From positions 159,891 through 223,890 of the forward strand of contig NZ_MSRR01000003.1 in assembly GCF_001956585.1 (NCBI RefSeq): a stretch of DNA of 64,000 nucleotides, read 5' to 3'. Numbering within the stretch: position 1 is the stretch's first letter; each line of letters begins with the position of its first letter. Below the pieces are notes generated by a model. It was not told where the DNA came from and ran no database searches. It saw only the letters and a program-made list of their open reading frames with translations. Position numbers and translations under genes: made by a program. This DNA comes from Actinomyces naeslundii (lineage in GTDB: Bacteria > Actinomycetota > Actinomycetes > Actinomycetales > Actinomycetaceae). Below are positions 1-64,000 of this stretch, in pieces.

Positions 1-2305
1 GGAAGCCGCGCTCGGAACGGTCTCTGCGCTCCCCGCGCTCACCCCGGTCGTCCCAGTCGCGCCGCTTGGGACGACGCTCTCCACTGTTGGGGCCGGACCA
101 GCCGTGGCCCGGTCCCTCATCGGGGCGGATCCGCAGCTCGCGGCCGGCAAAGGTGGCCCGTCCCATGACGCTCAGCTGCTCAGGACTGAGGTCGGCGTAG
201 ATCGTGACCAGGGAGAAGGACTGAAGGATATCGATCTTGCCGATGTCGGAGCCCTCGATACCGCCCTCGTTGGCCAGGGCACCGACGATCGCGCCCGGAA
301 GGACCCGGTCTCGGTGGCCCACCTCGATGCGGTAGACGGTCCCGGGGCCCTCGTGCTCGCGGCGTCCGGAACGCGTGGCCGAGCGGCGTCCCTCGCCACG
401 GTCTCCCCGCTCACCGTGACGGTTCTTCTCGCGCCCACCCTCGAAGGAGGCCGACAGGAAGGTCCCCTCGGAGTCGAGGTTCTCCTCCCGGCGTGCTCGC
501 TGGGGGCGCTCACCGCCACGGTCCTCTCTCCTGCGCGGTCCCTCGTCACCCACGGCGAGCGCCAGCAGCGTGGCCGCCAGCTCCTCGACGTCGATGTCCA
601 GATCCCGGGCAGAGTCACTGACCAGTGGCAGGTACATGTCCAGGCGGCCGCGCTCGTGGCGGGTGGCGGCCTTGGACAGGAGCTTCCGGGCACGGTGCTC
701 GGAGACGTCGGCGGGGGAGGGCAGGGTGATCTCCTCCAGCCGGCTGCCGGTGAGGCGCTCGATCTGACGGAGCTTGCCCTTCTCCTTGGGGGTCAGGAAG
801 GTAACGGCCTCGCCGTGGCGACCGGCGCGCCCCGTACGGCCGATGCGGTGAACGTAGGCCTCGGCCTCACGTGGCACATCGAAGTTGACGACCAGACCGA
901 TCCGGTCCACGTCCAGTCCCCGGGCGGCGACATCCGTGGCCACCAGCACGTCGAGGGTGCCGGCGCGCAGACGCTCCACCAGACGCTCGCGCTCGCGCTG
1001 AGGCACGTCACCGGAGATTGCGGCGGCCTGGATACCCCGGCCCGCCAGCTCGATGGCGACGTCCTCGGCCGTGGACTTGGTGCGCACGAAGACGATGGCG
1101 GCCTCGGCGTCGGTGACGGCAAGGACCCGGGAGACGGCGCCGATCTTGTGGCGGAAGGGAACCACCGCATAGGTCTGGTGGACGGTGGCGACGGTGGAGG
1201 CCGGCCTGGAGACCTCGACTTGAACGGGCTCGTGAAGGTGCTGGCGCGCCACGGCCTGGATGGCCGGAGGCATCGTGGCCGAGAACAGGGCGGTGCGCCG
1301 CTCGGTGGGAAGGGACTCCGCAATCGTCTCAACGTCCTCGGCGAAGCCCATGCGCAGCATCTCGTCGGCCTCGTCCAGGACGAAGTAGCGCACGTCGTCG
1401 AGCTGGAGCGCGCCCTTGTCAATGAGGTCGATGACGCGTCCGGGGGTGCCGACGACGACCTGGGCACCGCCCTTGAGCGCGCCGATCTGGGGACCGTAGG
1501 GGGCACCGCCGTAGACGGCCACCACGTCCAGCCCGCGGGAGCGGGAGGCCATGTCGGTGATGGCCTCGGCGCTCTGGAGGGCGAGCTCGCGGGTCGGGGC
1601 CAGAACGAGGGCCTGGACCACACCGTCACGGGAGTCGACGGCGTCGAGGAGCGGGAGCCCGAAGGCCGCGGTCTTCCCGGTTCCGGTCTGAGCGACGCCG
1701 ACGACGTCGCGGCCGGCCAGCAGGACCGGGATCGCCTCCTTCTGGATGGCGGTGGGCGTCACGAAGCCCATGTCGGTGACGGCCTTGAGCAGGTCCCTGG
1801 GAAGACCCAGGTCGGCGAAGGTGATCTCTTCGTCCTCGTGATCCGCCTTCATCCCGCCCTTGTCCCTGTTGCGCGGGGACTTGGGGCGCTCGTCGTCCTG
1901 CTGGTGGTCGTTGGAATCGGCGTCGGAGTCGATGAAGGGGGTGTGGCCGTCGACCTCGTCCTCATCGATGTCGACGCCGTCATCCTCGTCGGAGTCGTCG
2001 GCCTCGTCCTCCGGGTCGGCCTCGGGGCGGTCCCGGTCGACGTCGTCGGCCTCGTCCTCGTGATCGACGTCCTCGGGGTCCTCGGGGGAGTCGGAGGAGG
2101 CGGGAGTGGCGAAGTCCTCGGGTGAGGGGGCGGAGTCATCAGAGTGGTGCGGTGCGGCGACGGTTTCATCGTCACGGTTGGCGTCGGCGGGTCTGCCGCC
2201 GGAGAGCTCGGCGGAGAAGAGCGCGTCGAGGCTCAGGGGGCCGTTGCTGTCGCTGCTCTGAGCGCCATCGGAGGAGCCGGGCGCAGTGCTGGAGGAGGTA
2301 GTCAT
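1..2305 (-). CDS. DEAD-box ATP-dependent RNA helicase (DeaD/CsdA-like), 3' end cut by window
   Basis: ATP-dependent RNA unwinding, probably ribosome assembly or mRNA turnover in the cytoplasm. The frame is open from an ATG at 2305 to the window edge (about 768 codons). The first ~155 residues are low-complexity, rich in Asp, Glu and Ser. The helicase core follows with Q-motif (TPTAIQ), motif I AQTGTGKT, PTREL, LDEADEML, SATM, ARGLD and HRIGRTGR. Downstream lies a DbpA-type RNA-binding domain (near YRIEVGHRDRVLPGAIVGA) and then a basic Arg/Gly/Glu tail (GERRPKRRDWDDRGERGER) running off the window. The order acidic head, RecA pair, DbpA domain, RG tail is that of actinobacterial DeaD. The start is supported by codon use; the purine-rich AAGGGGA lies rather far (17 nt) upstream. 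Transcribed alone. Confidence 0.93.
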   Translation of the reverse strand, partial: MTTSSSTAPGSSDGAQSSDSNGPLSLDALFSAELSGGRPADANRDDETVAAPHHSDDSAPSPEDFATPASSDSPEDPEDVDHEDEADDVDRDRPEADPEDEADDSDEDDGVDIDEDEVDGHTPFIDSDADSNDHQQDDERPKSPRNRDKGGMKADHEDEEITFADLGLPRDLLKAVTDMGFVTPTAIQKEAIPVLLAGRDVVGVAQTGTGKTAAFGLPLLDAVDSRDGVVQALVLAPTRELALQSAEAITDMASRSRGLDVVAVYGGAPYGPQIGALKGGAQVVVGTPGRVIDLIDKGALQLDDVRYFVLDEADEMLRMGFAEDVETIAESLPTERRTALFSATMPPAIQAVARQHLHEPVQVEVSRPASTVATVHQTYAVVPFRHKIGAVSRVLAVTDAEAAIVFVRTKSTAEDVAIELAGRGIQAAAISGDVPQRERERLVERLRAGTLDVLVATDVAARGLDVDRIGLVVNFDVPREAEAYVHRIGRTGRAGRHGEAVTFLTPKEKGKLRQIERLTGSRLEEITLPSPADVSEHRARKLLSKAATRHERGRLDMYLPLVSDSARDLDIDVEELAATLLALAVGDEGPRRREDRGGERPQRARREENLDSEGTFLSASFEGGREKNRHGERGDRGEGRRSATRSGRREHEGPGTVYRIEVGHRDRVLPGAIVGALANEGGIEGSDIGKIDILQSFSLVTIYADLSPEQLSVMGRATFAGRELRIRPDEGPGHGWSGPNSGERRPKRRDWDDRGERGERRDRSERGF

Positions 2306-2611
2306 GAAGTTTTCCCATATCTGTCCCCTTGAAGTGGTTGGGGACCGCGGCGGAGTGTGGGGGAGGACCTTTTGTCCTCCGCTCTTTGCCGTACCTGGCC
2401 CACCACACTCGCCCGCACCCGGACGTACCGGATGACTCATGGGCTAACACGCACAGACTCACGGGATGCTCTTGCCGCACACCAGGTGCGGCAGGACCCG
2501 AACGGGGTCAACAGGGCACGGATCGCTCCTGCGGCCCAGGCTACGGGAGAAGCGGCGTCGTTCCGCGCCTCCACGAGCCGGATCACAGGTGAGGTCCGTC
2601 TCGTGCCTCGC
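2306..2611. other. Intergenic region between helicase start and ABC operon end
   Basis: About 300 bp without a convincing gene. It holds the helicase promoter region and the end of the ABC transporter transcript. The only clear structure is the hairpin at 2473-2493. Short open frames here lack ribosome sites and typical codon use. Confidence 0.6.
2473..2493 (-). terminator. Hairpin downstream of the ABC importer operon
   Basis: TGCCGCAC-ACCAG-GTGCGGCA is a perfect 8-bp stem with a 5-nt loop, extendable by G-U pairs. It lies about 120 nt past the stop of the ATPase gene. No T-tract follows, as is common for high-GC actinobacterial terminators, so assignment as a terminator is tentative. Confidence 0.45.
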
Positions 2612-3493
2612 TCAGCGCCCGAGCAGACTGAGGATCCGACGACGCAGCTCACGGAACTCGTCGGTCGACTCGTCGTGCTCGGGCACGTCGATGTCGGCCA
2701 CGATGCGCGCGGGTCGCTCGGACAGGACGATCACCCGGCCGGCCAGGCGCAGTGCCTCGTCGACGTCGTGGGTGACCAGGATCGCAGTGAAGCGCTGGGA
2801 CTCCCATAGCTTGATGATCTCGTCCTGGAGCTGGAGGCGGGTCAGTGCGTCGAGCTTGCCCAGAGGCTCGTCCAGGAGGAAGAGCCGGGGCCGGTTGACC
2901 AGGGCCCGGGCCAGCGAGGCGCGCTGGGCCATGCCGCCCGAGAGCGTCGTGGGGTAGGCCTCGGCGAAGTCCCGTAGTCCCACGATCTGCAGGGCAGCCT
3001 CCACCCGGCGCTGGTCGCGTTCCAGGCGGTCTCTCGCCTCGGGGCCCAGGGCGACGTTGTCCCGCACCGTTCTCCAGGGCAGGAGCGTGGCGTCCTGGAA
3101 GGCCAGTGCCCGCAGTGGTGAGGGACCGGTGACCCGCGTGGAGTCGACCTCGACGTCACCCTCGACCGGCTGCTCGAGGCCGGCCAACAGACGCAGGATC
3201 GTTGACTTGCCGCAGCCCGAGGGGCCTACCAGTGCGACGAACTCGCCGGGGGCGACCGTCAGGTCGATGTCGTCGAGAACGGGGAGCTGGTCCGGCTTGG
3301 TCGCCTCGACCTCGTGGCGCGCCCTGGCTGAGGGGGATATGCGTCGGAGCAGAAAGTGGAGCCAGCCATGGTCCAGGTCGCGGGACACGGGGTAGCGGTG
3401 GGTGACGCCCCTAAGGTCGACCTTCGCGCCTCGGGAGGCGGATGGATCTGGAGCCTGGAGCGTGCTTTCGACTGTTGTGGAATCGGCAGACAC
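2612..3493 (-). CDS. ABC transporter ATP-binding protein (SsuB/TauB/NrtD class)
   Basis: Energises import of an alkanesulfonate-, taurine- or nitrate-type solute at the cytoplasmic membrane face. 293 aa with Walker A GPSGCGKST (residues 90-98), signature LSGGMAQ (about 184-190), Walker B LFLLDEP (about 204-210) and a His-switch region ILVTHDVDEA. A ~65-residue N-terminal extension precedes the usual domain start. The GTG start at 3493 lies 4 nt after the permease stop, with GAGG overlapping the permease end, so translation is probably coupled. Last gene of the three-gene operon. The Cys-codon leader upstream of the operon favours a sulfur source as substrate (inference); the family alone cannot tell sulfonate from nitrate. 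Confidence 0.88.
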   Translation of the reverse strand: MSADSTTVESTLQAPDPSASRGAKVDLRGVTHRYPVSRDLDHGWLHFLLRRISPSARARHEVEATKPDQLPVLDDIDLTVAPGEFVALVGPSGCGKSTILRLLAGLEQPVEGDVEVDSTRVTGPSPLRALAFQDATLLPWRTVRDNVALGPEARDRLERDQRRVEAALQIVGLRDFAEAYPTTLSGGMAQRASLARALVNRPRLFLLDEPLGKLDALTRLQLQDEIIKLWESQRFTAILVTHDVDEALRLAGRVIVLSERPARIVADIDVPEHDESTDEFRELRRRILSLLGR

Positions 3494-3497
3494 CGGT

Positions 3498-4565
3498 TCA
3501 CCACCTCACAAGGTTCTGCTGCCATGCCAGCAGCGAGGAGCGGATCTTGAACAGCAGGACCATGAGGGTGCGGCAGAAGGCCACCAGAATGATGAGGGCC
3601 ACGTACATCCTGGGGTAGTCAGCCCAGCCCTTGACCCAGTTGATGTACCACGCCAGTCCCTTGTCGACACCGGTGAGCTCGGCGGTCATGAGGGCGGCGA
3701 GCGAGGTGCCCAGGCCCGTGAACAGGCCGGTGAGCATGTCGGGCAGGGCCGAGGGCACGGCCACCCGCCGGATGAGGAAGAGCTCGTCGGCTCCCAGCGT
3801 GCGGGCCATGTCGATGTAGTCGCGGCGCACGGAGCGCACGCCCGCACGGGTCATGGTCGCCATGGGGAACCAGGCGCCGAAGCCCACGATGAAGGCCGCC
3901 GAGGCGTACGTCGTCGGGAGCAGAAGCAGGGCCAGTGGAAGGAGAGAGGCCGCAGGAACCGGACCGATGGTCTGCAGGAGCGGATGGAGCCAGTAGTCGG
4001 CGCGCCTCGACCAACCCATGAGCAGTCCCGTGAAGAACCCCAGCACCGATCCCGCTGTGTACCCGATGACGAAGAGCAGGGCGGAGGCCCCCAGGCAGCT
4101 GAGCAGCAGCCTCCAGTCACCGGCGAAGGACGCGATCAGTACCTCTGGGGCGGCGAAGTACGGGGGCGCGAGCAGCCCCAGCTTGGAGGTCGTCAGCTGC
4201 CAGACGATGAACCAGGCGCCGGCAGCGTTGATCCAGGGCAGGTAGTGCGCCAGCGCGCTCGCCGCCGCCGAGGCCGGACGTCTCCAGGCGCAGAAGGTCC
4301 ACGCGGTGAGCACCACCAGCCAGGTGCCGGCGAGAACAGTCAGCGGAGTGGTCGGTGCCCGGCGGAGAAGGCCCGCGTCCGGAAGCAGGACGACAATGAC
4401 CGGGTAGACCAGCCACAAAGACAGTGCGGTCGTTGTCCACAACGATGTCGAGGAGAACCGACGACGTGCTGGTGCCTCGGGCCTGGTTGCCGAGGAGCTC
4501 GGTTCTGGACGCTTCTGGTCACCGCGCTCGGTTGGTGTGGCTGTGGGTCTGGTATTGGTGAGCAC
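3498..4565 (-). CDS. ABC transporter permease (SsuC/TauC/NrtB class)
   Basis: Membrane-spanning channel of the importer. 355 aa: a Ser/Pro/Arg-rich cytoplasmic head (~35 residues), two extra N-terminal hydrophobic segments (around 45-65 and 75-95), then the binding-protein-dependent permease domain with about six membrane helices. The cytoplasmic EAA-like loop is near MARTLGADELFLIRRVAVPSALP. GTG start at 4565, 6 nt after the binding-protein stop, with AAGGA inside the upstream gene. Longer than typical SsuC (~260 aa) because of the N-terminal helices. Confidence 0.86.
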   Translation of the reverse strand: MLTNTRPTATPTERGDQKRPEPSSSATRPEAPARRRFSSTSLWTTTALSLWLVYPVIVVLLPDAGLLRRAPTTPLTVLAGTWLVVLTAWTFCAWRRPASAAASALAHYLPWINAAGAWFIVWQLTTSKLGLLAPPYFAAPEVLIASFAGDWRLLLSCLGASALLFVIGYTAGSVLGFFTGLLMGWSRRADYWLHPLLQTIGPVPAASLLPLALLLLPTTYASAAFIVGFGAWFPMATMTRAGVRSVRRDYIDMARTLGADELFLIRRVAVPSALPDMLTGLFTGLGTSLAALMTAELTGVDKGLAWYINWVKGWADYPRMYVALIILVAFCRTLMVLLFKIRSSLLAWQQNLVRW

Positions 4566-4571
4566 TGGCCA

Positions 4572-5723
4572 TCAGTCCTTGATGCCGAGATCGGCGACGA
4601 CCGCGTTCGTCAGGCTCTGTGCGGAGACGTCGGAGGTGATGAAGCCGGTTGTCTTGAACTTCTCGATGCCAGGCTCGATCGCAGCGCGGAACCTGGATGC
4701 CGAGGCCTTGAACCCATAGGTCTTGAGCACTCGGACGACGACGTCCTGGTCCGCAGCCACGTAGTCGTTGTCGACCTCGATCTTGGCGATCTCATCGATA
4801 TGGTCCGGCACGTAGGCCGAACCCTTCAACCAGGCCTCAGTGAGAGCCTTGGCCTCCTTGGGCTGCTTCTTGACGAAGTCGCCGTTGAGAGCCACCGAGC
4901 AGCAGAACTCCTCAGCGTCGTTGTTGGCCAGCTCTCGGGCCGTGCCGTTGAAGACGGGAAGCAGCGGCGCGGGGTCGGAACCCATGATGGCGTCCACCTG
5001 CCCGTCGGCCAGAGCGGTTCCCAGGGAGTCCGCATCGACCGTGCGCCAGGTGATGTCGCCGCCGTCGGGGTCGACGTTGATACCGGCCTCGGACAGCCCG
5101 ATTGCGAAGTAGGCGAAGGCCGATGACGACAGTGACGGAACACCGATGGTGGTGCCCTTGAGATCTGCCAGGCGATGGTACTGGGAGTCCTTGCCCACCA
5201 CCAGACGTAGGCAGCCGGCGTGAAGTCCTGCCGTGAGCCTGGCATTGAGCCCGTTGTAGATCGGCTCCAGCCAGGAGAAGAAGATGCCGGGGGCGCCGAT
5301 GTACTTGCCTGCGCCCACTCCGTCCTTGGTGTCCTCGGTCTGCTGGGTACGCGCAAGGGTCACCTTCAGACCCGCGTCGTCGAAGAATCCCTTGTGGTAC
5401 GCGGCGTAGAGCGGAGCGGCGCAGATGTCTCCGCCGATCACCAGGGGGAGCGCCTCGTGGGCCCCGATCACTCCCTGATTGGTGCGCCGGATCGTCAGGT
5501 ATGCGCCGGCACCGAGCGCGGTGGCGGCCGCCAGGCCACCGACCGTCAGCAGCGTGCGCCGCGAGGGTCTGCTGCGGCGAGGTGCCTCAGCATCTGGGCC
5601 ATCCGCGTCGTCGTCCGCAGCAAGTATCTCCGCTGCGTTCTCGGCGGTGACCTCGTCCTTCTTAAGAAGGGACGAATCTGATGAGGATGAGGCGGAAGAA
5701 GGGGAGGGGACGGTCTTGGACAT
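4572..5723 (-). CDS. ABC transporter substrate-binding protein (SsuA/THI5-like), twin-arginine N-terminus
   Basis: Extracytoplasmic solute receptor. 383 aa from ATG 5723, chosen because a strong AGGAG lies 5 nt upstream. An unusually long polar N-region (~54 residues) is followed by SRRTLL and a hydrophobic stretch (about 58-77), fitting a Tat signal or a non-cleaved anchor. No lipobox Cys is present. The mature part has the NMT1/THI5-like fold start GGDICAAPLYAAYHKGFF and the two-lobed binding-protein pattern. First gene of the importer operon. The substrate is unknown; a sulfonate-type compound is inferred from the leader ORF. Confidence 0.85.
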   Translation of the reverse strand: MSKTVPSPSSASSSSDSSLLKKDEVTAENAAEILAADDDADGPDAEAPRRSRPSRRTLLTVGGLAAATALGAGAYLTIRRTNQGVIGAHEALPLVIGGDICAAPLYAAYHKGFFDDAGLKVTLARTQQTEDTKDGVGAGKYIGAPGIFFSWLEPIYNGLNARLTAGLHAGCLRLVVGKDSQYHRLADLKGTTIGVPSLSSSAFAYFAIGLSEAGINVDPDGGDITWRTVDADSLGTALADGQVDAIMGSDPAPLLPVFNGTARELANNDAEEFCCSVALNGDFVKKQPKEAKALTEAWLKGSAYVPDHIDEIAKIEVDNDYVAADQDVVVRVLKTYGFKASASRFRAAIEPGIEKFKTTGFITSDVSAQSLTNAVVADLGIKD

Positions 5724-5950
5724 GGTGTCTCCTAGGAAAAGGAATGGGACGGGAGAGAACCGAACAGGTTGGCTAGGAATACGGCTCAGGTGTGCAGACG
5801 CGTGATCGCAACAGCAATTTCCTGTGGCGTTAGTCGACGAGGACGACGAGAGCCTGTGAACGGCATCGGGATCGTCGTGGCTCAGCGGCTCATGAGACAC
5901 CGGCGCAGTGGCGGTTCTACGGCATCGCGCAGCCGGAAAGCGGGAGCTCA

Positions 5951-5969
5951 GCCCGACGTTGCCTCGGGC
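5951..5969 (-). other. Small hairpin in the importer leader RNA
   Basis: GCCCGA...TCGGGC, a perfect 6-bp stem with a 7-nt loop, lies in the ~300-nt leader between the Cys-codon ORF and the binding-protein gene. It could be part of the attenuation switch. No classical T-tract terminator was found in this leader. Confidence 0.35.
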
Positions 5970-6037
5970 GTTCCACAGCGGTCGATCTTTACCAAGGCAT
6001 CATTCGGCTTCAGGCGCCAGAGGTGCACCGGGGTGAA

Positions 6038-6136
6038 TCAGTAAGGCCGACAGCAACAGCACATTCGCGCGCCACACATGACCGCGAGCGCTTGAGCGCC
6101 GGAGGCGGTAGTGGTCCTCAGAGCGATGTGCATCAT
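6038..6136 (-). CDS. Leader peptide with four tandem cysteine codons (putative cysteine attenuator)
   Basis: A 32-codon ORF on the minus strand starting ATG ATG and ending with codons for M-C-C-C-C-R-P-Y then TGA. The four adjacent Cys codons (TGC TGT TGC TGT) occupy roughly 6050-6061; a fifth Cys is a few codons earlier. The -10-like box TAGGGT ends 7 nt before the first ATG, so the transcript should begin at the start codon (leaderless). Polycysteine-coding leaderless small ORFs act as cysteine-responsive attenuators of sulfur genes in mycobacteria (established). Here the ORF precedes a sulfonate-type ABC operon on the same strand, with ~310 nt of leader between. An alternative internal start would give a 13-residue peptide with the same Cys run. 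Confidence 0.7.
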   Translation of the reverse strand: MMHIALRTTTASGAQALAVMCGARMCCCCRPY

Positions 6137-6162
6137 GGGCGACACCCTACGCCATGTCGCCC
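6137..6162. promoter_or_regulatory. Leader-ORF promoter region with inverted repeat
   Basis: On the minus strand TTGCAT then TAGGGT form candidate -35/-10 boxes just before the leader ORF. The perfect inverted repeat GGGCGAC...GTCGCCC (7-bp arms, 12-nt spacer) encloses the -10 box. It could be a repressor operator. No regulator gene is adjacent. Confidence 0.4.
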
Positions 6163-6263
6163 GGAAGAATGCAAGCTCATTTTCCCGTACGGTCCGTCGC
6201 TGGTGAGCCGTGACCGGTCGCTGTTACAGGCACTGCAGCCGATAGGGGCCGTGCGACGTCGGA

Positions 6264-6269
6264 TAGGGT
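6264..6269 (+). promoter_or_regulatory. -10 box of the Fes-like gene (leaderless)
   Basis: TAGGGT followed by 6 nt and the GTG start. The same TAGGGT-N6-start layout recurs before the YrdC-family gene and rarA. Confidence 0.6.
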
Positions 6270-6275
6270 CGTGGT

Positions 6276-7661
6276 GTGAGCGGTATCCGTCCTGACGATG
6301 TTCTGGTGCGCGAGACCCGGTGGCGAGAGCTGACGTCGACCCCCGTGGCGCCGGGGGGCGGTCTTCTTCCTGCAGCGCCGGCATGGTGGCCGCGGAAGCC
6401 CGACGATGATGCCCTCGCGGCCGCGGCGGCTCGTGGCACCCCGGTGCTGGGGGAGACTCGCCTTGTTGATGGCGTCACGATGCGCGAGGCGACCTTCCTG
6501 TGGTGCGACGATCGACGGCATGGTGAGAGTCCCAGTGTGCTCATCCACCTCAACACGCTGACGGACAATCACCGCACGCACATTGTCCCGGCTCTGGCCA
6601 ACCGGGTCCCGGGAACCGGGTGGTGGGCGCTTCATGTCCTGCTGCCGGATGACGCCCTTGTGGGCTATCGGATCGTGGTGACGCGTGATCGGTTGCCCGA
6701 CGACGTCGGGGCGCGACGGGAGTGCTGGAAACGCGTTCACGCCGAAGGACGCCCCGATGCCCTCTGCCCCGATCGACTGCATGACGGCTTCGGCTTCGTC
6801 TCCTCCCTGTGGGAGGGGCCGGGAGCTGTCACCCACCCGGAGTGGTCGGTGGCGTCGGCCGAAGGCGTGATGGCTGCGCCCAGCATTGACCCCAGCGGCG
6901 GAGGGTACGGATACAGCGTTGAGGTCGGCGGCGGGGCCCTCGACGGCTTCGATGCTCCTGGCGACTCCGCGCGACGCATCACCCTCTGGCAGCAGGACTG
7001 CTGCGGCGGCTCGGACGGAGGCCGGCGGGAGCGGGGACAGGATCAGGGGCGGGGACTGCTGGTTCTTCTCGACGGCGAGATCTGGCGCCGCAACGACGTC
7101 GTCCGCAGGCTTGGCGCCAGAGCGGCTTCCTGGGACCTGCTGCTCATCGACTCCGGGAGTCTAACCATGCGTGCGCGCGACCTGGCAGATCCTCATCGCA
7201 GCAGGGAGCTGGTGATCCGGTGCCTTGAGGCGGTGCGAAGCCTTCGGCCACCGTGCGACCCGCAGCGGGTGGTGGTGGCCGGTCAGTCCCTGGGGGGTGT
7301 GGCCGCTGCGGATCTCGTCCTGCACCGCCCGGATGCCGCTGCTCGTGCCATCTGCCAGTCGGGCTCCTTCTGGCTGGGGTCAGGCCGCAGGGGCGAAGGG
7401 GAGGGAGAGCTCCTGGCCTGGTTGCGCCGTCGAGGTGAGCAGAAGCCGTCTGAGCCGGTGCCGGCCCGCCTGGTGGTTCAGTGCGGCGTGCACGAGGGTG
7501 TGTTGCGCACGGGCGGGCGCCTGGCCGCTCAGCTGCTCGCGGCCCAGGGGGCTCTGCTGGAGTACCGCGAGGAGCGCGGTGGCCATGACTACGCCTGGTG
7601 GCGTCACGGGCTGTCCTGGGGGCTCGACGTTCACGAGCAGGATCTTCCTTATTGCCCGTGA
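6276..7661 (+). CDS. Enterochelin esterase (Fes)-family siderophore hydrolase
   Basis: Predicted to cleave ferric trilactone-type siderophores in the cytoplasm and release iron. 461 aa: an N-terminal Fes-like domain (WWALHVLLPDDALVGYRIVV region), then an esterase-D type alpha/beta-hydrolase domain. The nucleophile elbow is GQSLGG and the His motif GGHDYAWWRHGL is close to the GGHD-W pattern of Fes; an acidic residue between them completes the triad. GTG start at 6276 has TAGGGT 6 nt upstream (6264-6269) and no Shine-Dalgarno, so leaderless translation is expected. Monocistronic. Siderophore identity cannot be told. Confidence 0.8.
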   Translation: MSGIRPDDVLVRETRWRELTSTPVAPGGGLLPAAPAWWPRKPDDDALAAAAARGTPVLGETRLVDGVTMREATFLWCDDRRHGESPSVLIHLNTLTDNHRTHIVPALANRVPGTGWWALHVLLPDDALVGYRIVVTRDRLPDDVGARRECWKRVHAEGRPDALCPDRLHDGFGFVSSLWEGPGAVTHPEWSVASAEGVMAAPSIDPSGGGYGYSVEVGGGALDGFDAPGDSARRITLWQQDCCGGSDGGRRERGQDQGRGLLVLLDGEIWRRNDVVRRLGARAASWDLLLIDSGSLTMRARDLADPHRSRELVIRCLEAVRSLRPPCDPQRVVVAGQSLGGVAAADLVLHRPDAAARAICQSGSFWLGSGRRGEGEGELLAWLRRRGEQKPSEPVPARLVVQCGVHEGVLRTGGRLAAQLLAAQGALLEYREERGGHDYAWWRHGLSWGLDVHEQDLPYCP

Positions 7662-8008
7662 CGCGTGCACATAAAAACGAGATGGAAATGAAACCTGGGC
7701 AACGGTGTGATCACGCGACCCGATTTATCGTTACCAATGCACGAGTTTTCTCAGTGATTTCGGAACTCGATGGTCTCATCCTGACCGGTTGTCGGGTTAC
7801 TGCTGTGTATACTTAACCAGGAATCGACGTCGCAAACGATGAGTTCGGAAGATAGAGGATTCTTAGAGGGGAGCAGTCTGTCTATTATCGTTTGCGAAAG
7901 GCAGTCGTATCCGTTGAACGGTGCGTTCCTTTCCTCGTCATCCAACGTCCCCAACTGCGGACCGTACGAGTAAGTCCACCTGTACCCGCCCATGAACGAG
8001 ACCACTTG
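7662..8008. other. Intergenic region with promoter and long leader of the surface-protein operon
   Basis: About 350 bp, visibly more AT-rich than the flanks. It contains a clear -10 box TATACT at 7808-7813, giving a leader of roughly 190 nt, and a perfect 11-bp inverted repeat (separate entry). No gene with convincing coding signal is present. Confidence 0.65.
7830..7897. repeat. Perfect 11-bp inverted repeat in the surface-operon leader
   Basis: TCGCAAACGAT at 7830-7840 and ATCGTTTGCGA at 7887-7897 are exact reverse complements separated by 46 nt. The pair lies 20-90 nt downstream of the -10 box TATACT, so it should fold in the 5' leader of the mRNA for the secreted proteins. A purine run (AGAGGGGAG) lies in the loop. 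It may be an RNA control element or a paired operator. Confidence 0.6.
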
Positions 8009-10333
8009 ATGCACTACGCTCAGCGGCTGCTTGCTGCCCTCCCCTCCACCAGGCTCGGTGCGCGCGCGATTCTTGCTGTTCTGACAGCCTGCGGTGCTCT
8101 AATGAGCACTGCAGGGGTTGCGGCCATGCCCCTCCTTGCTGAGAGCGGGGTCGTCAGCGATGCTGGCGCGACGAGCGACTGTCACCCCGCCGCCTCTGTG
8201 AAGTACCCCGAGGGGCAGTCCAAGCCGGAGTACGTGGTCCCGGTCTACGAGACCGGTTTCGGAGCAGGCATCGACGCTGTGCTGACTGGCTGGTGCCAGG
8301 ATGATGGCCAGCTCCTATCGAACCCGAGCATCACCGTAAACGTGATCGAGGGTGATACGGTCTCCAGATACCCTATCCCCGGCTACAACGTCGAGCTCGC
8401 CTCGGACATCGGGAGTGGTGAGCAAACTGCCTTCATGTTCACCGATGAATTCATCAAACGAATGCGACAGGTCACGGGCGACGACACCTGGGACGTCGGT
8501 AAGCGGGTCTACAGCCTCACCTTCACCAGCGGAACGGTGAGCGCCACGACGGGCATGTTCTCCTTCGTCAAGCAGGACCCCGACATCGTCAATCCTCCTT
8601 CTCCAGACCCCACGACCGAGCCCAGTGCCGAGCCCTCGGCGGAGCCGACTGCTGAGCCCACGGTCGAGCCGACCCCGCAGCCGACGGCTGAGCCAACTTC
8701 CGAGCCGGAGCCGACGACGGAACCCACCAACGACCCCACCGCAGCACCCACGACAGTACCGAGCACTGCGCCCACAACTGGGCCGACTGCGGCGCCGACC
8801 ACCAAGCCGACTGCAGAACCGGCTCCAGAGCCGACGCAGACGCCCACCCCGACGCCCTCAGCCACGCCGTCGTCGGAGCCGACGGCAACGGCCACGCCCA
8901 CCCATTCAGCCACACCGGCCCCCACACCGACTTCCTCGGCAAGCCCGACGAACACAACCTGCCAAGTAGCGCCGACCGCGTCTGTTCTCACTCCAGATGG
9001 CGCTGATCCCAAGGGGACTGAACCTGTCTACGATCCTGAGGTGGCCGTCAGGATCTCGGGCACGGGCTGGTGCTCACAGGGAACCATGCTCGACGGTGAG
9101 AAGTCGGTCGAGATCAAGATGATGGCCCACGGTGGATACGCGGTGCCGGGAACCGTCTCGGTACCCGTCACCTTCCACAACGGTTCCTTCAGTGCTCAGC
9201 TCAACCTGTCGGCGCTCTACACTGCGGGGAAGGCCGAAAAGGGACGCTACTACCTTCAGATCTCACCTATCGAAACCGGGCTGACGGCCGGCACCAATGT
9301 CTTCGTCCTCAATAAGTCGGTGACTCCGCAGCCGGCGCCGACCCCGACAGCTGGTCCCACAGCCGAGCCCTCGTCGTCTCCGGCGCCCGAGCCGTCACCC
9401 GCTCCTTCCGGCGAGCCGACGTCGGACCCGTCCGCTGCTCCGTCCATCGAGCCCTCAGCCGCTCCCTCGCCGTCGACTCCTCCCGCCCGGCCAACCAACC
9501 CGAAACCGGATTCTGAGTCGGCGACAGACACATCAGGCGGGAACGTCCCCAGTAACCAGGGAAGTGGCTCCGGCGGTCAGTCCGACACCGATAACAGCTC
9601 TGATGGATCGGATAGAAGCGACTCCTCCGACAGATCGGATGCGGATGCCCCGCCGGCCGATGTTCCGGCAGAGCCCGGCGCCGACCAGGGACGGGCTCAG
9701 GACAGTGATCATCGCAGCAACAGCGACACCTCAGCGAATGAGGACTCCAGGGCTTCGACGCAGGCAGACGCCGGCACGGCCGCCTCAGAGGACCGCACGG
9801 TTCGTCCCACCGCAAACCCGGTCGCTCCGGTATCCAGCTCCGCCCAGCTGAGTGCTGACAACGCCGGATCCTTGTCGGGCTCGCGTCAGGGCAACGTCGT
9901 CAACCTCGTGCTGCCCAAGGCCAAGGTCTCGGCAGGGGAGTGGGTGTCGGTGTTCGTCTTCCCGGGAGCAACCACGAAGGGCTGGGTGCAGGTCGATGAC
10001 GCCAACAGCGTCTCCATCGACATCTCGACATTCGAGTCCGGATCCTATGAGCTGGCGGTGGCCGACCGCGACAACAGCCTCCTGGGGTGGGCGAAGCTGG
10101 AGATCACGTCGGCATCCTTCGACCCCCGGAGTCCGGCTCAGGCTCAGCTCCTGACGTTCCCGGAGGACGACTCCTCCACCTCGATGGGGCTCAGCACCAA
10201 TGACATGCTCCTGGGAGGTGCCGGAGGACTGCTCGTCATCGGCGCCGGCAGCCTGCTGGTCGCCGCTCATTCGGGAATGCCGCTTCGCGTGCCGCACGCT
10301 TCTCGCCGACCGCGGATTCCGCGAAGGCGCTGA
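8009..10333 (+). CDS. Secreted Pro/Thr/Glu-rich surface protein with two TGWC modules; C-terminus probably frameshifted
   Basis: 774 aa from ATG 8009, chosen because a signal peptide follows (hydrophobic ILAVLTACGALMSTAGVAA). Two related extracellular modules of about 110 residues share PVY(E/D) and TGWC with a later SVxIxVxxG pattern. They are separated by a ~120-residue linker of repeated TEPS/TAEP-like units (about 8605-8955). A second Pro/Ser/Thr linker, an Asp/Ser-rich stretch, a third beta-rich domain (NVVNLVLPKAKVSAGEWVSV) and a membrane segment (GGAGGLLVIGAGSLLV) follow. The last ~20 in-frame residues are Arg/Pro-rich and look non-native; the -1 frame continues to TAG 10407. Function unknown; anchored at the cell surface next to a similar protein and near the Fes-like gene. 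Confidence 0.8.
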   Translation: MHYAQRLLAALPSTRLGARAILAVLTACGALMSTAGVAAMPLLAESGVVSDAGATSDCHPAASVKYPEGQSKPEYVVPVYETGFGAGIDAVLTGWCQDDGQLLSNPSITVNVIEGDTVSRYPIPGYNVELASDIGSGEQTAFMFTDEFIKRMRQVTGDDTWDVGKRVYSLTFTSGTVSATTGMFSFVKQDPDIVNPPSPDPTTEPSAEPSAEPTAEPTVEPTPQPTAEPTSEPEPTTEPTNDPTAAPTTVPSTAPTTGPTAAPTTKPTAEPAPEPTQTPTPTPSATPSSEPTATATPTHSATPAPTPTSSASPTNTTCQVAPTASVLTPDGADPKGTEPVYDPEVAVRISGTGWCSQGTMLDGEKSVEIKMMAHGGYAVPGTVSVPVTFHNGSFSAQLNLSALYTAGKAEKGRYYLQISPIETGLTAGTNVFVLNKSVTPQPAPTPTAGPTAEPSSSPAPEPSPAPSGEPTSDPSAAPSIEPSAAPSPSTPPARPTNPKPDSESATDTSGGNVPSNQGSGSGGQSDTDNSSDGSDRSDSSDRSDADAPPADVPAEPGADQGRAQDSDHRSNSDTSANEDSRASTQADAGTAASEDRTVRPTANPVAPVSSSAQLSADNAGSLSGSRQGNVVNLVLPKAKVSAGEWVSVFVFPGATTKGWVQVDDANSVSIDISTFESGSYELAVADRDNSLLGWAKLEITSASFDPRSPAQAQLLTFPEDDSSTSMGLSTNDMLLGGAGGLLVIGAGSLLVAAHSGMPLRVPHASRRPRIPRRR

Positions 10334-10407
10334 CGGCGCTTCAGGAGATCGTCAATGACATCGCAAAGAGCCATGACATGCTGCCGCTCGAAGGAGGTGA
10401 CAGATAG
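10250..10407 (+). pseudogene. Out-of-frame C-terminal tail of the surface protein (probable frameshift)
   Basis: In the -1 frame relative to the surface-protein gene, the sequence just after the membrane segment reads AGRRSFGNAASRAARFSPTA and continues with SAKALTALQEIVNDIAKSHD to a TAG at 10405-10407. That stop abuts the ATG of the next gene at 10408. This tail has natural composition (stop-transfer basic residues then an amphipathic helix). The in-frame tail is Arg/Pro-rich like an antisense artefact. A one-base change near 10250-10265 would explain it; a sequencing error or a programmed shift cannot be excluded. Confidence 0.6.
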
Positions 10408-11193
10408 ATGACCCGGATGAGTCGGTGCACCCGGAGTGAACGGCGCGTGTCAGCACACCGACATCGGATCGGCTCTCAGTATCCGGCAGGCGCTCCACGC
10501 GTGCTCGTCATCGTCTGCGCACTCCTGCTCGCCTCCCTGGCGGCTGTGATCTCCACTGTTCCCACCGCCAACGCCGACACACCGGCCGACCCCTCCACCA
10601 CGGGAACCGCCTCGACCGTCAGCCCGTCGACGGTCGCCGTCGGGGGGACGATCATGTTCACGCTCTCGGGGTTCCCCGGAGGCGTGACGGTTCAGGTTCT
10701 CATTGATGACGGCTTGCTGGCCGCCTCGCGGCCCTCCGAGTCCGAGGTGGTCACGACCATCACGACGAAGCAGGACGGCACCGCATCCGGTTCCTTCGAG
10801 CTGCCCGAGTACGTCGAGCAGGGAAACCACTGGCTACGATTCCGGGTCTCCGGGGCTCCGGGAGTGACCGCCCAAGAGGGCAACGCGGCGGACTACACCA
10901 ACAAGAGCCCGTACTTCACCGTCTCAGGTGTCACGGTCATCGGCGGAGCCGCCCCGCCCACCGTCCCGCCGGCGCCAACGCCTCCTCCCCACCAGGTCGC
11001 CCCAACGGGCGGATCGAAAGGCACTGGTGCCTCGGGCATTCAGGCGGCCGGCCCAGGGGCGGAACCGGACGGCTTCCCGATCATCGGCACCTCAATCCTC
11101 GCCCTCAGCGTGATTCTCGTGGTGCTGTCGGTGCTCGTCGCGGTCAACCGTCGGCGGATGGCCGCCTACCAGCGTCGTCGGGCTGCGGCCTGA
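10408..11193 (+). CDS. Secreted membrane-anchored protein, unknown function
   Basis: 261 aa. A long basic N-region (~30 residues), signal hydrophobic core VLVIVCALLLASLAAVIS with a likely ANA cut site, one beta-sandwich-like domain (STVSPSTVAVGGTIMFTLSG, residues ~70-185), a Pro/Gly-rich linker, a C-terminal membrane helix (IIGTSILALSVILVVLSVLV) and a basic tail. No LPxTG sorting motif. GGAGG lies 9-10 nt before ATG 10408, within the end of the preceding coding region, so the two are one operon. The architecture parallels the larger neighbour, which suggests a shared surface role; the function is not recognised. Confidence 0.8.
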   Translation: MTRMSRCTRSERRVSAHRHRIGSQYPAGAPRVLVIVCALLLASLAAVISTVPTANADTPADPSTTGTASTVSPSTVAVGGTIMFTLSGFPGGVTVQVLIDDGLLAASRPSESEVVTTITTKQDGTASGSFELPEYVEQGNHWLRFRVSGAPGVTAQEGNAADYTNKSPYFTVSGVTVIGGAAPPTVPPAPTPPPHQVAPTGGSKGTGASGIQAAGPGAEPDGFPIIGTSILALSVILVVLSVLVAVNRRRMAAYQRRRAAA

Positions 11194-11207
11194 CACCGAG
11201 CTTACGG

Positions 11208-11250
11208 CCGGGCGCGCACCTGTACCTCAGATACTCAGTTGCGCCCGGTT
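11208..11250 (+). terminator. Terminator of the surface-protein operon
   Basis: CCGGGCGC (11208-11215) pairs exactly with GCGCCCGG (11241-11248) and is followed by TTGTATT. The loop is long (25 nt). Confidence 0.55.
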
Positions 11251-11320
11251 GTATTCGGATTGTGGCGTGACTCCGGTACCACCGCGGCACGGGCTTGAGG
11301 ACCGAGCTCGGGGCTCCTTG

Positions 11321-11326
11321 TAAACT
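11321..11326 (+). promoter_or_regulatory. -10 box of aspS
   Basis: TAAACT with a weak TTGAGG at 11295-11300 upstream (20-bp spacing). It predicts a leader of about 70 nt ending in AAGGAA before the GTG start. Confidence 0.45.
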
Positions 11327-11404
11327 GCCGCCGGCGCCCACCCGTCTCGTGGTGCGCCCCGACGGGCACCGGCTCAGTGCCCCACACGGAAGGAACCCAG
11401 CACC

Positions 11405-13177
11405 GTGCTGCGAACTCGCACCGCAGGCTCCCTGCGCGCCTCAGACATCGGCCAGGTCGTCACCCTCACCGGATGGGTGGATCGGCGCCGTGACCATGGA
11501 GGCGTGGCCTTCATCGACCTGCGGGACGCCTCGGGGATCGCGCAGGTCGTCATCCGTGAGGAGGTCGCTCACGACCTGCGCGCCGAGTACGTCCTGGCCG
11601 TCACCGGTGAGGTGAGTGCCCGACCCGAGGGCAACGCCAACCCGAACCTGCCCACCGGCGAGATCGAGGTCGTCGTCTCCGACGTCGAGATCCTCAACAC
11701 CTCCGCCCCGTTGCCTTTCCAGGTCTCCGACCACGCAGAGGACGCCGGGCAGGTCGGCGAGGAGGCGCGCCTGCGCTACCGCTATCTCGACCTGCGGCGC
11801 AGTGCCATGCAGCACGCCATCCGTCTGCGGGCCAAGGTCAGCCAGGCCGCCCGGAGGGTCCTGGACTCCCACGACTTCGTGGAGATCGAGACGCCGACCC
11901 TGACCCGCTCCACTCCGGAAGGAGCCCGCGACTTCCTCGTGCCCGCCCGCCTGGCCCCGGGATCCTGGTACGCCCTGCCACAGAGCCCGCAGCTGTTCAA
12001 GCAGCTCCTCATGGTCGCCGGCATGGAGCGCTACTACCAGATCGCCCGCTGCTACCGGGACGAGGACTTCCGCGCCGACCGCCAGCCCGAGTTCACCCAG
12101 CTCGACGTGGAGATGAGCTTCGTCGAGCAGGACGACGTCATCGCCGTCGCCGAGGACGTGCTGCGCGAGGTGTGGGCGCTCATCGGCTACGACCTACCCA
12201 CACCCATCGCGCGCATGACCTACCGCGACGCCATGGAGAGGTACGGCTCGGACAAGCCCGACCTGCGCTTCGGCTGCGAGCTGGTGGACCTGACCAGCTA
12301 CTTCAAGGACACCACCTTCCGGGTCTTCCAGAACCCCTACGTGGGCGCCGTTGTCATGCCCGGTGGAGCCTCCCAGTCGCGGCGCACCTTCGACGCCTGG
12401 CAGGAGTGGGCCAAGCAGCGCGGCGCCAAGGGCCTGGCCTACGTCACCGTCGCCGAGGACGGGACCCTCGGCGGGCCCGTCGCCAAGAACATCACCGACG
12501 CTGAGCGGGCCGGCCTGGCCCAGGCGGCCGGGGCCGAACCCGGTGACTGCATCTTCTTCGCCGCCGGACCCATGGACTCCTCGCGGGCCCTGCTGGGCGC
12601 CGCCCGCCTGGAGATCGGCAAGCGCTGCGGTCTCATCAACGACGACGAGTGGTCCTTCGTCTGGGTGGTGGACGCCCCCTTGTTCAAGCCCTCCGCCGAG
12701 GCCCGTGCCGATGGCGACGTGGCCCTGGGCAAGTCCGCCTGGACCGCTGTTCACCACGCCTTCACCTCGCCCAAGCCCGAGTGCCTGGAGACCTTCGACA
12801 CCGACCCGGGCAACGCCCTGGCCTATGCGTACGACATCGTGTGCAACGGCAACGAGATCGGTGGCGGATCCATCCGTATCCACCGCAGCGATGTCCAGGA
12901 GCGCGTCTTCAACGTCATGGGGATCGGTGAGCAGGAGGCCCAGGAGAAGTTCGGCTTCCTGCTGGACGCCTTCAAGTTCGGTGCCCCGCCGCACGGCGGC
13001 ATCGCCTTCGGCTGGGACCGCATCGTCTCCTTGCTGACCAAGGCCGACTCCATCCGTGACGTCATCGCCTTCCCCAAGTCCGGCGGCGGCTTCGACCCGC
13101 TGACCGAGGCGCCCGCTCCGATCACGCCCGAGCAGCGCAAGGAGGCCGGGGTCGACGCCGTCCCGGACGACGAGTGA
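11405..13177 (+). CDS. aspS: Aspartyl-tRNA synthetase
   Basis: Charges tRNA-Asp (and tRNA-Asn if non-discriminating) in the cytoplasm. 590 aa, the normal bacterial length with the GAD insertion. N-terminal OB anticodon domain ([20 protein letters not shown]), class II motif 2 ([18 protein letters not shown]) and motif 3 ([10 protein letters not shown]) are all visible. GTG start at 11405 with AAGGAA 9 nt upstream. Monocistronic between a surface operon and a hydrolase. Confidence 0.97.
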
Positions 13178-13295
13178 CGAATCCGACTCTGCGGCGCAGG
13201 GCAAAGAGGACGGGATGAAGCAGAGCTGAGTTCGAAGGTCGCGTCGTCAGGCTAAGACTTGCGGATGGGGTGCCGATCCCGGTGTCGCGGATACA

Positions 13296-13317
13296 CCCGG
13301 GGGCCTCGGCCCCCGGG
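13296..13317 (+). terminator. aspS terminator hairpin
   Basis: CCCGGGGGC-CTCG-GCCCCCGGG: a perfect 9-bp GC stem with a CTCG tetraloop, about 120 nt after aspS. No T-run. Confidence 0.6.
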
Positions 13318-13429
13318 GAGCACCGAACTCGACGACTTTCGCCACAGGCCCTGGAAGACCTGCCCTCATCGGAATCGATGAGCTCAGCCGGGGCCGATGC
13401 GAGCACGGAGCTCGTGCGCGCTCTTCGCC

Positions 13430-13435
13430 TACACT
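13430..13435 (+). promoter_or_regulatory. -10 box of the alpha/beta hydrolase gene (leaderless)
   Basis: TACACT, then 7 nt, then the GTG start at 13443; no Shine-Dalgarno. Confidence 0.5.
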
Positions 13436-13442
13436 CGACGAG

Positions 13443-14216
13443 GTGACGATGCTTGCGCTGCACGAGTGGGGCGCCCCGGCGGATCCGCCGCTGCTCTTGG
13501 TCCACGGCCTGACCGAATCGGCTACCGCCTGGCCCGACGCCGTGGCCCGCTGGTCCTCCCGGTATCACGTCCTCGCGATCGATCAGCGGGGGCACGGGGC
13601 TTCCCCGCGGTGGGATGACGAGACCCTGGCCCGGGCGCCGCAGACCATGCAAAAGGACCTTGAGAAGACGTTGGCCCTGTTCTCGGAGCCGCCGGTCGTC
13701 GTGGCCCACAGTCTGGGAGGGCTCATGTCGCTGCGGGTGAGCGTCGCCTGGCCCGAGCTGGTTCGGGCACTGGTCCTGGAGGACGTCGCACGTCCCACCG
13801 GGCACTGGGCCCCTGCCCCCTGGTTCGTGGAGCATCAGGAACGGTTCCTGGACGCCTTCGCCGACGGCGGCGCGGCCGAGCGGGAACGCATGAGGCGCGA
13901 GACCTCATGGAGCGAATCCGAGATCGAGGGCTGGGCCGCGTGCAAGAAACGGGTCGACCGCCGTTACATCCGCGAGGGCACCTATCTCGGCGAGGCCGAC
14001 CTCGTCAGCGCCATCAACCGGCTGAGGACGCCGACGCTCTACCTGGCACCCCGCCGCGGCGACATGGCTCCTGACCCCACTGAAGTGACCAATCCGCTCG
14101 TGCGCCTGGTGCTGCTCGACGGCGTCGGCCACTGCGTGCGGCGGGACGCCCCGGAGGCCTACCACCGGCTCGTCGATCCCTTCATCGAGGAAGTCTTCGC
14201 CAGCACCGGCCGGTGA
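13443..14216 (+). CDS. Alpha/beta-fold hydrolase
   Basis: 257 aa. Nucleophile elbow AHSLGG, oxyanion region VHGLTESATAW, RGHGAS signature and the C-terminal catalytic His in GVGHCVRRDAPEAYHRLV define a serine hydrolase (esterase, lipase or haloperoxidase-like). The cytoplasmic substrate is unknown. GTG start at 13443 is supported by TACACT 7 nt upstream (leaderless pattern). Monocistronic. Confidence 0.8.
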   Translation: MTMLALHEWGAPADPPLLLVHGLTESATAWPDAVARWSSRYHVLAIDQRGHGASPRWDDETLARAPQTMQKDLEKTLALFSEPPVVVAHSLGGLMSLRVSVAWPELVRALVLEDVARPTGHWAPAPWFVEHQERFLDAFADGGAAERERMRRETSWSESEIEGWAACKKRVDRRYIREGTYLGEADLVSAINRLRTPTLYLAPRRGDMAPDPTEVTNPLVRLVLLDGVGHCVRRDAPEAYHRLVDPFIEEVFASTGR

Positions 14217-14231
14217 CCCGCCCCTGGGCCT

Positions 14232-14400
14232 GGCCTGTTTCAGAGTCTTGCGGTTCGTGGTGGTACTGGTGCGTCGCGCCCACCGCCCGTGGCCAGTGTC
14301 AACCGAGGAGATGGGCGGGACGTTCTTCCACGGCAGATCCTTCAGAGTTCGGTGCAGGGTCTTCTGATTGCCCTCGACGATGAACGCGTAGTGACTACCC
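14232..14400 (-). pseudogene. ISAs1-family transposase fragment
   Basis: The minus-strand frame encodes HYAFIVEGNQKTLHRTLKDL, then PWKNVP and a later DTGHGR motif. This matches the conserved stretch of ISAs1/H-repeat-associated DDE transposases (Y-x-F-x-V-K-x-N-Q ... TGHGR). Only about 55 codons remain, with no start or catalytic core. It lies between a hydrolase and a kinase, so it is an old insertion scar. Confidence 0.7.
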
Positions 14401-14475
14401 CGCCAAGAGATGCGGAACCGGGTCCTTGTCGGTGCGGGCCCCGTGCACGGCGGGGCGCGTGAGACCGCTGCAGAC

Positions 14476-16029
14476 CTACAGCCGGCCCAGAACGCAGGCG
14501 AAACCGCGATTGCCCGCTTCCCACTCCTGATCACCGGGACCGAGCGTATTGATCGAGTAGCTGGTGGACAGGTCGAGTCCATAGCGCTCCGCGTAGGTGC
14601 TGGTGCAGGTGACCTTGACCTGCGGGTCATCCGTTAGCGCCTCGGAGGCGCTGGAAGCGGTCGTGGCCGGGTCGAAGGTTCCGCCGGCGAAGACGATCCA
14701 GTCGGCCTGGGAGCAGTCGACCTGGCTGACACTCGTGCTGCCCACGACCGAGGTGGTCCGGCTCAGGCAGGTTCCCAGCGGCCAGGGCATGTCGTCGGAG
14801 TATGGGATGCCCTGCGCGTTGACCTGCGCGGGAGTCGGGACGGCCGTCGGAGACGGTGAGGCCTTCTCGGAGCCGAGGGCACTCGCCCGAGCCGTGGCCG
14901 TGGAACCACTGCCGGCGCCCTTGGCCGGAGGAGTGCCGGTTGAGACGGGTGACGCCGAGGCCCGCGTGGCCGTCTGGTCCGCTGAGGATGCCGAGGGAAT
15001 CAGGTTCGAGGTCGCGAGCAGGACGGCGGAGACGACGGCGCCTGCTGTCACGCCGAGTGCCAGGAGCAGGAAGGCCCTGCCTGAGCGTCTTGCACCGGAT
15101 CCGGAGGCAGGGACCGCGGCAGCGGCGGGATGGTACGACCGCATCGCTGCCTGAGGGATGTCGATCGCCGAGCATGGGAGGCCACCGACCCGAGTCAGTG
15201 CCTCGGTGAGCTCATTGCCGTCGCGGTGCCGGAGCGCGGGGTCGGGGTGCAGCGCCCGGTCCAGGAGCGGGCGCAACGCCTCAGGGATACGCGTGTCTGA
15301 GGTGTCCACGGGCACGGACAGGTGGTTGATGATCTCCGGTAGGCTTCGGGCCGAGCCGTCGGCGGTGCGACGAGGACCGCGGCCGGTCAGGAGCGTGAAC
15401 AGAACGGCCCCCATCGACCACACGTCGCCGCTGGGTGAGGGCTCAGCCAGGGTGAAGGCCTCCGGCGGAGCGAAGTCTGGCGTCATCGTCTCCAGGGTGA
15501 CGGAGGACTCGATGCCCTCGCGCTGGATGGCGGCGAGGCCGAAGTCGCTCAGACGCGGGCTCCCGTAGGCGTCGATGAGGATGTTTCCGGGCTTGATATC
15601 GCGGTGGAGGACTCCGGCTTCGTGAGCGGCTCCCAGGGCGGCGGAGACGGCCGTGACGATGCTGACGGCCTGGGCGGCACTGAGCTCGCAGCGCTCGAGG
15701 ACCTGGGCCAAGGAGCCTCCGTCACAGCGTTCCATGACCAGGTAGGGACGTCCGTCGGGCAGTACCCCCGAGTCGATCAGTGAGACCGCGTTCGGGTGCC
15801 CACTGATCCGGCTGGCCGCCGCCATCTCCCGCATGAAGCGTCGACGGTTGCGTTCATCGTGCAATGGCCGGGAGTCGATCTTGACGGCCACTGGACGCCG
15901 CAATGAGACTTGCTCCCCGGCGTAGACGGTGGCGAATCCTCCCTGCCCCAGCGGTTCTCCCAGACGGACACCGGGAACCGGCGGCGCGACGTGCGCAAAG
16001 GCCTTGGAGACAGGGAAGGGGCTGCTCAT
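14476..16029 (-). CDS. Transmembrane serine/threonine protein kinase (PknB-type)
   Basis: Signal-transducing kinase. 517 aa from ATG 16029. Kinase domain about 24-280: P-loop LGQGGFATVY (27-36), catalytic Lys50 in VAVK, HRDIKPGN (142-149), DFGLA (162-166), APPE (187-190). One membrane helix (about 319-341) leads to a ~175-residue extracytoplasmic Ser/Thr/Ala-rich region with several Cys residues and no PASTA repeats. The segment before the ATG reads GATCAT-N6-ATG, a weaker version of the leaderless layout; an ATG at 16056 is an alternative start. The ligand is unknown. It stands apart from the usual pknA/pknB cell-wall cluster. Confidence 0.85.
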   Translation of the reverse strand: MSSPFPVSKAFAHVAPPVPGVRLGEPLGQGGFATVYAGEQVSLRRPVAVKIDSRPLHDERNRRRFMREMAAASRISGHPNAVSLIDSGVLPDGRPYLVMERCDGGSLAQVLERCELSAAQAVSIVTAVSAALGAAHEAGVLHRDIKPGNILIDAYGSPRLSDFGLAAIQREGIESSVTLETMTPDFAPPEAFTLAEPSPSGDVWSMGAVLFTLLTGRGPRRTADGSARSLPEIINHLSVPVDTSDTRIPEALRPLLDRALHPDPALRHRDGNELTEALTRVGGLPCSAIDIPQAAMRSYHPAAAAVPASGSGARRSGRAFLLLALGVTAGAVVSAVLLATSNLIPSASSADQTATRASASPVSTGTPPAKGAGSGSTATARASALGSEKASPSPTAVPTPAQVNAQGIPYSDDMPWPLGTCLSRTTSVVGSTSVSQVDCSQADWIVFAGGTFDPATTASSASEALTDDPQVKVTCTSTYAERYGLDLSTSYSINTLGPGDQEWEAGNRGFACVLGRL

Positions 16030-16067
16030 GGGCACATGATCGTTGCGAGCGCACATCGGCGCAAACC

Positions 16068-16113
16068 TGTGGGGCCTTCTGCCGAAAGACGTCCTTCGGC
16101 AGAAGGCCCCACA
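16068..16113 (-). terminator. Perfect 19-bp hairpin between metallothionein and kinase genes
   Basis: Left arm 16068-16086 and right arm 16095-16113 are exact reverse complements (19 bp) around an 8-nt loop. It lies about 50 nt past the metallothionein stop and just before the kinase start. It is probably the terminator of the repressor/metallothionein transcript. Confidence 0.65.
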
Positions 16114-16161
16114 ACAGTGCACCGCAAGCGGTGCGCGTCCAGGGATGACCGACTGAATCGA

Positions 16162-16485
16162 TCAGGCGGCGTGCGTGCAGGTCGGGCAGGAGCAGTCCTC
16201 GCAGGTGCACGAGGAGCAGGAGTCCGAGCAGTGCTCGCACGAGCAGGTGTTGTGGTTGCAGGTCGGGCAGGTGCAGTCCTCGCACTCGCACACGGCGCAG
16301 GAGTCCGAGCAGTGCTCACAGGAGCAGGTGTCGCACTCGTCGTAGTGGCCGTTGTCCTCGTGGTGGGCGTGGCCGTTGTGGATGTAGTCCACGTGATCGC
16401 CGTGGATGACGGCGAGGTGTCCACAGTTCGGGCCGTGGGTGTGGTGGTGGGCCTCAGCGGGGCGGTGCTCAGTGGTGGCAGTCAT
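16162..16485 (-). CDS. Metallothionein-like protein with His-rich head and duplicated Cys-rich domain
   Basis: Predicted cytoplasmic metal (Zn, Cu or Cd) storage or buffering protein. 107 aa from ATG 16485, with AAGGAG 7 nt upstream inside the end of the repressor gene. The first ~45 residues carry about 13 His. The rest is two near-identical 27-residue Cys-rich units (TCSCEHCSDSC...CEDC[T/S]CPTC), giving about 20 Cys in total. The gene overlaps the SmtB-type repressor by 17 nt, so the two are co-transcribed and translationally coupled. The Cys and His density and linkage to a metal-sensing repressor support the role; it does not match the classical SmtA fold by eye. Confidence 0.75.
   Translation of the reverse strand: MTATTEHRPAEAHHHTHGPNCGHLAVIHGDHVDYIHNGHAHHEDNGHYDECDTCSCEHCSDSCAVCECEDCTCPTCNHNTCSCEHCSDSCSSCTCEDCSCPTCTHAA
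16177..16338 (-). repeat. Tandem 81-bp duplication inside the metallothionein gene
   Basis: Two units start at about 16177 and 16258, 81 bp (27 codons) apart. Nucleotide blocks such as GCAGGTCGGGCAGG and CAGGAGTCCGAGCAGTGCTC occur in both. The reading frame is preserved, indicating duplication of one metal-binding unit. Confidence 0.75.
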
Positions 16486-16798
16486 GATCGTGCTCCTTGG
16501 TGTGCTCGAGGGTGTCGATGAAGATCGATGCGACGTGGTCGTCAATGAGGGAGTAGCTCTGGCGCCTGCCATCGCGGATCGACTCAACCAGGTGGGCGTT
16601 GCGCAGGACCCGCAGGTGATGGGAGACCAGAGGCTGGGAGACGCCGAGGAACGCCACCAGCTCGGTGACGTCGGCCGGCGAGCTGATGAGGCGGTAGACG
16701 ATGCTCGCCCTCATGGGGTGAGCCAGCGCCTTGAACAGCTGCACCACGGCGGAGTCGTCCCCTAGAGGGGCCGCCGGCGGCGTCGCGACCTTTCGCAT
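16469..16798 (-). CDS. ArsR/SmtB-family metal-responsive repressor
   Basis: Winged-helix repressor released from DNA by metal. 109 aa with recognition-helix region VSQPLVSHHLRVLRNAHLVE. The C-terminal helix carries D-x-H-x10-H-x2-E (in DDHVASIFIDTLEHTKE), exactly the spacing of the alpha-5 zinc site of SmtB/CzrA-type sensors, then a His-rich end (HDHDCHH). The ATG at 16798 lies 7 nt after the -10 box TAAAAT (leaderless). The gene overlaps the metallothionein gene, which it probably controls together with itself. Confidence 0.88.
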   Translation of the reverse strand: MRKVATPPAAPLGDDSAVVQLFKALAHPMRASIVYRLISSPADVTELVAFLGVSQPLVSHHLRVLRNAHLVESIRDGRRQSYSLIDDHVASIFIDTLEHTKEHDHDCHH

Positions 16799-16805
16799 GT
16801 AGGAG

Positions 16806-16835
16806 ATTTTATATCAAAAAACCTTGATGTCAAGG
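16806..16835 (-). promoter_or_regulatory. Promoter and operator of the repressor/metallothionein operon
   Basis: On the minus strand TTGACA (16829-16834 on plus numbering) and TAAAAT (16806-16811) with 16-bp spacing form a near-consensus promoter. The inverted repeat ATCAA-N6-TTGAT (16813-16828) lies between the boxes, and CCTTGATGTCAAGG (16822-16835) overlaps the -35. Such repeats are typical ArsR-family operators and fit autoregulation. Confidence 0.7.
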
Positions 16836-16867
16836 ACGTGTTCATCGCCTCGTGTAGCATTCCGGTC

Positions 16868-17641
16868 ATGTCGTCGGCGACCTCAGGCAGTGACGGATTC
16901 GTGCGCGATAGCGGGCGAATGATCATCGGGCACCGAGGCCTGAGCTCCCTCGCCCCGGAGAACACCATGGCCGCCTTCCGCAGTGCGGTGGACCATCAGG
17001 TGGCCTGGGTGGAGGCGGACGTCGACATCATCGCCGATGGGACGGTCATCGTCTGCCATGACTCGACTCTGGACCGGACCACTAACCGTTCAGGCCGGTA
17101 CGGCGGGCTGAACGTGGCCGACCTGGCGGACATCGACGCCGGAGGCTGGTTCTCACCGCAGTTCCGGGGAGAGCCGATCCCGACCTTGCGGAATCTCATT
17201 GACCTCATGAACGCCACCGGCCTCAACGCCAATATCGAGATCAAGCCCAGTGAGGCCGGGCGAGAGGAGACACTGCGTCTTATCGACGCGGTCATCGCCG
17301 AGCTCGAAGGTGTGCGTCCAGGCGTGGAGGTGATCGTCTCCTCCTTCAGTCACCTCCTGCTCCACCTGTTCAAGCAACGCGCCCCGAAGGTGCCCGTGGG
17401 GTGCCTCTATAAGAGCGGAACGCTGTCAAGCGACTGGAGGAGCACGCTTCAGATCGTGGGTGCGGACTACATCCACCCAGAGGACTCCGGGCTGACCCGA
17501 GAGAAGGTCCAGGCCTTTCGGCGGGCGGGCTACGGCGTCAATGTCTGGACCATCAACTCGCTGAGCAGGGCCAATGAGCTCTTCAACTGGGGCGTCACCG
17601 GAGTCTTCTCCGACATCGCCCACCAGATCCCTCGCCACTGA
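16868..17641 (+). CDS. Glycerophosphodiester phosphodiesterase
   Basis: Hydrolyses glycerophosphodiesters to glycerol-3-phosphate and an alcohol. 257 aa. GDPD motifs: IIGHRGLSSLAPENT (HR...PENT metal/phosphate site), EADVDIIADG (E-x-D), HDSTLDRTT, and the late INSLSRANELFNWGVTGVFSDI. No signal peptide, so cytoplasmic. Start ATG 16868 is chosen because TAGCAT ends 7 nt before it (leaderless). Divergent from the metal-repressor operon, sharing a short promoter region. Confidence 0.88.
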   Translation: MSSATSGSDGFVRDSGRMIIGHRGLSSLAPENTMAAFRSAVDHQVAWVEADVDIIADGTVIVCHDSTLDRTTNRSGRYGGLNVADLADIDAGGWFSPQFRGEPIPTLRNLIDLMNATGLNANIEIKPSEAGREETLRLIDAVIAELEGVRPGVEVIVSSFSHLLLHLFKQRAPKVPVGCLYKSGTLSSDWRSTLQIVGADYIHPEDSGLTREKVQAFRRAGYGVNVWTINSLSRANELFNWGVTGVFSDIAHQIPRH

Positions 17642-17686
17642 TGATCTTCGCCGCCCGGAATGCTATGTGAGCGCAGTCACCAGATG

Positions 17687-17692
17687 TAGGGT
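17687..17692 (+). promoter_or_regulatory. -10 box of the YrdC-family gene (leaderless)
   Basis: TAGGGT followed by exactly 6 nt and the ATG at 17699; no Shine-Dalgarno. Confidence 0.55.
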
Positions 17693-17698
17693 GAGTTC

Positions 17699-18316
17699 AT
17701 GTCACGCTACATCGAGCTCCACCCCGTGAACCCGCAGGTCCGTCTGGTTGAGAAAGTCGTCGACACCTTGCGCGACGGCGGTCTGGTCGCCTATCCCACT
17801 GACTCCGGCTACGCCCTGGCCTGTGCGCCGGGGAACAAGGAGGGCCTGGACCGCATCCGTACCATCCGTCAGCTCGACGGCAAGCACAACTTCACCTTCG
17901 TGTGCGCCGACTTCGCCCAGGTGGGTCCCTTGGCCATCGTGGGCAACAACGCCTTCAGGCTCATCAAGCGCCTCACGCCAGGACCATGGACCTTCATTCT
18001 CAAGGGCACCAAGGACGTTCCTCGGATGACGCTCAACCCCAAGAAGCACACGCTGGGCGTGCGCATCCCGGACCACGCCATCACCCAGTCCCTCGTCGCC
18101 GAGTTCGGTGCCCCCATCCTGTCCTCCACCTTCATCCGCCCCGGACAGGAGGAACCGGAGACCAACGGGTGGGAGATCGAGGAGTCCCTTGGGCACCTCA
18201 TCGACGTCGTCATCGAGGGTCCCGTGGGGCAGGGTGAGTCGACCACCGTCGTCGACCTGACCGATGACGTTCCCGAGGTGGTTCGTGAGGGCGCTGGAGA
18301 CATCAGTCTGCTCTGA
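17699..18316 (+). CDS. YrdC/Sua5 (YciO-like) L-threonylcarbamoyladenylate synthase-family protein
   Basis: 205 aa. Sequence such as GGLVAYPTDSGYALACAPGN, KHNFTFVC, TPGPWTFILKGT and LGVRIPDH is the YrdC-fold nucleotide and RNA binding signature. The N-terminal part and length resemble the YciO branch rather than TsaC, so a role in threonylcarbamoyl-adenosine (t6A) formation is possible but not certain. Monocistronic, leaderless start. Confidence 0.82.
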   Translation: MSRYIELHPVNPQVRLVEKVVDTLRDGGLVAYPTDSGYALACAPGNKEGLDRIRTIRQLDGKHNFTFVCADFAQVGPLAIVGNNAFRLIKRLTPGPWTFILKGTKDVPRMTLNPKKHTLGVRIPDHAITQSLVAEFGAPILSSTFIRPGQEEPETNGWEIEESLGHLIDVVIEGPVGQGESTTVVDLTDDVPEVVREGAGDISLL

Positions 18317-18344
18317 CCGATCCGGGCGCTCTCGTTCTCGCAGT

Positions 18345-18380
18345 GCTCTCCGGGTCCGGTTGGCGTCGGACCCGGAGAGA
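18345..18380 (+). terminator. Terminator of the YrdC-family gene
   Basis: CTCTCCGGGTCCG (18346-18358) pairs perfectly with CGGACCCGGAGAG (18367-18379) around an 8-nt loop. Confidence 0.65.
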
Positions 18381-18438
18381 GCTCGTCGTAGCCACCTGGG
18401 TGACCAGTGGTTCCAGTGGAGTCGTGAGCGGGGGAGGA

Positions 18439-18444
18439 TAGGGT
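18439..18444 (+). promoter_or_regulatory. -10 box of rarA (leaderless)
   Basis: TAGGGT, then 6 nt, then ATG 18451; no Shine-Dalgarno. Confidence 0.55.
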
Positions 18445-18450
18445 CGGCCC

Positions 18451-19842
18451 ATGGACCTGTTCGAGTCGGCCGGCACTGACGAGGTCGGGATTCCCGTGGA
18501 CTCCCACGCGCCGCTGGCTGTGCGGATGCGCCCCCGCACGCTGGATGAGCTTCAGGGGCAGGCGCACCTGCTGACCCCCGGATCCCCTCTGCGTCGCCTC
18601 GTGGAGCCTGCCGAGGTGACGCTGCACTCGCAGCCGGGCACGCGGGCGAGCGCCACCTCACGGCACCCCGGTGCGGCTCTGTCCTCAGTCATCCTGTGGG
18701 GGCCGCCCGGCACCGGAAAGACGACGCTGGCCTATCTGGTGGCGCGGGGCAGCGGGCGCCGTTTCGTGGAGCTGTCGGCGGTGACCGCAGGTGTCAAGGA
18801 CGTGCGTGCCGTGGTCACCGATGCCAGGCGACGCCTGGCGGCGGGGGAGGAGACGGTCCTGTTCATCGACGAGGTCCACCGCTTCTCCCGCTCTCAGCAG
18901 GACGCCCTCCTGCCCAGTGTCGAGAACCGGTGGGTCACACTCATCGCCGCCACGACGGAGAACCCGTCCTTCAGTGTCGTCTCGCCGCTCCTGTCCCGCT
19001 CCCTGCTCCTGACTCTTCACCCCCTGGGCGCCGAGGACATCGGGTGCCTGGTCGATCGCGCCGTGAGCGACAACCGCGGCCTGGCCGGAGCCGTTTGCGT
19101 CACCGAGGAGGCGCGCGAGCAGATCGTGCGCATGGCCGGCTCCGACGCCCGCAAGGCCCTGACCGTGCTGGAGGCCGCCGCGGGCACGGTCCTGGCGCGG
19201 GAGGAGCCCCTTATCGAGGTCGCCGACGTCGAGCAGGCCGCCGATGTGGCGGCCGTGCGTTACGACCGGGCCGGAGACCAGCACTACGACGTCATCAGCG
19301 CCTTCATCAAGTCCATGCGTGGTTCCGATCCCGACGCCACCATGCACTACCTGGCACGCATGATCGCCGCCGGGGAGGACCCCCGGTACATCGCTCGCCG
19401 CATCGTCATCCACGCCGCCGAGGACGTGGGACTGGCCGACCCCACGGTGCTGTCCACTGCCGTGGCCGCGCAGCAGGCAGTCGCCCTGATCGGGATGCCG
19501 GAGTCCGGGCTCATCCTGGCCGAGGCCGCCCTCGCCGTGGCGACAGCTCCCAAGTCCAACGCGGTCACGGTGGCGCTCAGCGAGTCGCTGGCGGACGTGA
19601 GCGCGGGCAAGGCCCCTCCGGTACCCGCCCACCTGCGCGACGCGCACTACGCGGGCGCCGAGGGGCTCGGGCACGGCAAGGGCTACCGCTACCCGCACGA
19701 CTTCCCTCATGCCGTCGTCGGCCAGCAGTACCTGCCCGACGAGCTCGAGGGCAGTCGGTACTACCGTCCCAGCGGCAACGGATTCGAGAAGCAGCTGGCC
19801 TCCCGACTCGAGGCCGTGCGCCGCATCCTTGAGGAACGGTGA
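18451..19842 (+). CDS. rarA: Replication-associated recombination protein A (RarA/MgsA), AAA+ ATPase
   Basis: Clamp-loader-like ATPase acting at stalled replication forks. 463 aa. An N-terminal region with [15 protein letters not shown], Walker [10 protein letters not shown], Walker [10 protein letters not shown], sensor 1 ATTENPSF and the MgsA C-terminal tetramer domain ([29 protein letters not shown]). A ~25-residue Ser/Arg-rich insert precedes the Walker A. The neighbourhood rarA-rpsD-alaS is the usual actinobacterial order. Confidence 0.94.
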
Positions 19843-19941
19843 CAATGATGGCCCCACCCAGGACTGAAGCGGGAGCGGGACAGGGTTGAGGACCGCCTCA
19901 CACCAGGCGATTCCGGCATGGGTTTTCGTCGGCGAGCACGC

Positions 19942-19947
19942 TACAGT
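19942..19947 (+). promoter_or_regulatory. -10 box of rpsD with long leader
   Basis: TACAGT about 165 nt before the rpsD start. The long untranslated leader could carry an S4 autoregulatory site, but no recognised structure was confirmed by eye. Confidence 0.4.
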
Positions 19948-20111
19948 TCTCGAGTTGTCCACATCGAAGATGATCGGCGGCGGCGCCTACCGGTACCGCC
20001 GTTCGATGACGATGCAGACCTCCTGGGGTCCCGGCCCGAACCGCGGCTGACCCCGCGCCGTCGGCGTCCTGCCCGCGGCGTGCGACTACCGATCCGACAG
20101 GAATGAAACAC

Positions 20112-20735
20112 ATGAGCTCTTCACGCTCCCGCCGCCAGGTGCGTCTGTCACGCGCCCTCGGCATCCCGCTGACCCCCAAGGCCGTGCGCTACTTCGAGCG
20201 CCGCCCCTACGGCCCCGGTGAGCACGGCCGTGCCCGTCGTCGCACCGAGTCCGACTACGCCGTGCGTCTCAAGGAGAAGCAGCGTCTGCGCGCCCAGTAC
20301 GGCATCCGCGAGGCTCAGCTCCAGCGCGTCTTCGAGGAGGCCCGTCGTGGCCAGGGCCTGACCGGTGAGTCCCTCGTCGAGCTGCTCGAGATGCGTCTGG
20401 ACGCCCTCGTCCTGCGCTCCGGGATCGCCCGTACCATCGCCCAGGCCCGTCAGGACGTGGTCCACCGCCACATCCTCGTTGACGGCAAGGTCGTGGACCG
20501 CCCCTCCTACCGCGTCAAGCCCGGCCAGACCATCCAGGTCCGTCCCCGCTCCCAGGTGATGGTGCCCTTCCAGGTCGCCGCCGCCGGCGCCCACCGCGAC
20601 GTGCTGCCGCCCGTCCCGGACTACCTCAACGTGGACCTCGAGAAGCTCTCGGCCACGCTGGTGCGCCGCCCCAAGCGCGACGAGGTCCCCGTGACCTGTG
20701 ACGTCCAGATGGTCGTCGAGTACTACTCGCGCTGA
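20112..20735 (+). CDS. rpsD: 30S ribosomal protein S4
   Basis: Primary 16S rRNA binder that nucleates the 30S body. 207 aa from ATG 20112, preferred over the in-frame ATG 20103 because AGGA is correctly spaced only for the former. N-terminal S4 domain and the S4 RNA-binding motif (LDALVLRSGIARTIAQARQD, HRHILVDGKVVDRPSYRVKP) are visible. Stands alone, outside the alpha operon, next to rarA and alaS as in other actinobacteria. Confidence 0.96.
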   Translation: MSSSRSRRQVRLSRALGIPLTPKAVRYFERRPYGPGEHGRARRRTESDYAVRLKEKQRLRAQYGIREAQLQRVFEEARRGQGLTGESLVELLEMRLDALVLRSGIARTIAQARQDVVHRHILVDGKVVDRPSYRVKPGQTIQVRPRSQVMVPFQVAAAGAHRDVLPPVPDYLNVDLEKLSATLVRRPKRDEVPVTCDVQMVVEYYSR

Positions 20736-20751
20736 CGCCCACGTATACCTG

Positions 20752-20798
20752 ACGCCGGGGCGCCCCGGACCCACCAGAGGTTCGGGGCGTCCCGGCGT
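20752..20798 (+). terminator. rpsD terminator
   Basis: Arms ACGCCGGGGCGCCCCGG (from 20752) and TCGGGGCGTCCCGGCGT (to 20798) form a ~17-bp stem with at most two imperfect pairs, just past the rpsD stop. Confidence 0.65.
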
Positions 20799-20803
20799 GG
20801 GAG

Positions 20804-20809
20804 TACGCT
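20804..20809 (+). promoter_or_regulatory. -10 box of alaS
   Basis: TACGCT directly after the rpsD terminator, giving a leader of about 150 nt to the alaS start. No T-box hallmarks were seen. Confidence 0.4.
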
Positions 20810-20963
20810 CACCAGGGAGCCCCCGATCGGCTCCGGCCCCGCAGCCACCTGGATCCGCTGTCGAGTCGCCCGACCGGTCGACCACACCACACTGTCCACA
20901 CGCCCCAGCACGCGGCCCGTGCGCCACGTGAGCGGGCACCCCCTCGAACAGGATGAGGACCCC

Positions 20964-23675
20964 ATGCGCACATCCGAAATCCGCAGCCGATGGCTGGACT
21001 ACTTCGCCGCGAACGAGCACGAGATCCGGCCGTCGGTCTCCCTGGTGTCCCCGGAGCCCTCCATCCTGTTCACCGTGGCGGGCATGGTGCCCTTCATCCC
21101 CTACATCCTGGGCACGGAGGAGGCCCCCTGGCCCCGTGCGGCCTCGGTGCAGAAGTGCATCCGCACCAATGACATCGACAACGTCGGTATCACCACGCGC
21201 CACGGCACCTTCTTCCAGATGAACGGCAACTTCTCCTTCGGCGACTACTTCAAGGAGGGAGCCATCTCCTACGCCTGGGGCCTGCTGACGGGCAGTCGCG
21301 AGGAGGGCGGCTACGGCCTGGACGGGGACCGGCTGTGGATGACAATCTGGGAGGAGGACCAGGTCTCCCTCGACTACTGGACCCGCGAGATCGGTGTTCC
21401 CGCCGAGCGCATCCAGCTGCTTCCCTTCAAGGACATCTCCTGGTCGACCGGGCAGCCCGGACCGGCCGGCTCCTGCTGCGAGATCCACTACGACCGCGGC
21501 CCCGCCTACGGACCCGACGGCGGCCCCGCTGTCGACACCCAGGGCGACCGCTTCCTGGAGATCTGGAACCTCGTCTTCGACGAGTTCCTGCGCGGAGAGG
21601 GCAAGGGACACGACTTCGAGCTCCTGGGCAAGCTCGACCAGACCGCCATCGACACCGGTGCCGGTCTGGAGCGCCTCGCCTTCATCATGCAGGACAAGCC
21701 CAACATGTATGAGATCGACGAGGTCCTCCCCGTCATCAAGGCCGCCGAGGAGCTCTCCGGCAAGGTCTACGGCCGCGGCGCCGCCGGCCCCGAGGCCGGC
21801 GAGGCCCACCATGACGACGTGCGCATGCGAGTCGTGGCCGACCACGTGCGCTCGGCGCTCATGCTCATCTCCGACGGCGTGCGCCCCGGCAACGACGGAC
21901 GCGGTTACGTCCTGCGCCGACTCATCCGCCGTGCGGTGCGCTCCATGAGGCTGCTCGGCGTCGACGAGGCCGCCATGCCCACGCTGCTGACCGCCTCGAA
22001 GGACGCCATGAAGGCCTCCTACCCCGAGCTGGAGACCGGCTGGCACACCATCTCCGAGGTCGCCTACGGTGAGGAGGACGCCTTCCGTCGCACCCTGGCA
22101 GCCGGCACCACGATCCTGGACACCGCCGTGGCCACCGCCAAGAAGGACGCCGGCAGGACCGGTCGTCCACTGGTGTCCGGCAAGAGTGCCTTCGAGCTGC
22201 ACGACACCTACGGCTTCCCCATCGACCTCACCCTGGAGATGGCGGCCGAGCATGGAGTCGACGTCGACGAGAGCGCCTTCCGCAGCCTCATGAACGAGCA
22301 GAAGGAGCGCGCCCGCGCCGACGCCCGCGCCAAGAAGACCGGGCACGCCGACATCCGCGTCTTCCGCGAGCTGGAGAAGGAGATGGGCGGCGGCTCGACA
22401 TTCCTGGGCTACACCGAGTCCTCCGCCGAGGCCACCGTTGCCGGTGTGCTGGTCGGCGGCATCCCGCAGAGCGTCGTCACCGCCCCGGCCGAGGTCGAGG
22501 TCATCCTGGACCGCACCCCCTTCTATGCCGAGATGGGTGGTCAGCTTGCCGACCAGGGCACGATCCGACTGGCCGACGGCGGCACCGTCGAGGTCAATGA
22601 CGTCCAGGCCCCCGTCAAGGGACTGCACGTCCACCGCGGCACCCTGACCGAGGGCACGATCGCCGTGGGGGAGAAGGCCTTCGCCCAGATCGACGTGGCC
22701 CGCCGCCTGGCGATCGCTCGGGCTCACACCTCCACCCACATGGTCCACAAGGCGCTCCACGAGATCGTCTCCGACAACGCCACCCAGGCCGGCAGCGAGA
22801 ACTCCCCCTCCCGCATGCGCTTCGACTTCCGCCACGGCTCGGCCCTGGCCGGTGACCAGATCGCCGGCATCGAGGAGCGGGTCAACGCCAGGCTCTCCGA
22901 GGACCTGGCCGTCACCGACGAGGTCATGGACATCGACGCCGCCCGAGCCGCGGGTGCCATGGCCCTGTTCGGTGAGAAGTACGGCAAGGAGGTGCGGGTC
23001 GTCTCCATCGGCGGTGACTGGTCCAAGGAGCTGTGCGCCGGGACCCACGTGCCCACCACGGGGCACATCGGCCGTATCGCGGTGGTGGGCGAGTCCTCGA
23101 TCGGTTCGGGCGTGCGTCGCATTGACGCGCTCGTCGGCGATGGCGCCTACGGCTACCAGGCCAAGGAGCACGCGCTGGTTTCCCAGCTCTCCACGATGGT
23201 CGGGGGCCGTCCCGAGGACCTGCCCGAGCGTGTCGAAGGACTCATGACTCGGCTGAAGGACGCCGAGAAGCGTCTCGCTGCCGCTGAGCAGGCGGCACTG
23301 GCAGCACGCACGGCCGACATCGTCTCCGACGCCGTGCGCGTGGGCGAGGTACGGCTGGTCTCGGCCAACCTCGGCTCCGTCGGCTCGGCCGACGCCGTCC
23401 GTTCTCTGGCCCTGGACGCCCGCAGCCGGCTCGGTGACTCCGAACCCGCCGTCGTCGCCGTCGGCGCGGTCCTGAGCTCGCGCCCGGTAGTGGTGGTCGC
23501 CACCAACGGTGGTGCTCGGGACCAGGGCATTCGTGCCGGCGCGCTGGTGCGTACCGCGGCTCAGGTGCTGGGCGGCGGAGGCGGAGGCAAGGACGACCTG
23601 GCCCAGGGCGGCGGGCAGAACCCCGAGGCACTGGACGAGGCGCTGCGGGCCGTCGCCGACCAGATCAAGGCGTGA
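20964..23675 (+). CDS. alaS: Alanyl-tRNA synthetase
   Basis: Charges tRNA-Ala and edits Ser/Gly mischarging. 903 aa from ATG 20964 with GAGGA 4 nt upstream. Class II core (RSRWLDYFAANEHEIRPSV, GMVPF, NDIDNVGITTRHGTFF, NGNFSFGDYFKEGA), editing site HTSTHMVH and CAGTHVPTTG (zinc ligands), and C-terminal glycine-rich DHHA1 end (GGGGGGKDDLAQGGG). Full length. Confidence 0.97.
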   Translation: MRTSEIRSRWLDYFAANEHEIRPSVSLVSPEPSILFTVAGMVPFIPYILGTEEAPWPRAASVQKCIRTNDIDNVGITTRHGTFFQMNGNFSFGDYFKEGAISYAWGLLTGSREEGGYGLDGDRLWMTIWEEDQVSLDYWTREIGVPAERIQLLPFKDISWSTGQPGPAGSCCEIHYDRGPAYGPDGGPAVDTQGDRFLEIWNLVFDEFLRGEGKGHDFELLGKLDQTAIDTGAGLERLAFIMQDKPNMYEIDEVLPVIKAAEELSGKVYGRGAAGPEAGEAHHDDVRMRVVADHVRSALMLISDGVRPGNDGRGYVLRRLIRRAVRSMRLLGVDEAAMPTLLTASKDAMKASYPELETGWHTISEVAYGEEDAFRRTLAAGTTILDTAVATAKKDAGRTGRPLVSGKSAFELHDTYGFPIDLTLEMAAEHGVDVDESAFRSLMNEQKERARADARAKKTGHADIRVFRELEKEMGGGSTFLGYTESSAEATVAGVLVGGIPQSVVTAPAEVEVILDRTPFYAEMGGQLADQGTIRLADGGTVEVNDVQAPVKGLHVHRGTLTEGTIAVGEKAFAQIDVARRLAIARAHTSTHMVHKALHEIVSDNATQAGSENSPSRMRFDFRHGSALAGDQIAGIEERVNARLSEDLAVTDEVMDIDAARAAGAMALFGEKYGKEVRVVSIGGDWSKELCAGTHVPTTGHIGRIAVVGESSIGSGVRRIDALVGDGAYGYQAKEHALVSQLSTMVGGRPEDLPERVEGLMTRLKDAEKRLAAAEQAALAARTADIVSDAVRVGEVRLVSANLGSVGSADAVRSLALDARSRLGDSEPAVVAVGAVLSSRPVVVVATNGGARDQGIRAGALVRTAAQVLGGGGGGKDDLAQGGGQNPEALDEALRAVADQIKA

Positions 23676-23711
23676 TTCGGCGAGCTCGCCCCGGACTCCT
23701 GAGCAGATTAC

Positions 23712-24227
23712 GTGACAGACTCATCAGCCCAACCGGCTCCGGCAGGCTTCCGGACCGGAGTGCGACTCGCCTTCGACGTCGGAAAGGCACGTATTGGTGT
23801 CGCTCGTTGCGATCAGGACGCGATCCTGTCGTTTCCTGTGGTAACTCTCAGGCGGGACCGTTATGGTGCTGATCTCGACGAGGCCGTTGACCTCGTCGAT
23901 GAGTACGGTGCCTTCGAGGTGATCGTCGGTCTGCCCAAGCGCATGGGCGGTGGCAGCTCGAGCTCGACCAGAGACGCCCGCAACTGGGCCCGAGACCTGG
24001 CCGGCCGTCTGCATCCGCAGGTGTGCGTCCGGCTGGTCGACGAACGGCTCACCACCGTCACTGCTCACCGGGATCTGCACGCGGCCGGCCTGAAGGAGAG
24101 AAGCTTTCGCGGTATCGTCGACCAAGCGGCAGCGGTCGTCATCCTTGAACAGGCCATCACAACCGAGCGGATGTCCGGGGTTCCGGCCGGTGAGCGAGTC
24201 CCCCCGATCAAGAGAGGCAGAGCGTGA
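23712..24227 (+). CDS. ruvX: YqgF/RuvX family Holliday-junction resolvase-like nuclease
   Basis: 171 aa RNase H-fold protein, implicated in 16S rRNA 5'-end maturation and/or branch resolution. Motifs RLAFDVGKARIGVA (first Asp), FEVIVGLP and VRLVDERLTTVTA (second acidic site) and the late D of GIVDQAAAVVILE. GTG start at 23712. Its TGA overlaps the GTG of the next gene (GTGA), so it is co-translated with mltG and aroE. Confidence 0.9.
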   Translation: MTDSSAQPAPAGFRTGVRLAFDVGKARIGVARCDQDAILSFPVVTLRRDRYGADLDEAVDLVDEYGAFEVIVGLPKRMGGGSSSSTRDARNWARDLAGRLHPQVCVRLVDERLTTVTAHRDLHAAGLKERSFRGIVDQAAAVVILEQAITTERMSGVPAGERVPPIKRGRA

Positions 24228-25438
24228 GCCACGACGATTTCTTCGCCGAGCTCGGCATCCAGCGCGATGAAGATGCTGGTGACGCCAAAGACAAGCCCAA
24301 GAGCCGCAAGCAGCTGCGTATGGAGAAGGTCGAACGCCGCCAGCGCAAGCGGCGTCGGCACTGGCTGACGAGCCTCGTCATCGTCATCACCCTCGCGGCA
24401 GTTGGCGTCCTGGGCTACAAGGCCATCGGAATCATGCGAGACGCCTCTGCCCAGGCGACCCACGCCGAGGACTACAAAGGTAACGGCGAGGGCGAGGTCA
24501 CTGTCACCATCCCGGAGGGCGCCTCCGGGCTGGACATCGGTGACATCCTCCAGGAGAAGGGCGTTGTCGCCTCCGGCAAGGCCTTCACCAATGCAGTGAA
24601 GAACAACCCGAAGGGCAACACCATTCAGCCGGGCACCTACAAGCTCAAGAAGAAGATGTCGGCCAACGCTGCGCTCCAGGCACTGCTCGATCCCGAGACC
24701 AAGGGTGACCACACCCTGACGGTGTCGGCCGGTCACACGAAGCAGATCGTCAAGGACCGGCTCAAGCAAGTCGGCAACTTCTCCGACGAGCAGATCGACG
24801 CCGCCTTCGCCGATACAGCTGGCATCGGCCTGCCCGCTGAGGCGGGTGGGAACGTCGAGGGCTGGCTCGCTCCGGGGACCTACGACGTCACCGAGAAAGC
24901 CACCCCCAAGGACCTGGTCAAGCAGATGGTCTCCCGGACCGTTACCCAGCTCAAGGACCTCAAGGTTCCCAAGGAGGACTACCACGCGGTCCTGACCAAG
25001 GCCTCCATCATCGAGCGAGAGGTCAACGACTCCAGGTACTACGGTCAGGTGGCTCGGGTCATCGAGAACCGTCTGGCCCAGACCAGTGGTGAGACCCATG
25101 GCCTGCTCCAGATGGACTCGACAGTGCAATACGGCCTGGGGCGTTTCGGCGGCATCCCGAACTCCACCGAGCTGGCGGACTCCAACAACGCGTACAACAC
25201 CTACGTCCACCAGGGGCTCCCGCCAGGACCGATCGGCAGTCCCAGCGAGGAAGCCATCAAGGCGGTGCTCAACCCGCCGGCCGGAAGCTGGCTCTACTTC
25301 GTCACGGTCAATCTCGAGACCGGTGAGACCCTGTTCTCCTCCACAAGTGAGGAGCAGAAGGCCAACACCAAGAAGCTCGATGAGTACTGCAAGAAGAACG
25401 AGGAGATCTGCAACGGCGGGAAGAAGAAGAGTGGCTGA
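24224..25438 (+). CDS. mltG: Endolytic murein transglycosylase MltG
   Basis: Membrane-bound enzyme cutting nascent glycan strands to terminate peptidoglycan polymerisation. 404 aa: a basic cytoplasmic head (KQLRMEKVERRQRKRRR), one membrane helix (about 46-66), a LysM-like subdomain and the YceG domain with catalytic Glu in ASIIEREVND, then QMDSTVQYGLG and NTYVHQGLPPGPI. A Lys-rich C-terminus. GTG start overlapping the ruvX stop. Confidence 0.93.
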   Translation: MSHDDFFAELGIQRDEDAGDAKDKPKSRKQLRMEKVERRQRKRRRHWLTSLVIVITLAAVGVLGYKAIGIMRDASAQATHAEDYKGNGEGEVTVTIPEGASGLDIGDILQEKGVVASGKAFTNAVKNNPKGNTIQPGTYKLKKKMSANAALQALLDPETKGDHTLTVSAGHTKQIVKDRLKQVGNFSDEQIDAAFADTAGIGLPAEAGGNVEGWLAPGTYDVTEKATPKDLVKQMVSRTVTQLKDLKVPKEDYHAVLTKASIIEREVNDSRYYGQVARVIENRLAQTSGETHGLLQMDSTVQYGLGRFGGIPNSTELADSNNAYNTYVHQGLPPGPIGSPSEEAIKAVLNPPAGSWLYFVTVNLETGETLFSSTSEEQKANTKKLDEYCKKNEEICNGGKKKSG

Positions 25439-26405
25439 TCGGGCGAACGCGGTGATCCGCCACCGTGCCGCCGTTACCGGCAGTCCAGTGAGCCACTCGC
25501 TGTCTCCTGTGCTGCATCGCGCCGCCTACGCCGGGCTGGGTCTGGGCGACTGGTCCTATGAGCGCCGCGAGACGGCGCCGGCGGACCTGCCCGTGCTGCT
25601 CACCGAGATGGCCGCTCCGGTGCAGACCGGACCGGTCTGGGCGGGACTGAGCGTCACCATGCCCCATAAGCAGGCGCTCCTGGCGCACCTGGACGTTGTT
25701 GATCCCCTGGCCGAGGCCGTCGGGGCGGTGAACACCGTGGTCGCGCAGCGCAGCGGCGCCGGAGGCGCGCTCCTGGCCGGATTCAACACCGACGTCGCCG
25801 GCATCGTCGGTGCGCTGCGGGAGACGGCGCATAGGACGCCTGGAGACTCCTCGCAGAAGCATCCTCCGATCGAGCGCGCAGTCGTCCTCGGCTCGGGCGC
25901 CACCGCCTGCTCGGCGCTGGCGGCGCTCGGCGAGCTCGGGGCCGGTCGCATCACTGTCGCCGCGCGCCGCCACGCCGGTCCGGGCCGAGCGCTCAGCGCC
26001 GCGCACCGCATGGGGCTGGACATTGAAACCCTCACGTGGAAACCGGTGGACCCGGCCTCCAACGCGGAGGTGGCCCGGTACCTGGTCTCGGCCGATGTCG
26101 TGGTCTCCACGTTGCCGGCAAAGGCGGCGGACCCTCTGGCAGGTCCTGTGGGCGAGGTCCTGGATCGCTCGGGCGGAACCCGGCCGGGAGCCGTCTTGCT
26201 CGACGTCGTCTATGACCCCTGGCCCACTGCTCTCGCCGAGGCCTGGGCGCGGGGCGGGGGAGCCGTGGCCCCGGGCTGGCTCATGCTCCTGCACCAGGCC
26301 GTGCCCCAGGTCCAGCTCATGACCGGGCAGCATCCGGACATCGAGCTCATGCGCGAGGCGCTTCTGTCAGCACTGACGACGCCGGCAACGACCCTTGCGC
26401 ACTGA
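25431..26405 (+). CDS. aroE: Shikimate dehydrogenase
   Basis: Reduces 3-dehydroshikimate to shikimate with NADPH in the cytoplasm. 324 aa from GTG 25431, overlapping the mltG end by 8 nt with GGAAG upstream. Substrate site AVTGSPVSHSLSPVLHRAAY and SVTMPHK (catalytic Lys), dinucleotide site VVLGSGATACSALAAL, and C-terminal GWLMLLHQAVPQ. About 40 residues longer than E. coli AroE through small insertions. Confidence 0.93.
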   Translation: MADRANAVIRHRAAVTGSPVSHSLSPVLHRAAYAGLGLGDWSYERRETAPADLPVLLTEMAAPVQTGPVWAGLSVTMPHKQALLAHLDVVDPLAEAVGAVNTVVAQRSGAGGALLAGFNTDVAGIVGALRETAHRTPGDSSQKHPPIERAVVLGSGATACSALAALGELGAGRITVAARRHAGPGRALSAAHRMGLDIETLTWKPVDPASNAEVARYLVSADVVVSTLPAKAADPLAGPVGEVLDRSGGTRPGAVLLDVVYDPWPTALAEAWARGGGAVAPGWLMLLHQAVPQVQLMTGQHPDIELMREALLSALTTPATTLAH

Positions 26406-26474
26406 GGGCCGTCGCATCTGACGATCCACCCCAGGACGCCGGAGACGTCTTCGGCGTGTGAGAGTATCTGTCTC

Positions 26475-27695
26475 ATGCTTCGATGGATGACGGCCGGAGA
26501 GTCCCACGGCGAGGCCCTGACGGCGGTGATGGAGGGCGTACCCGCGGGTGTACGGATCACCAGTGAGGACATCAGGACCGCGCTGGCCCGCAGGCGTCTG
26601 GGACACGGGCGTGGTGCCCGCCAGGCCTTCGAGCGCGATGAGCTGCGGATCCTGGGCGGTATCCGCCATGGCAGCACCATCGGCAGCCCCGTCGCACTGC
26701 AGATCGGCAACTCCGAGTGGCCCAAGTGGTCCACCGTGATGAGCGCCGACCCCGTGGATCCTCGCGACCTGCTCATTGACGCGGGCACCGGCGACGAGCG
26801 TGAGATCGCCCGTAATCGTCCCCTGACCCGCCCCCGTCCCGGGCACGCGGACCTGCCCGGAATGCTCAAGTACGACCTGGATGAGGCCCGCCCGGTCCTG
26901 GAACGGGCCTCGGCCCGCGAGACCGCCGCCCGTGTGGCGCTGGGGGCACTCGCTGAGGCCGTCCTGGCCCAGGTCGCCGGCACCAGGCTGGTCAGCCACG
27001 TCGTACGTATCGGGACCGTCGCCCTGCCCGATGACGTGCCTGCGCCGACCGCGGAGGACACTGAGCGCCTCGACGCCGACCCCGTGCGCTGTACCGATCC
27101 CGCCACCAGCGCTGCCATGGTCGCGGAGATCGACGCCGCCAAGAAGGCCGGGGACACGCTCGGCGGCGTCGTCGAGGTCGTTGCTGTAGGCGTGCCGGTG
27201 GGACTGGGCACCCACGTCTCGGCCGACCGTCGTCTCGACGCCCGGCTGGCGGCCGCACTCATGGGCATTCAAGCCGTCAAGGGCGTGGAGATCGGTGACG
27301 GTTTCGCCGAGGCGGCCCGGCGGGGCTCGGCCGCGCACGATGAGATCGTCTCAGCGCGCGATGGTGAGATCACCCGGAGCACGAACCGAGCCGGCGGTGT
27401 CGAAGGCGGCATCTCCAACGGCTCCGAGCTGCGGGTACGAGCCGCCTTCAAACCGATTTCGACGGTGCCCCGGGCTCTGCGCACCGTCGACCTGGCCACC
27501 GGTGAGGCGGCCACCGGGCTCCACCAGCGCTCCGACGTGTGCGCCGTCGTCCCCGGCGCCGTGATCGCTCAGGCCATGACCGCCTTGGTCCTGGCCGATC
27601 TTCTCCTGGACAAGACCGGTGGTGACTCGGTTACCGAGGCCAGGCGCAACCTTCAGGCCTACCTGGCCCACATAGCCCAGCGGACACACTGGTGA
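26475..27695 (+). CDS. aroC: Chorismate synthase
   Basis: Converts EPSP to chorismate using reduced FMN. 406 aa. Signatures [48 protein letters not shown], and [10 protein letters not shown] with [17 protein letters not shown]-rich upstream sequence has GAGTAT 7 nt before the ATG, a weak leaderless-type -10. No Shine-Dalgarno. Confidence 0.96.
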
Positions 27696-27768
27696 ACCGA
27701 GTGGTAATTCCGTCGGTGAACGCGATACTGGTACCGATGGCCTGCTCAACGGTGAGGGAGACACGATC

Positions 27769-29649
27769 ATGACCTGGAAGCGCGTTCCAACCATCGCCCT
27801 GCGCGACGACCAGCTGCCCCTGGTCCTGGTGGGGCTGCCCGGCGCGGGCAAGACCACCCAGGCCCGGCTTCTGGCCCAGGCGCTGGGTGTGCAGGTCACC
27901 GATACCGATGCCGAGATCCGCAGGCGTGCCCGGATGACGATCCCAGAGATCTTCGCCTCCGAGGGGGAGGAGGGCTTCCGCGACCGCGAGCACCGTGCCA
28001 TGCGAGCCGTCCTGGACTCCCCGGCGGCTGCGCACGGTGTCATCGCCCTGGGCGGGGGAGCGGTGATGCGCCCTGAGAACCGTGAGCTGCTGCGCGGACA
28101 CACCGTCATCCACCTGTCCACATCCCCGAGCACGGCCGCCGAGCACGTAGGTGATGGCGCCGGCCGTCCCCTCATGACGCCAGATGCCGACTCCGACCAG
28201 ACCCGTGCGGCTCAGCAGCGCCGCGAGGACTGTGACGAGCGCAGTGGCGGGAACGACGGCGTCCTGGCGCGCATGGAGTCTCTCCACGCGCAGCGCACAC
28301 CGTTGTACGCCGAGGTGGCCACCCTCACCGTCCCCACCGACGGGCTCAGCCCTCAGCAGGTCGCCGCCCTGATCCTCGTCGCACTCGGCGTCCAGACGCC
28401 GCAGGCGGTCGGTGTTCTCGCCCCCATGGCGAACAGCCGGGCGGCCACGCCCACCATGTCCGAGGAGACCGGTAGCCCGTCCCAGCGCCACCGCATCCAG
28501 CCGTCTGAGGCGCCTGAGACCCACGACGGCGCCAGGTGTGTCAGCGTCACCGGCGACCACTCCTACGACGTACTCATCGGCCACGGGACCCTGACCGACC
28601 TCGCTCGCGTGGTGCAGGAGGCCCCGGGCGCGGGCGCTGGAGGCGTTGCCATCATCCACGCCAAGGCCCTGACCGAGCGCGCGGCCAGCGCCGAGAAGCA
28701 GCTGGTCGGTCGGGGTCTGCGCGTCCTCCGGATCGAGGTACCCGACGGCGAGGCGGCCAAGACGGCACGCGTCCTGGAGCACCTGTGGGAACGACTCGGA
28801 TCCTTCCGCCTGGGGCGCGACGGGCTCGTGATTGGTCTCGGTGGCGGAGCGACGACGGACCTGGCCGGTTTCGCGGCTGCCACCTGGCTGCGCGGAGTCC
28901 CTGTGGTACAGGTGCCCACCACGCTACTGGCCATGGTGGATGCGGCTGTCGGTGGGAAGACCGGGATCGACACGCCGGCCGGCAAGAACCTGGTCGGCGC
29001 CTTCCACCCGCCTGCTGCCGTCATCGCCGACCTGGAGACGTTGTCCACCCTGCCGGCCGCCGAGCTGAGGGCGGGACTCGGTGAGGTCGTCAAGTGCGGG
29101 CTCATCGCCGATCCTGTCATCCTCGACCGCGTCCTGGCCGAGCCTGCCGACTGCCTGGCCTGGGACTCACCGGTTCTGGTCGACCTCGTTACTCGCTCGG
29201 TCGTGGTCAAGGCCGCGGTCGTGGGCGAGGACCTCACCGAGGCCGGGTTGCGGGAGATCCTCAACTACGGGCACACCTACGCCCACGCGATCGAGAAGGT
29301 CACTGGCTACACCTGGCGCCACGGCGAGGCCGTTGCCATTGGCTGCGTCTTCGCCGCAGAGGTCGCCCACCGCAGCGGCAACCTGAGCAGTGACGCACTG
29401 GCCCTGCACCGTCAGAGCCTTGAGGCGGTCGGACTGCCCACCACCTTCCCCGAGGGAGGCGGCCGGTGGGAGGATCTCAAGGCGGCGATGATGAGCGACA
29501 AGAAGGTGCGCGGTGGTCGGCTGCGTCTGGTCCTGCTCGACGACGTCGCCAGACCCGTGAGGGTGCAGGCGCCCAGTGAGGACGTGCTCTTCAAGGCGCA
29601 TGAGGCCGTCACCGACTCGACCGGCCCGGCTGAAAGGCGCGGGGCTTGA
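27769..29649 (+). CDS. aroKB: Fused shikimate kinase / 3-dehydroquinate synthase
   Basis: A single 626-aa polypeptide for two non-consecutive shikimate-pathway steps. Residues 1-~195 are shikimate kinase: P-loop GLPGAGKTT (22-30), DTDAEI, FRDREHRAM, GGGAV. A ~60-residue Ala/Thr-rich linker follows. From about residue 260 comes DHQ synthase: PDGEAAKT, GGGATTDLAGFAAATWLRG (NAD site), PTTLLAMVDAAVGGKTGID, E and H metal ligands in GEVVKCGLI, NYGHTYAHAIE and WRHGEAVAIG. ATG 27769 with GAGGGAGA upstream. aroK and aroB are adjacent but separate in most relatives, so this is a gene fusion. Confidence 0.93.
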   Translation: MTWKRVPTIALRDDQLPLVLVGLPGAGKTTQARLLAQALGVQVTDTDAEIRRRARMTIPEIFASEGEEGFRDREHRAMRAVLDSPAAAHGVIALGGGAVMRPENRELLRGHTVIHLSTSPSTAAEHVGDGAGRPLMTPDADSDQTRAAQQRREDCDERSGGNDGVLARMESLHAQRTPLYAEVATLTVPTDGLSPQQVAALILVALGVQTPQAVGVLAPMANSRAATPTMSEETGSPSQRHRIQPSEAPETHDGARCVSVTGDHSYDVLIGHGTLTDLARVVQEAPGAGAGGVAIIHAKALTERAASAEKQLVGRGLRVLRIEVPDGEAAKTARVLEHLWERLGSFRLGRDGLVIGLGGGATTDLAGFAAATWLRGVPVVQVPTTLLAMVDAAVGGKTGIDTPAGKNLVGAFHPPAAVIADLETLSTLPAAELRAGLGEVVKCGLIADPVILDRVLAEPADCLAWDSPVLVDLVTRSVVVKAAVVGEDLTEAGLREILNYGHTYAHAIEKVTGYTWRHGEAVAIGCVFAAEVAHRSGNLSSDALALHRQSLEAVGLPTTFPEGGGRWEDLKAAMMSDKKVRGGRLRLVLLDDVARPVRVQAPSEDVLFKAHEAVTDSTGPAERRGA

Positions 29650-30212
29650 TCCTCCACCCTCCTCGTGCTCTGATTCTCATCGGTCCTCCCGGAGCCGGCT
29701 GCTCCAGCGTGGGGCGCTCCATCGGAGCCATCGAGGGCCTGCCCGTGCTCGACCTGGGCCGTAGAGTCGCCGACGAGCTGGGAACCAGTCCTGACCTGGC
29801 GCTCGTAGCGGTGCCCGAGGCCGACTACCGCCGAGTTGAGGCTCGCGTCGCCTGCCAGGTACTCGACCATGCGGTGGCTCAGGGTGCCGTCGTGGCTCTG
29901 GGCTCGGGCTGCCTGGGCGATCCCCGGATAGGCCGGCGTCTCGAGGAGCTGCGACTCGTTCATGACCGGTCCTGCCAGATCGTGGCCCTCGCCTGCGCCA
30001 CCCGGGTACTGGCCACCCGCAACGGTCTGGACGCTCCCCGGTCCGTGGCCCTGGGAACCGTCCACCACCAGTTCGTCCAGATGCTCCACGAGCGTCAGGC
30101 CAGGTGCCGGGAGCTGGCTGACACGATCATCGACACGAGTGCAACCACCCCCGAAGAGGCTGGAGAACAAGTCATCCGGGCCGTCGAAGCCGGTTTCTCC
30201 CACCACTCGTGA
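29646..30212 (+). CDS. Degenerate shikimate-kinase-like P-loop protein
   Basis: 188 aa, start TTG 29646 overlapping the aroKB stop (TTGA). The fold markers of shikimate kinase remain recognisable: LILIGPPGAGCSSVGRSI at the P-loop, YRRVEARVACQVL corresponding to the FRxxE helix, VVALGSGCLGD corresponding to GGG. The P-loop Lys is Cys (residue 19), the shikimate-binding D-x-D is lost (LDLGRR) and the GGG is GSG. It should not be an active kinase. It may bind AroKB or another enzyme as a pseudokinase, or be in decay; codon use is still normal. Translational coupling to aroKB implies co-expression. Confidence 0.7.
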   Translation: MILHPPRALILIGPPGAGCSSVGRSIGAIEGLPVLDLGRRVADELGTSPDLALVAVPEADYRRVEARVACQVLDHAVAQGAVVALGSGCLGDPRIGRRLEELRLVHDRSCQIVALACATRVLATRNGLDAPRSVALGTVHHQFVQMLHERQARCRELADTIIDTSATTPEEAGEQVIRAVEAGFSHHS

Positions 30213-30256
30213 CCGGCGTGACACACCCGTCACAGGGTGAGCGCTGTACCTCGCGG

Positions 30257-30262
30257 TAGGAT
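30257..30262 (+). promoter_or_regulatory. -10 box of efp
   Basis: TAGGAT, about 40 nt before the GTG start, leaving a short leader with GAGGAAA. Confidence 0.5.
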
Positions 30263-30303
30263 CAGCGCGTCCCCAATGCAAACGCGACAGTGAGGAAACC
30301 CTC

Positions 30304-30867
30304 GTGGCAACGACGAACGACCTGAAGAACGGTATGGTGCTCAACCTCGAGGGCCAGCTGTGGCAGGTAGTGGAGTTCCAGCACGTCAAGCCCGGTAAGG
30401 GCCCCGCCTTCGTGCGCACCAAGATCAAGAACGTCCTGTCCGGCAAGACCGTCGACAAGACCTTCAACGCCGGCCTCAAGGTCGAGACAGCGACCGTCGA
30501 CCGGCGCGACATGCAGTACCTCTACAAGGACGGCGACGACTACGTCTTCATGGACGTCAAGTCCTACGAGCAGACCTACGTACCCTCGGCCACCGTCGGC
30601 GACGCCGCCACCTTCATGCTGGAGAACCAGGACGTCATCGTGGCCTTCCACGAGGATGCCGTCCTGTTCGTTGAGCTGCCGGCCTCCGTGGTCCTGACGA
30701 TCTCCCACACCGAGCCGGGTCTCCAGGGCGACCGCTCCAGCGCCGGCACCAAGCCCGCCACTGTCGAGACTGGTGCGGAGATCCAGGTCCCCCTGTTCCT
30801 CAACACCGGTGACAAGGTGAAGGTGGACACCCGCTCTGGTTCCTACATCTCCCGCGTCACCGACTGA
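30304..30867 (+). CDS. efp: Translation elongation factor P
   Basis: Rescues ribosomes stalled at polyproline. 187 aa, three-domain KOW/OB/OB architecture. The domain I loop reads [11 protein letters not shown] with Lys at the tip, the usual actinobacterial unmodified-Lys type. C-terminal signature [16 protein letters not shown] start at 30304 with GAGGAAA upstream. Its TGA overlaps the nusB ATG (TGATG). Confidence 0.96.
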
Positions 30868-31358
30868 TGACAGAGCAGCCCGAGGAGGGCTCGTCCCACT
30901 CGAGCCCCGCGTCGCGTCACCCGGTCACCGCCCGTACCAAGGCGCGCCGGCGTGCCGTCGAGATCCTCTTCGAGGCCGACCAGCGCGGGATGCTGAGCGC
31001 TGAGGGCGCCGAGGAGCTGCGCTCCTTCGCGCAGCTGCGCGCCGTCAGCTCGGCCAACCACACCGAGGCCCCCGCCTACACTCGGGAGATCCTCGACGGT
31101 GTGTGCGATCACTTGGCCGACGTCGACGAGACGATCCAGACCTATGCCCAGGGGTGGACCCTGGGGCGCATGCCGGCCGTCGACCGCGCTATTGCCCGAG
31201 TCGCCACCTGGGAGATCGTCTACAACGATGATGTGGACGCCCCCGTCGCCGTCGACGAGGCCATGACGCTCAGCCGAATGCTCTCCACCGACGAGTCACC
31301 CAGGTACCTGGGAGGACTTCTGGGGCGTATCGGCGACCTCGCGGACACGTTGCGCTGA
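30867..31358 (+). CDS. nusB: Transcription antitermination factor NusB
   Basis: Forms the boxA-binding rRNA antitermination complex with NusE (S10). 163 aa all-helical protein: TKARRRAVEILFEADQR, AQGWTLGRMPAVDRAIAR, VDEAMTLSRMLSTDESPRY, GGLLGRIGDL. Translationally coupled to efp. Confidence 0.94.
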   Translation: MTEQPEEGSSHSSPASRHPVTARTKARRRAVEILFEADQRGMLSAEGAEELRSFAQLRAVSSANHTEAPAYTREILDGVCDHLADVDETIQTYAQGWTLGRMPAVDRAIARVATWEIVYNDDVDAPVAVDEAMTLSRMLSTDESPRYLGGLLGRIGDLADTLR

Positions 31359-31373
31359 GTCATGGAGCAATGG

Positions 31374-31409
31374 GCTCACGGCATGGGGTGCACTCCCTAT
31401 GCCGTGAGC
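31374..31409 (+). terminator. efp-nusB terminator
   Basis: GCTCACGGCAT (31374-31384) pairs perfectly with ATGCCGTGAGC (31399-31409), with a GGGG/CTCCC extension inside. Confidence 0.7.
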
Positions 31410-31473
31410 TGGCCCCGGCCGAGCATCGTGACCTAGCCTGTGCTGAGTCCAACAGCCAATGCCGGAGTACCCC

Positions 31474-32262
31474 GTGGCACAACTTCCTCCTCAGGACCCC
31501 AGCGACTACCCCTACATCAAAATAGGAGTCTCCGCGTCTGTGGATGGGGCGCGTGAGTTGCAGAACTCCGCGCTTTCAAGCCCTGTCCCCTCCGGTCTCG
31601 GTCAGCCTCCTGGAGGACCTGGCGGATATCCATGGGGCGTCCCCGCACCCGGTGAGCATGTCCCCTTCGCTCCCGCGGTACCGGTTCACCCCCCTGGATT
31701 CCTCTGGGACAATCCGGTCCTCATCCTGGAGCGGAGGCGTTTCACGAACCGGGGCATCGCGGTCTCTTGTGGGATTATTGAACTCATCACTGTGATCATC
31801 GCGCTGATCATCAACGTCGCGTTGTTTCTGCCTACTGTGTTGATGGAGCCCCATCCCTCCGTCCTCATGGGGGTGGTGATCCTGATGATGATGGCGGGCC
31901 CGTTTCTTGTGGGCGTCGGCTGGATCGTCAGCTTCGTTCTGGCCCTCGTCGCCTGCATCCAGGCTCATGCATCCTCTGACAGGATCCAGCCGGGCGGTTG
32001 GGCCGAGGCCAAGATGCCGACAGCGGCGCAGCTAGCTGCCAGCATCGTAATGGGGCTCCCCACCGTGGTGATGTATGTGGCCTTGTACAAGTACGCCTCT
32101 GTGGAGACAGACGCGCTCTCCGATACAGCATTCGTTCCGCTGATCGTGATCTGCATGGCCGTTCAAGTCATGTTGGTGCTCGCCTGCATCCTCCTTCTCA
32201 GAATAAGCGCAGCACTGCGTGCTGTTGTCACAGCACCTCAGACGGGAGAGTGGGTACAGTGA
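31474..32262 (+). CDS. Membrane protein with Pro-rich N-terminus, unknown function
   Basis: 262 aa from GTG 31474, chosen over the in-frame ATG 31459 because CCGGAG lies 4-9 nt before the GTG while the ATG has no ribosome site. A ~75-residue Pro/Gly-rich cytoplasmic head is followed by four hydrophobic segments (around VSCGIIELITVIIALIINVA, VLMGVVILMMMAGPFLVGVG, AQLAASIVMGLPTVVMYVA, PLIVICMAVQVMLVLACILL). Its stop overlaps the GTG of the next gene, so the two form an operon. No family recognised. Confidence 0.7.
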   Translation: MAQLPPQDPSDYPYIKIGVSASVDGARELQNSALSSPVPSGLGQPPGGPGGYPWGVPAPGEHVPFAPAVPVHPPGFLWDNPVLILERRRFTNRGIAVSCGIIELITVIIALIINVALFLPTVLMEPHPSVLMGVVILMMMAGPFLVGVGWIVSFVLALVACIQAHASSDRIQPGGWAEAKMPTAAQLAASIVMGLPTVVMYVALYKYASVETDALSDTAFVPLIVICMAVQVMLVLACILLLRISAALRAVVTAPQTGEWVQ

Positions 32263-33107
32263 ACCAGCCTTTGATCGCCGTGACGGGAGCCACTGGAAGG
32301 ATCGGCGGCGCGGTCGCAGAGATGTTGTGTGAAGGGGGCCTTGAGGCACGTCTCCTCGTCAGGGACGCCTGCCGTGCTCCCGGCTGGGCCCAGGACGTGG
32401 CCGTTACCGGGTACGCAGACCGTGCAACTGCGATCGAGGCTCTCACCGGCGTTGACATCCTGTTCATGGTCTCGGCCGCCGAGTCCGAGGATCGCCTGGA
32501 GCAGCACCTGACTTTCATTGCCGCGGCTGTTCAGGCTGGGGTCAAGCACGTGGTCTACACCTCCTTCCTCGGGGCCTCCCCGCAGGCAACCTTCACTCTT
32601 GCCCGCACCCACTGGTCCACTGAGCAGGCTCTGCGCGACTCCGGCATGGGATGCACCCTCCTACGCGATTCGTTCTACACAGACTTCTTCATTGACATTG
32701 CCGGCGAGGGCTCTATCACCGGACCCGCCGGCGATGGGCGAGTCGGCGCAGTGGCGAGAGCCGACGTCGCTGCCTCGGCAGCAGCCATTCTCAAGGACCT
32801 TGCTGCCGGTGAACGGTGCCACGACGATGTCACCTATGACCTCACCGGCCCAGAGGCCTTCACCATGGAGGAGGCGGCTCGGACTATCACCGAGGTGACG
32901 GGCCGTAAGACCGTCTATCACGAGGAGACCATCGAGGAGGCCTACGGCTCGAGAGCCCACTACGATGTTCCTGACTGGGAGAAGGACGCCTGGGTGAGTA
33001 CCTACACCGCCATTGCCGCCGGAGAGCTGGACGTAATCTCCGATGCCGTCGAACAGTTGACCGGGCGTCGCCCCCTCAGCCTGCACGACCTCCTGGTCAA
33101 GAGCTGA
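32259..33107 (+). CDS. NmrA-like NAD(P)-binding protein / quinone oxidoreductase family
   Basis: 282 aa from GTG 32259, overlapping the upstream stop. N-terminal dinucleotide motif VTGATGRIGGAVAE (GxxGxxG), then SDR-atypical pattern with DILFMVSAAESEDRLEQHL and HVVYTSFLGASPQATFTLAR. It resembles NAD(P)H:quinone oxidoreductase type 2 (QorB)/NmrA proteins, which act as quinone reductases or redox sensors. The specific substrate is unknown. Co-transcribed with the membrane protein. Confidence 0.75.
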   Translation: MNQPLIAVTGATGRIGGAVAEMLCEGGLEARLLVRDACRAPGWAQDVAVTGYADRATAIEALTGVDILFMVSAAESEDRLEQHLTFIAAAVQAGVKHVVYTSFLGASPQATFTLARTHWSTEQALRDSGMGCTLLRDSFYTDFFIDIAGEGSITGPAGDGRVGAVARADVAASAAAILKDLAAGERCHDDVTYDLTGPEAFTMEEAARTITEVTGRKTVYHEETIEEAYGSRAHYDVPDWEKDAWVSTYTAIAAGELDVISDAVEQLTGRRPLSLHDLLVKS

Positions 33108-33136
33108 TCGAGCTGAGTCGAGGGGCGGCGAATCGG

Positions 33137-33997
33137 CTACTGGTTCAGCGCGCGGACAACGATGTAGTCGATGTCCACCTGGGCCTGCGTGAAGCCCTCG
33201 TGGTTCAGCCGGCCTCGGTGGATGCTGCCGGTGTGTGTCGTCAAGCAGATGTGGTATGCGGCGTTGGCGCCGAAGCAGGCATCGAATTCCTGCTGGGAGG
33301 CTGAGCGCTTCACCTCGTGATACGGTCGGCCGTCGAAGAGGAACAGGATGCTCTCCGGGGTCTTCTCCATTCCGTAGGTGTGCCACTGGGTGAGATCGGG
33401 CCGTGGGGAGACCCCCAGGTTGCTTCCCTTGCCTCCCGCCTGGCCGAAGTGCACCGTCGACTCGGCGATGCCGGTGGCACTGCCGCCGCCGTAGGTCTCG
33501 ACGACGTCGATCTCGCCTCCGTTCTTCGCGTCATCGGCCCGTAGCCAGATCCCGGCGAACAGTCCCTCATCCGACTGAGGGAAGCGGGCCCGGGTCTCCA
33601 GGGAGCCGTAGACGAATGAGAAAAGACCCTGCGTCGTAATGAAGGCCTGGTCGACGTAGCGCAGGGTCTCCTCCTTGTCGAAGCGGTTCTGGAATCCCTT
33701 GAGGGGCGTGGCGCGCTTGCGCCACAGAACGTGCCCGACACCGTTGCTGACGCTGTGGGTGTCATGAGTGAAGACTCCCCAGTCGTAGCTGGCACAGGAC
33801 TCGGGCTCCGGGCTGTTGTCCCGCCAGCGCGATGGGGAGAAGTCGGGACCTTGGGAGAACTGCTCGTCAAAGATGGGGGAGCCGAAGCCACGCTCCTGCT
33901 CGGCCGCGGCGGCGGGAGGAAGGAGGAGTCCGGCGGCGGCCAGGCCGGCGCCGGCACCGAGGCCAGTCATGATGGAACGTCGGGAAGGGAGTGTCAT
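33137..33997 (-). CDS. Secreted glycoside hydrolase family 16 protein
   Basis: Predicted endo-beta-glucanase/galactanase. 286 aa from ATG 33997 with AAGGA 5 nt upstream. Twin-arginine signal PSRRSIMTGLGAG plus a hydrophobic stretch ending AAAA suggests Tat export. The GH16 catalytic motif E-I-D-x-x-E is present as GGEIDVVETYGG with preceding FAGIWLRADD, and WHTYGMEKTPESILFLFDG follows. Convergent with the oxidoreductase gene. Probably acts on biofilm or dietary glycans (inference). Confidence 0.82.
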   Translation of the reverse strand: MTLPSRRSIMTGLGAGAGLAAAGLLLPPAAAAEQERGFGSPIFDEQFSQGPDFSPSRWRDNSPEPESCASYDWGVFTHDTHSVSNGVGHVLWRKRATPLKGFQNRFDKEETLRYVDQAFITTQGLFSFVYGSLETRARFPQSDEGLFAGIWLRADDAKNGGEIDVVETYGGGSATGIAESTVHFGQAGGKGSNLGVSPRPDLTQWHTYGMEKTPESILFLFDGRPYHEVKRSASQQEFDACFGANAAYHICLTTHTGSIHRGRLNHEGFTQAQVDIDYIVVRALNQ

Positions 33998-34354
33998 GTC
34001 ATTCCTTGCTTGAGAAGAAGTCACTGATGCAGCAGCACCGGCCCTTAGCCGGCCTAGCGAAATCGTTCAGCTCTCAATCGGGCTCGGATGGATCCGGCAC
34101 TCACTTCTCAAGCACTCGACATGTCGTGACGATCTCGCGCTCAACGTATGACGACGCCGAGGCGTTGGGTAAGAGTATGACATTGTTACGGAAAAACTGT
34201 AGATGGGGAGTAGTCCCCGCCGAGCTCCATATCTGGCGCCGTGTTGATCGTCCGCACATTGGCGTGATCTTCATCTCGACCGATCTTTCCCTCGTGTCGC
34301 GCGCAGTTGACCGAGAGGATGTAAAGTTACGGGCGACCAACATCCTTTAAGTCC
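33998..34354. other. Intergenic region between GH16 gene and pyr operon
   Basis: About 360 bp carrying both divergent promoters. A short plus-strand open frame ends at 34350 but lacks a ribosome site and plausible composition. TAAAGT at 34322-34327 is a possible -10 for pyrR, leaving a ~50-nt leader. Confidence 0.5.
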
Positions 34355-34378
34355 GTCCAGCGAGGCGGGGAAGGAGGC
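34345..34378 (+). promoter_or_regulatory. PyrR-binding RNA element in the pyrR leader
   Basis: The RNA contains GUCCAGCGAGGC (34355-34366), matching the PyrR anti-antiterminator core RUCCnGnGAGGY at every defined position. It can sit in the loop of a stem formed by CCUU/AAGG and UCCG/CGGG, whose right arm runs into the AAGGAGG ribosome site before ATG 34384. PyrR with UMP would thus block translation initiation, as known for mycobacterial pyr operons. Confidence 0.72.
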
Positions 34379-34383
34379 CTGAG

Positions 34384-35064
34384 ATGGCCGAAAGTTTGTC
34401 AGGCGCTTCCAGCGCACCATCCCCGGGCAAGGAGATCCTCGGACCTCCTGACATAGCCCGATCCCTGTTCCGTATCGCGCACGAGATCCTGGAGCGCAAC
34501 CACGGAGCCCGGGACGTCGTCGTCCTGGGAATCCCCAGCGGGGGAGTCCCGCTTGCTCGCAGGCTCGTCGAGGCGCTTGCCTTCGCCGCGAGTGAGGAGA
34601 CGCAGCAGGCTACGCAGGCGGAGCAGACGGCGCAGTCCAACGCCGTCAGCACTAAGGTTCCGGTCGGCACCCTGGACATCACCATGTACCGCGACGATCT
34701 GGGACGTCACCCGATCCGCGTGCCCCGTCCCACCGAGATCCCCCAGGGCGGCATCGACGGCAAGGTCGTCATCCTCGTCGACGACGTCCTCTACTCCGGG
34801 CGCACGATCCGCGCCGCCCTCGACGCCCTGGGCGCGATCGGCCGTCCCAGGGCCGTGCAGCTGGCCACGCTCGTGGACCGCGGCCACCGCGAGCTGCCCA
34901 TCCGAGCCGACTACGTGGGCAAGAATCTGCCGACGTCCCGGACCGAGAAGGTCGTGGTCTCCCTGACCGAGCTCGGCGCCTCCACCGACGCCGTCACCAT
35001 CGTCCCCGCAGACGTCCCCACTGAGCGCTCGAGCGAGCGCGCCGACCAGGAGGCCACCCGATGA
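34384..35064 (+). CDS. pyrR: Bifunctional pyr operon regulator / uracil phosphoribosyltransferase PyrR
   Basis: Binds pyr mRNA in response to UMP/UTP and has residual UPRTase activity. 226 aa, ~35 longer than usual because of an inserted Gln/Ala/Thr-rich loop (around [16 protein letters not shown]). PRPP motif [17 protein letters not shown] and [19 protein letters not shown] are intact. GGAGG precedes ATG 34384. Stop overlaps pyrB (ATGA). Confidence 0.93.
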
Positions 35065-36050
35065 AGCACCTGCTCTCCGCCAAGGACCTGACCCACGACG
35101 AGGCGGTCATGGTTCTGGACACCGCTGAGGCCATGGCCGCCACTCAGAGCCAGGCGGTCAAGAAGCTGCCCACCCTGCGCGGCAAGACCGTGGTCAACCT
35201 CTTCTTCGAGGACTCCACCCGGACTCGGCTGTCCTTCGAGGCGGCCGCCAAGCGTCTGAGCGCCGACGTCATCAACTTCTCCGCCAAGGGCTCGTCGCTG
35301 TCCAAGGGGGAGTCCCTCAAGGACACCGCCCAGACGATCATGGCCATGGGGGCGGACGCCGTCGTCGTGCGCCACTCGGCCTGCGGCGCCGCGCACCTGC
35401 TGGCCCACGCCGGCTGGATCAACGTGCCCGTCCTCAACGCGGGCGACGGTACCCACCAGCACCCCACTCAGGCCCTCCTGGACGCCATGACCCTGCGCCG
35501 CTGGTACGTCCCCGGAGCCCCCGACACCGCCAACGGCAGTCCCGCCCCGCAGGGGCGCGATCTTGAAGGGGCCCGGCTCATCATCGTCGGAGACGTCCTG
35601 CACTCCCGTGTGGCCCGCTCCAACGTGGATCTCATGACGGCGCTCGGCGCCAAGGTGACGCTCGTGGCACCCCCGACGCTGCTGCCCGTCGGCATGGACG
35701 ACTGGCCCTGCGAGGTCTCCTACAACCTTGACGAGGCGATCGAGGAGATCCAGCCCGACGCCGTCATGATGCTGCGCGTCCAGCGTGAGCGCATGAGCGC
35801 CGCCGGCGGCGGCTTCTTCCCGAGTCCCGCCGAGTACTCCAGCGTCTACGGCCTCAACTCCGCCCGGCGCCGGGCCATGCCGGAGCATGCCATCGTCATG
35901 CACCCCGGCCCCATGAACCGCGGCCTTGAGATCACCGCCGAGGCCGCCGACGACCCCCGCTCACGCATCATCGAGCAGGTCGGCAACGGCGTCTCGGTGC
36001 GTATGGCCGCTCTCTACCTCCTCCTCGCTGACGAAGGGAACCAGCTGTGA
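35061..36050 (+). CDS. pyrB: Aspartate carbamoyltransferase catalytic chain
   Basis: Carbamoyl phosphate + aspartate to carbamoyl aspartate. 329 aa. Carbamoyl-P site [35 protein letters not shown], and [11 protein letters not shown]. No pyrI. Coupled to pyrR and pyrC through 4-nt overlaps. Confidence 0.96.
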
Positions 36051-37369
36051 CCTCCCACCTCCTGACCGGTGTCCGCCCCTACGGCGAGGACCCCACCGAC
36101 ATCCTCATCACCGACGGCGCCATCGCCGCCATCGGGCCCGACGCCGCGGCGAAGGCCCCGGCCGATGCTCAGCGCCACGACTTTGGCGGGCTCATCGCAC
36201 TGCCCGGACTCGTCGACATCCACACCCACCTGCGTGAACCCGGCGGGGAGTCCGCCGAGACCGTCTACACCGGCACCCGAGCCGCAGCCGTCGGCGGTTA
36301 CACCGCCGTCTTCGCGATGGCCAACACCACCCCCGTCCAGGACACCGCCGGCGTCGTCGAGCAGGTCCTGCGGCTGGGGCGCGAGGCCGGCTGGGTGGAC
36401 GTCCACCCAGTGGGGGCCGTCTCCGCAGACCTGGCCGGTGAGCACCTGTCCGACATGGGGGCGATGGCCACCTCCGCCGCCCGGGTGCGCGTCTTCTCCG
36501 ACGACGGCAAGTGCGTCTCCGACCCCGTCCTCATGCGCCGGGCGCTGGAGTACGTCAAGTCCTTCGACGGCGTCATCGCCCAGCACGCTCAGGACCCCCG
36601 TCTCACCGAGGGCTCCCAGATGCATGAGGGCGTCGTCTCCGCCGAGCTGGGGCTGCGTGGCTGGCCCGCAGTGGCCGAGGAGTCGATCATCGCCCGTGAC
36701 GTCCTGCTGGCTGAGCACGTCGGCTCGCGCCTGCACGTGTGCCACCTGTCCACCGCCGGCAGCGTCGAGATCATCCGTTGGGCGAAGTCCCGTGGCATCA
36801 ACGTCACTGCCGAGGTCACACCGCACCACCTCCTGCTCACCGATGAGATGGCCCGCACCTACTCGCCCCTCTACAAGGTCAACCCCCCGCTGCGGACGGC
36901 CGAGGATGTCGAGGCCGTCCGCCAGGCCCTGGCCGACGGCACCATCGATGTGGTCGGCACCGACCACGCCCCCCACCCGCTGGAGGACAAGGACTGCGAG
37001 TGGCAGGCCGGAGCCTTCGGCATGACGGGCCTGGAGACTGCTCTGAGCGTCCTGATCGAGACGATGGTGAGCACCGGCCGCATGACCTGGCGTGACATCG
37101 CCCGAGCCATGTCCTCGGCCCCGGCCAACATCGGTCGTCTGAGCGACCAGGGGTGCGAGCTCGAGGTCGGCGCCCCGGCCAACATCACGGTGGTCGACCC
37201 CGAGGTCCGCCGTACCGTCGACGGCTCCGCACAGTGGACCAGCTCCACCAACACCCCCTACGCGGGTATGGAGCTGCCGGGACAGGTCATGGCCACCTTC
37301 CTCCACGGTCGCCCCACCGTCCTGGACGGGTCTCCTGTCGAGGCCCCTGCTGACTCGGCTCATGTCTGA
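36047..37369 (+). CDS. pyrC: Dihydroorotase
   Basis: Cyclises carbamoyl aspartate. 440 aa amidohydrolase: metal site [34 protein letters not shown] and [13 protein letters not shown] start at 36047 (GTGA overlap with pyrB). Confidence 0.95.
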
Positions 37370-38585
37370 GTCGACCCACCGCCCAGCCGCCCTCCTCGTC
37401 CTGGAGGACGGCTGGGCCCTGCGGGGCCGCAGCTACGGGGCTCCAGGACGCGCCATCGGGGAGATCGTCTTCTCCACCGGGATGACCGGGTATCAGGAGA
37501 CACTGACCGACCCCTCCTACCACCGCCAGATCGTGGTACAGACGGCACCACACATCGGTAACACCGGGGTCAACGACGAGGACGCCGAGTCCGACCGTAT
37601 CTGGGTGGCCGGCTACGTCGTGCGCGAACCGGCTCGACGGGCCTCCAGCTGGCGCTCCCGCCGGGAGCTGGAGGACGACCTGCGGGCCTCCGGCATCGTC
37701 GGGATATGCGAGGTCGATACCCGGGCGCTGACCCGCCACCTACGCGAGGCGGGCGCGATGCGCGGCGGCATCTTCTCCGGGGACGCCCTGCCCGCCGGAG
37801 GCACCGACCCCGGTGGTCCCAGCCAGGCCTGTATCGACATCTGCCTGGAGACGGTGCGCAGCGAGCCACCCATGAGCGGTCGCGCCCTGGCCGCCGAGGT
37901 GACCACTCCCTCCGGCTACGTCGTCGAGCCCACCGGACCGGCCGAGGGGCAGGAACCGGTCGCGGTCCTGGTCGCCATCGATCTGGGCATCAAGTCGCGT
38001 ACCCCGTGGCAGCTCGCCGAGCGCGGTGTACGCGTGCACGTCCTGCCCCAGTCCACCACCCTCTCCGAGATCCTTGCCCTCAGGCCTGATGGCGTCCTGT
38101 TCTCCAACGGCCCCGGAGACCCCGGGACCGCGGACGTCGAGATCGAGCTCCTGCGCGGCGTGCTCGACGCGCGCATCCCCTTCTTCGGCATCTGCCTGGG
38201 CAACCAGCTCCTGGGACGGGCCCTGGGGTACGGCACGTACAAGCTCACCTACGGGCACCGCGGCGTCAACCAGCCCGTCCTGGACCGCGGCACCGGGAAG
38301 GTGGAGATCACGGCCCACAACCACGGATTCGCCGTCGACGCGCCCGTTGACGAGCCCTCCGTGGCTCCCTTCGACAACGGTCGCTACGGCCGGGTGGAGG
38401 TCTCCCACCTAGGGCTCAATGACGGCGTCGTCGAGGGACTGCGAGCTCTCGACCTGCCGGCCTTCTCCGTGCAGTACCACCCCGAGGCCGCTGCCGGCCC
38501 CCACGACGCCGAGCACCTCTTCGACCGATTCATCCGCCTCATGCGGGAGCACCGCCAGGGCCAGGACCGCGAGGACAAGAACTGA
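37362..38585 (+). CDS. carA: Carbamoyl-phosphate synthase small chain
   Basis: Glutaminase subunit passing ammonia to CarB. 407 aa. N-terminal domain with [16 protein letters not shown], class I amidotransferase triad Cys in [10 protein letters not shown], His-Glu in [15 protein letters not shown] 37362 overlaps pyrC by 8 nt. Serves both pyrimidine and arginine synthesis. Confidence 0.96.
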
Positions 38586-38586
38586 C

Positions 38587-41500
38587 ATGCCTGCTCGCCC
38601 TGACATCACCTCCGTCCTGGTCATCGGATCGGGCCCCATCGTCATCGGGCAGGCCTGCGAGTTCGACTACTCCGGCACTCAGGCCTGCCGAGTCCTGCGC
38701 AGCGAGGGGATCCGCGTCGTCCTGGTCAACTCCAACCCGGCGACGATCATGACCGACCCGGACGTCGCCGATGCCACCTACATCGAGCCGATCACCCCCG
38801 AGGTACTGACCACCATCATCGCCAAGGAGCGCCCGGATGCCCTCCTGCCCACCTTGGGCGGGCAGACGGCCCTCAACGCCGCCATGAGCCTGGTCGAGCG
38901 GGGTGTGCTCGAGGAGTACGACGTCGAGCTCATCGGTGCCTCCGCCGCGGCCATCAACGCCGGGGAGGACCGCGACGAGTTCAAGGACGTCGTCGAGCGC
39001 TGTGGCGCCGAGGTCGCTCGTAGCATCATCGCCCACAGCATGGACGAGTGCCGCGCCGGAGTGGATGCCCTGGGCGGTTACCCGGTCGTCGTACGCCCCT
39101 CCTTCACGATGGGTGGTCTGGGCAGCGGCGTCGCCTTCAATGACGCCGATCTGCGCCGCATCGCCGGTGCCGGTCTGGCCGCCTCACGCACCACCGAGGT
39201 CCTCCTGGAGGAGTCGATCCTGGGCTGGAAGGAGTACGAGCTCGAGCTCATGCGCGACGCCGCCGACAACGTGGTGGTCGTGTGCTCCATCGAGAACGTC
39301 GACCCCGTGGGCGTGCACACCGGCGACTCCGTCACGGTCGCCCCGGCCCTGACCCTGACCGACCGCGAGCTCCAGCGGCTGCGGGACATCGGCATCGCCG
39401 TCATCCGCGAGGTCGGGGTCGACACCGGCGGCTGCAACATCCAGTTCGCAGTCGACCCTGCCACCGGCAGGATCATTGTCATTGAGATGAACCCGCGCGT
39501 CTCGCGGTCCTCCGCCCTGGCATCCAAGGCCACCGGCTTCCCGATCGCCAAGATCGCCGCCCGCCTCGCCGTGGGCTACACACTCGACGAGATCCCCAAC
39601 GACATCACCGCCTCCACGCCGGCCTCCTTCGAACCGACCCTGGACTACGTGGTCGTCAAGGTTCCGCGCTTCGCCTTCGAGAAGTTCCGGGGCGCCGATC
39701 CCCGGCTCACCACCACCATGAAGTCGGTGGGAGAGGCCATGGCCATCGGCCGTTCCTACACCGAGGCGCTTCAGAAGGCCATGCGATCCCTGGACAAGAA
39801 GGGCACTGTCTTCCACTGGGACGGACCTGCTCCCACCGCACAGCAGACCTCCGAGCTGCTGGAGTCCATCGCCACCCCCAGTGAGCACCGGCTGGTCGAC
39901 CTCCAGCAGGCAGTGCGCGGAGGCGCCACGATCTCTCAGCTCCACGAGGCCACACGCATCGACCCCTGGTTCCTGGACCAGATGCTGCTCCTCCAAGAGG
40001 TGGCTCAGGAGGTCGAGGACGCCGAGGCCCTCACCCCGGAGGTCCTGGCCCTGGCCAAGCGCCACGGCTTCTCCGACGTCCAGGTCGCCGCTCTGCGAGG
40101 CATCAGCGAGGACACGGTGCGCGAGGTCCGTCACGCCTTCGGGCTGCGCCCCGTCTACAAGACCGTGGACACCTGCGCAGCCGAGTTCGCCTCACGCACC
40201 CCCTACCTCTACTCCAGCTACGACCTGGAGACCGAGGTCGCGCCCCGCGAGCGCGAGGCCGTCATCATCCTGGGCTCGGGCCCCAACCGCATCGGGCAGG
40301 GCATCGAGTTCGACTACTCCTGCGTCCATGCCGCCATGGCGCTGTCCGAGCGCTACGAGACCGTCATGGTCAACTGCAACCCGGAAACCGTATCCACCGA
40401 CTACGACGTCTCCGACCGGCTCTACTTCGAGCCTCTGACCTTCGAGGACGTCATCGAGGTCTACGAGGCCGAGCGCGCAGCAGGTCCGGTGGCCGGTGTC
40501 ATCGTCCAGCTCGGCGGGCAGACGCCGCTGTCCCTGGCCTCGAGGCTGTCCGAGGCCGGGGTGCCGATCCTGGGCACAAGCCCCGAGGCCATCGACGCCG
40601 CTGAGGACCGCGAGGCCTTCGGCGTCGTCCTCCAGCGCGCCGGGCTGCCCGCACCGGCGCACGGCACCGCGGTGAGCGATGAGCAGGCCCGCTCGGTCGC
40701 CCAGGACATCGGCTACCCGGTCCTGGTGCGCCCGAGCTATGTGCTCGGTGGGCGAGGTATGGAGATCGTCTACGACGCCGGCGGCCTGGACGACTACCTC
40801 CAGCGCGCCGGCCGTGAGCCCGGCGGCGTCTACGGGACCGGGCCGCTGCTCATCGACCGGTTCCTCGATGACGCCATCGAGATCGACGTTGACGCCCTAT
40901 ACGACGGAAGCGAGCTGTTCCTCGGCGGGGTCATGGAGCACATCGAGGAGGCGGGGATCCACTCCGGCGACTCGGCCTGCGTCATGCCACCCATGACCCT
41001 GTCCGACACGGAGATCGCGCGCATCCGGCGCTCCACTGAGGCGATCGCCGTCGGGGTGGGGGTGCGCGGGCTGCTCAACATCCAGTTCGCCCTGGTCTCC
41101 GACGTCCTCTACGTCATTGAGGCCAACCCGAGGGCCTCACGCACGGTCCCCTTCGTCTCGAAGGCCTCCGGTGTGCAGCTCGCCAAGGCGGCGGCCCTCA
41201 TCATGGCAGGGGAGACGATCGCCTCGCTCAGGTCCTCCGGCCACCTGCCCGAGGCCGACGCCGCCATCACCGATCCCGATGACCCGATCGCCGTCAAGGA
41301 AGCGGTCCTGCCCTTCAAACGGTTCCGCACCGCCGAGGGGCGTGTCGTCGACACGGTCCTGGGACCGGAGATGCGCTCCACCGGTGAGGTCATGGGCTAC
41401 GACGTGGACTTCCCCCGAGCCTTCGCCAAGTCCCAGGCCGGCGCCTACGGCGGCCTGCCAGGAGAGGGCACGCTGTTCGTCTCCGTGGCCGACCGGGACA

Positions 41501-41937
41501 AGCGCGCCATCATCCTGCCGGTGGCCCGGTTGGCCGAGCTCGGTTTCACCGTCCTGGCCACCACCGGGACCGCACAGGTACTGCGCCGCAACGGGATCGA
41601 CGCCATGGCCGTGCGCAAGATCAGCCAGGGTGTCGGCGCCCACGGGGAGCAGACGATCGCCGGGCTGATCGAGTCCGGAGCCGTCGACATGGTCGTCAAC
41701 ACCCCCAAGGGCCAGGGAGCCCGTGCCGACGGGTACTCCATCCGCGCGGCCACCACTGGCGCCGATCGCCCCATCATCACCACAGTCCAACAGCTCCAGG
41801 CGGCGGTCCAGGCCCTCGAGGCCCAGCTGCGCGGCCCCTTCCGGGTCCGCAGCCTCCAGGAGCACATCGCCGCCCGCCGATCCCGGCGAGGCTCAGCGCC
41901 CGAGCCCCACCACGTTGCCGACAAGGAGACTCGATGA
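38587..41937 (+). CDS. carB: Carbamoyl-phosphate synthase large chain
   Basis: 1116 aa from ATG 38587, one nt after the carA stop. Two homologous ATP-grasp halves ([20 protein letters not shown] and [34 protein letters not shown] and [20 protein letters not shown]) and a C-terminal MGS-like allosteric domain ([20 protein letters not shown]). ATG of pyrF overlaps the stop. Confidence 0.97.
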
Positions 41938-42818
41938 CCTCCACCGTCCCCGATCAGCACAGTCACTCCCGCCGCTCCTTCGGCGCGCGCCTGGCAGATG
42001 CCATGGAGGACCACGGCCCTCTGTGCGTGGGGATCGACCCCCACCCGAGCCTGCTCGAAGCCTGGGGCCTGGCGGACTCCGCCGCGGGCCTACGGGACTT
42101 CGCCCTGCGAACGGTCGACGCGGTCGGTGGGCGCGTGGGCGCCGTCAAGCCGCAGTCGGCCTTCTTCGAGCGCCACGGCAGTGCCGGCATCGCGGTCCTG
42201 GAGGAGACCCTGGCGGCCCTACGGGACGTCGGTACCCTGTCGGTTCTCGACGTCAAGCGCGGCGACATCGGCTCCACCATGGCCGGTTACGCCCAGGCAT
42301 ACCTGTCCGACGGCGCGCCTCTGGCCGCTGACTCCATCACGGTCTCTCCCTACCTGGGGTACGGGTCGCTGAGCCCTGCACTGGACCTGGCGGAGGCGAG
42401 CGGCCGGGGAGTATTCGTGCTCGCCCTGACCTCCAATCCCGAAGGGGCCGCGGTCCAGCACGCCGTCAACGGCGAGCGGGCCGTGGCCGCCGGCGTCGTG
42501 GAGGGCGTGACCGCATCCAATGCCACCGCCAGCGGGGAGGGCAGGCTCGGAAGCGTCGGGCTGGTCGTCGGCGCCACGGTCGGCGAGGCCGTCTGTCGTC
42601 TAGGGATCGACCTGTTGCGCGCCAACGGGCCGTTGCTGGCCCCCGGCATCGGTGCGCAGGGAGCTGGGCCGGCCGAGCTGGAGTCCGTCTTCGGATCGGC
42701 TCGCCGTCACGTCCTGGCCTCCACGTCGCGCGGCGTCCTCAAGGCGGGGCCCTCCATCGAGGCACTGCGGACGGCAGCGCTGGCAGCCACGCATGAGGCG
42801 GCCGCCGCCTTGCGTTGA
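41934..42818 (+). CDS. pyrF: Orotidine 5'-phosphate decarboxylase (type 2)
   Basis: Makes UMP from OMP. 294 aa, the longer actinobacterial subfamily: [26 protein letters not shown], catalytic [12 protein letters not shown] (DxKxxD), [10 protein letters not shown]. Last gene of the pyr operon; pyrD and pyrE are not in the window. Confidence 0.95.
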
Positions 42819-42844
42819 CGCAATGTGACCGTACGCGATCAACG
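42813..42844 (+). terminator. Candidate terminator of the pyr operon
   Basis: CGTTGACGC (42813-42821) pairs with GCGATCAACG (42835-42844) with a single bulged base. It overlaps the pyrF stop codon. Confidence 0.45.
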
Positions 42845-42962
42845 TGTGTGCGGAAACACGAAGTCAGTGCCGGAATACCGGCCCCTGCGAATGCGAGTGC
42901 ACCTCACCCGACTTATCCTTGTGGTGCGGGTCACTGGAGCTGGACCGGGGGAGGAGACCACC

Positions 42963-43274
42963 ATGACGCTTCCGACACTGACACCTGAGCAACGAGCTGA
43001 GGCACTGGAGAAGGCCGCGGCTGCGCGATCGCAACGTGCTCGTATCAAGTCCGAGCTCAAGAGCGGAGAGCTCAAGCTCTCCGAGTTCTTCGCAGCCTCG
43101 GAGACCGATGAGGTCCTGGGCAAGATGAAGGTCAGGGCGCTGCTCGTTTCGCTTCCTCGTGTCGGGACCACAACGGCTGACGCCATCCTGACGGACGTGC
43201 ATATCGCCGAGTCCCGGCGGGTGCGCGGACTCGGAGCGAACCAGCGGGCGGCGCTGGTGGAGCGTTTCGGCTGA
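42963..43274 (+). CDS. mihF: Integration host factor, actinobacterial type (mIHF)
   Basis: Small nucleoid-associated DNA-bending protein, essential in mycobacteria. 103 aa from ATG 42963 with GGAGGAG 7 nt upstream. Helix region with EKAAAARSQRARIKSELKSG and helix-two-turn-helix LLVSLPRVGTTTADAILTDV, then RRVRGLGANQRAALVERF. mihF-gmk-rpoZ order is the standard actinobacterial arrangement. Confidence 0.93.
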   Translation: MTLPTLTPEQRAEALEKAAAARSQRARIKSELKSGELKLSEFFAASETDEVLGKMKVRALLVSLPRVGTTTADAILTDVHIAESRRVRGLGANQRAALVERFG

Positions 43275-43343
43275 GACCTCCGGACGGACGCCTGCTGAGA
43301 CGCAGGGTCGTGTCGGTGACACCCGGTAGGTCATGATGGGGTC

Positions 43344-43937
43344 ATGACTGACGCCGCCACCGCAGACTCGTCCGCCCCCACGCTCGCCCGCTTGACAGTC
43401 CTTGCCGGACCGACGGCGGTGGGCAAGGGCACTGTTGTCGCCGAGCTGCGCAGGCGTCACCCTGATCTCTTCGTGTCGATCTCAGCCACCACCCGCAAGC
43501 CCCGCCCTGGTGAGGTCGACGGCGTCCACTACTACTTCGTGGGCGCAGAGGACTTCGACTCCCTCGTTGAGACCGGCCAGATGCTCGAGTGGGCACTCGT
43601 CCACGGCGTGCACCGTTACGGCACCCCCCGCGGTCCCGTCCAGGACCAGCTCGATGCCGGACGCCCCGCGCTCCTGGAGATCGACCTGGCCGGAGCCCGC
43701 CAGGTTCGTCGGGCCATGCCACGGGCACGGCTCGTCTTCCTCGCGCCGCCGAGCTGGGACGAGCTCGTCCGCAGGCTCGCAGGTCGTGGCACCGAGGACC
43801 CGCAGGAGCAGGAAAGGCGCCTGGCGACAGCTCGTGCCGAGATGGAAGCGGCGGACGAGTTCGACCACATTGTCGTCAACGACACCGTGGCGAGCGCCAC
43901 CGCTCAGCTTGAGAGACTTATGGGGCTCTGCGGTTAG
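43344..43937 (+). CDS. gmk: Guanylate kinase
   Basis: GMP + ATP to GDP. 197 aa. P-loop TVLAGPTAVGKGTVV, GMP-binding SATTRKPRPGEVDGVHYYFV and RLAGRGTEDPQEQERRLATA lid. The P-loop lacks the usual second Ser/Gly (GPTAVGKGT), as in other actinobacteria. CATGAT ends 6 nt before the ATG, a leaderless-type arrangement. Confidence 0.95.
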   Translation: MTDAATADSSAPTLARLTVLAGPTAVGKGTVVAELRRRHPDLFVSISATTRKPRPGEVDGVHYYFVGAEDFDSLVETGQMLEWALVHGVHRYGTPRGPVQDQLDAGRPALLEIDLAGARQVRRAMPRARLVFLAPPSWDELVRRLAGRGTEDPQEQERRLATARAEMEAADEFDHIVVNDTVASATAQLERLMGLCG

Positions 43938-43982
43938 AATAACCCGGCGCAGCACTATCGAGAATGAACCGGAGGCACCCAC

Positions 43983-44381
43983 ATGCTCGGAACCTCTCCC
44001 CAGCCCGAGGGCATCACCAACCCGCCGATTGACGACCTTCTGGAGAAGGTCGACTCCAAGTACGGGCTCGTGGTGGAGGCCGCTAAGCGCGCCCGCCAGA
44101 TCAACACCTACACCCAGCAGCTCGAGGACAACCAGTTCGAGTTCTTCGGGCCACTGGTGGACTCCGAGGTCGGCGAGAAGTCGCTCGGCATCGCCCTGCG
44201 GGAGATCGCCGAGGACAAGCTCGAGGTCATCCCCGGGGATGTCGCCCGCGCCCGCCGCGCTGAGGCCGAGGAGGCCCGCCGTGCCGCTGAGGCCGACATG
44301 TTCAGCGACATCTCCCTGGACGCTCCGGTCTCCCTCGAGGAGGGTGAGACGCCCACCAGCCTCGACGACATCCAGTTCTGA
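43983..44381 (+). CDS. rpoZ: RNA polymerase omega subunit
   Basis: Assembly subunit of RNA polymerase. 132 aa. [31 protein letters not shown] and [18 protein letters not shown] are the omega signature. The ~35-residue acidic/Ala-rich tail is longer than in E. coli. Followed closely by coaBC. Confidence 0.95.
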
Positions 44382-44392
44382 GCCATGCTCGT

Positions 44393-45724
44393 ATGGACGA
44401 GCTCCACACCGCTGTGAGTCCGCGCGCCGCGACCGCCTCCGAGGGGCCGCGGCGCGTCGTCGTCGGCGTGTCCGGATCCATTGCCGCCTACAAGGCACCC
44501 TTCGTCGTTCGGCTGCTGCGTCAGGCCGGGCACGAGGTCAAGGTGGTGGCCACCGAGTCGGCGCTGCGGTTCATCGGGGCACCGGCACTGGCAGCCGTCA
44601 GCGGCCAGGCCGTGTCCACCGGCGTCTTCGACGACCCGGCCGCGGTCGAGCATGTGGCCGTGGCCGAGCGGGCCGAGCTCGTGCTGGTCGCTCCGGCCTC
44701 GGCCGACCTGCTGGCGCGCGTGCGTGCTGGGCGGGCTGACGACCTGCTCACCGCGACCATTCTGACCAGTCAGGCTCCCGTTGTCCTGGCTCCGGCCATG
44801 CACACCCAGATGTGGCTCAATCCCGCCACCCAGGACAACGTGGCAGTGCTGCGAGAGCGCGGCCTGACCGTGATCGAGCCCGACTCCGGTCGTCTGACCG
44901 GCAAGGACTCCGGGGTGGGCCGTCTGCCCGAGCCGGAGCAGATCGTCTCCGAGGCACTGGCCGTCCTGGACCGGGTGCCCGGGGCGAAGGATGGCGCCAG
45001 AGCGGGTGAGTATGGCGGTGCTCTGACAGGACGGCACGTCGTGGTCTCCGCCGGTGGCACTCGCGAACCCATTGACCCGGTGCGTTACCTGGGCAACCGG
45101 TCCTCCGGTCGCCAGGGGTGCGCGCTGGCCGTGGCCGCCGTCGAGCAAGGGGCCCGGGTCACGTTGGTACAGGCGCATGTCGCCTCAGAGCTGCTCGAGG
45201 CACTGCCGCCGAGAGTCGCCGTCATTTCCGCCGGTACCGCCCACGATATGCTCCACGCCGTGCGTGAGGCCGCCCGGGACGCCGACGCCGTCATCATGGC
45301 CGCAGCCGTCGCCGACTTCCGGCCTGTCACCGTGGCCGCTACCAAGATCAAGAAGCAGGCGTCTGCCAGGGTGGATCTCGACGGCGAGCTTACGATGTCC
45401 ATCGAGCTCACCGCCAACCCGGACATACTCACCGGCCTGGTGACGGACCCGCCTCGCGTCGGTCAGGTCGTCGTCGGATTCGCCGCCGAGACCGGGGACG
45501 ACGACGGCGACGTGCTCTTCCACGGTGCGGCCAAGGCCCGTCGAAAGGGTGCCCATCTCCTGGCGGTCAACGCTGTGGGGGAGGACCTCGGCTTCGGGGA
45601 CGTCCCCAATGCGGTGGTAGTCCTGGACGCCCAGGGCTCGGAGGTGGCTCGCGGGCAGGGCAGCAAGATGGAGGTCGCCCGCCTTCTCATCGACCTGACT
45701 GCGGGTCTGCTGCACGGTTCCTGA
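44393..45724 (+). CDS. coaBC: Bifunctional phosphopantothenoylcysteine decarboxylase / phosphopantothenate-cysteine ligase
   Basis: Two consecutive steps of coenzyme A synthesis. 443 aa. N-terminal flavin decarboxylase ([34 protein letters not shown] with actinobacterial PAMH). C-terminal ligase ([33 protein letters not shown]). ATG 44393, 11 nt after rpoZ. Confidence 0.94.
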
Positions 45725-45780
45725 AAGCCCGCGGTGTGCTTTCGTGGGTAACGCCACCATGGATCGGTACCGGCGGTGAC

Positions 45781-45786
45781 TACGAT
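45781..45786 (+). promoter_or_regulatory. -10 box of metK (leaderless)
   Basis: TACGAT, then 6 nt, then GTG 45793. With no leader, a SAM riboswitch is excluded at this promoter. Confidence 0.55.
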
Positions 45787-45792
45787 GGGCGG

Positions 45793-46998
45793 GTGAGTTC
45801 CTCCTTGCGTCTGTTCACCTCCGAGTCGGTCACCGAAGGACACCCGGACAAGGTCTGCGATCGTGTCTCCGACGCCATCCTCGACGCGATCCTTGAGCAG
45901 GACCCCACTGCGCGCGTCGCCGTTGAGACCATGGTGACCACCGGCCTGGTACACGTGGCCGGAGAGGTGACCACCGAGCGCGCCTATGTGGAGATTCCTG
46001 AGATCGTCCGTCAAGAGATCTCGGCCATCGGCTACACCTCCTCGGAGGTCTGCTTCGATGCCCGATCCTGCGGGGTCTCGGTGTCGATCGGCCAGCAGTC
46101 CCCGGATATCGCCGCCGGAGTGGACAAGTCCCTTCAGGCCCGCCAGGACAGCGGAGACATCGACCCCCTCGACCTGCAGGGCGCCGGGGACCAGGGACTC
46201 ATGTTCGGCTACGCCTGCGATGACACCGCCGCCCTCATGCCTCTGCCGATCCACCTCGCCCATCGTCTGGCCGAGCGCCTGGCGCTGGTGCGTAAGCAGA
46301 GGATCGTGCCGGGCCTGCGGCCCGACGGCAAGACGCAGGTGACCATCGGCTATGACGGCCAGCGTCCTGTGACCCTGGAGAACCTGGTCATCTCCACCCA
46401 GCACGATGAGGACCGCAGTCGCGCCTGGCTCACTGATGCCCTCCAGGCCGAAGTCATCGCTCCGGTGCTGGATGCCGAGGCCGAGGCCGGAACCGAGCTC
46501 GCCACCACCGGCGCCGAGGTCCTGATCAATCCCTCGGGACAGTTCGTCATCGGCGGCCCGGCCGGTGACGCCGGCCTGACGGGACGCAAGATCATTGTGG
46601 ACACCTACGGGGGTATGGCCCGTCATGGTGGAGGTGCCTTCTCCGGCAAGGATCCCTCGAAGGTGGACCGCTCCGCCAGCTACGCGATGCGCTGGGTCGC
46701 CAAGAACGTCGTCGCCGCGGGACTGGCGAAGCGCTGCGAGATTCAGGTGGCCTACGCCATCGGCTCGGCCCATCCGGTGGGCGTCTACGTGGAGACCTTC
46801 GGAACGGCCACCGTTCCCGAGGAGCGTATCTTAGCCGCTGTCAACGAGGTCTTCGACCTGCGCCCGGCTGCCATCGTGCGGGACCTCGACCTGCTGCGCC
46901 CCATCTACCGCGCCACCAGTGCCTACGGGCACTTCGGGCGTCCCGGTTTCACCTGGGAGGCAACGGACCGAGCTGAGGCCCTGCGCCAGGCCGTCTGA
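45793..46998 (+). CDS. metK: S-adenosylmethionine synthetase
   Basis: ATP + methionine to SAM. 401 aa from GTG 45793; earlier in-frame starts would add a non-conserved extension. [56 protein letters not shown] and [19 protein letters not shown] are all conserved. Confidence 0.96.
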
Positions 46999-47037
46999 GA
47001 CGTAAGTATCCGGGCAGGACCCTTCTCGAGGCTTTGT

Positions 47038-49191
47038 ATGGCAACCGGACACCAGGACGATGCCCTCGCTCGTGGTGAGCCGGCCGGATCGGTGCCTCGC
47101 CACCGGGCGAGCAGGCAGGGCGAGCTGCTGGATCTTCCTGAGCCCGGTGAGCGGCCTGTGACCATGGCGGGTGTCGTCGATCCTGTCGCCAGGATCCTCC
47201 TGGACTCCCCGGTACCGCACCTGGACCGTACCTTCGACTATGTCGTTCCCGCCGCGATGGCGCAGGAGGCACTGCCAGGAACCCGCGTGGTGGTCCGCTT
47301 CGGTGAGCAGGAGATGCGCGGTTGGGTCTGGGAGCGGGCCGCCACAACGACGCATATCGGTCGGCTCTCGCCGTTGCGCCGTGTGGTCTCCGACCTTCCT
47401 GTCCTTCCGGAAACCTCTCGTCGGCTCATTGAGGCAGTCGCCAATCGGAGTGCCGGGACGCGTTCCGATGTCGTCCGACTCGCCCTGCCCACCAGGCACG
47501 CCACGACCGAGAATGCCGAGCGGGACAAGGCCCCACGTGATCTGCCTTCCTGGGAGCGGCCCTCGAACGAGTGCGGCTGGCAGCACTATGTGGGAGGCGA
47601 GGAGCTTCTGACCCGGTTGGCCGACGGCGACGCCCCGCGAGTGGCGTGGTGTGCGCTGCCGGCCCGGGACAAGGACGGTCTGAGCGAACCAGGATCCTCT
47701 TCGGACAGCGTCGGAAGGTCGAGCCTGACGACTGAGCCGTGGCAGGTGTGTTTGGCCCGTGCGGTGCAGGCCTGCCTAGCGGGCGCTCGAGGGGCGGTTA
47801 TCGTCGTGGCGACTACTGAGCAGGCCGAGGACCTGGCGAGCAGACTTCGTGTGGAGCTGGGCGACGAGCCGGTCGTGGTGCTCTCGGCCGAGCACGGGCC
47901 GGCGCGCCGTTACCGGGCCTTCGTCTCGTTGCTGCTGGGAAGGGCTCGTGTGGTGGTGGGCACGAGGGCGGCAGCCTTCGCGCCGGTGCGCCGGTTGGGC
48001 CTGGCGGCCATCTGGGACGACGGGGACAACCGGTTGGTTGAACCTCACGCGCCCTATGCTCACGCGCGCACGGTCCTGGCGCTGCGCTCCTCTCTCGAAG
48101 GGGCCGGGCTGCTGATCGGTGGTTACAGCCGCTCTGTGGAGACCCAGTCGCTTGTGGAGCAGGGATGGTGCCAGGACCTGAGCGCGCCTCGGCATGTTGT
48201 GCGTGGAGTGGTGCCTCGCACGGAGGTTCCCGGTCCGGCCGATCTTGACCGGGAAGGTGCCTCCGGTGCCGCCCGGATCCCGTCATTGGCGCACCGGGCG
48301 CTGCAGCGCGCCCTGCAGGAGGGACCTGTGCTTGTCCAGGTGCCGCGGGCCGGCTATGCGCCACTGGTGGCCTGTGCCCGCTGTCGGTCCGCCGCTCACT
48401 GTCCTGCGTGCGGCGGACCGGTGGCGATGGATCACCTGGGTCGCACGGCCTGTCGTTGGTGTGCTCGGACGGTGGGGCAGTGGACCTGTCCCGAGTGCGA
48501 CGGTCATGCCCTGAGGATGGTGACGGTCGGTTCCACGCGCACGGGGGAGGAGCTCGGGCGGGCTTTTCCCGGTATCCCTGTGGTGGTCTCGGGAGCACGG
48601 GAGGCCCACGGTGTCGTGGACGAGGTCGACAGCTCACCGCGTCTTGTCGTGGCCACACCCGGGGCTGAGCCGGTGGCCGAGGGCGGTTACCGGGCCGTGC
48701 TGCTGCTGGACGGCGGTGCCCTGTCCTCACGCCCAGACCTGGGAGCTGCCGGTGAGGCACTGCGACAGTGGACAAATGCTGCGGTGCTGGCGGCACCGGC
48801 GGCCCGAGTCATTCTTCTGGGCGGCCCGGATCCGGTGGCGGCGCAGGCACTGGTGAGATGGGATCATGCGGGTTTTGCCCGCAGGGACCTGATGGAGAGG
48901 GCTGAGCTGCATCTTCCGCCTGCGTGGCGGGTGGCACGCCTGGATGGACCGGTGCGTGGTGTGGAGTCTCTCCTGGCTCAGGCCGAGGCTGATGGTTTTG
49001 AGGTGCTGGGGCCGGTGGCACCACCGCCGGTTCACGGTCAGGTGGCTCCTGGCGTGGCCAGGGCGCTGGTGCGCGCTCCGCTGTCACGTGGCAGAGCACT
49101 TGCGAACATGCTTGGGGTGAGACTGCGTGACCGGTCTGCCCGTCGGGAGGAACCGGTGCGTGTTGAGCTGGATCCCACTCGTTTGTGGTGA
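47038..49191 (+). CDS. priA: PriA-like primosomal protein N', helicase motifs lost
   Basis: Replication-restart protein homolog. 717 aa, ATG 47038 with GAGG 6 nt upstream. The DNA-binding N-domain (PVPHLDRTFDYVVP, LPGTRVVVRFG) and paired zinc sites (CARCRSAAHCPACGG, CRWC...CPEC) are present. The Walker A G-x-x-G-x-G-K-T is absent, and the DEEH box is replaced by IWDDGDN. Loss of ATPase motifs is known for actinobacterial PriA, so it is probably a structural loader rather than a helicase. metK-priA is the normal order; the usual partner fmt lies 14 kb away. Confidence 0.88.
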   Translation: MATGHQDDALARGEPAGSVPRHRASRQGELLDLPEPGERPVTMAGVVDPVARILLDSPVPHLDRTFDYVVPAAMAQEALPGTRVVVRFGEQEMRGWVWERAATTTHIGRLSPLRRVVSDLPVLPETSRRLIEAVANRSAGTRSDVVRLALPTRHATTENAERDKAPRDLPSWERPSNECGWQHYVGGEELLTRLADGDAPRVAWCALPARDKDGLSEPGSSSDSVGRSSLTTEPWQVCLARAVQACLAGARGAVIVVATTEQAEDLASRLRVELGDEPVVVLSAEHGPARRYRAFVSLLLGRARVVVGTRAAAFAPVRRLGLAAIWDDGDNRLVEPHAPYAHARTVLALRSSLEGAGLLIGGYSRSVETQSLVEQGWCQDLSAPRHVVRGVVPRTEVPGPADLDREGASGAARIPSLAHRALQRALQEGPVLVQVPRAGYAPLVACARCRSAAHCPACGGPVAMDHLGRTACRWCARTVGQWTCPECDGHALRMVTVGSTRTGEELGRAFPGIPVVVSGAREAHGVVDEVDSSPRLVVATPGAEPVAEGGYRAVLLLDGGALSSRPDLGAAGEALRQWTNAAVLAAPAARVILLGGPDPVAAQALVRWDHAGFARRDLMERAELHLPPAWRVARLDGPVRGVESLLAQAEADGFEVLGPVAPPPVHGQVAPGVARALVRAPLSRGRALANMLGVRLRDRSARREEPVRVELDPTRLW

Positions 49192-49207
49192 GACTGCCGG
49201 CAGAAAA

Positions 49208-49242
49208 GCTAGGCGCAATGCCTGAGAGGCACCGGTCCTAGC
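49208..49242. terminator. Bidirectional hairpin between priA and tetR
   Basis: Outer arms GCTAGG/CCTAGC and inner hairpin TGCCT-GAG-AGGCA. It overlaps the stop codon of the regulator gene and may serve both convergent genes. Confidence 0.45.
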
Positions 49243-49963
49243 GGTTACTGCTTGTATTCGCTGTCCCAGGCAGCGTTGCATTGACCGCGGTGGGGTCCAC
49301 TGTGGCACCAGGCCTCTGGAAGGGCGGCATGCCGTGTGCCAGGGAAATGAGATCGGTCAGCAGCCCCGCAGCGGTGGACTTGACGTTCCACCCCTCACTG
49401 AGGGCAGTGACGGCTGCGCCGTCGACGACGGCGATGACCATCTCCGGCTCCAGCGGACTGTTGAGCTGGCGCAGCACCCGGCGCAACGCAGCGTTGAGAC
49501 GCTGGCGGCCCTGGCGGTAGGCCTGCTTGACCGGCGCCACCTGGCTGGCTGAGATGAGCTGAAGATAGTGACCGAAGTAGCCACCGTGGGAGGGAAGGGT
49601 CGCCTGGAGGATGAACCGAACCCGCTGGGACAGATTCGGGACCCCCTTGAATGCCTCCACCCGGTCGGCGACACGCTCAGCGCGGGAGGCCCACAGCCCG
49701 ATATTGACCAGTCCGGCCTGGTGAAGGAGATCTTCTAGCCCGTCAAAGTAGTAGGTCGTCGCGGACAAGGAGCATCCGGCTCGCTTGGCGACACTACGAT
49801 GGCTGATCGCGGAAGGACCCGATTCACGGATGATGGCTGCAGCGGCATCAATAATTGCCTGACGGCGATCCTCACCCCGCTGTGTGACCCGAGCCTCGGA
49901 ACGAGAGCGCGTGCGAGCGGCGGCGTTATCGTTGACGGCGTCTGCATCGGTAGTATCAGCCAT
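49238..49963 (-). CDS. TetR-family transcriptional regulator
   Basis: 241 aa from ATG 49963, which lies 7 nt after the -10 box TAGAAT (leaderless). N-terminal ~35 residues are polar and Arg-rich. The TetR HTH follows: RRQAIIDAAAAIIRESGPSA, ISHRSVAKRAGCSLSATTYYFDGLEDLL. The C-terminal ligand domain is of no recognised subgroup. First gene of the accessory region, convergent with priA. Target unknown; an inverted repeat upstream suggests autoregulation. Confidence 0.82.
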   Translation of the reverse strand: MADTTDADAVNDNAAARTRSRSEARVTQRGEDRRQAIIDAAAAIIRESGPSAISHRSVAKRAGCSLSATTYYFDGLEDLLHQAGLVNIGLWASRAERVADRVEAFKGVPNLSQRVRFILQATLPSHGGYFGHYLQLISASQVAPVKQAYRQGRQRLNAALRRVLRQLNSPLEPEMVIAVVDGAAVTALSEGWNVKSTAAGLLTDLISLAHGMPPFQRPGATVDPTAVNATLPGTANTSSNR

Positions 49964-49970
49964 ACCACTG

Positions 49971-50006
49971 ATTCTACGACGAGCGCGCAACCTTGTCCGC
50001 AACAAG
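49971..50006 (-). promoter_or_regulatory. Promoter and candidate operator of the TetR gene
   Basis: ATTCTA at 49971-49976 is TAGAAT on the minus strand. CTTGT-CCGCA-ACAAG (49992-50006) is a perfect inverted repeat positioned near the -35, typical for TetR autoregulation. Confidence 0.5.
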
Positions 50007-50152
50007 ATGGTGATAATCACCTCGCATGAAAGATTCTAAACCCACACTCTCTTCGATAAAGATCTTCAATCCAAACGAAAGCCTAGCGTACTGATCCTTC
50101 GAAGACAAAAGCAATCGCCATCATTCCAAAAGTGAGTTGCCCCCACGAAAGA

Positions 50153-50557
50153 TTACTGAGCTTCACATCCTGTGATTACGCCGTTGACCTCTTTAAACTG
50201 GATCGCTTTACCTCCAGCTGCGCAACTCTTCACCGCTGATTGATTCTTCCAGGCCCATCCATAAACAACTCCAGCAGCTACTCCAATCTGCCACTTCTTA
50301 GCGGCAAGCAGACCTGTCAAACTTGTAGCATCCTTTACGTCTCCATATGCGTCGATAAGTTCTTTAGTCTTACAGGAATCGAGTTTTACGTTCCATGTTT
50401 CTCCACCTGTAAGAGGATTCACAGACTCGACGGTTCGTCCGGTTGTTCCACTGCACGTCTCTGCCTCCGAGATTGGCTGCGCCATTGCACAGACACCGCC
50501 GGCAAAAGCAAGAATGCTAGCAGTTGCTACAGCAGTTTTCTTCATTCCAAGTATCAT
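50153..50557 (-). CDS. Small secreted Cys-containing protein, bacteriocin-like architecture
   Basis: 134 aa from ATG 50557 (GAGGG close upstream; a second ATG at 50545 would start MKKT...). Lys-Lys followed by the hydrophobic TAVATASILAFAGGVCAMA is a Sec signal peptide. The mature ~105 residues contain four Cys (SGTT-flanked, DSCKT, KSCAAGG, TGCEAQ at the very end) and a Gly/Ala-rich amphipathic stretch (LLAAKKWQIGVAAGVVYGWAW). The gene is markedly AT-rich relative to neighbours, implying transfer. Secreted unmodified bacteriocins can look like this, but there is no recognisable immunity or transporter gene beside it, so function is open. Confidence 0.6.
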   Translation of the reverse strand: MILGMKKTAVATASILAFAGGVCAMAQPISEAETCSGTTGRTVESVNPLTGGETWNVKLDSCKTKELIDAYGDVKDATSLTGLLAAKKWQIGVAAGVVYGWAWKNQSAVKSCAAGGKAIQFKEVNGVITGCEAQ

Positions 50558-50955
50558 GATCCCTCGCGTTCATGGTGAGTCGAAGCTACGGCATGGTGAA
50601 AAGCGCTTCTCGATAACCGAGACTACATCGAAGCATCAGTCTTTGCAACCCGGTTTAGCCTCTACAACCGATGATCACCAAGAGATATGCCTGTTATTGC
50701 AGAGAAAAACGCCAATATAAACTTGCTTGAGATGCGAGTGAGGGCATCGTGCATCTGGCTCTACAAACCGCAGACTTTTCCTGACATATCAACCAAACTA
50801 CACTCGCGAGACGATTGTGTATAGAATGTATAAACGATGTCTTAAGTATGTTTCGTAAATATGATCGTATAGTTTGAACTTGTAATATTAAGGTTTTATC
50901 ACTGTAAGCCTTTGTGCGTGGTGAGGATGACCAGGGCTGCAGTGGTGATCGTGGT
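50558..50955. other. AT-rich intergenic segment, likely horizontally acquired
   Basis: About 400 bp with much lower GC than the rest of the window, containing the promoter side of the small secreted protein. TAGCTT at about 50585-50590 (minus strand) could be its -10. No credible gene or tRNA. It ends at an IS3 remnant. Confidence 0.6.
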
Positions 50956-51165
50956 GATAGCTCTGGGATCGAGGGTGACGTGTCCCAGTACCTTGAGTTG
51001 CGTCAGGAGAACGAGCTCCTGAAAAACAGCCCCCTTCTTCGCCAAGGAACGATCGTGGCTGAGCGCTACGAACTCATCAACCGCAAAGAAGACTCTTACC
51101 CCATTGCCTCGATGTTCCGGCGGTCGAGGGTGTCGAAATCCAGTTACTACTCCCCACGACCGACC
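50956..51165 (+). pseudogene. IS3-family transposase remnant (OrfA end / OrfB start)
   Basis: The frame encodes YLELRQENELLKNSPLL, like the OrfA leucine-zipper end (LRxENxxLKK), then YELINRKEDSYPIASMFRRS and RVSKSSYY, like the OrfB start (CRxLGVSRSGYY). Start, frameshift site and DDE core are missing. Confidence 0.65.
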
Positions 51166-51280
51166 CCAGTCACAGACGGCCATCAGGAGGGAAGATGTGG
51201 CTGTGATGATCAAGGACATTTTTGAGGACTTGTGACGGCACCTCGGATAGCGCAGAATCCAATGGCTCCTCGAGGCTTAT

Positions 51281-51620
51281 TCATGAGGCGTAGGCGAATG
51301 TGATTCCGAGGGCTGCTGTGATGGGTATTGGGAGCGTTTCCAGTGGTCTTCTGTAACCAGTGTGCAGGATCCTCCAGATCCTGATGTTCGCGATGACCCT
51401 TTCGATCTTGTAGCGGACTCGGTCGACGGTTCTGTTGTAAGTCCTGTCGTCGGGATGAAGGGGCAGGTTCGCGGGTTTTCTCTTCGGGGTGATCATGCCC
51501 AGCGCGATATCCCCTTGTCGCCTATATGCAAAGGATAGCCCGCTCAGTCTGGGATGTTGGCTGTCGGCGCGTCGAGCAGTCCAGAGCGGAGCAGCGCCTC
51601 GGTGTCGTGGACCCGTCCGT
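51281..51620 (-). pseudogene. IS5-family transposase C-terminal remnant
   Basis: MITPKRKPANLPL, TYNRTVDRVRYKIERVIANI and RIWRILHTGYRRPLETLP match the end of IS5/IS427-group DDE transposases. The upstream piece HDTEALLRSGLLDAP is in another frame, so the gene is frameshifted and lacks its front half. The stop is at 51281. Confidence 0.7.
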
Positions 51621-51645
51621 CCTGGGGGCGCCCCTATGTGGTGTG

Positions 51646-51925
51646 TCAAGCGGCGGCGGGTAGCTTCGTGGCTGGTTGAGGGTCGTAGAGGGTGCCGTTG
51701 TGGATCATGGCGTGAAGGGTCAGGATGCGGCGGCGGTGGGCCAGGGCGAGGACGGCTTCCCAAGGCGCTTTGCCTTGATCGCGTTTGCGCTGGTAGTAGG
51801 CCCGGGGGACGGGGTCGGAGCGCAGGGAGGCGAAGGCGGACAGGAATATGGCTCGCTTGAGCCTCTTGTTGCCACCGTGGAAGACGCATCTCGCCGCGGA
51901 CCGATGAGCCGGAGCGGCGTGTAAC
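51646..51925 (-). pseudogene. IS110-family transposase 3' fragment (first copy)
   Basis: About 280 bp corresponding to the transposase C-terminus (ends YDPQPATKLPAAA, TGA at 51646) with frameshifts. It is a diverged copy of the adjacent element's 3' end, and the shared terminal sequence CCCCTATGTGGTGTGTCAAG occurs at both copies, ~298 bp apart. Confidence 0.75.
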
Positions 51926-51943
51926 GTGCCCCTATGTGGTGTG

Positions 51944-53153
51944 TCAAGCGGCTGCGGGTAGTTTCGTGGCTGGTTGGGGGTCGTAGAGTGCGCCGTTGCG
52001 GATCATGGCGTGCAGGGTCAGGATGCGGCGGTGGGCCAGGGCGAGGACGGCCTGGTTATGGCGTTTGCCTTGGTCGCGTTTGCGCTGGTAATAGGCCCTC
52101 GATACCGGGTCGGAGCGCAGAGAGGCGAAGGCGGACAGGAACATGGCGCGCTTGAGCCTCTTGTTGCCGCCGTGGGAGACGTGCTCGCCGCGGATCGATG
52201 AGCCGGAGCGGCGTGTGACGGGAGCGAGCCCGGCGTAGGAGGCCAGCTGGGCTCCGGTATCGAAGGTCTTGCCCAGGGTCTCGGCCAGGAAGACGGCTGC
52301 GGTCCTGACCCCGATCCCGGGCATGGAGGTCAGGACCTGGTAAAGAGGGTGGGCCTGCACCAGGGTCTCGACCTGGGCGGCGACATCGGCCCGCTGAGCG
52401 TGCAGGGCGATGAGCTGCCTAGCCAGGTGGGGCAGCACCGTGCCTGCGGCGTCGGTGCCGGCGACCACCACGGTCTGGTGCTCCAGGGCCGAGACGATCT
52501 GGCCCGCCCAGGCGGCATGCCGCCTGCACCCGTGCTTCTTGAGCCTGGCGTCAATCCTTGCCTTGCCCGCTCGCTTCAGATCGGCTGGGGTAGGCCAGGC
52601 GGCGATGACCTCCAAGACGGCGTCGTGCTCCAGCCAGGGCCCCACCACGGCCTCGAGGGCGGGGTGGATCTGGGTGTACAGCCCCCGGATCCGGTTCGCG
52701 GTCTGGTTGACCTGGCGAGCCAGGTCCAGGTCGAAACCAGTCAGCATGCTCAGCGCTGCGGCATCCTCGTCCGAGGTGCTGACGGCTCTCAGGGTGTGAG
52801 GCATGGTCCTGGCGGCCTGGGCGATGACGGCCGCGTCCTTCGCGTCGGTCTTGGCGCTGCCCGGCGTCAGGTCAGCGATGCGGCGCATCGACAGCCCGGG
52901 CAGGTAGCCCACGGTGATGCCCATGTCCTGAGCCACCGCCACCGCCAGGGCCCCGATGGTGGCAGGCTGATCGACCACCACCAGCACCTGCCCCTTTGCC
53001 TGCAGGCGCTGGTAGACCTCACGCAGCCGGTCCTCGTCGTTGGGTAGGGCCTTGTCGAGGACCTTCTGCCCGTCCCGGCTCAGGGCAGTGGCCCAGTGCT
53101 CGCTCTTACCGACGCCCGATGCCGATGAAGACCTCGATGTCTCCGATATCCAT
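51944..53153 (-). pseudogene. IS110-family transposase, N-terminally frameshifted
   Basis: A nearly complete DEDD transposase. AGGAGAG precedes ATG 53153, giving MDIGDIEVFIGI, then one extra base near 53110-53125 shifts the frame and a TAA follows at 53106. The other frame continues VGKSEHWATALSRDGQKVLD and LVVVDQPATIGALAVAVAQD through the Tnp_IS110/IS116 C-domain (LTSMPGIGVRTAAVFLAE, ASYAGLAPVTRRSGSSIRGE). The expected catalytic Asp of GIDVG lies exactly at the lesion. Probably inactive unless restored by frameshifting. Confidence 0.82.
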
Positions 53154-53289
53154 CTCTCCTGCCGCCTCTCGCTGCATGGGTGAGGGTCAGCCGGTGGACG
53201 ACCGGTCCCGCACCCACGTTACGAAAGACCTCACACACAGCGGGCCGTTCCCCTTATCAGCGGTCACCAGCGCCCGGCTGCCGCGGGTG

Positions 53290-54437
53290 ACAACACCCCC
53301 CGGATCATCTGCGGACAGGGGCAAGACATCATGCCCACAGCAGCTGGCCCAGCCCCGGACCACCCGGGACCACCAACAAGGTAACGGGCTGGCGCTGTGC
53401 CTGTACGACGTCACCACGCTCTATTTCGAGACCGAGCATGAGGACGACCTGAGGCGGGTGGGTTACTGGGTCGACCCCCAGGTCATCATCGGGCTACTGG
53501 TCGATCGTCATGGTTTCCCTCTCCAGGTCGGCTGCTGGGAGGGCAACCGGGCCGAGACCACCACGATCATCCCCATCGTGGAGGCCTTCCAGGCCGCCCA
53601 CGGCATCGAGGACCTCATCATCGTCGCCGGGCGCCGGCATGCTCTCAGCCGCCAACCTGACAGCCCTGGACGACGCGAGGCTGCGGTTCATCGTCGGCGC
53701 CCGCACCACCCGGGCCCCAGGCGACCTGGAGGCCCACTTCCACTGGCACGGGGACGCCCCCGCCGACGGGCAGGTCATTGACACCATCACCCCCAGAAGA
53801 GGCTCCAGGAGCCAGCGCGATATCAGCAGGCGTCATGAGCCGGTGTGGGACCCGCACACCCACCCGGGCTCATGGAGAGCAGTGTGGGCCTACTCCAAGA
53901 AGCGCGCCGCCAGGGACAGCCAGACCCTCACGGCCCAGGCCAACCGGGCCCGGGCCGTCATCGCCGGCGAGAAGCGCCCTAAGGGCACGCGTTTTGTCAC
54001 CGTCCATCAAGGCGAACAGGTCCTTGATGAGGCATCCATCGCCAGAGCCCGGTCCCTGGTCGGGCTCAAGGGCTACGTCACCAACATTCCCGCGCACCTG
54101 ATGGACGCCGGTGAGGTCGTCTCCTCAAATCACGAGCTGTGGCACGCCCGGGCAGTCATTTCGGATGAGCAAGCACGACCTAAGAGCCCGCCCGGTCTTC
54201 CACCACACCCACGACGCCATCGAGGCCCACCTGACGATGGTCATGGCCTCCCTAGCCGTCGCCCGCTACCTCCAGGACACCACCGGTATCAGCATCGCCA
54301 GGATCGTGCGCGAGCTACGCAGCCTGCAGGAAGTCACCATCAACCTCAACGGCCACCACCTCGCAGCCGCACCACGTCTGACCGACACCGCCAACGACAT
54401 CCTCACCGCCCTGAGCACCCCACCCCCGGCACACTAA
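53290..54437 (+). pseudogene. IS1634-like transposase, multiply frameshifted
   Basis: Three frames are needed to read one protein: LCLYDVTTLYFETEHEDDLR and QVIIGLLVDRHGFPLQVGCWEGNRAET (to ~53635), GAGMLSAANLTALDDARLRF to ~54140, and HDLRARPVFHHTHDAIEAHL to 54437. These match IS1634/IS1549-type DDE transposases. The N-terminal ~150 residues are absent or scrambled. Confidence 0.75.
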
Positions 54438-54775
54438 GCGTCATGAGTCAGGCGTAGACCTCGACAAGCAGTTCCTAGGGCAGGTTGTGCCTCAGGTAGG
54501 TCAGGGTCAGGCGCACGCGCAGGAACGGACCCAGCACCTGGGCCCCGAACACCGGGCAGAGAGCCCATGTCATAGATCATCTCGCACAGGTCCAGAACCT
54601 CACTGCGGAGGATTCTCGTGTTGCCATTCAGGACGACGGCTCGTTTTTTGATTGAATTGGCTTGACCACCAAAAATTCTCTCAGGAACGAGTCGCCGCCT
54701 TGCTTAACGTCACACAATTACCAATGAGACACCCTAAACACCTCTATGAATAAGCCTCCTTGATATAGATACTAT
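54438..54775. other. Intergenic remnant region after the IS1634-like element
   Basis: About 340 bp. A minus-strand segment (about 54472-54535) reads LGPFLRVRLTLTYLRHNLP followed by TAG, apparently the C-terminal end of a lost gene. The right part is AT-rich and carries no gene. Confidence 0.45.
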
Positions 54776-56392
54776 TTATTTGGTTAGTTCTGATCCGTGA
54801 ATCGTGCGAGACATGAAAATAGCCACCATAGCAATCAACGCGATTACGGTAAGATAAGCTGCGGGAGCTAAAGGTGAGCCCGTAACTCTGATGAGCCAGG
54901 TGACGATAAATGGTGTCGTTCCTCCAAGAATCGCATTAGCTCCATTAAAGGACAAAGCGAAGCCGGAGTAGCGCACTTTGGTCGGGAAGGACTCCGCCAA
55001 GAAGGTGGCCAGCGTTCCATCATTGGCGGTCAGAGCGATAGCAAACACGATCTGACACAGAACAACAGCTATGATCATGCCAGCAACCCTGGTCATTATA
55101 AGGAAAAGTGGGATGGTCAGCACGAGAAATGCGATGCAGGCAGTAATGAGCATCTGTCGACGTCCGAAAGAGTCGGACAAGTGACCCATGACGAATATTG
55201 AGCCGATGTAGACAACAAGCATTATAGAGGTTGCTAACGTGGCAGTATCCTGTGAGAACCCCAGTTCTTCGTGGACATAGGTTGGCATGTAGCTAAGCAA
55301 CATGTAGAAGGCAACCGCGTTGAGGCAAGAAACACCAAACGTGATGGCGGTTTCCCGGCGGTGATTACTCAGAAGTTCCTGGATCGATTCAGGCAGGATG
55401 AAAATCAGCAAGGCGACAATAAGTCTTTGTCGTTGTCCTCGTTGATCAGTTACGCGAACAGTGAAAGAGATTGTACAGATGTAAGCGAAGATACCGCATG
55501 CTACAACGACAATTGCGGTCCACTTATCTAAGTCAACCCCTCTTTGCATATAACCTGGAAGATATGCAATTATGGCGTAAAATGCGATTGCGTGAACTAA
55601 AATAGCCGCCAGGGATATTACTATCCCACGACGGTGATGGCTCATGCGCTGGAATATAGAAGTAGTAGCTTTTGTCGACTTTGCTGCCTGCGGTAGTTCT
55701 GCGCGCATCTCCTGGTAGGCGGGGGAGTCCTCCAGGTGCACCCGGATGTAGCGGCCGATGAGTCCCAGTGGACCGGCTAAGAGGAAGGGAACTCGCCATC
55801 CCCAGGTGTTCACGGCGCTGTCACTGAGAACTGTGAACATCCCTGTGACCATGAGAGACCCGGCAAGCAAGCCGCAAGCGGTGGAGGCGGGAACCAACGA
55901 CGTGTATATTCCACGACGAGAAGGTGGTGCGTACTCAGCGAGGAAGGTTCCAGCTCCCGCATATTCTCCCGACGCGGAGAATCCCTGGATCATACGCAGC
56001 AGTAGCAGGCCAATGGCGCCCGCTATTCCGATAGCCGAGTATGTGGGAAGAAGCCCGATGAAGAAGGTCGATCCGGACATGATGAGAATCGACCAAGACA
56101 GAGCCCAACGACGTCCCCATCGGTCTCCCCAGGCTCCCCACACGATGGCCCCGATCGGTCGTAGAATGAACGACATGGCGAACACGGCATATGCTGACAT
56201 CAACCGAACAGTCTTATCTGCTTCAGGAAAGAAGGCAAGGCCAATGACGGTGGCCAAGTAGCCGTACGAGGCGTAGTCGAACCACTCAATGAAGTTTCCG
56301 ATGAAACTCGCTTTTGCTGCGCGCCTCAGCGCGAGACTTCGTTCGGGGTCCAGGTGATGGTCGTTCAGGCTTCCTGAGTGGACGGTATTCAT
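54776..56392 (-). CDS. MFS transporter of the metabolite:H+ symporter (MHS) family with an internal duplication
   Basis: 538 aa. The front half is typical MHS: NFIEWFDYASYGYLATVIG, FILRPIGAIVWGAWGDRWGRR, LLRMIQGFSASGEYAGAGTF, FLAEYAPPSRRG, GWRVPFLLAGPLGLIGRYIR. Residues ~245-325 (SIFQRMSHHRR...VTDQRGQRQRL) and ~336-415 (SIQELLSNHRR...LSDSFGRRQML) are homologous, offset by 91 residues: both carry the loop before TM7, HAIAFY/NAVAFY, YLPGYM/YMPTYV, and the TM8-9 loop DxxGxRQ. Without one copy the length (~447) is normal. Predicts two extra helices. Start ATG 56392. Substrate unknown (relatives carry betaine, proline or dicarboxylates). Confidence 0.8.
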   Translation of the reverse strand: MNTVHSGSLNDHHLDPERSLALRRAAKASFIGNFIEWFDYASYGYLATVIGLAFFPEADKTVRLMSAYAVFAMSFILRPIGAIVWGAWGDRWGRRWALSWSILIMSGSTFFIGLLPTYSAIGIAGAIGLLLLRMIQGFSASGEYAGAGTFLAEYAPPSRRGIYTSLVPASTACGLLAGSLMVTGMFTVLSDSAVNTWGWRVPFLLAGPLGLIGRYIRVHLEDSPAYQEMRAELPQAAKSTKATTSIFQRMSHHRRGIVISLAAILVHAIAFYAIIAYLPGYMQRGVDLDKWTAIVVVACGIFAYICTISFTVRVTDQRGQRQRLIVALLIFILPESIQELLSNHRRETAITFGVSCLNAVAFYMLLSYMPTYVHEELGFSQDTATLATSIMLVVYIGSIFVMGHLSDSFGRRQMLITACIAFLVLTIPLFLIMTRVAGMIIAVVLCQIVFAIALTANDGTLATFLAESFPTKVRYSGFALSFNGANAILGGTTPFIVTWLIRVTGSPLAPAAYLTVIALIAMVAIFMSRTIHGSELTK

Positions 56393-56469
56393 GGCCTATG
56401 GCTCCGGGTCAGTCGATGTCGACGATGATGTTATGTCATCTTGTGATGACATGTGCGAATGATTGTACC

Positions 56470-56528
56470 CGCCATCCTGTCTGCCTACGGGGCTTCTGGA
56501 CCTGTCTCCGCAGACAGACAGGATGGCG
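56470..56528 (-). terminator. Terminator after the EamA transporter gene
   Basis: CGCCATCCTGTCTG (56470-56483) and CAGACAGGATGGCG (56515-56528) are perfect 14-bp arms located 6 nt past the transporter stop. Confidence 0.65.
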
Positions 56529-56534
56529 TGATGA

Positions 56535-57548
56535 TCAGGCCTCGGAAGCGCGAGACTTCCGAGTGACGGCATCCAGAATGATAGGCGCCAGCCCTCCGCC
56601 GACAATGAGCAGCCCCCCGACCATTCCCACAGGAGTGAGCTTCTCCCCCCAGACGATGAGACCACACAGAATGGCGACAGGGCACTCCCAGTAGGAGATC
56701 GTCGAGTACTCCACGGCAGGGAGATTGCGTCCAGCAACGACCAGGAATCCCAGTGCGAAGAGACCACAGACAAGGAAGAGGGCCACAGCCCACATCCAGT
56801 TGGTGACCGTGAAGGACGCAACGCCGTGCCAGGGCTTCAGGATAACCGACATCGCCAGCGTAGCAGAGGCGGCCCAGAAGAAGTTCCAGACACCGCGTAC
56901 AACCGAGTCCACGTCCTTGCGATAGCCGTAGAAGAACATCGCCAGGCCGTAGAAGACTCCTGACAGCAGGCCAAGAAGGTCTCCTAGTTTCTTCTGAGGG
57001 AACTCAGGAGACGAGGCCGACAGATCCAGCCCGAAAGTGAGACTTCCGTTCTTGAAGTCGATGATTCCGATGGTCAGCAGCATGCCGACGAATACCAGAG
57101 ACAGGAAAATTCCAGAGAGCACGCTGATCTTTTCCTTGCGGAAGATGCGTGCGAGCAGCGCACAGAACAGAGGTCCTGTGTAGATGAGGAAGACGGCGTT
57201 GGCGATCGACGTCATCAGCGTCGAGGAGATATAGCAGCCCAGGGACAGGCCGATCGCTACTCCTCCCAGGATCACGGTGAGGCTCAGGCGGGTGCGCCGG
57301 AACAAGCCGGTCTTCTTAGTGAGAACCAGGATAAGAATGAAGCCGAGCAGCCCAACGGTCATACGCCCGAAGGCAAGGAACGATCCGATGACGGACTTGT
57401 CGGCGTCAGCAAGACCGGCGGTCGTGCCACGGCTGATGGTGCCGACGAGCCCCATCCCGGTGGCGGAGAGAAGCATGGCAATGGCGCCAAGCTTCTTGTT
57501 CATCACGTACTCTGTGACAGAGGATTCAGCGGACGAAGTCTGTGACAT
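56535..57548 (-). CDS. EamA/DMT-family transporter
   Basis: 337 aa, about ten hydrophobic helices in two EamA halves (LGAIAMLLSATGMGLVGTIS..., LGLLSGVFYGLAMFFYGYR...). Start ATG 57548 with AGGAG 11 nt upstream; ATG 57503 (MNKKLG) is an alternative. A polar loop between helices 5 and 6 (FKNGSLTFGLDLSASSPEFPQKK) is longer than usual. Lies downstream of the amidinotransferase gene on the same strand but behind a hairpin. Such proteins usually export amino acids or small organic molecules; a guanidino or amino-acid substrate is an inference from position. Confidence 0.78.
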   Translation of the reverse strand: MSQTSSAESSVTEYVMNKKLGAIAMLLSATGMGLVGTISRGTTAGLADADKSVIGSFLAFGRMTVGLLGFILILVLTKKTGLFRRTRLSLTVILGGVAIGLSLGCYISSTLMTSIANAVFLIYTGPLFCALLARIFRKEKISVLSGIFLSLVFVGMLLTIGIIDFKNGSLTFGLDLSASSPEFPQKKLGDLLGLLSGVFYGLAMFFYGYRKDVDSVVRGVWNFFWAASATLAMSVILKPWHGVASFTVTNWMWAVALFLVCGLFALGFLVVAGRNLPAVEYSTISYWECPVAILCGLIVWGEKLTPVGMVGGLLIVGGGLAPIILDAVTRKSRASEA

Positions 57549-57683
57549 GGCAGTTTTGTCTCCTGAGTTCCCCCGGCATGCACAGCAGATCGGCATCATT
57601 GCCAGATCTCACGCGGTCAGTTCGGCCGCAGCCAGTTCAACGGAGCGTCCGACGGCCGCGCTGCGAAGAGCAGAGCCGGGAAC

Positions 57684-57726
57684 GGTGCGGGGCGGCAGCC
57701 CGATCCATGAGCTACCGCCCCGCACC
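57684..57726 (-). terminator. Terminator after the amidinotransferase gene
   Basis: GGTGCGGGGCGG (57684-57695) pairs perfectly with CCGCCCCGCACC (57715-57726), 19-nt loop, 10 nt past the stop codon. Confidence 0.7.
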
Positions 57727-57735
57727 CCTAGAGAA

Positions 57736-58863
57736 TCAGACCAGAGTCGGGTCAGCGACCTGGTTGGGGAAGTAGTCCTCGCAGCCACCCTCACGGTAGA
57801 CGTCCGCGGTCGCGCAGTGGAGACCACCGCCGAAGGCGTAGGCGTCACGGAAGGGAACCGGGATGACGTTCATGCCCAGCTTGTCCATCTGCTCCATCTG
57901 GTGGACCTCGCTGGCCTCAACACACACGGTCTTGTGGTCGATGACGAGGCAGTTCATGGACAGCCAGACGGAGGAGTAGCACAGCGGCGGCGGAACCTCG
58001 TGGGCCGGGGGAGCGGCGTCGACGATCTGCCAGTCGTTGGCCTCGAAGATCTTGCGCTGTTCCTCGGGCAGGCGGCGGTGCGGGTTGTTGATGATGAGCC
58101 CGGGACGCAGCGGCACGAAGGTGGCGTCGATGTGGATCGGGTAGGGGTCGCCGGGGAAGTTCACCGCGTGCACCCGCAGGTCGGGGTAGTAACGCTTGAA
58201 CCACTCCATCGCCTTGCGGTTGGTGGTCAGGCCGTGCTGGATGAACAGGTCCTTACCCACGCGCATGACGTCAGCGGCGTCCCACATCGGCTCAACCTCG
58301 GTGGTCACGAAGTCCTTGGCGGCGGTGCGCTCAAGGCGCTCCTCCAAGGAGATCCGCTCGTCGTAGTAGTTGTGCTTGTAGGACTTGTCCGTCAGCCGAG
58401 GACGAGGCGCCTGGGTCCACTTGAACTCCGGGTCCTCCTCGAAGTACTGGTTCATGAGGGGCCAGTAGGCGAGGTACTCGAAGTACCGGCACCGGAACGA
58501 GTTGGCCGACGACATGATCTCGTCACCGATGGTCAGCAGGATGTCGCGCGGCGGCATCTGGGTGAAGCCCGACTCCGTACGGAAGTCAGGCGTCTGGATG
58601 GCCTGGTTCCACTGCAGCGGTGTGGGCCGGTCCACCTTGACGCCCAGTCCCTCCAGGATCTTGACGTAGTTGTCAAGCTGCTCGTTAGCGGCCTCGACGG
58701 TGGCGGTGGGACGGGGGCCCCACATGCCGCGCATCTCGGAGTCGATCGGCACCTTCTCAGAGGTGGCGGGCTCCTCAGGAGGAATAACCGAGAAGTCCGC
58801 GCGTCCGACGATGACGTGCTTGAGCGGGTCGAAGTCGTTCCAAGAGTTGACGATCTTCGTCAT
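57736..58863 (-). CDS. Arginine:X amidinotransferase (glycine amidinotransferase-like)
   Basis: Transfers the amidino group of arginine to an amine, giving ornithine plus a guanidino product. 375 aa, full length for the AGAT/StrB1 family. Catalytic set visible: WDAADVMRVG (Asp), HIDATFVPL (His-Asp), and the nucleophile Cys in FGGGLHCATADV. Early NSWNDFDPLKHVIVG and substrate loop region MNCLVIDHKTVCVEASEVHQ are also typical. GGGAG lies 10 nt before ATG 58863. It sits directly downstream of the arcABC genes, sharing the same arginine/ornithine chemistry. Acceptor (glycine, lysine, an inosamine or other) cannot be told. Confidence 0.85.
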   Translation of the reverse strand: MTKIVNSWNDFDPLKHVIVGRADFSVIPPEEPATSEKVPIDSEMRGMWGPRPTATVEAANEQLDNYVKILEGLGVKVDRPTPLQWNQAIQTPDFRTESGFTQMPPRDILLTIGDEIMSSANSFRCRYFEYLAYWPLMNQYFEEDPEFKWTQAPRPRLTDKSYKHNYYDERISLEERLERTAAKDFVTTEVEPMWDAADVMRVGKDLFIQHGLTTNRKAMEWFKRYYPDLRVHAVNFPGDPYPIHIDATFVPLRPGLIINNPHRRLPEEQRKIFEANDWQIVDAAPPAHEVPPPLCYSSVWLSMNCLVIDHKTVCVEASEVHQMEQMDKLGMNVIPVPFRDAYAFGGGLHCATADVYREGGCEDYFPNQVADPTLV

Positions 58864-58924
58864 GAGTGAGTCACTCCCTTGTGCTCGTTGTGTGGTGTGT
58901 GAATTGAGACAGGTAAATATGTCT
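58864..58924 (-). promoter_or_regulatory. Leader of the amidinotransferase gene with two inverted repeats
   Basis: GAGTGA-G-TCACTC (58864-58876) abuts the start codon and AGACA-N8-TGTCT (58907-58924) lies upstream. A TAGAAT-like -10 is near 58953-58958 on the minus strand. The first palindrome overlaps the ribosome-site spacer, so it could control translation or bind a regulator. Confidence 0.4.
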
Positions 58925-59073
58925 GTGGCTCAATACTGTCATTCTACTCTAAAAGAACCTTAAACGCGGCCCTAGGAGTATCTGTATAAATGAATGATAG
59001 CTGAACCGTGGCGTGGTTATATGTGGTTGACGGTTCTCACCACCTCCTTGAAGGACCGATGCCGTCGTTCCGG

Positions 59074-60054
59074 TCAGGCCCTGCGAATACGGGTGTCAAG
59101 CTGCTCGGGAATCGGGGGATGAATATCGTCGGGGCCACCGTAGTTGCCCCCGGGTGTCACGATAGTCCCTGCCTGACCGTCAATGATGGAAACGGCGTCC
59201 TCAAGACGGCCGATTGCCGCCATGTCTCCAGTCAGCTCAACAAATCGGCACACCGCCTCGACCTTTGGCCCCATGGATCCACTGGGAAGGCCCATGGCGC
59301 GCAGCTCTGCCGGCGTGGCCCGCGGAACCTGTTTCTGGTTCTCGGTGCCGAAGTCCTCAAAGACGCCGTCGACGTCGGTGAGAATGAGAAGCGCGTCAGC
59401 CTCAAGCGCCTCGGCCATGACCGATGCGGTCAGATCCTTGTCGATCACGGCCTCAATGCCCTTGAGCTTGCCCTCTTCGCTGCGGATGACGGGAACTCCG
59501 CCTCCACCGGAGCACACGACGATGGCACCGGCCTCCAGGAGCGTGCGCACCAGCCGGGTCTCGATGACCCGCTGCGGCTTGGGGGAGCCGACGACGCGAC
59601 GGTAGTGCTCGCCATCGGGCTTGACCACCCAGCCGCGTTCCTCGGCCAGCTTCTCGGCCTCTTCCTTGGTGTAGACCTCGCCGACGAACTTGGTGGGGTT
59701 GGAGAAGGCCGGGTCCCCAGCCATGACCAGGGTCTGGTTGACCATCGCGGCCACGTGGCGCCCCGGCAGGGCGTTCTGCATGGCCTGGAGTAACCAGTAG
59801 CCGATCATGCCCTGGGTCTGAGCACCGAGGGTGTCGAACGGGTAGGGCTCAGAGAGGCGCTCGTCGTTGGCGGACTCCAGGGCCAGTACGCCCACCTGAG
59901 GGCCGTTGCCGTGGGTGAGGACCAGCTCGTGCTTTTCCGCCAGCTTCGCCAGCTCACGCGCTGCCACCTCGACATTGTGGATCTGGGTGCGGGCGTCGGG
60001 TTTCTCACCCCGGCGCAGCAGGGCGTTTCCGCCGAGGGCAACAACGATTCTCAT
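59074..60054 (-). CDS. arcC: Carbamate kinase
   Basis: Carbamoyl phosphate + ADP to ATP, CO2 and NH3: the energy-yielding last step of the arginine deiminase pathway. 326 aa. VVALGGNALLRRGEKP, LTHGNGPQVGVLAL, VVCSGGGGVPVI, VIDKDLTASVMAEAL, LTDVDGVFEDFG and GSMGPKVEA are conserved. Starts 3 nt after the arcB stop. Confidence 0.95.
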   Translation of the reverse strand: MRIVVALGGNALLRRGEKPDARTQIHNVEVAARELAKLAEKHELVLTHGNGPQVGVLALESANDERLSEPYPFDTLGAQTQGMIGYWLLQAMQNALPGRHVAAMVNQTLVMAGDPAFSNPTKFVGEVYTKEEAEKLAEERGWVVKPDGEHYRRVVGSPKPQRVIETRLVRTLLEAGAIVVCSGGGGVPVIRSEEGKLKGIEAVIDKDLTASVMAEALEADALLILTDVDGVFEDFGTENQKQVPRATPAELRAMGLPSGSMGPKVEAVCRFVELTGDMAAIGRLEDAVSIIDGQAGTIVTPGGNYGGPDDIHPPIPEQLDTRIRRA

Positions 60055-60057
60055 GAC

Positions 60058-61065
60058 TCAGTCCCACTCTCCGAGAGTCGCGACCATCACGGCCTTGATG
60101 GTGTGCATGCGGTTCTCGGCCTGGTCGAAGGCGACGTTGCGCTCGGTCTCGAAGACGTCGTCGGTGACCTCCAGGCCGTCCATGCCCGTCTTGGTGAAGA
60201 TGTCCTCACCCACGGTGGTGTTGCGGTCGTGGAAGGCCGGCAGGCAGTGGAGGAACTTCACGTCGGGGTTGCCGGTGGCCTCCACCATCTCGGCGTTGAC
60301 CTGGTAGGGGTGCAGCAGCGCGATGCGCTGGTCCCAGACCTCCTTGGGCTCACCCATGGAGACCCACACATCGGTGTAGAGGAAGTCGACGCCCTTGACG
60401 CCCTCGGCAACGTCGTCGGTGACGAGAATCCGGGCGCCGCTGTCCTTCGCCAGCCTCTCGGCCTGGGCCACCACCTCAGGAGTGGTCTGCAGCTCCTTGG
60501 GCCCCACCATCCGCACGTCCATCCCCATGAGGGCCGCCGAGATGAGCAGCGAGTTGGCGACGTTGTTGCGGGCGTCGCCGAGGTAGGCGAAGGAGATCTC
60601 CTCGATCGGCTTGCCGGCGTGCTCCAGCATGGTGAGCTGGTCGGCCAGCATCTGGGTGGGGTGCCACTCGTCGGTCAGCCCGTTCCACACCGGCACACCG
60701 GAGAGCTCGGCCAGCGCCTCGACGTGCTCCTGCTTCTTGCCTCGGAACTCGATGCCGTCGTAGAAGCGGCCCAGCACCCGGGCGGTGTCCGCCACGGACT
60801 CCTTGTGCCCCATCTGCGAGCCCGAGGGGTCCAGGTAGGTGACGTGCGCGCCCTGGTCGTAGGCGGCGACCTCGAAGGAGCAACGGGTGCGCGTGGAGGT
60901 CTTCTCGAAGATGAGGGCAATGTTCTTGTCCGTCAGCCGCTTGACCTCGCGGCCGGCCTTCTTGGCCTCCTTGAGATCAGCCGCCAGCTGGAGCAGGGAG
61001 CCCCACTCCTTAGCGGTGAAGTCAAGCTCCTTGAGGAAGTTGCGGTTGTGCAGGGGGTGGGTCAT
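60058..61065 (-). CDS. arcB: Ornithine carbamoyltransferase, catabolic
   Basis: Phosphorolyses citrulline to ornithine and carbamoyl phosphate. 335 aa. [66 protein letters not shown]. Operon position between arcA and arcC points to the catabolic enzyme; sequence alone does not separate it from ArgF. Confidence 0.94.
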
Positions 61066-61148
61066 GAGGACTCCTTCTTCTTCGTCCAGATGTTGAGTGG
61101 GTGATGGGTTTTCTTCATTGACGCCGAAGGCGCCGACGGGGGACCGTA

Positions 61149-62372
61149 TCAGGCGACCGGGTCTCGCAGAATCGGACAGCTCATGCAGTGCGGGCCACCG
61201 CGTCCGCGCCCGACCTCCGAGCCCGGGATCGTCAAGACCTCGATACCGCGGGAGGTGAGGTACTCGTTGGTGTTGACGTTACGCTCGTAGGCGACGATGA
61301 CGCCGGGGGCGATGGCCAGCGAGTTGGAGCCGTCGTCCCACTGCTCGCGTGCGGCGGCCATCGAGTCCTGAGGCGTGATGAGGACGGTGAGGTCGTCGAT
61401 GCCCAGCGCCTGGGCGATGACGCGGTACATGTCCTCCGGGGCGTTGCGGGTGACGCTGATCTGTCCGTTGCTTCCGGGACGCACAGTGAGCGTCGGCAGC
61501 ATCCCCAGGCCTCCGTAGACGGTGAAGGTGCCGACGTCGACCATGGTCATGACCGTGTCCAGGTGCATCTGCGCGCGCGTCCGCTTCATCTCGACGGCGA
61601 CGATCTGGTTGACCTTCCCACCGGCGAAGAGTCTTCTGGCGAGTCTCTCGATGCCCTGGGCGGTAGTGCGCTCTGAGACGCCGACCAGCACGGCGCCGTT
61701 GCCGATGATCTGGACGTCGCCTCCCTCGACCGTGGCGGGGCCGGCCTGGGTGCCCTCGGACCACACGGGGAAGTCTGCGCTCGCGAAGCGGGGGTGCCAG
61801 CGGTAGATCGCCTCGTAGTTGATGGTTTCGCGCTGCCTGGCCTGCATCATCATCGAGTTGATGGACACGCCGTTGTAGATCCAGCACGACGTGTCTCGGG
61901 TGAACAGGTGGTTGGGCAGCGGGGCCAGGAGCAGGTCGTCGTCGTTCATGGAGGCCAGCACCAGGGAGTCCGGGCAGGAGGTGCGCTCCAGCAGCTCGGC
62001 CTTGGTGATGCCGGCGACGAGGATCTCGGCCAGGTCGGCTCCGGACAGCCCCTGAGCCAGGGCCCGCAACGGCTCGGCAGCAATGGGGCCGTTGGTGTTC
62101 TCGTTGACGACCCGGTCCAGGACATAGTCCCTGGCCTCGGGCACCTCGAGGGTCTCGGCCAGCAGGTCGCTGAGGTAGAGAACCTCGACGTCACGATCGG
62201 TCAGCACGCGTGCGAACTGATCGTGCTCCTCCTGGGCCCTCTCGAGCCACAGGACGTCATCGAACAGAAGATGATCCTTGTTCTGCGGGGTGAGCCGGAG
62301 CATCTCACCCCCGGGCCTGTGCAGGATGACCTGCCGAAGCCTCCCGATTTCGGAATCCACGGAAAGACCCAT
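61149..62372 (-). CDS. arcA: Arginine deiminase
   Basis: Arginine to citrulline and ammonia; first step of the ADI pathway that gives ATP and acid resistance. 407 aa. [44 protein letters not shown], catalytic His in [13 protein letters not shown] and Cys in [16 protein letters not shown] 6 nt before ATG 62372. First gene of arcABC; the arginine/ornithine antiporter ArcD is not in the window and the nearby MHS or EamA transporters may substitute. Confidence 0.96.
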
Positions 62373-62444
62373 GACTCCCTCTCTGACACAGCACTGTGCC
62401 GGTAATGCGGATCATGACGCACATCATGCGCCTGATGATTGAAA

Positions 62445-62479
62445 TGGTACGGCTGTACCGGATTGGTACGAGCGTACCA
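62445..62479. promoter_or_regulatory. Two tandem TGGTAC palindromes upstream of arcA
   Basis: GGTAC-GGCT-GTACC (62446-62459) and TGGTACG-AG-CGTACCA (62464-62479) share one half-site consensus and lie 19 bp centre to centre, about two helical turns. TGGT-N-ACCA sites are typical of GntR/FadR-family regulators. They sit ~75-110 bp before the arcA start, over the probable promoter. No matching regulator gene is present in the window. Confidence 0.6.
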
Positions 62480-62577
62480 GTGTTCGCGAGTGTTGGAAAC
62501 CCCTTGGGAGAAGGAAGTTCGAAGTAGGTTGATCAAGCAGGTGCGGTCGGCATGTGACATACGTCCTAGATGATGTT

Positions 62578-62606
62578 GTCACGTTCTGTACTACTGCAGA
62601 CGTGAC
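62578..62606. repeat. Inverted repeat GTCACGT/ACGTGAC
   Basis: Perfect 7-bp arms at 62578-62584 and 62600-62606 with a 15-nt spacer that itself contains CTGTA and TGCAG. Candidate regulator site for either divergent gene. Confidence 0.4.
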
Positions 62607-62744
62607 CTTACATACAGTTGGTTTGGGGGTGAATTTGTAGGTGGCATACAAAACCTGAGCGCTTTCGAAATCAGGCCTCATGCTCGCGCCAACAGCCGTG
62701 CCGTCTCGGCGGCATACGGCGGCTCCGTGGAAGGATACCGAGGT

Positions 62745-63416
62745 ATGACCGTGCCGAGCCCCGACGCTGAGTCCATCCGCCCCTCTGGCCGCGTGAACGC
62801 CGTCGTTCTCGACTACGGCAACGTCCTGTACACCTGGGAGCCGATAGCTGCCGTCGCCGGATACGTCTCGCCGGAGGCGTGGGACGAGTTCGTGGCCGAC
62901 GGCGGCTTTCTCGCCTGGAACGAACGACTGGATCTGGGGACCCCTTTCGAGCAGGTGCTCGCCGACTATGCCCTGGCTCATCCGGATCGCCCGGACTGGG
63001 CGGAGATCCTGTCCTTGTACCGCCAACGCTTCACAGCCTCGCTGACCGGTCCTGTTGCCGGCATGGCGAGTCTGCTCGACGAGCTCCTGAAGGAGGGCGT
63101 GGTGCTGTACGGCCTGACCAACTTCGACGCCGCCCCTTTCGAGAGGGCCCGGCTCCTGGTACCTCAGCTCGAGCACTTCAGCGGCATCGTGGTCTCCGGG
63201 CGCGAGCACCTGGCCAAGCCGGACGACGCCATCTTCGAGCTGCTCCTGGAACGCTACGGCCTCCACGCCGCCAGCACCCTGTTCGTCGACGACTCCATGG
63301 TCAACATCCGGGCGGCCGGCAGGCTGGGCCTACGCACCCATCACTTCACCGGGGCGGGGCGGCTGCGCGCCGAGCTCGTCGCTACGGGGCTGCTTCCCAC
63401 GCCGGACCGGAGGTGA
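62745..63416 (+). CDS. HAD-superfamily hydrolase (YihX-like, subfamily IA)
   Basis: 223 aa from ATG 62745 with AAGGA 9 nt upstream; an earlier in-frame GTG at 62727 is less likely. Motif I is VVLDYGNVLYTW: the usual second Asp is replaced as in YihX-type sugar phosphatases (DxGNV). Motif II YGLTNFD, motif III Lys in HLAKPDDAIFE, motif IV LFVDDSMVNIRAAGRLG. A small-molecule phosphatase with unknown substrate. Adjacent to fmt, marking the return of backbone genes. Confidence 0.85.
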   Translation: MTVPSPDAESIRPSGRVNAVVLDYGNVLYTWEPIAAVAGYVSPEAWDEFVADGGFLAWNERLDLGTPFEQVLADYALAHPDRPDWAEILSLYRQRFTASLTGPVAGMASLLDELLKEGVVLYGLTNFDAAPFERARLLVPQLEHFSGIVVSGREHLAKPDDAIFELLLERYGLHAASTLFVDDSMVNIRAAGRLGLRTHHFTGAGRLRAELVATGLLPTPDRR

Positions 63417-63442
63417 ACCCGGCATTCGGCGGTGTGGCGCCG

Positions 63443-63448
63443 TAGACT
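63443..63448 (+). promoter_or_regulatory. -10 box of fmt (leaderless)
   Basis: TAGACT, then 7 nt, then ATG 63456; no Shine-Dalgarno. Confidence 0.5.
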
Positions 63449-63455
63449 CAACCTC

Positions 63456-64000
63456 ATGCGTGTGCTTTTCGCCGGAACTCCCGAGGTAGCCCTGCCCACG
63501 TTGGAGGCCCTCATCGCCAGTGAGCACGACGTCGTCGGAGTCCTCACTCGTGCGGACGCACGTAGGGGGCGCGGCCGCACGCTGCACCCCTCACCAGTGG
63601 CGGCCGTGGCTCGTCAGGCCGGTCTGGACGTCCGCACTCCGGCCACGCTCAGGGGAGAGGAGGGCCAGGAGGTAGGGGACTGGATGCGCAGTCTCAAGGC
63701 CGACGTCGCTGTCGTGGTCGCATACGGGTGCCTGGTGCCTACCGATCTGCTGGATGTACCCGAGCACGGATGGTTGAACCTCCACTTCTCCCTGTTGCCG
63801 GCCTGGCGCGGAGCCGCACCCGTCCAGCGGGCGATCATTGCCGGTGAGGAGGTGACCGGCGCCTGCGTGTTCCGTCTTGAGGAGGGGCTTGACACCGGGC
63901 CCGTCTACGGTCGCATCACCGAGGCGATCAGCACGACCGACACCAGCGGGGACCTCCTGGAGCGGTTGGCGCGGGACGGAGCCCCTCTGGTGCTCGACGT
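63456..64000 (+). CDS. fmt: Methionyl-tRNA formyltransferase, 3' end cut by window
   Basis: Formylates initiator Met-tRNA. The first ~181 residues are visible: [48 protein letters not shown] and the catalytic [20 protein letters not shown] (formyl-THF site H-x-SLLP). The gene continues beyond the window. Confidence 0.95.

Follow-up and report, generated by a model that had tools for sequence, protein, structure and literature searches.

In Actinomyces naeslundii, a 32-codon ORF ending in a run of Cys codons precedes the genes of an ABC importer, and this locus raises the question of whether the ORF controls the importer in response to cysteine. Here, we have examined the locus in the window (that is, the whole 64-kb stretch of DNA that was analyzed) and compared it with importer loci of related genomes. 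The leader observation is real and beyond chance. On the basis of these comparisons, the leader is probably a cis-acting cysteine-responsive attenuator of the importer operon.

Leader ORF and its surroundings in the window

The initial annotation had described a 32-codon ORF ending in Met-Cys-Cys-Cys-Cys-Arg-Pro-Tyr-stop, preceded by TAGGGT-N7-ATG and followed, approximately 310 nt later, by the binding-protein gene on the same strand. Direct reading of the minus strand bore out this description. The translation is MMHIALRTTTASGAQALAVMCGARMCCCCRPY*, running from the ATG at 6136-6134 to the stop at 6040-6038; TAGGGT (6149-6144) lies 7 nt 5' of the ATG, and 314 nt separate the leader stop from the binding-protein ATG at 5723. 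Coordinates of all features are shown in Table 1.

Table 1. Features of the leader and importer locus in the window
Feature	Position	Strand	Basis or remark
-35-like TTGCAT	6169..6174	-	19 nt ahead of -10; read directly
-10 element TAGGGT, leaderless-type start	6144..6149	-	7 nt 5' of leader ATG
Leader ORF, 32 codons	6038..6136	-	Read directly; conserved in relatives
Four successive Cys codons TGC TGT TGC TGT, proposed control codons	6050..6061	-	Read directly
Leader 3' end from final Cys codon through stop; 5' strand of predicted switch helix	6038..6054	-	RNAalifold
Predicted partner of leader 3' end, TTGGTAAAGATCGACCGC	5978..5995	-	RNAalifold
Shine-Dalgarno AGGAG of binding-protein gene	5729..5733	-	Read directly
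Substrate-binding protein, NMT1/SsuA/NrtA/CmpA superfamily	4572..5723	-	PF09084 (3.7e-15), TIGR01728 (below cut-off), fold
ABC permease	3498..4565	-	PF00528; SaoP/SsuC-like below cut-offs
ABC ATPase	2612..3493	-	PF00005; best NCBIfam match sulfonate ATPase, below cut-off

The TTGCAT hexamer and its spacing were identical in the eight nearest relatives and looser in the other loci, and a scan with the sigma-70 consensus called no promoter at the leader. The window leader had no match in Pfam, and six importer leaders and one cysK leader had none in NCBIfam at E values up to 10; it should be noted that HMMER filters may drop such short peptides. Rfam gave no match at the gathering score in the window and none for one importer locus (L002) in a relaxed search.

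Approximately 140 bp from the leader start, a divergent gene (6276-7661, plus strand) encodes an enterochelin-esterase-like protein (PF11806; NF007758 below its cut-off), so that a possibly siderophore-related gene shares the intergenic region with the leader.

Leaderless-type start and chance expectation

The TANNNT/TANSGT-N7-ATG signature is a plausible mark of leaderless starts in A. naeslundii, as judged from the genome sequence. In the whole genome, TANSGT-N7-ATG was found at 57 sites and the reversed control pattern at 29. Frames of at least 80 codons were opened at 37 of the 57 sites and shorter ORFs at the other 20, among which the leader was the sole one with at least two Cys in its last 12 residues. 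Within the 64-kb window, both strands together held two ORFs of 20-45 aa after TANNNT-N6/7-ATG, and only the leader had Cys among its last 12 residues. When the 800-nt upstream regions of the importer loci were shuffled (mononucleotide shuffles, as were those of the spacers described below), an ORF with at least two Cys in the last 12 residues appeared in 0.09% of 5600 trials, compared with 28 of 28 real regions. A genome search for three consecutive Cys codons found fewer places than the control pattern did (276 vs 975).

Conservation of the leader across Actinomyces

The binding protein could be identified in 28 of 49 genomes of the genus and, among 213 genomes of the family, in the same number, every one of them within the genus. 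A contig scan found 11 loci, nine from Actinomyces and two from distant Actinomadura (30% identity across a portion of the protein). In one genome (G028, 82% complete), the binding-protein match was split in two pieces.

All 28 importer loci carried a leader with a Cys-rich end and a leaderless-type start, as selected by a filter requiring at least one Cys among the last 14 residues, which favors an attenuator. The start signature was TANNNT-N7-ATG in 27 loci and had N6 in the remaining one. The leaders comprised 25 distinct sequences of 31, 32 or 39 codons, began 316-529 nt 5' of the start of the binding-protein match and contained two to six Cys in their last 12 residues; an SD-like motif preceded the binding-protein start in each of the 28 loci. 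The longest Cys run was four in five genomes, three in four, two in sixteen and one in three, and positions 26 and 29 were Cys in all twenty 32-codon leaders.

It had been anticipated that the Cys run and the stop would be kept in relatives while the rest of the ORF drifted. Relatives did keep the stop, the frame, a Cys-rich end and two individual Cys positions, but not the four-Cys run itself, which occurred in only 5 of the 28 leaders, nor was there a contrast with the rest, since the last eight codons drift about as much as the others. Differences between near relatives affected 61 of 208 compared codons in the last eight and 161 of 599 in the remainder, which argues against an attenuator. 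Nonsynonymous and synonymous differences numbered 36 and 25 in the last eight codons, 102 and 59 in the rest, and 138 and 84 overall. The ORF is a predicted Cys leader of mycobacterial anatomy, conserved in relatives with the same downstream gene, and its conservation, in many genomes along with a complementary RNA block farther 3', suggests that the importer may be switched on when cysteine runs short.

Cys codon usage

Cys accounted for 129 of 912 leader codons, compared with 105 of 9767 codons of the binding-protein genes in the same 28 loci. The choice of Cys codon also differed: leaders used 92 TGT and 37 TGC, whereas the binding-protein genes used 2 TGT and 103 TGC (Fisher p 2e-31 for the TGT excess, calculated on pooled, related sequences). 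Both observations favor an attenuator. Per clade, the ratio of TGT to TGC was 40:7, 10:1 and 42:29 in the leaders and 1:35, 0:12 and 1:56 in the genes, and five window genes together contained 24 TGC and zero TGT. Control codons are often rare codons. Since pairing of the leader RNA also constrains codons, part of the TGT excess could stem from RNA structure.

Predicted pairing of the leader end in 16 genomes

A long-range pairing partner of the control codons was most clearly predicted in clade 2, which comprises 16 genomes whose leaders end in C-x-x-C-Q-[AV]-x. In all 16, the leader end GCUGUCAGGC and its neighbors could form 10-14 contiguous pairs with a GCCUGRCAGC block located 46-112 nt 5' of the binding-protein start. 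Each of the 16 spacers had a single copy of the CCTGRCAG motif, which the other 12 lacked. When contiguous stems were ranked against 200 mononucleotide spacer shuffles, 13 of the 16 genomes ranked at 0 or 1 and the others at 4, 16 and 21. This score was used instead of duplex energies allowing bulges, for which real and shuffled spacers were indistinguishable.

RNAalifold, applied to the clade 2 alignment, predicted this helix and no other. A second short helix would form between GUCCG, which directly follows the stop, and CGGAC, located 3' of the partner block. With both helices, 93.1% of cells were paired, compared with at most 34% when the helices were slid, and covariation was 0.140 vs 0.079 in shuffles (0 of 500), which ignore relatedness, a point that weighs against the attenuator. 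One pair varied between G-C, A-U and U-A and another between U-A, U-G and C-G, and a G-C pair of the second helix became C-G in two genomes. Two of the five measures were less favorable to the pairing. Four pairs changed on both sides, but 75 of 500 shuffles reached this number, and 146 reached the observed number of pair types. In 4 of the 16 genomes, the second helix is broken at one to three of its five pairs, and own partners were only slightly better than foreign ones (mean -27.6 vs -25.4; 14 sequences), which also speaks against.

Predicted pairing in the window and the other 12 genomes

The 12 genomes outside clade 2 include nine of the window clade and three with 39-codon leaders. In two sub-alignments, of four and five genomes and with the window among these nine, RNAalifold paired the last codons and stop of the leader with sequence approximately 45-70 nt 3' of the stop. 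The first sub-alignment consisted of the window copy and three near relatives, with 16 pairs counted; in the window copy, the helix 6038..6054 / 5978..5995 has one mismatched pair and one bulge. The fractions of cells paired were 95.3% and 96.9%, for structures derived from the same sequences. Covariation was not above that of shuffles in either sub-alignment, and own partners were no better than those of other genomes across the 12 genomes; both results argue against an attenuator. Stem ranks out of 200 were 138 (window), 3, 77, 33, 58, 107, 104, 157, 176, 133, 34 and 9, the values of 3 and 9 belonging to G045 and G008 and the other nine besides the window lying between 33 and 176. Pairing of the leader end with 5978..5995 in the window itself is offered as a suggestion from the folding model, weaker than the clade 2 helix.

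Proposed mechanism and alternatives

According to the preferred explanation, transcription would start at the leader ATG, and 70S ribosomes would translate the leader. With plentiful charged Cys-tRNA, the ribosome would finish and leave, the leader 3' end would pair with the downstream partner and the importer genes would be kept low. Under cysteine shortage, the ribosome would stall at the Cys codons and cover the leader 3' end, no pairing could form and the operon would be expressed. The paired form is assigned to the OFF state because cysteine shortage would be expected to raise the importer.

The step blocked by pairing is, as a first guess, Rho-dependent termination in the long untranslated spacer, because no U-tailed terminator was seen and mean predicted SD access did not change. 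Regarding the former, a simple scan of 5600-6250 detected no G+C-rich hairpin with a U run (though shuffles gave just 0.4), and a classical attenuator with an intrinsic terminator was rejected. The segment 5' of the SD has more C relative to G than the remaining spacer. Such a C-rich, G-poor segment before the SD is suggestive in that it would suit Rho; as C-rich segments are common near starts too, it was left out as evidence for Rho.

A more specific version of the attenuator is that Actinomyces possesses a long-range RNA switch, with the Cys control codons as one strand of a helix and with a second helix that competes with the first or completes a pseudoknot, serving a genus-specific cysteine/organosulfur importer. 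The partner of the control codons would be located 115-245 nt 3' of the leader stop in one clade and close to that stop in another. We regard this version as possible, although still doubtful. As one strand of the predicted covarying helix consists of control codons and the other of a distant block, paired mutations would test the mechanism directly.

The same leader and signal might instead have a translational output, the stalled ribosome opening a structure that hides the importer start. M. smegmatis cysteine genes are cited as translation-attenuated in the available part of PMC13236596, and, with the leader blocked, predicted access of the start region went up (0.24 to 0.39) in G005, G032, G009 and G030. 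However, it dropped in G011, G015 and G025, and mean SD access was unchanged over 26 folds: by clade, the values without and with the leader blocked were 0.14 and 0.17, 0.30 and 0.30, and 0.22 and 0.24, which speaks against SD sequestration as a general output, an option that folds of the 26 sequences do not support. Moreover, the partner lies 46-112 nt 5' of the start in the 16 genomes of clade 2 and 254 nt 5' of it in the window. A translational output is rather unlikely on these predictions.

Another explanation is that the leader serves simply to bring in ribosomes or to maintain translation of the 5' end, the Cys codons having no regulatory role. The same signature does open frames of at least 80 codons at 37 of its 57 genomic sites, but ribosome delivery would not account for Cys being 13 times as frequent in the leader as in the gene, for the preference for TGT or for the covarying helix, and 314 nt would seem long for a hand-over, which together make it quite improbable. 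Least probable of all is a functional Cys-rich micropeptide, binding metal or redox-active and acting in trans: all 28 leaders keep the frame, with lengths confined to 31, 32 or 39 codons, and each of the twenty 32-codon leaders has Cys at the same two positions, but the number and spacing of Cys vary (two to six in the last 12 residues), nonsynonymous codon differences exceed synonymous ones (138 to 84), and the leaders encode Cys mostly by the rare TGT, in codons that are predicted to pair with downstream RNA in 16 genomes.

Importer genes and substrate

On the basis of profile searches and fold, the importer could be assigned to the SsuA/NrtA/CmpA/ThiY superfamily. The binding-protein model was matched with equal scores to binders of nitrate, bicarbonate and sulfonate, and identification as the aliphatic sulfonate-binding protein SsuA (TIGR01728) was rejected at 66.9 bits against a curated cut-off of 163.5. 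It is the leader, and nothing else at the locus, that would point to sulfur scavenging as the role of the importer. The Cys leader may accordingly serve as a lead to a substrate that sequence and fold leave open.

At its N-terminus, the binding protein was modeled with low confidence over a long stretch that bears a twin-arginine-like signal (SRRTLLTVGG), with no lipobox Cys by eye. A signal of this kind lacking the lipobox Cys is unusual for a Gram-positive binding protein.

We also examined related genes for similar leaders. Two other NMT1-family proteins of the same genome had no Cys leader in the same scan, which favors the attenuator, and the sulfate-assimilation cluster of that genome had no comparable leader ORF over 9 kb, which argues against it. 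SsuA-family proteins above the cut-off were present in 17 of the 213 family genomes, and their 17 upstream regions contained no leaderless Cys leader, the gene there possibly not being the first of its operon. Short ORFs with at least three Cys in the last 12 residues were seen in G107 and G007; they had no leaderless-type start and were taken as chance. Two of the genus genomes in which the present importer was not found, G007 and G026, contain SsuA-family proteins above the cut-off with no leaderless Cys leader (C1:1067974-1068834 and C1:1932014-1932874, respectively).

Comparison with known Cys leaders

Polycysteine upstream ORFs of leaderless mRNAs were first seen in mycobacteria as candidates (PMC4633059), and leaderless polycysteine ORFs that respond to cysteine have since been described there (Canestrari 2020, cited in PMC13236596, PMC9031893 and PMC9094748), as stated in the portions of these papers available to us. 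Another study (PMC1262725) predicted Cys leader peptides ahead of cys operons in Mycobacterium and Propionibacterium acnes and ahead of cbs in Bifidobacterium longum; A. naeslundii is in the genome list of that paper, whose accessible text names no Cys leader for the species. In the literature considered, as far as these partial texts go, cysteine attenuation is documented in mycobacteria and only predicted elsewhere. The available sections of PMC4833913 and PMC5784534 contain nothing on cysteine leaders, and no paper on Cys leaders in Actinomyces was among the matches listed in literature searches.

By anatomy, the Actinomyces element appears to resemble the mycobacterial cysteine attenuators. 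As far as the accessible descriptions allow, both have a conserved short ORF with a leaderless-type start, terminal Cys codons and genes on the same strand, and for both, control by cysteine supply is proposed. The Actinomyces leader differs in genus, in its ABC importer target and in a spacer of about 185-330 nt, and, unlike in the mycobacterial leaders, the predicted partner of its Cys codons is not at the SD. With the leaders in the available text of PMC1262725 it shares a short ORF, Cys runs near the stop, the lack of a conserved terminator and the suggestion of Rho-dependent termination, whereas its target is an importer and not biosynthesis genes. Compared with known Cys leaders, three things are new: the genus, the kind of gene targeted and the predicted covarying helix that joins the control codons to a downstream block.

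A second Cys leader upstream of cysK

A Cys leader was also present 5' of cysK in 28 of the 30 loci that were read, which favors an attenuator. It resembles the importer leader in its genus, often in the very same genomes, and in its Cys-rich end, and it lies approximately 185-330 nt before the cysK match, a distance similar to the importer spacer. Unlike the importer leader, it is led by a Shine-Dalgarno sequence and has tails such as CCCQCR or CCRCR. TGT made up 43 of 122 Cys codons in the cysK leaders, a count that includes one wrongly chosen ORF. The leaderless version at the importer and the SD-led version at cysK across Actinomyces point to a cysteine regulon.

Five cysK loci searched against Rfam were unmatched. 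In 27 of the 30 loci, including G000 L079 (minus strand 2578-2702), a near-invariant long hairpin began at or beside the stop of the cysK leader, with the consensus GRGCGCC.GGC ... GUGCGCG ... CGCGCAU.GCC.GGCGCUC; from its sequence, this hairpin looks like a separate attenuator RNA.
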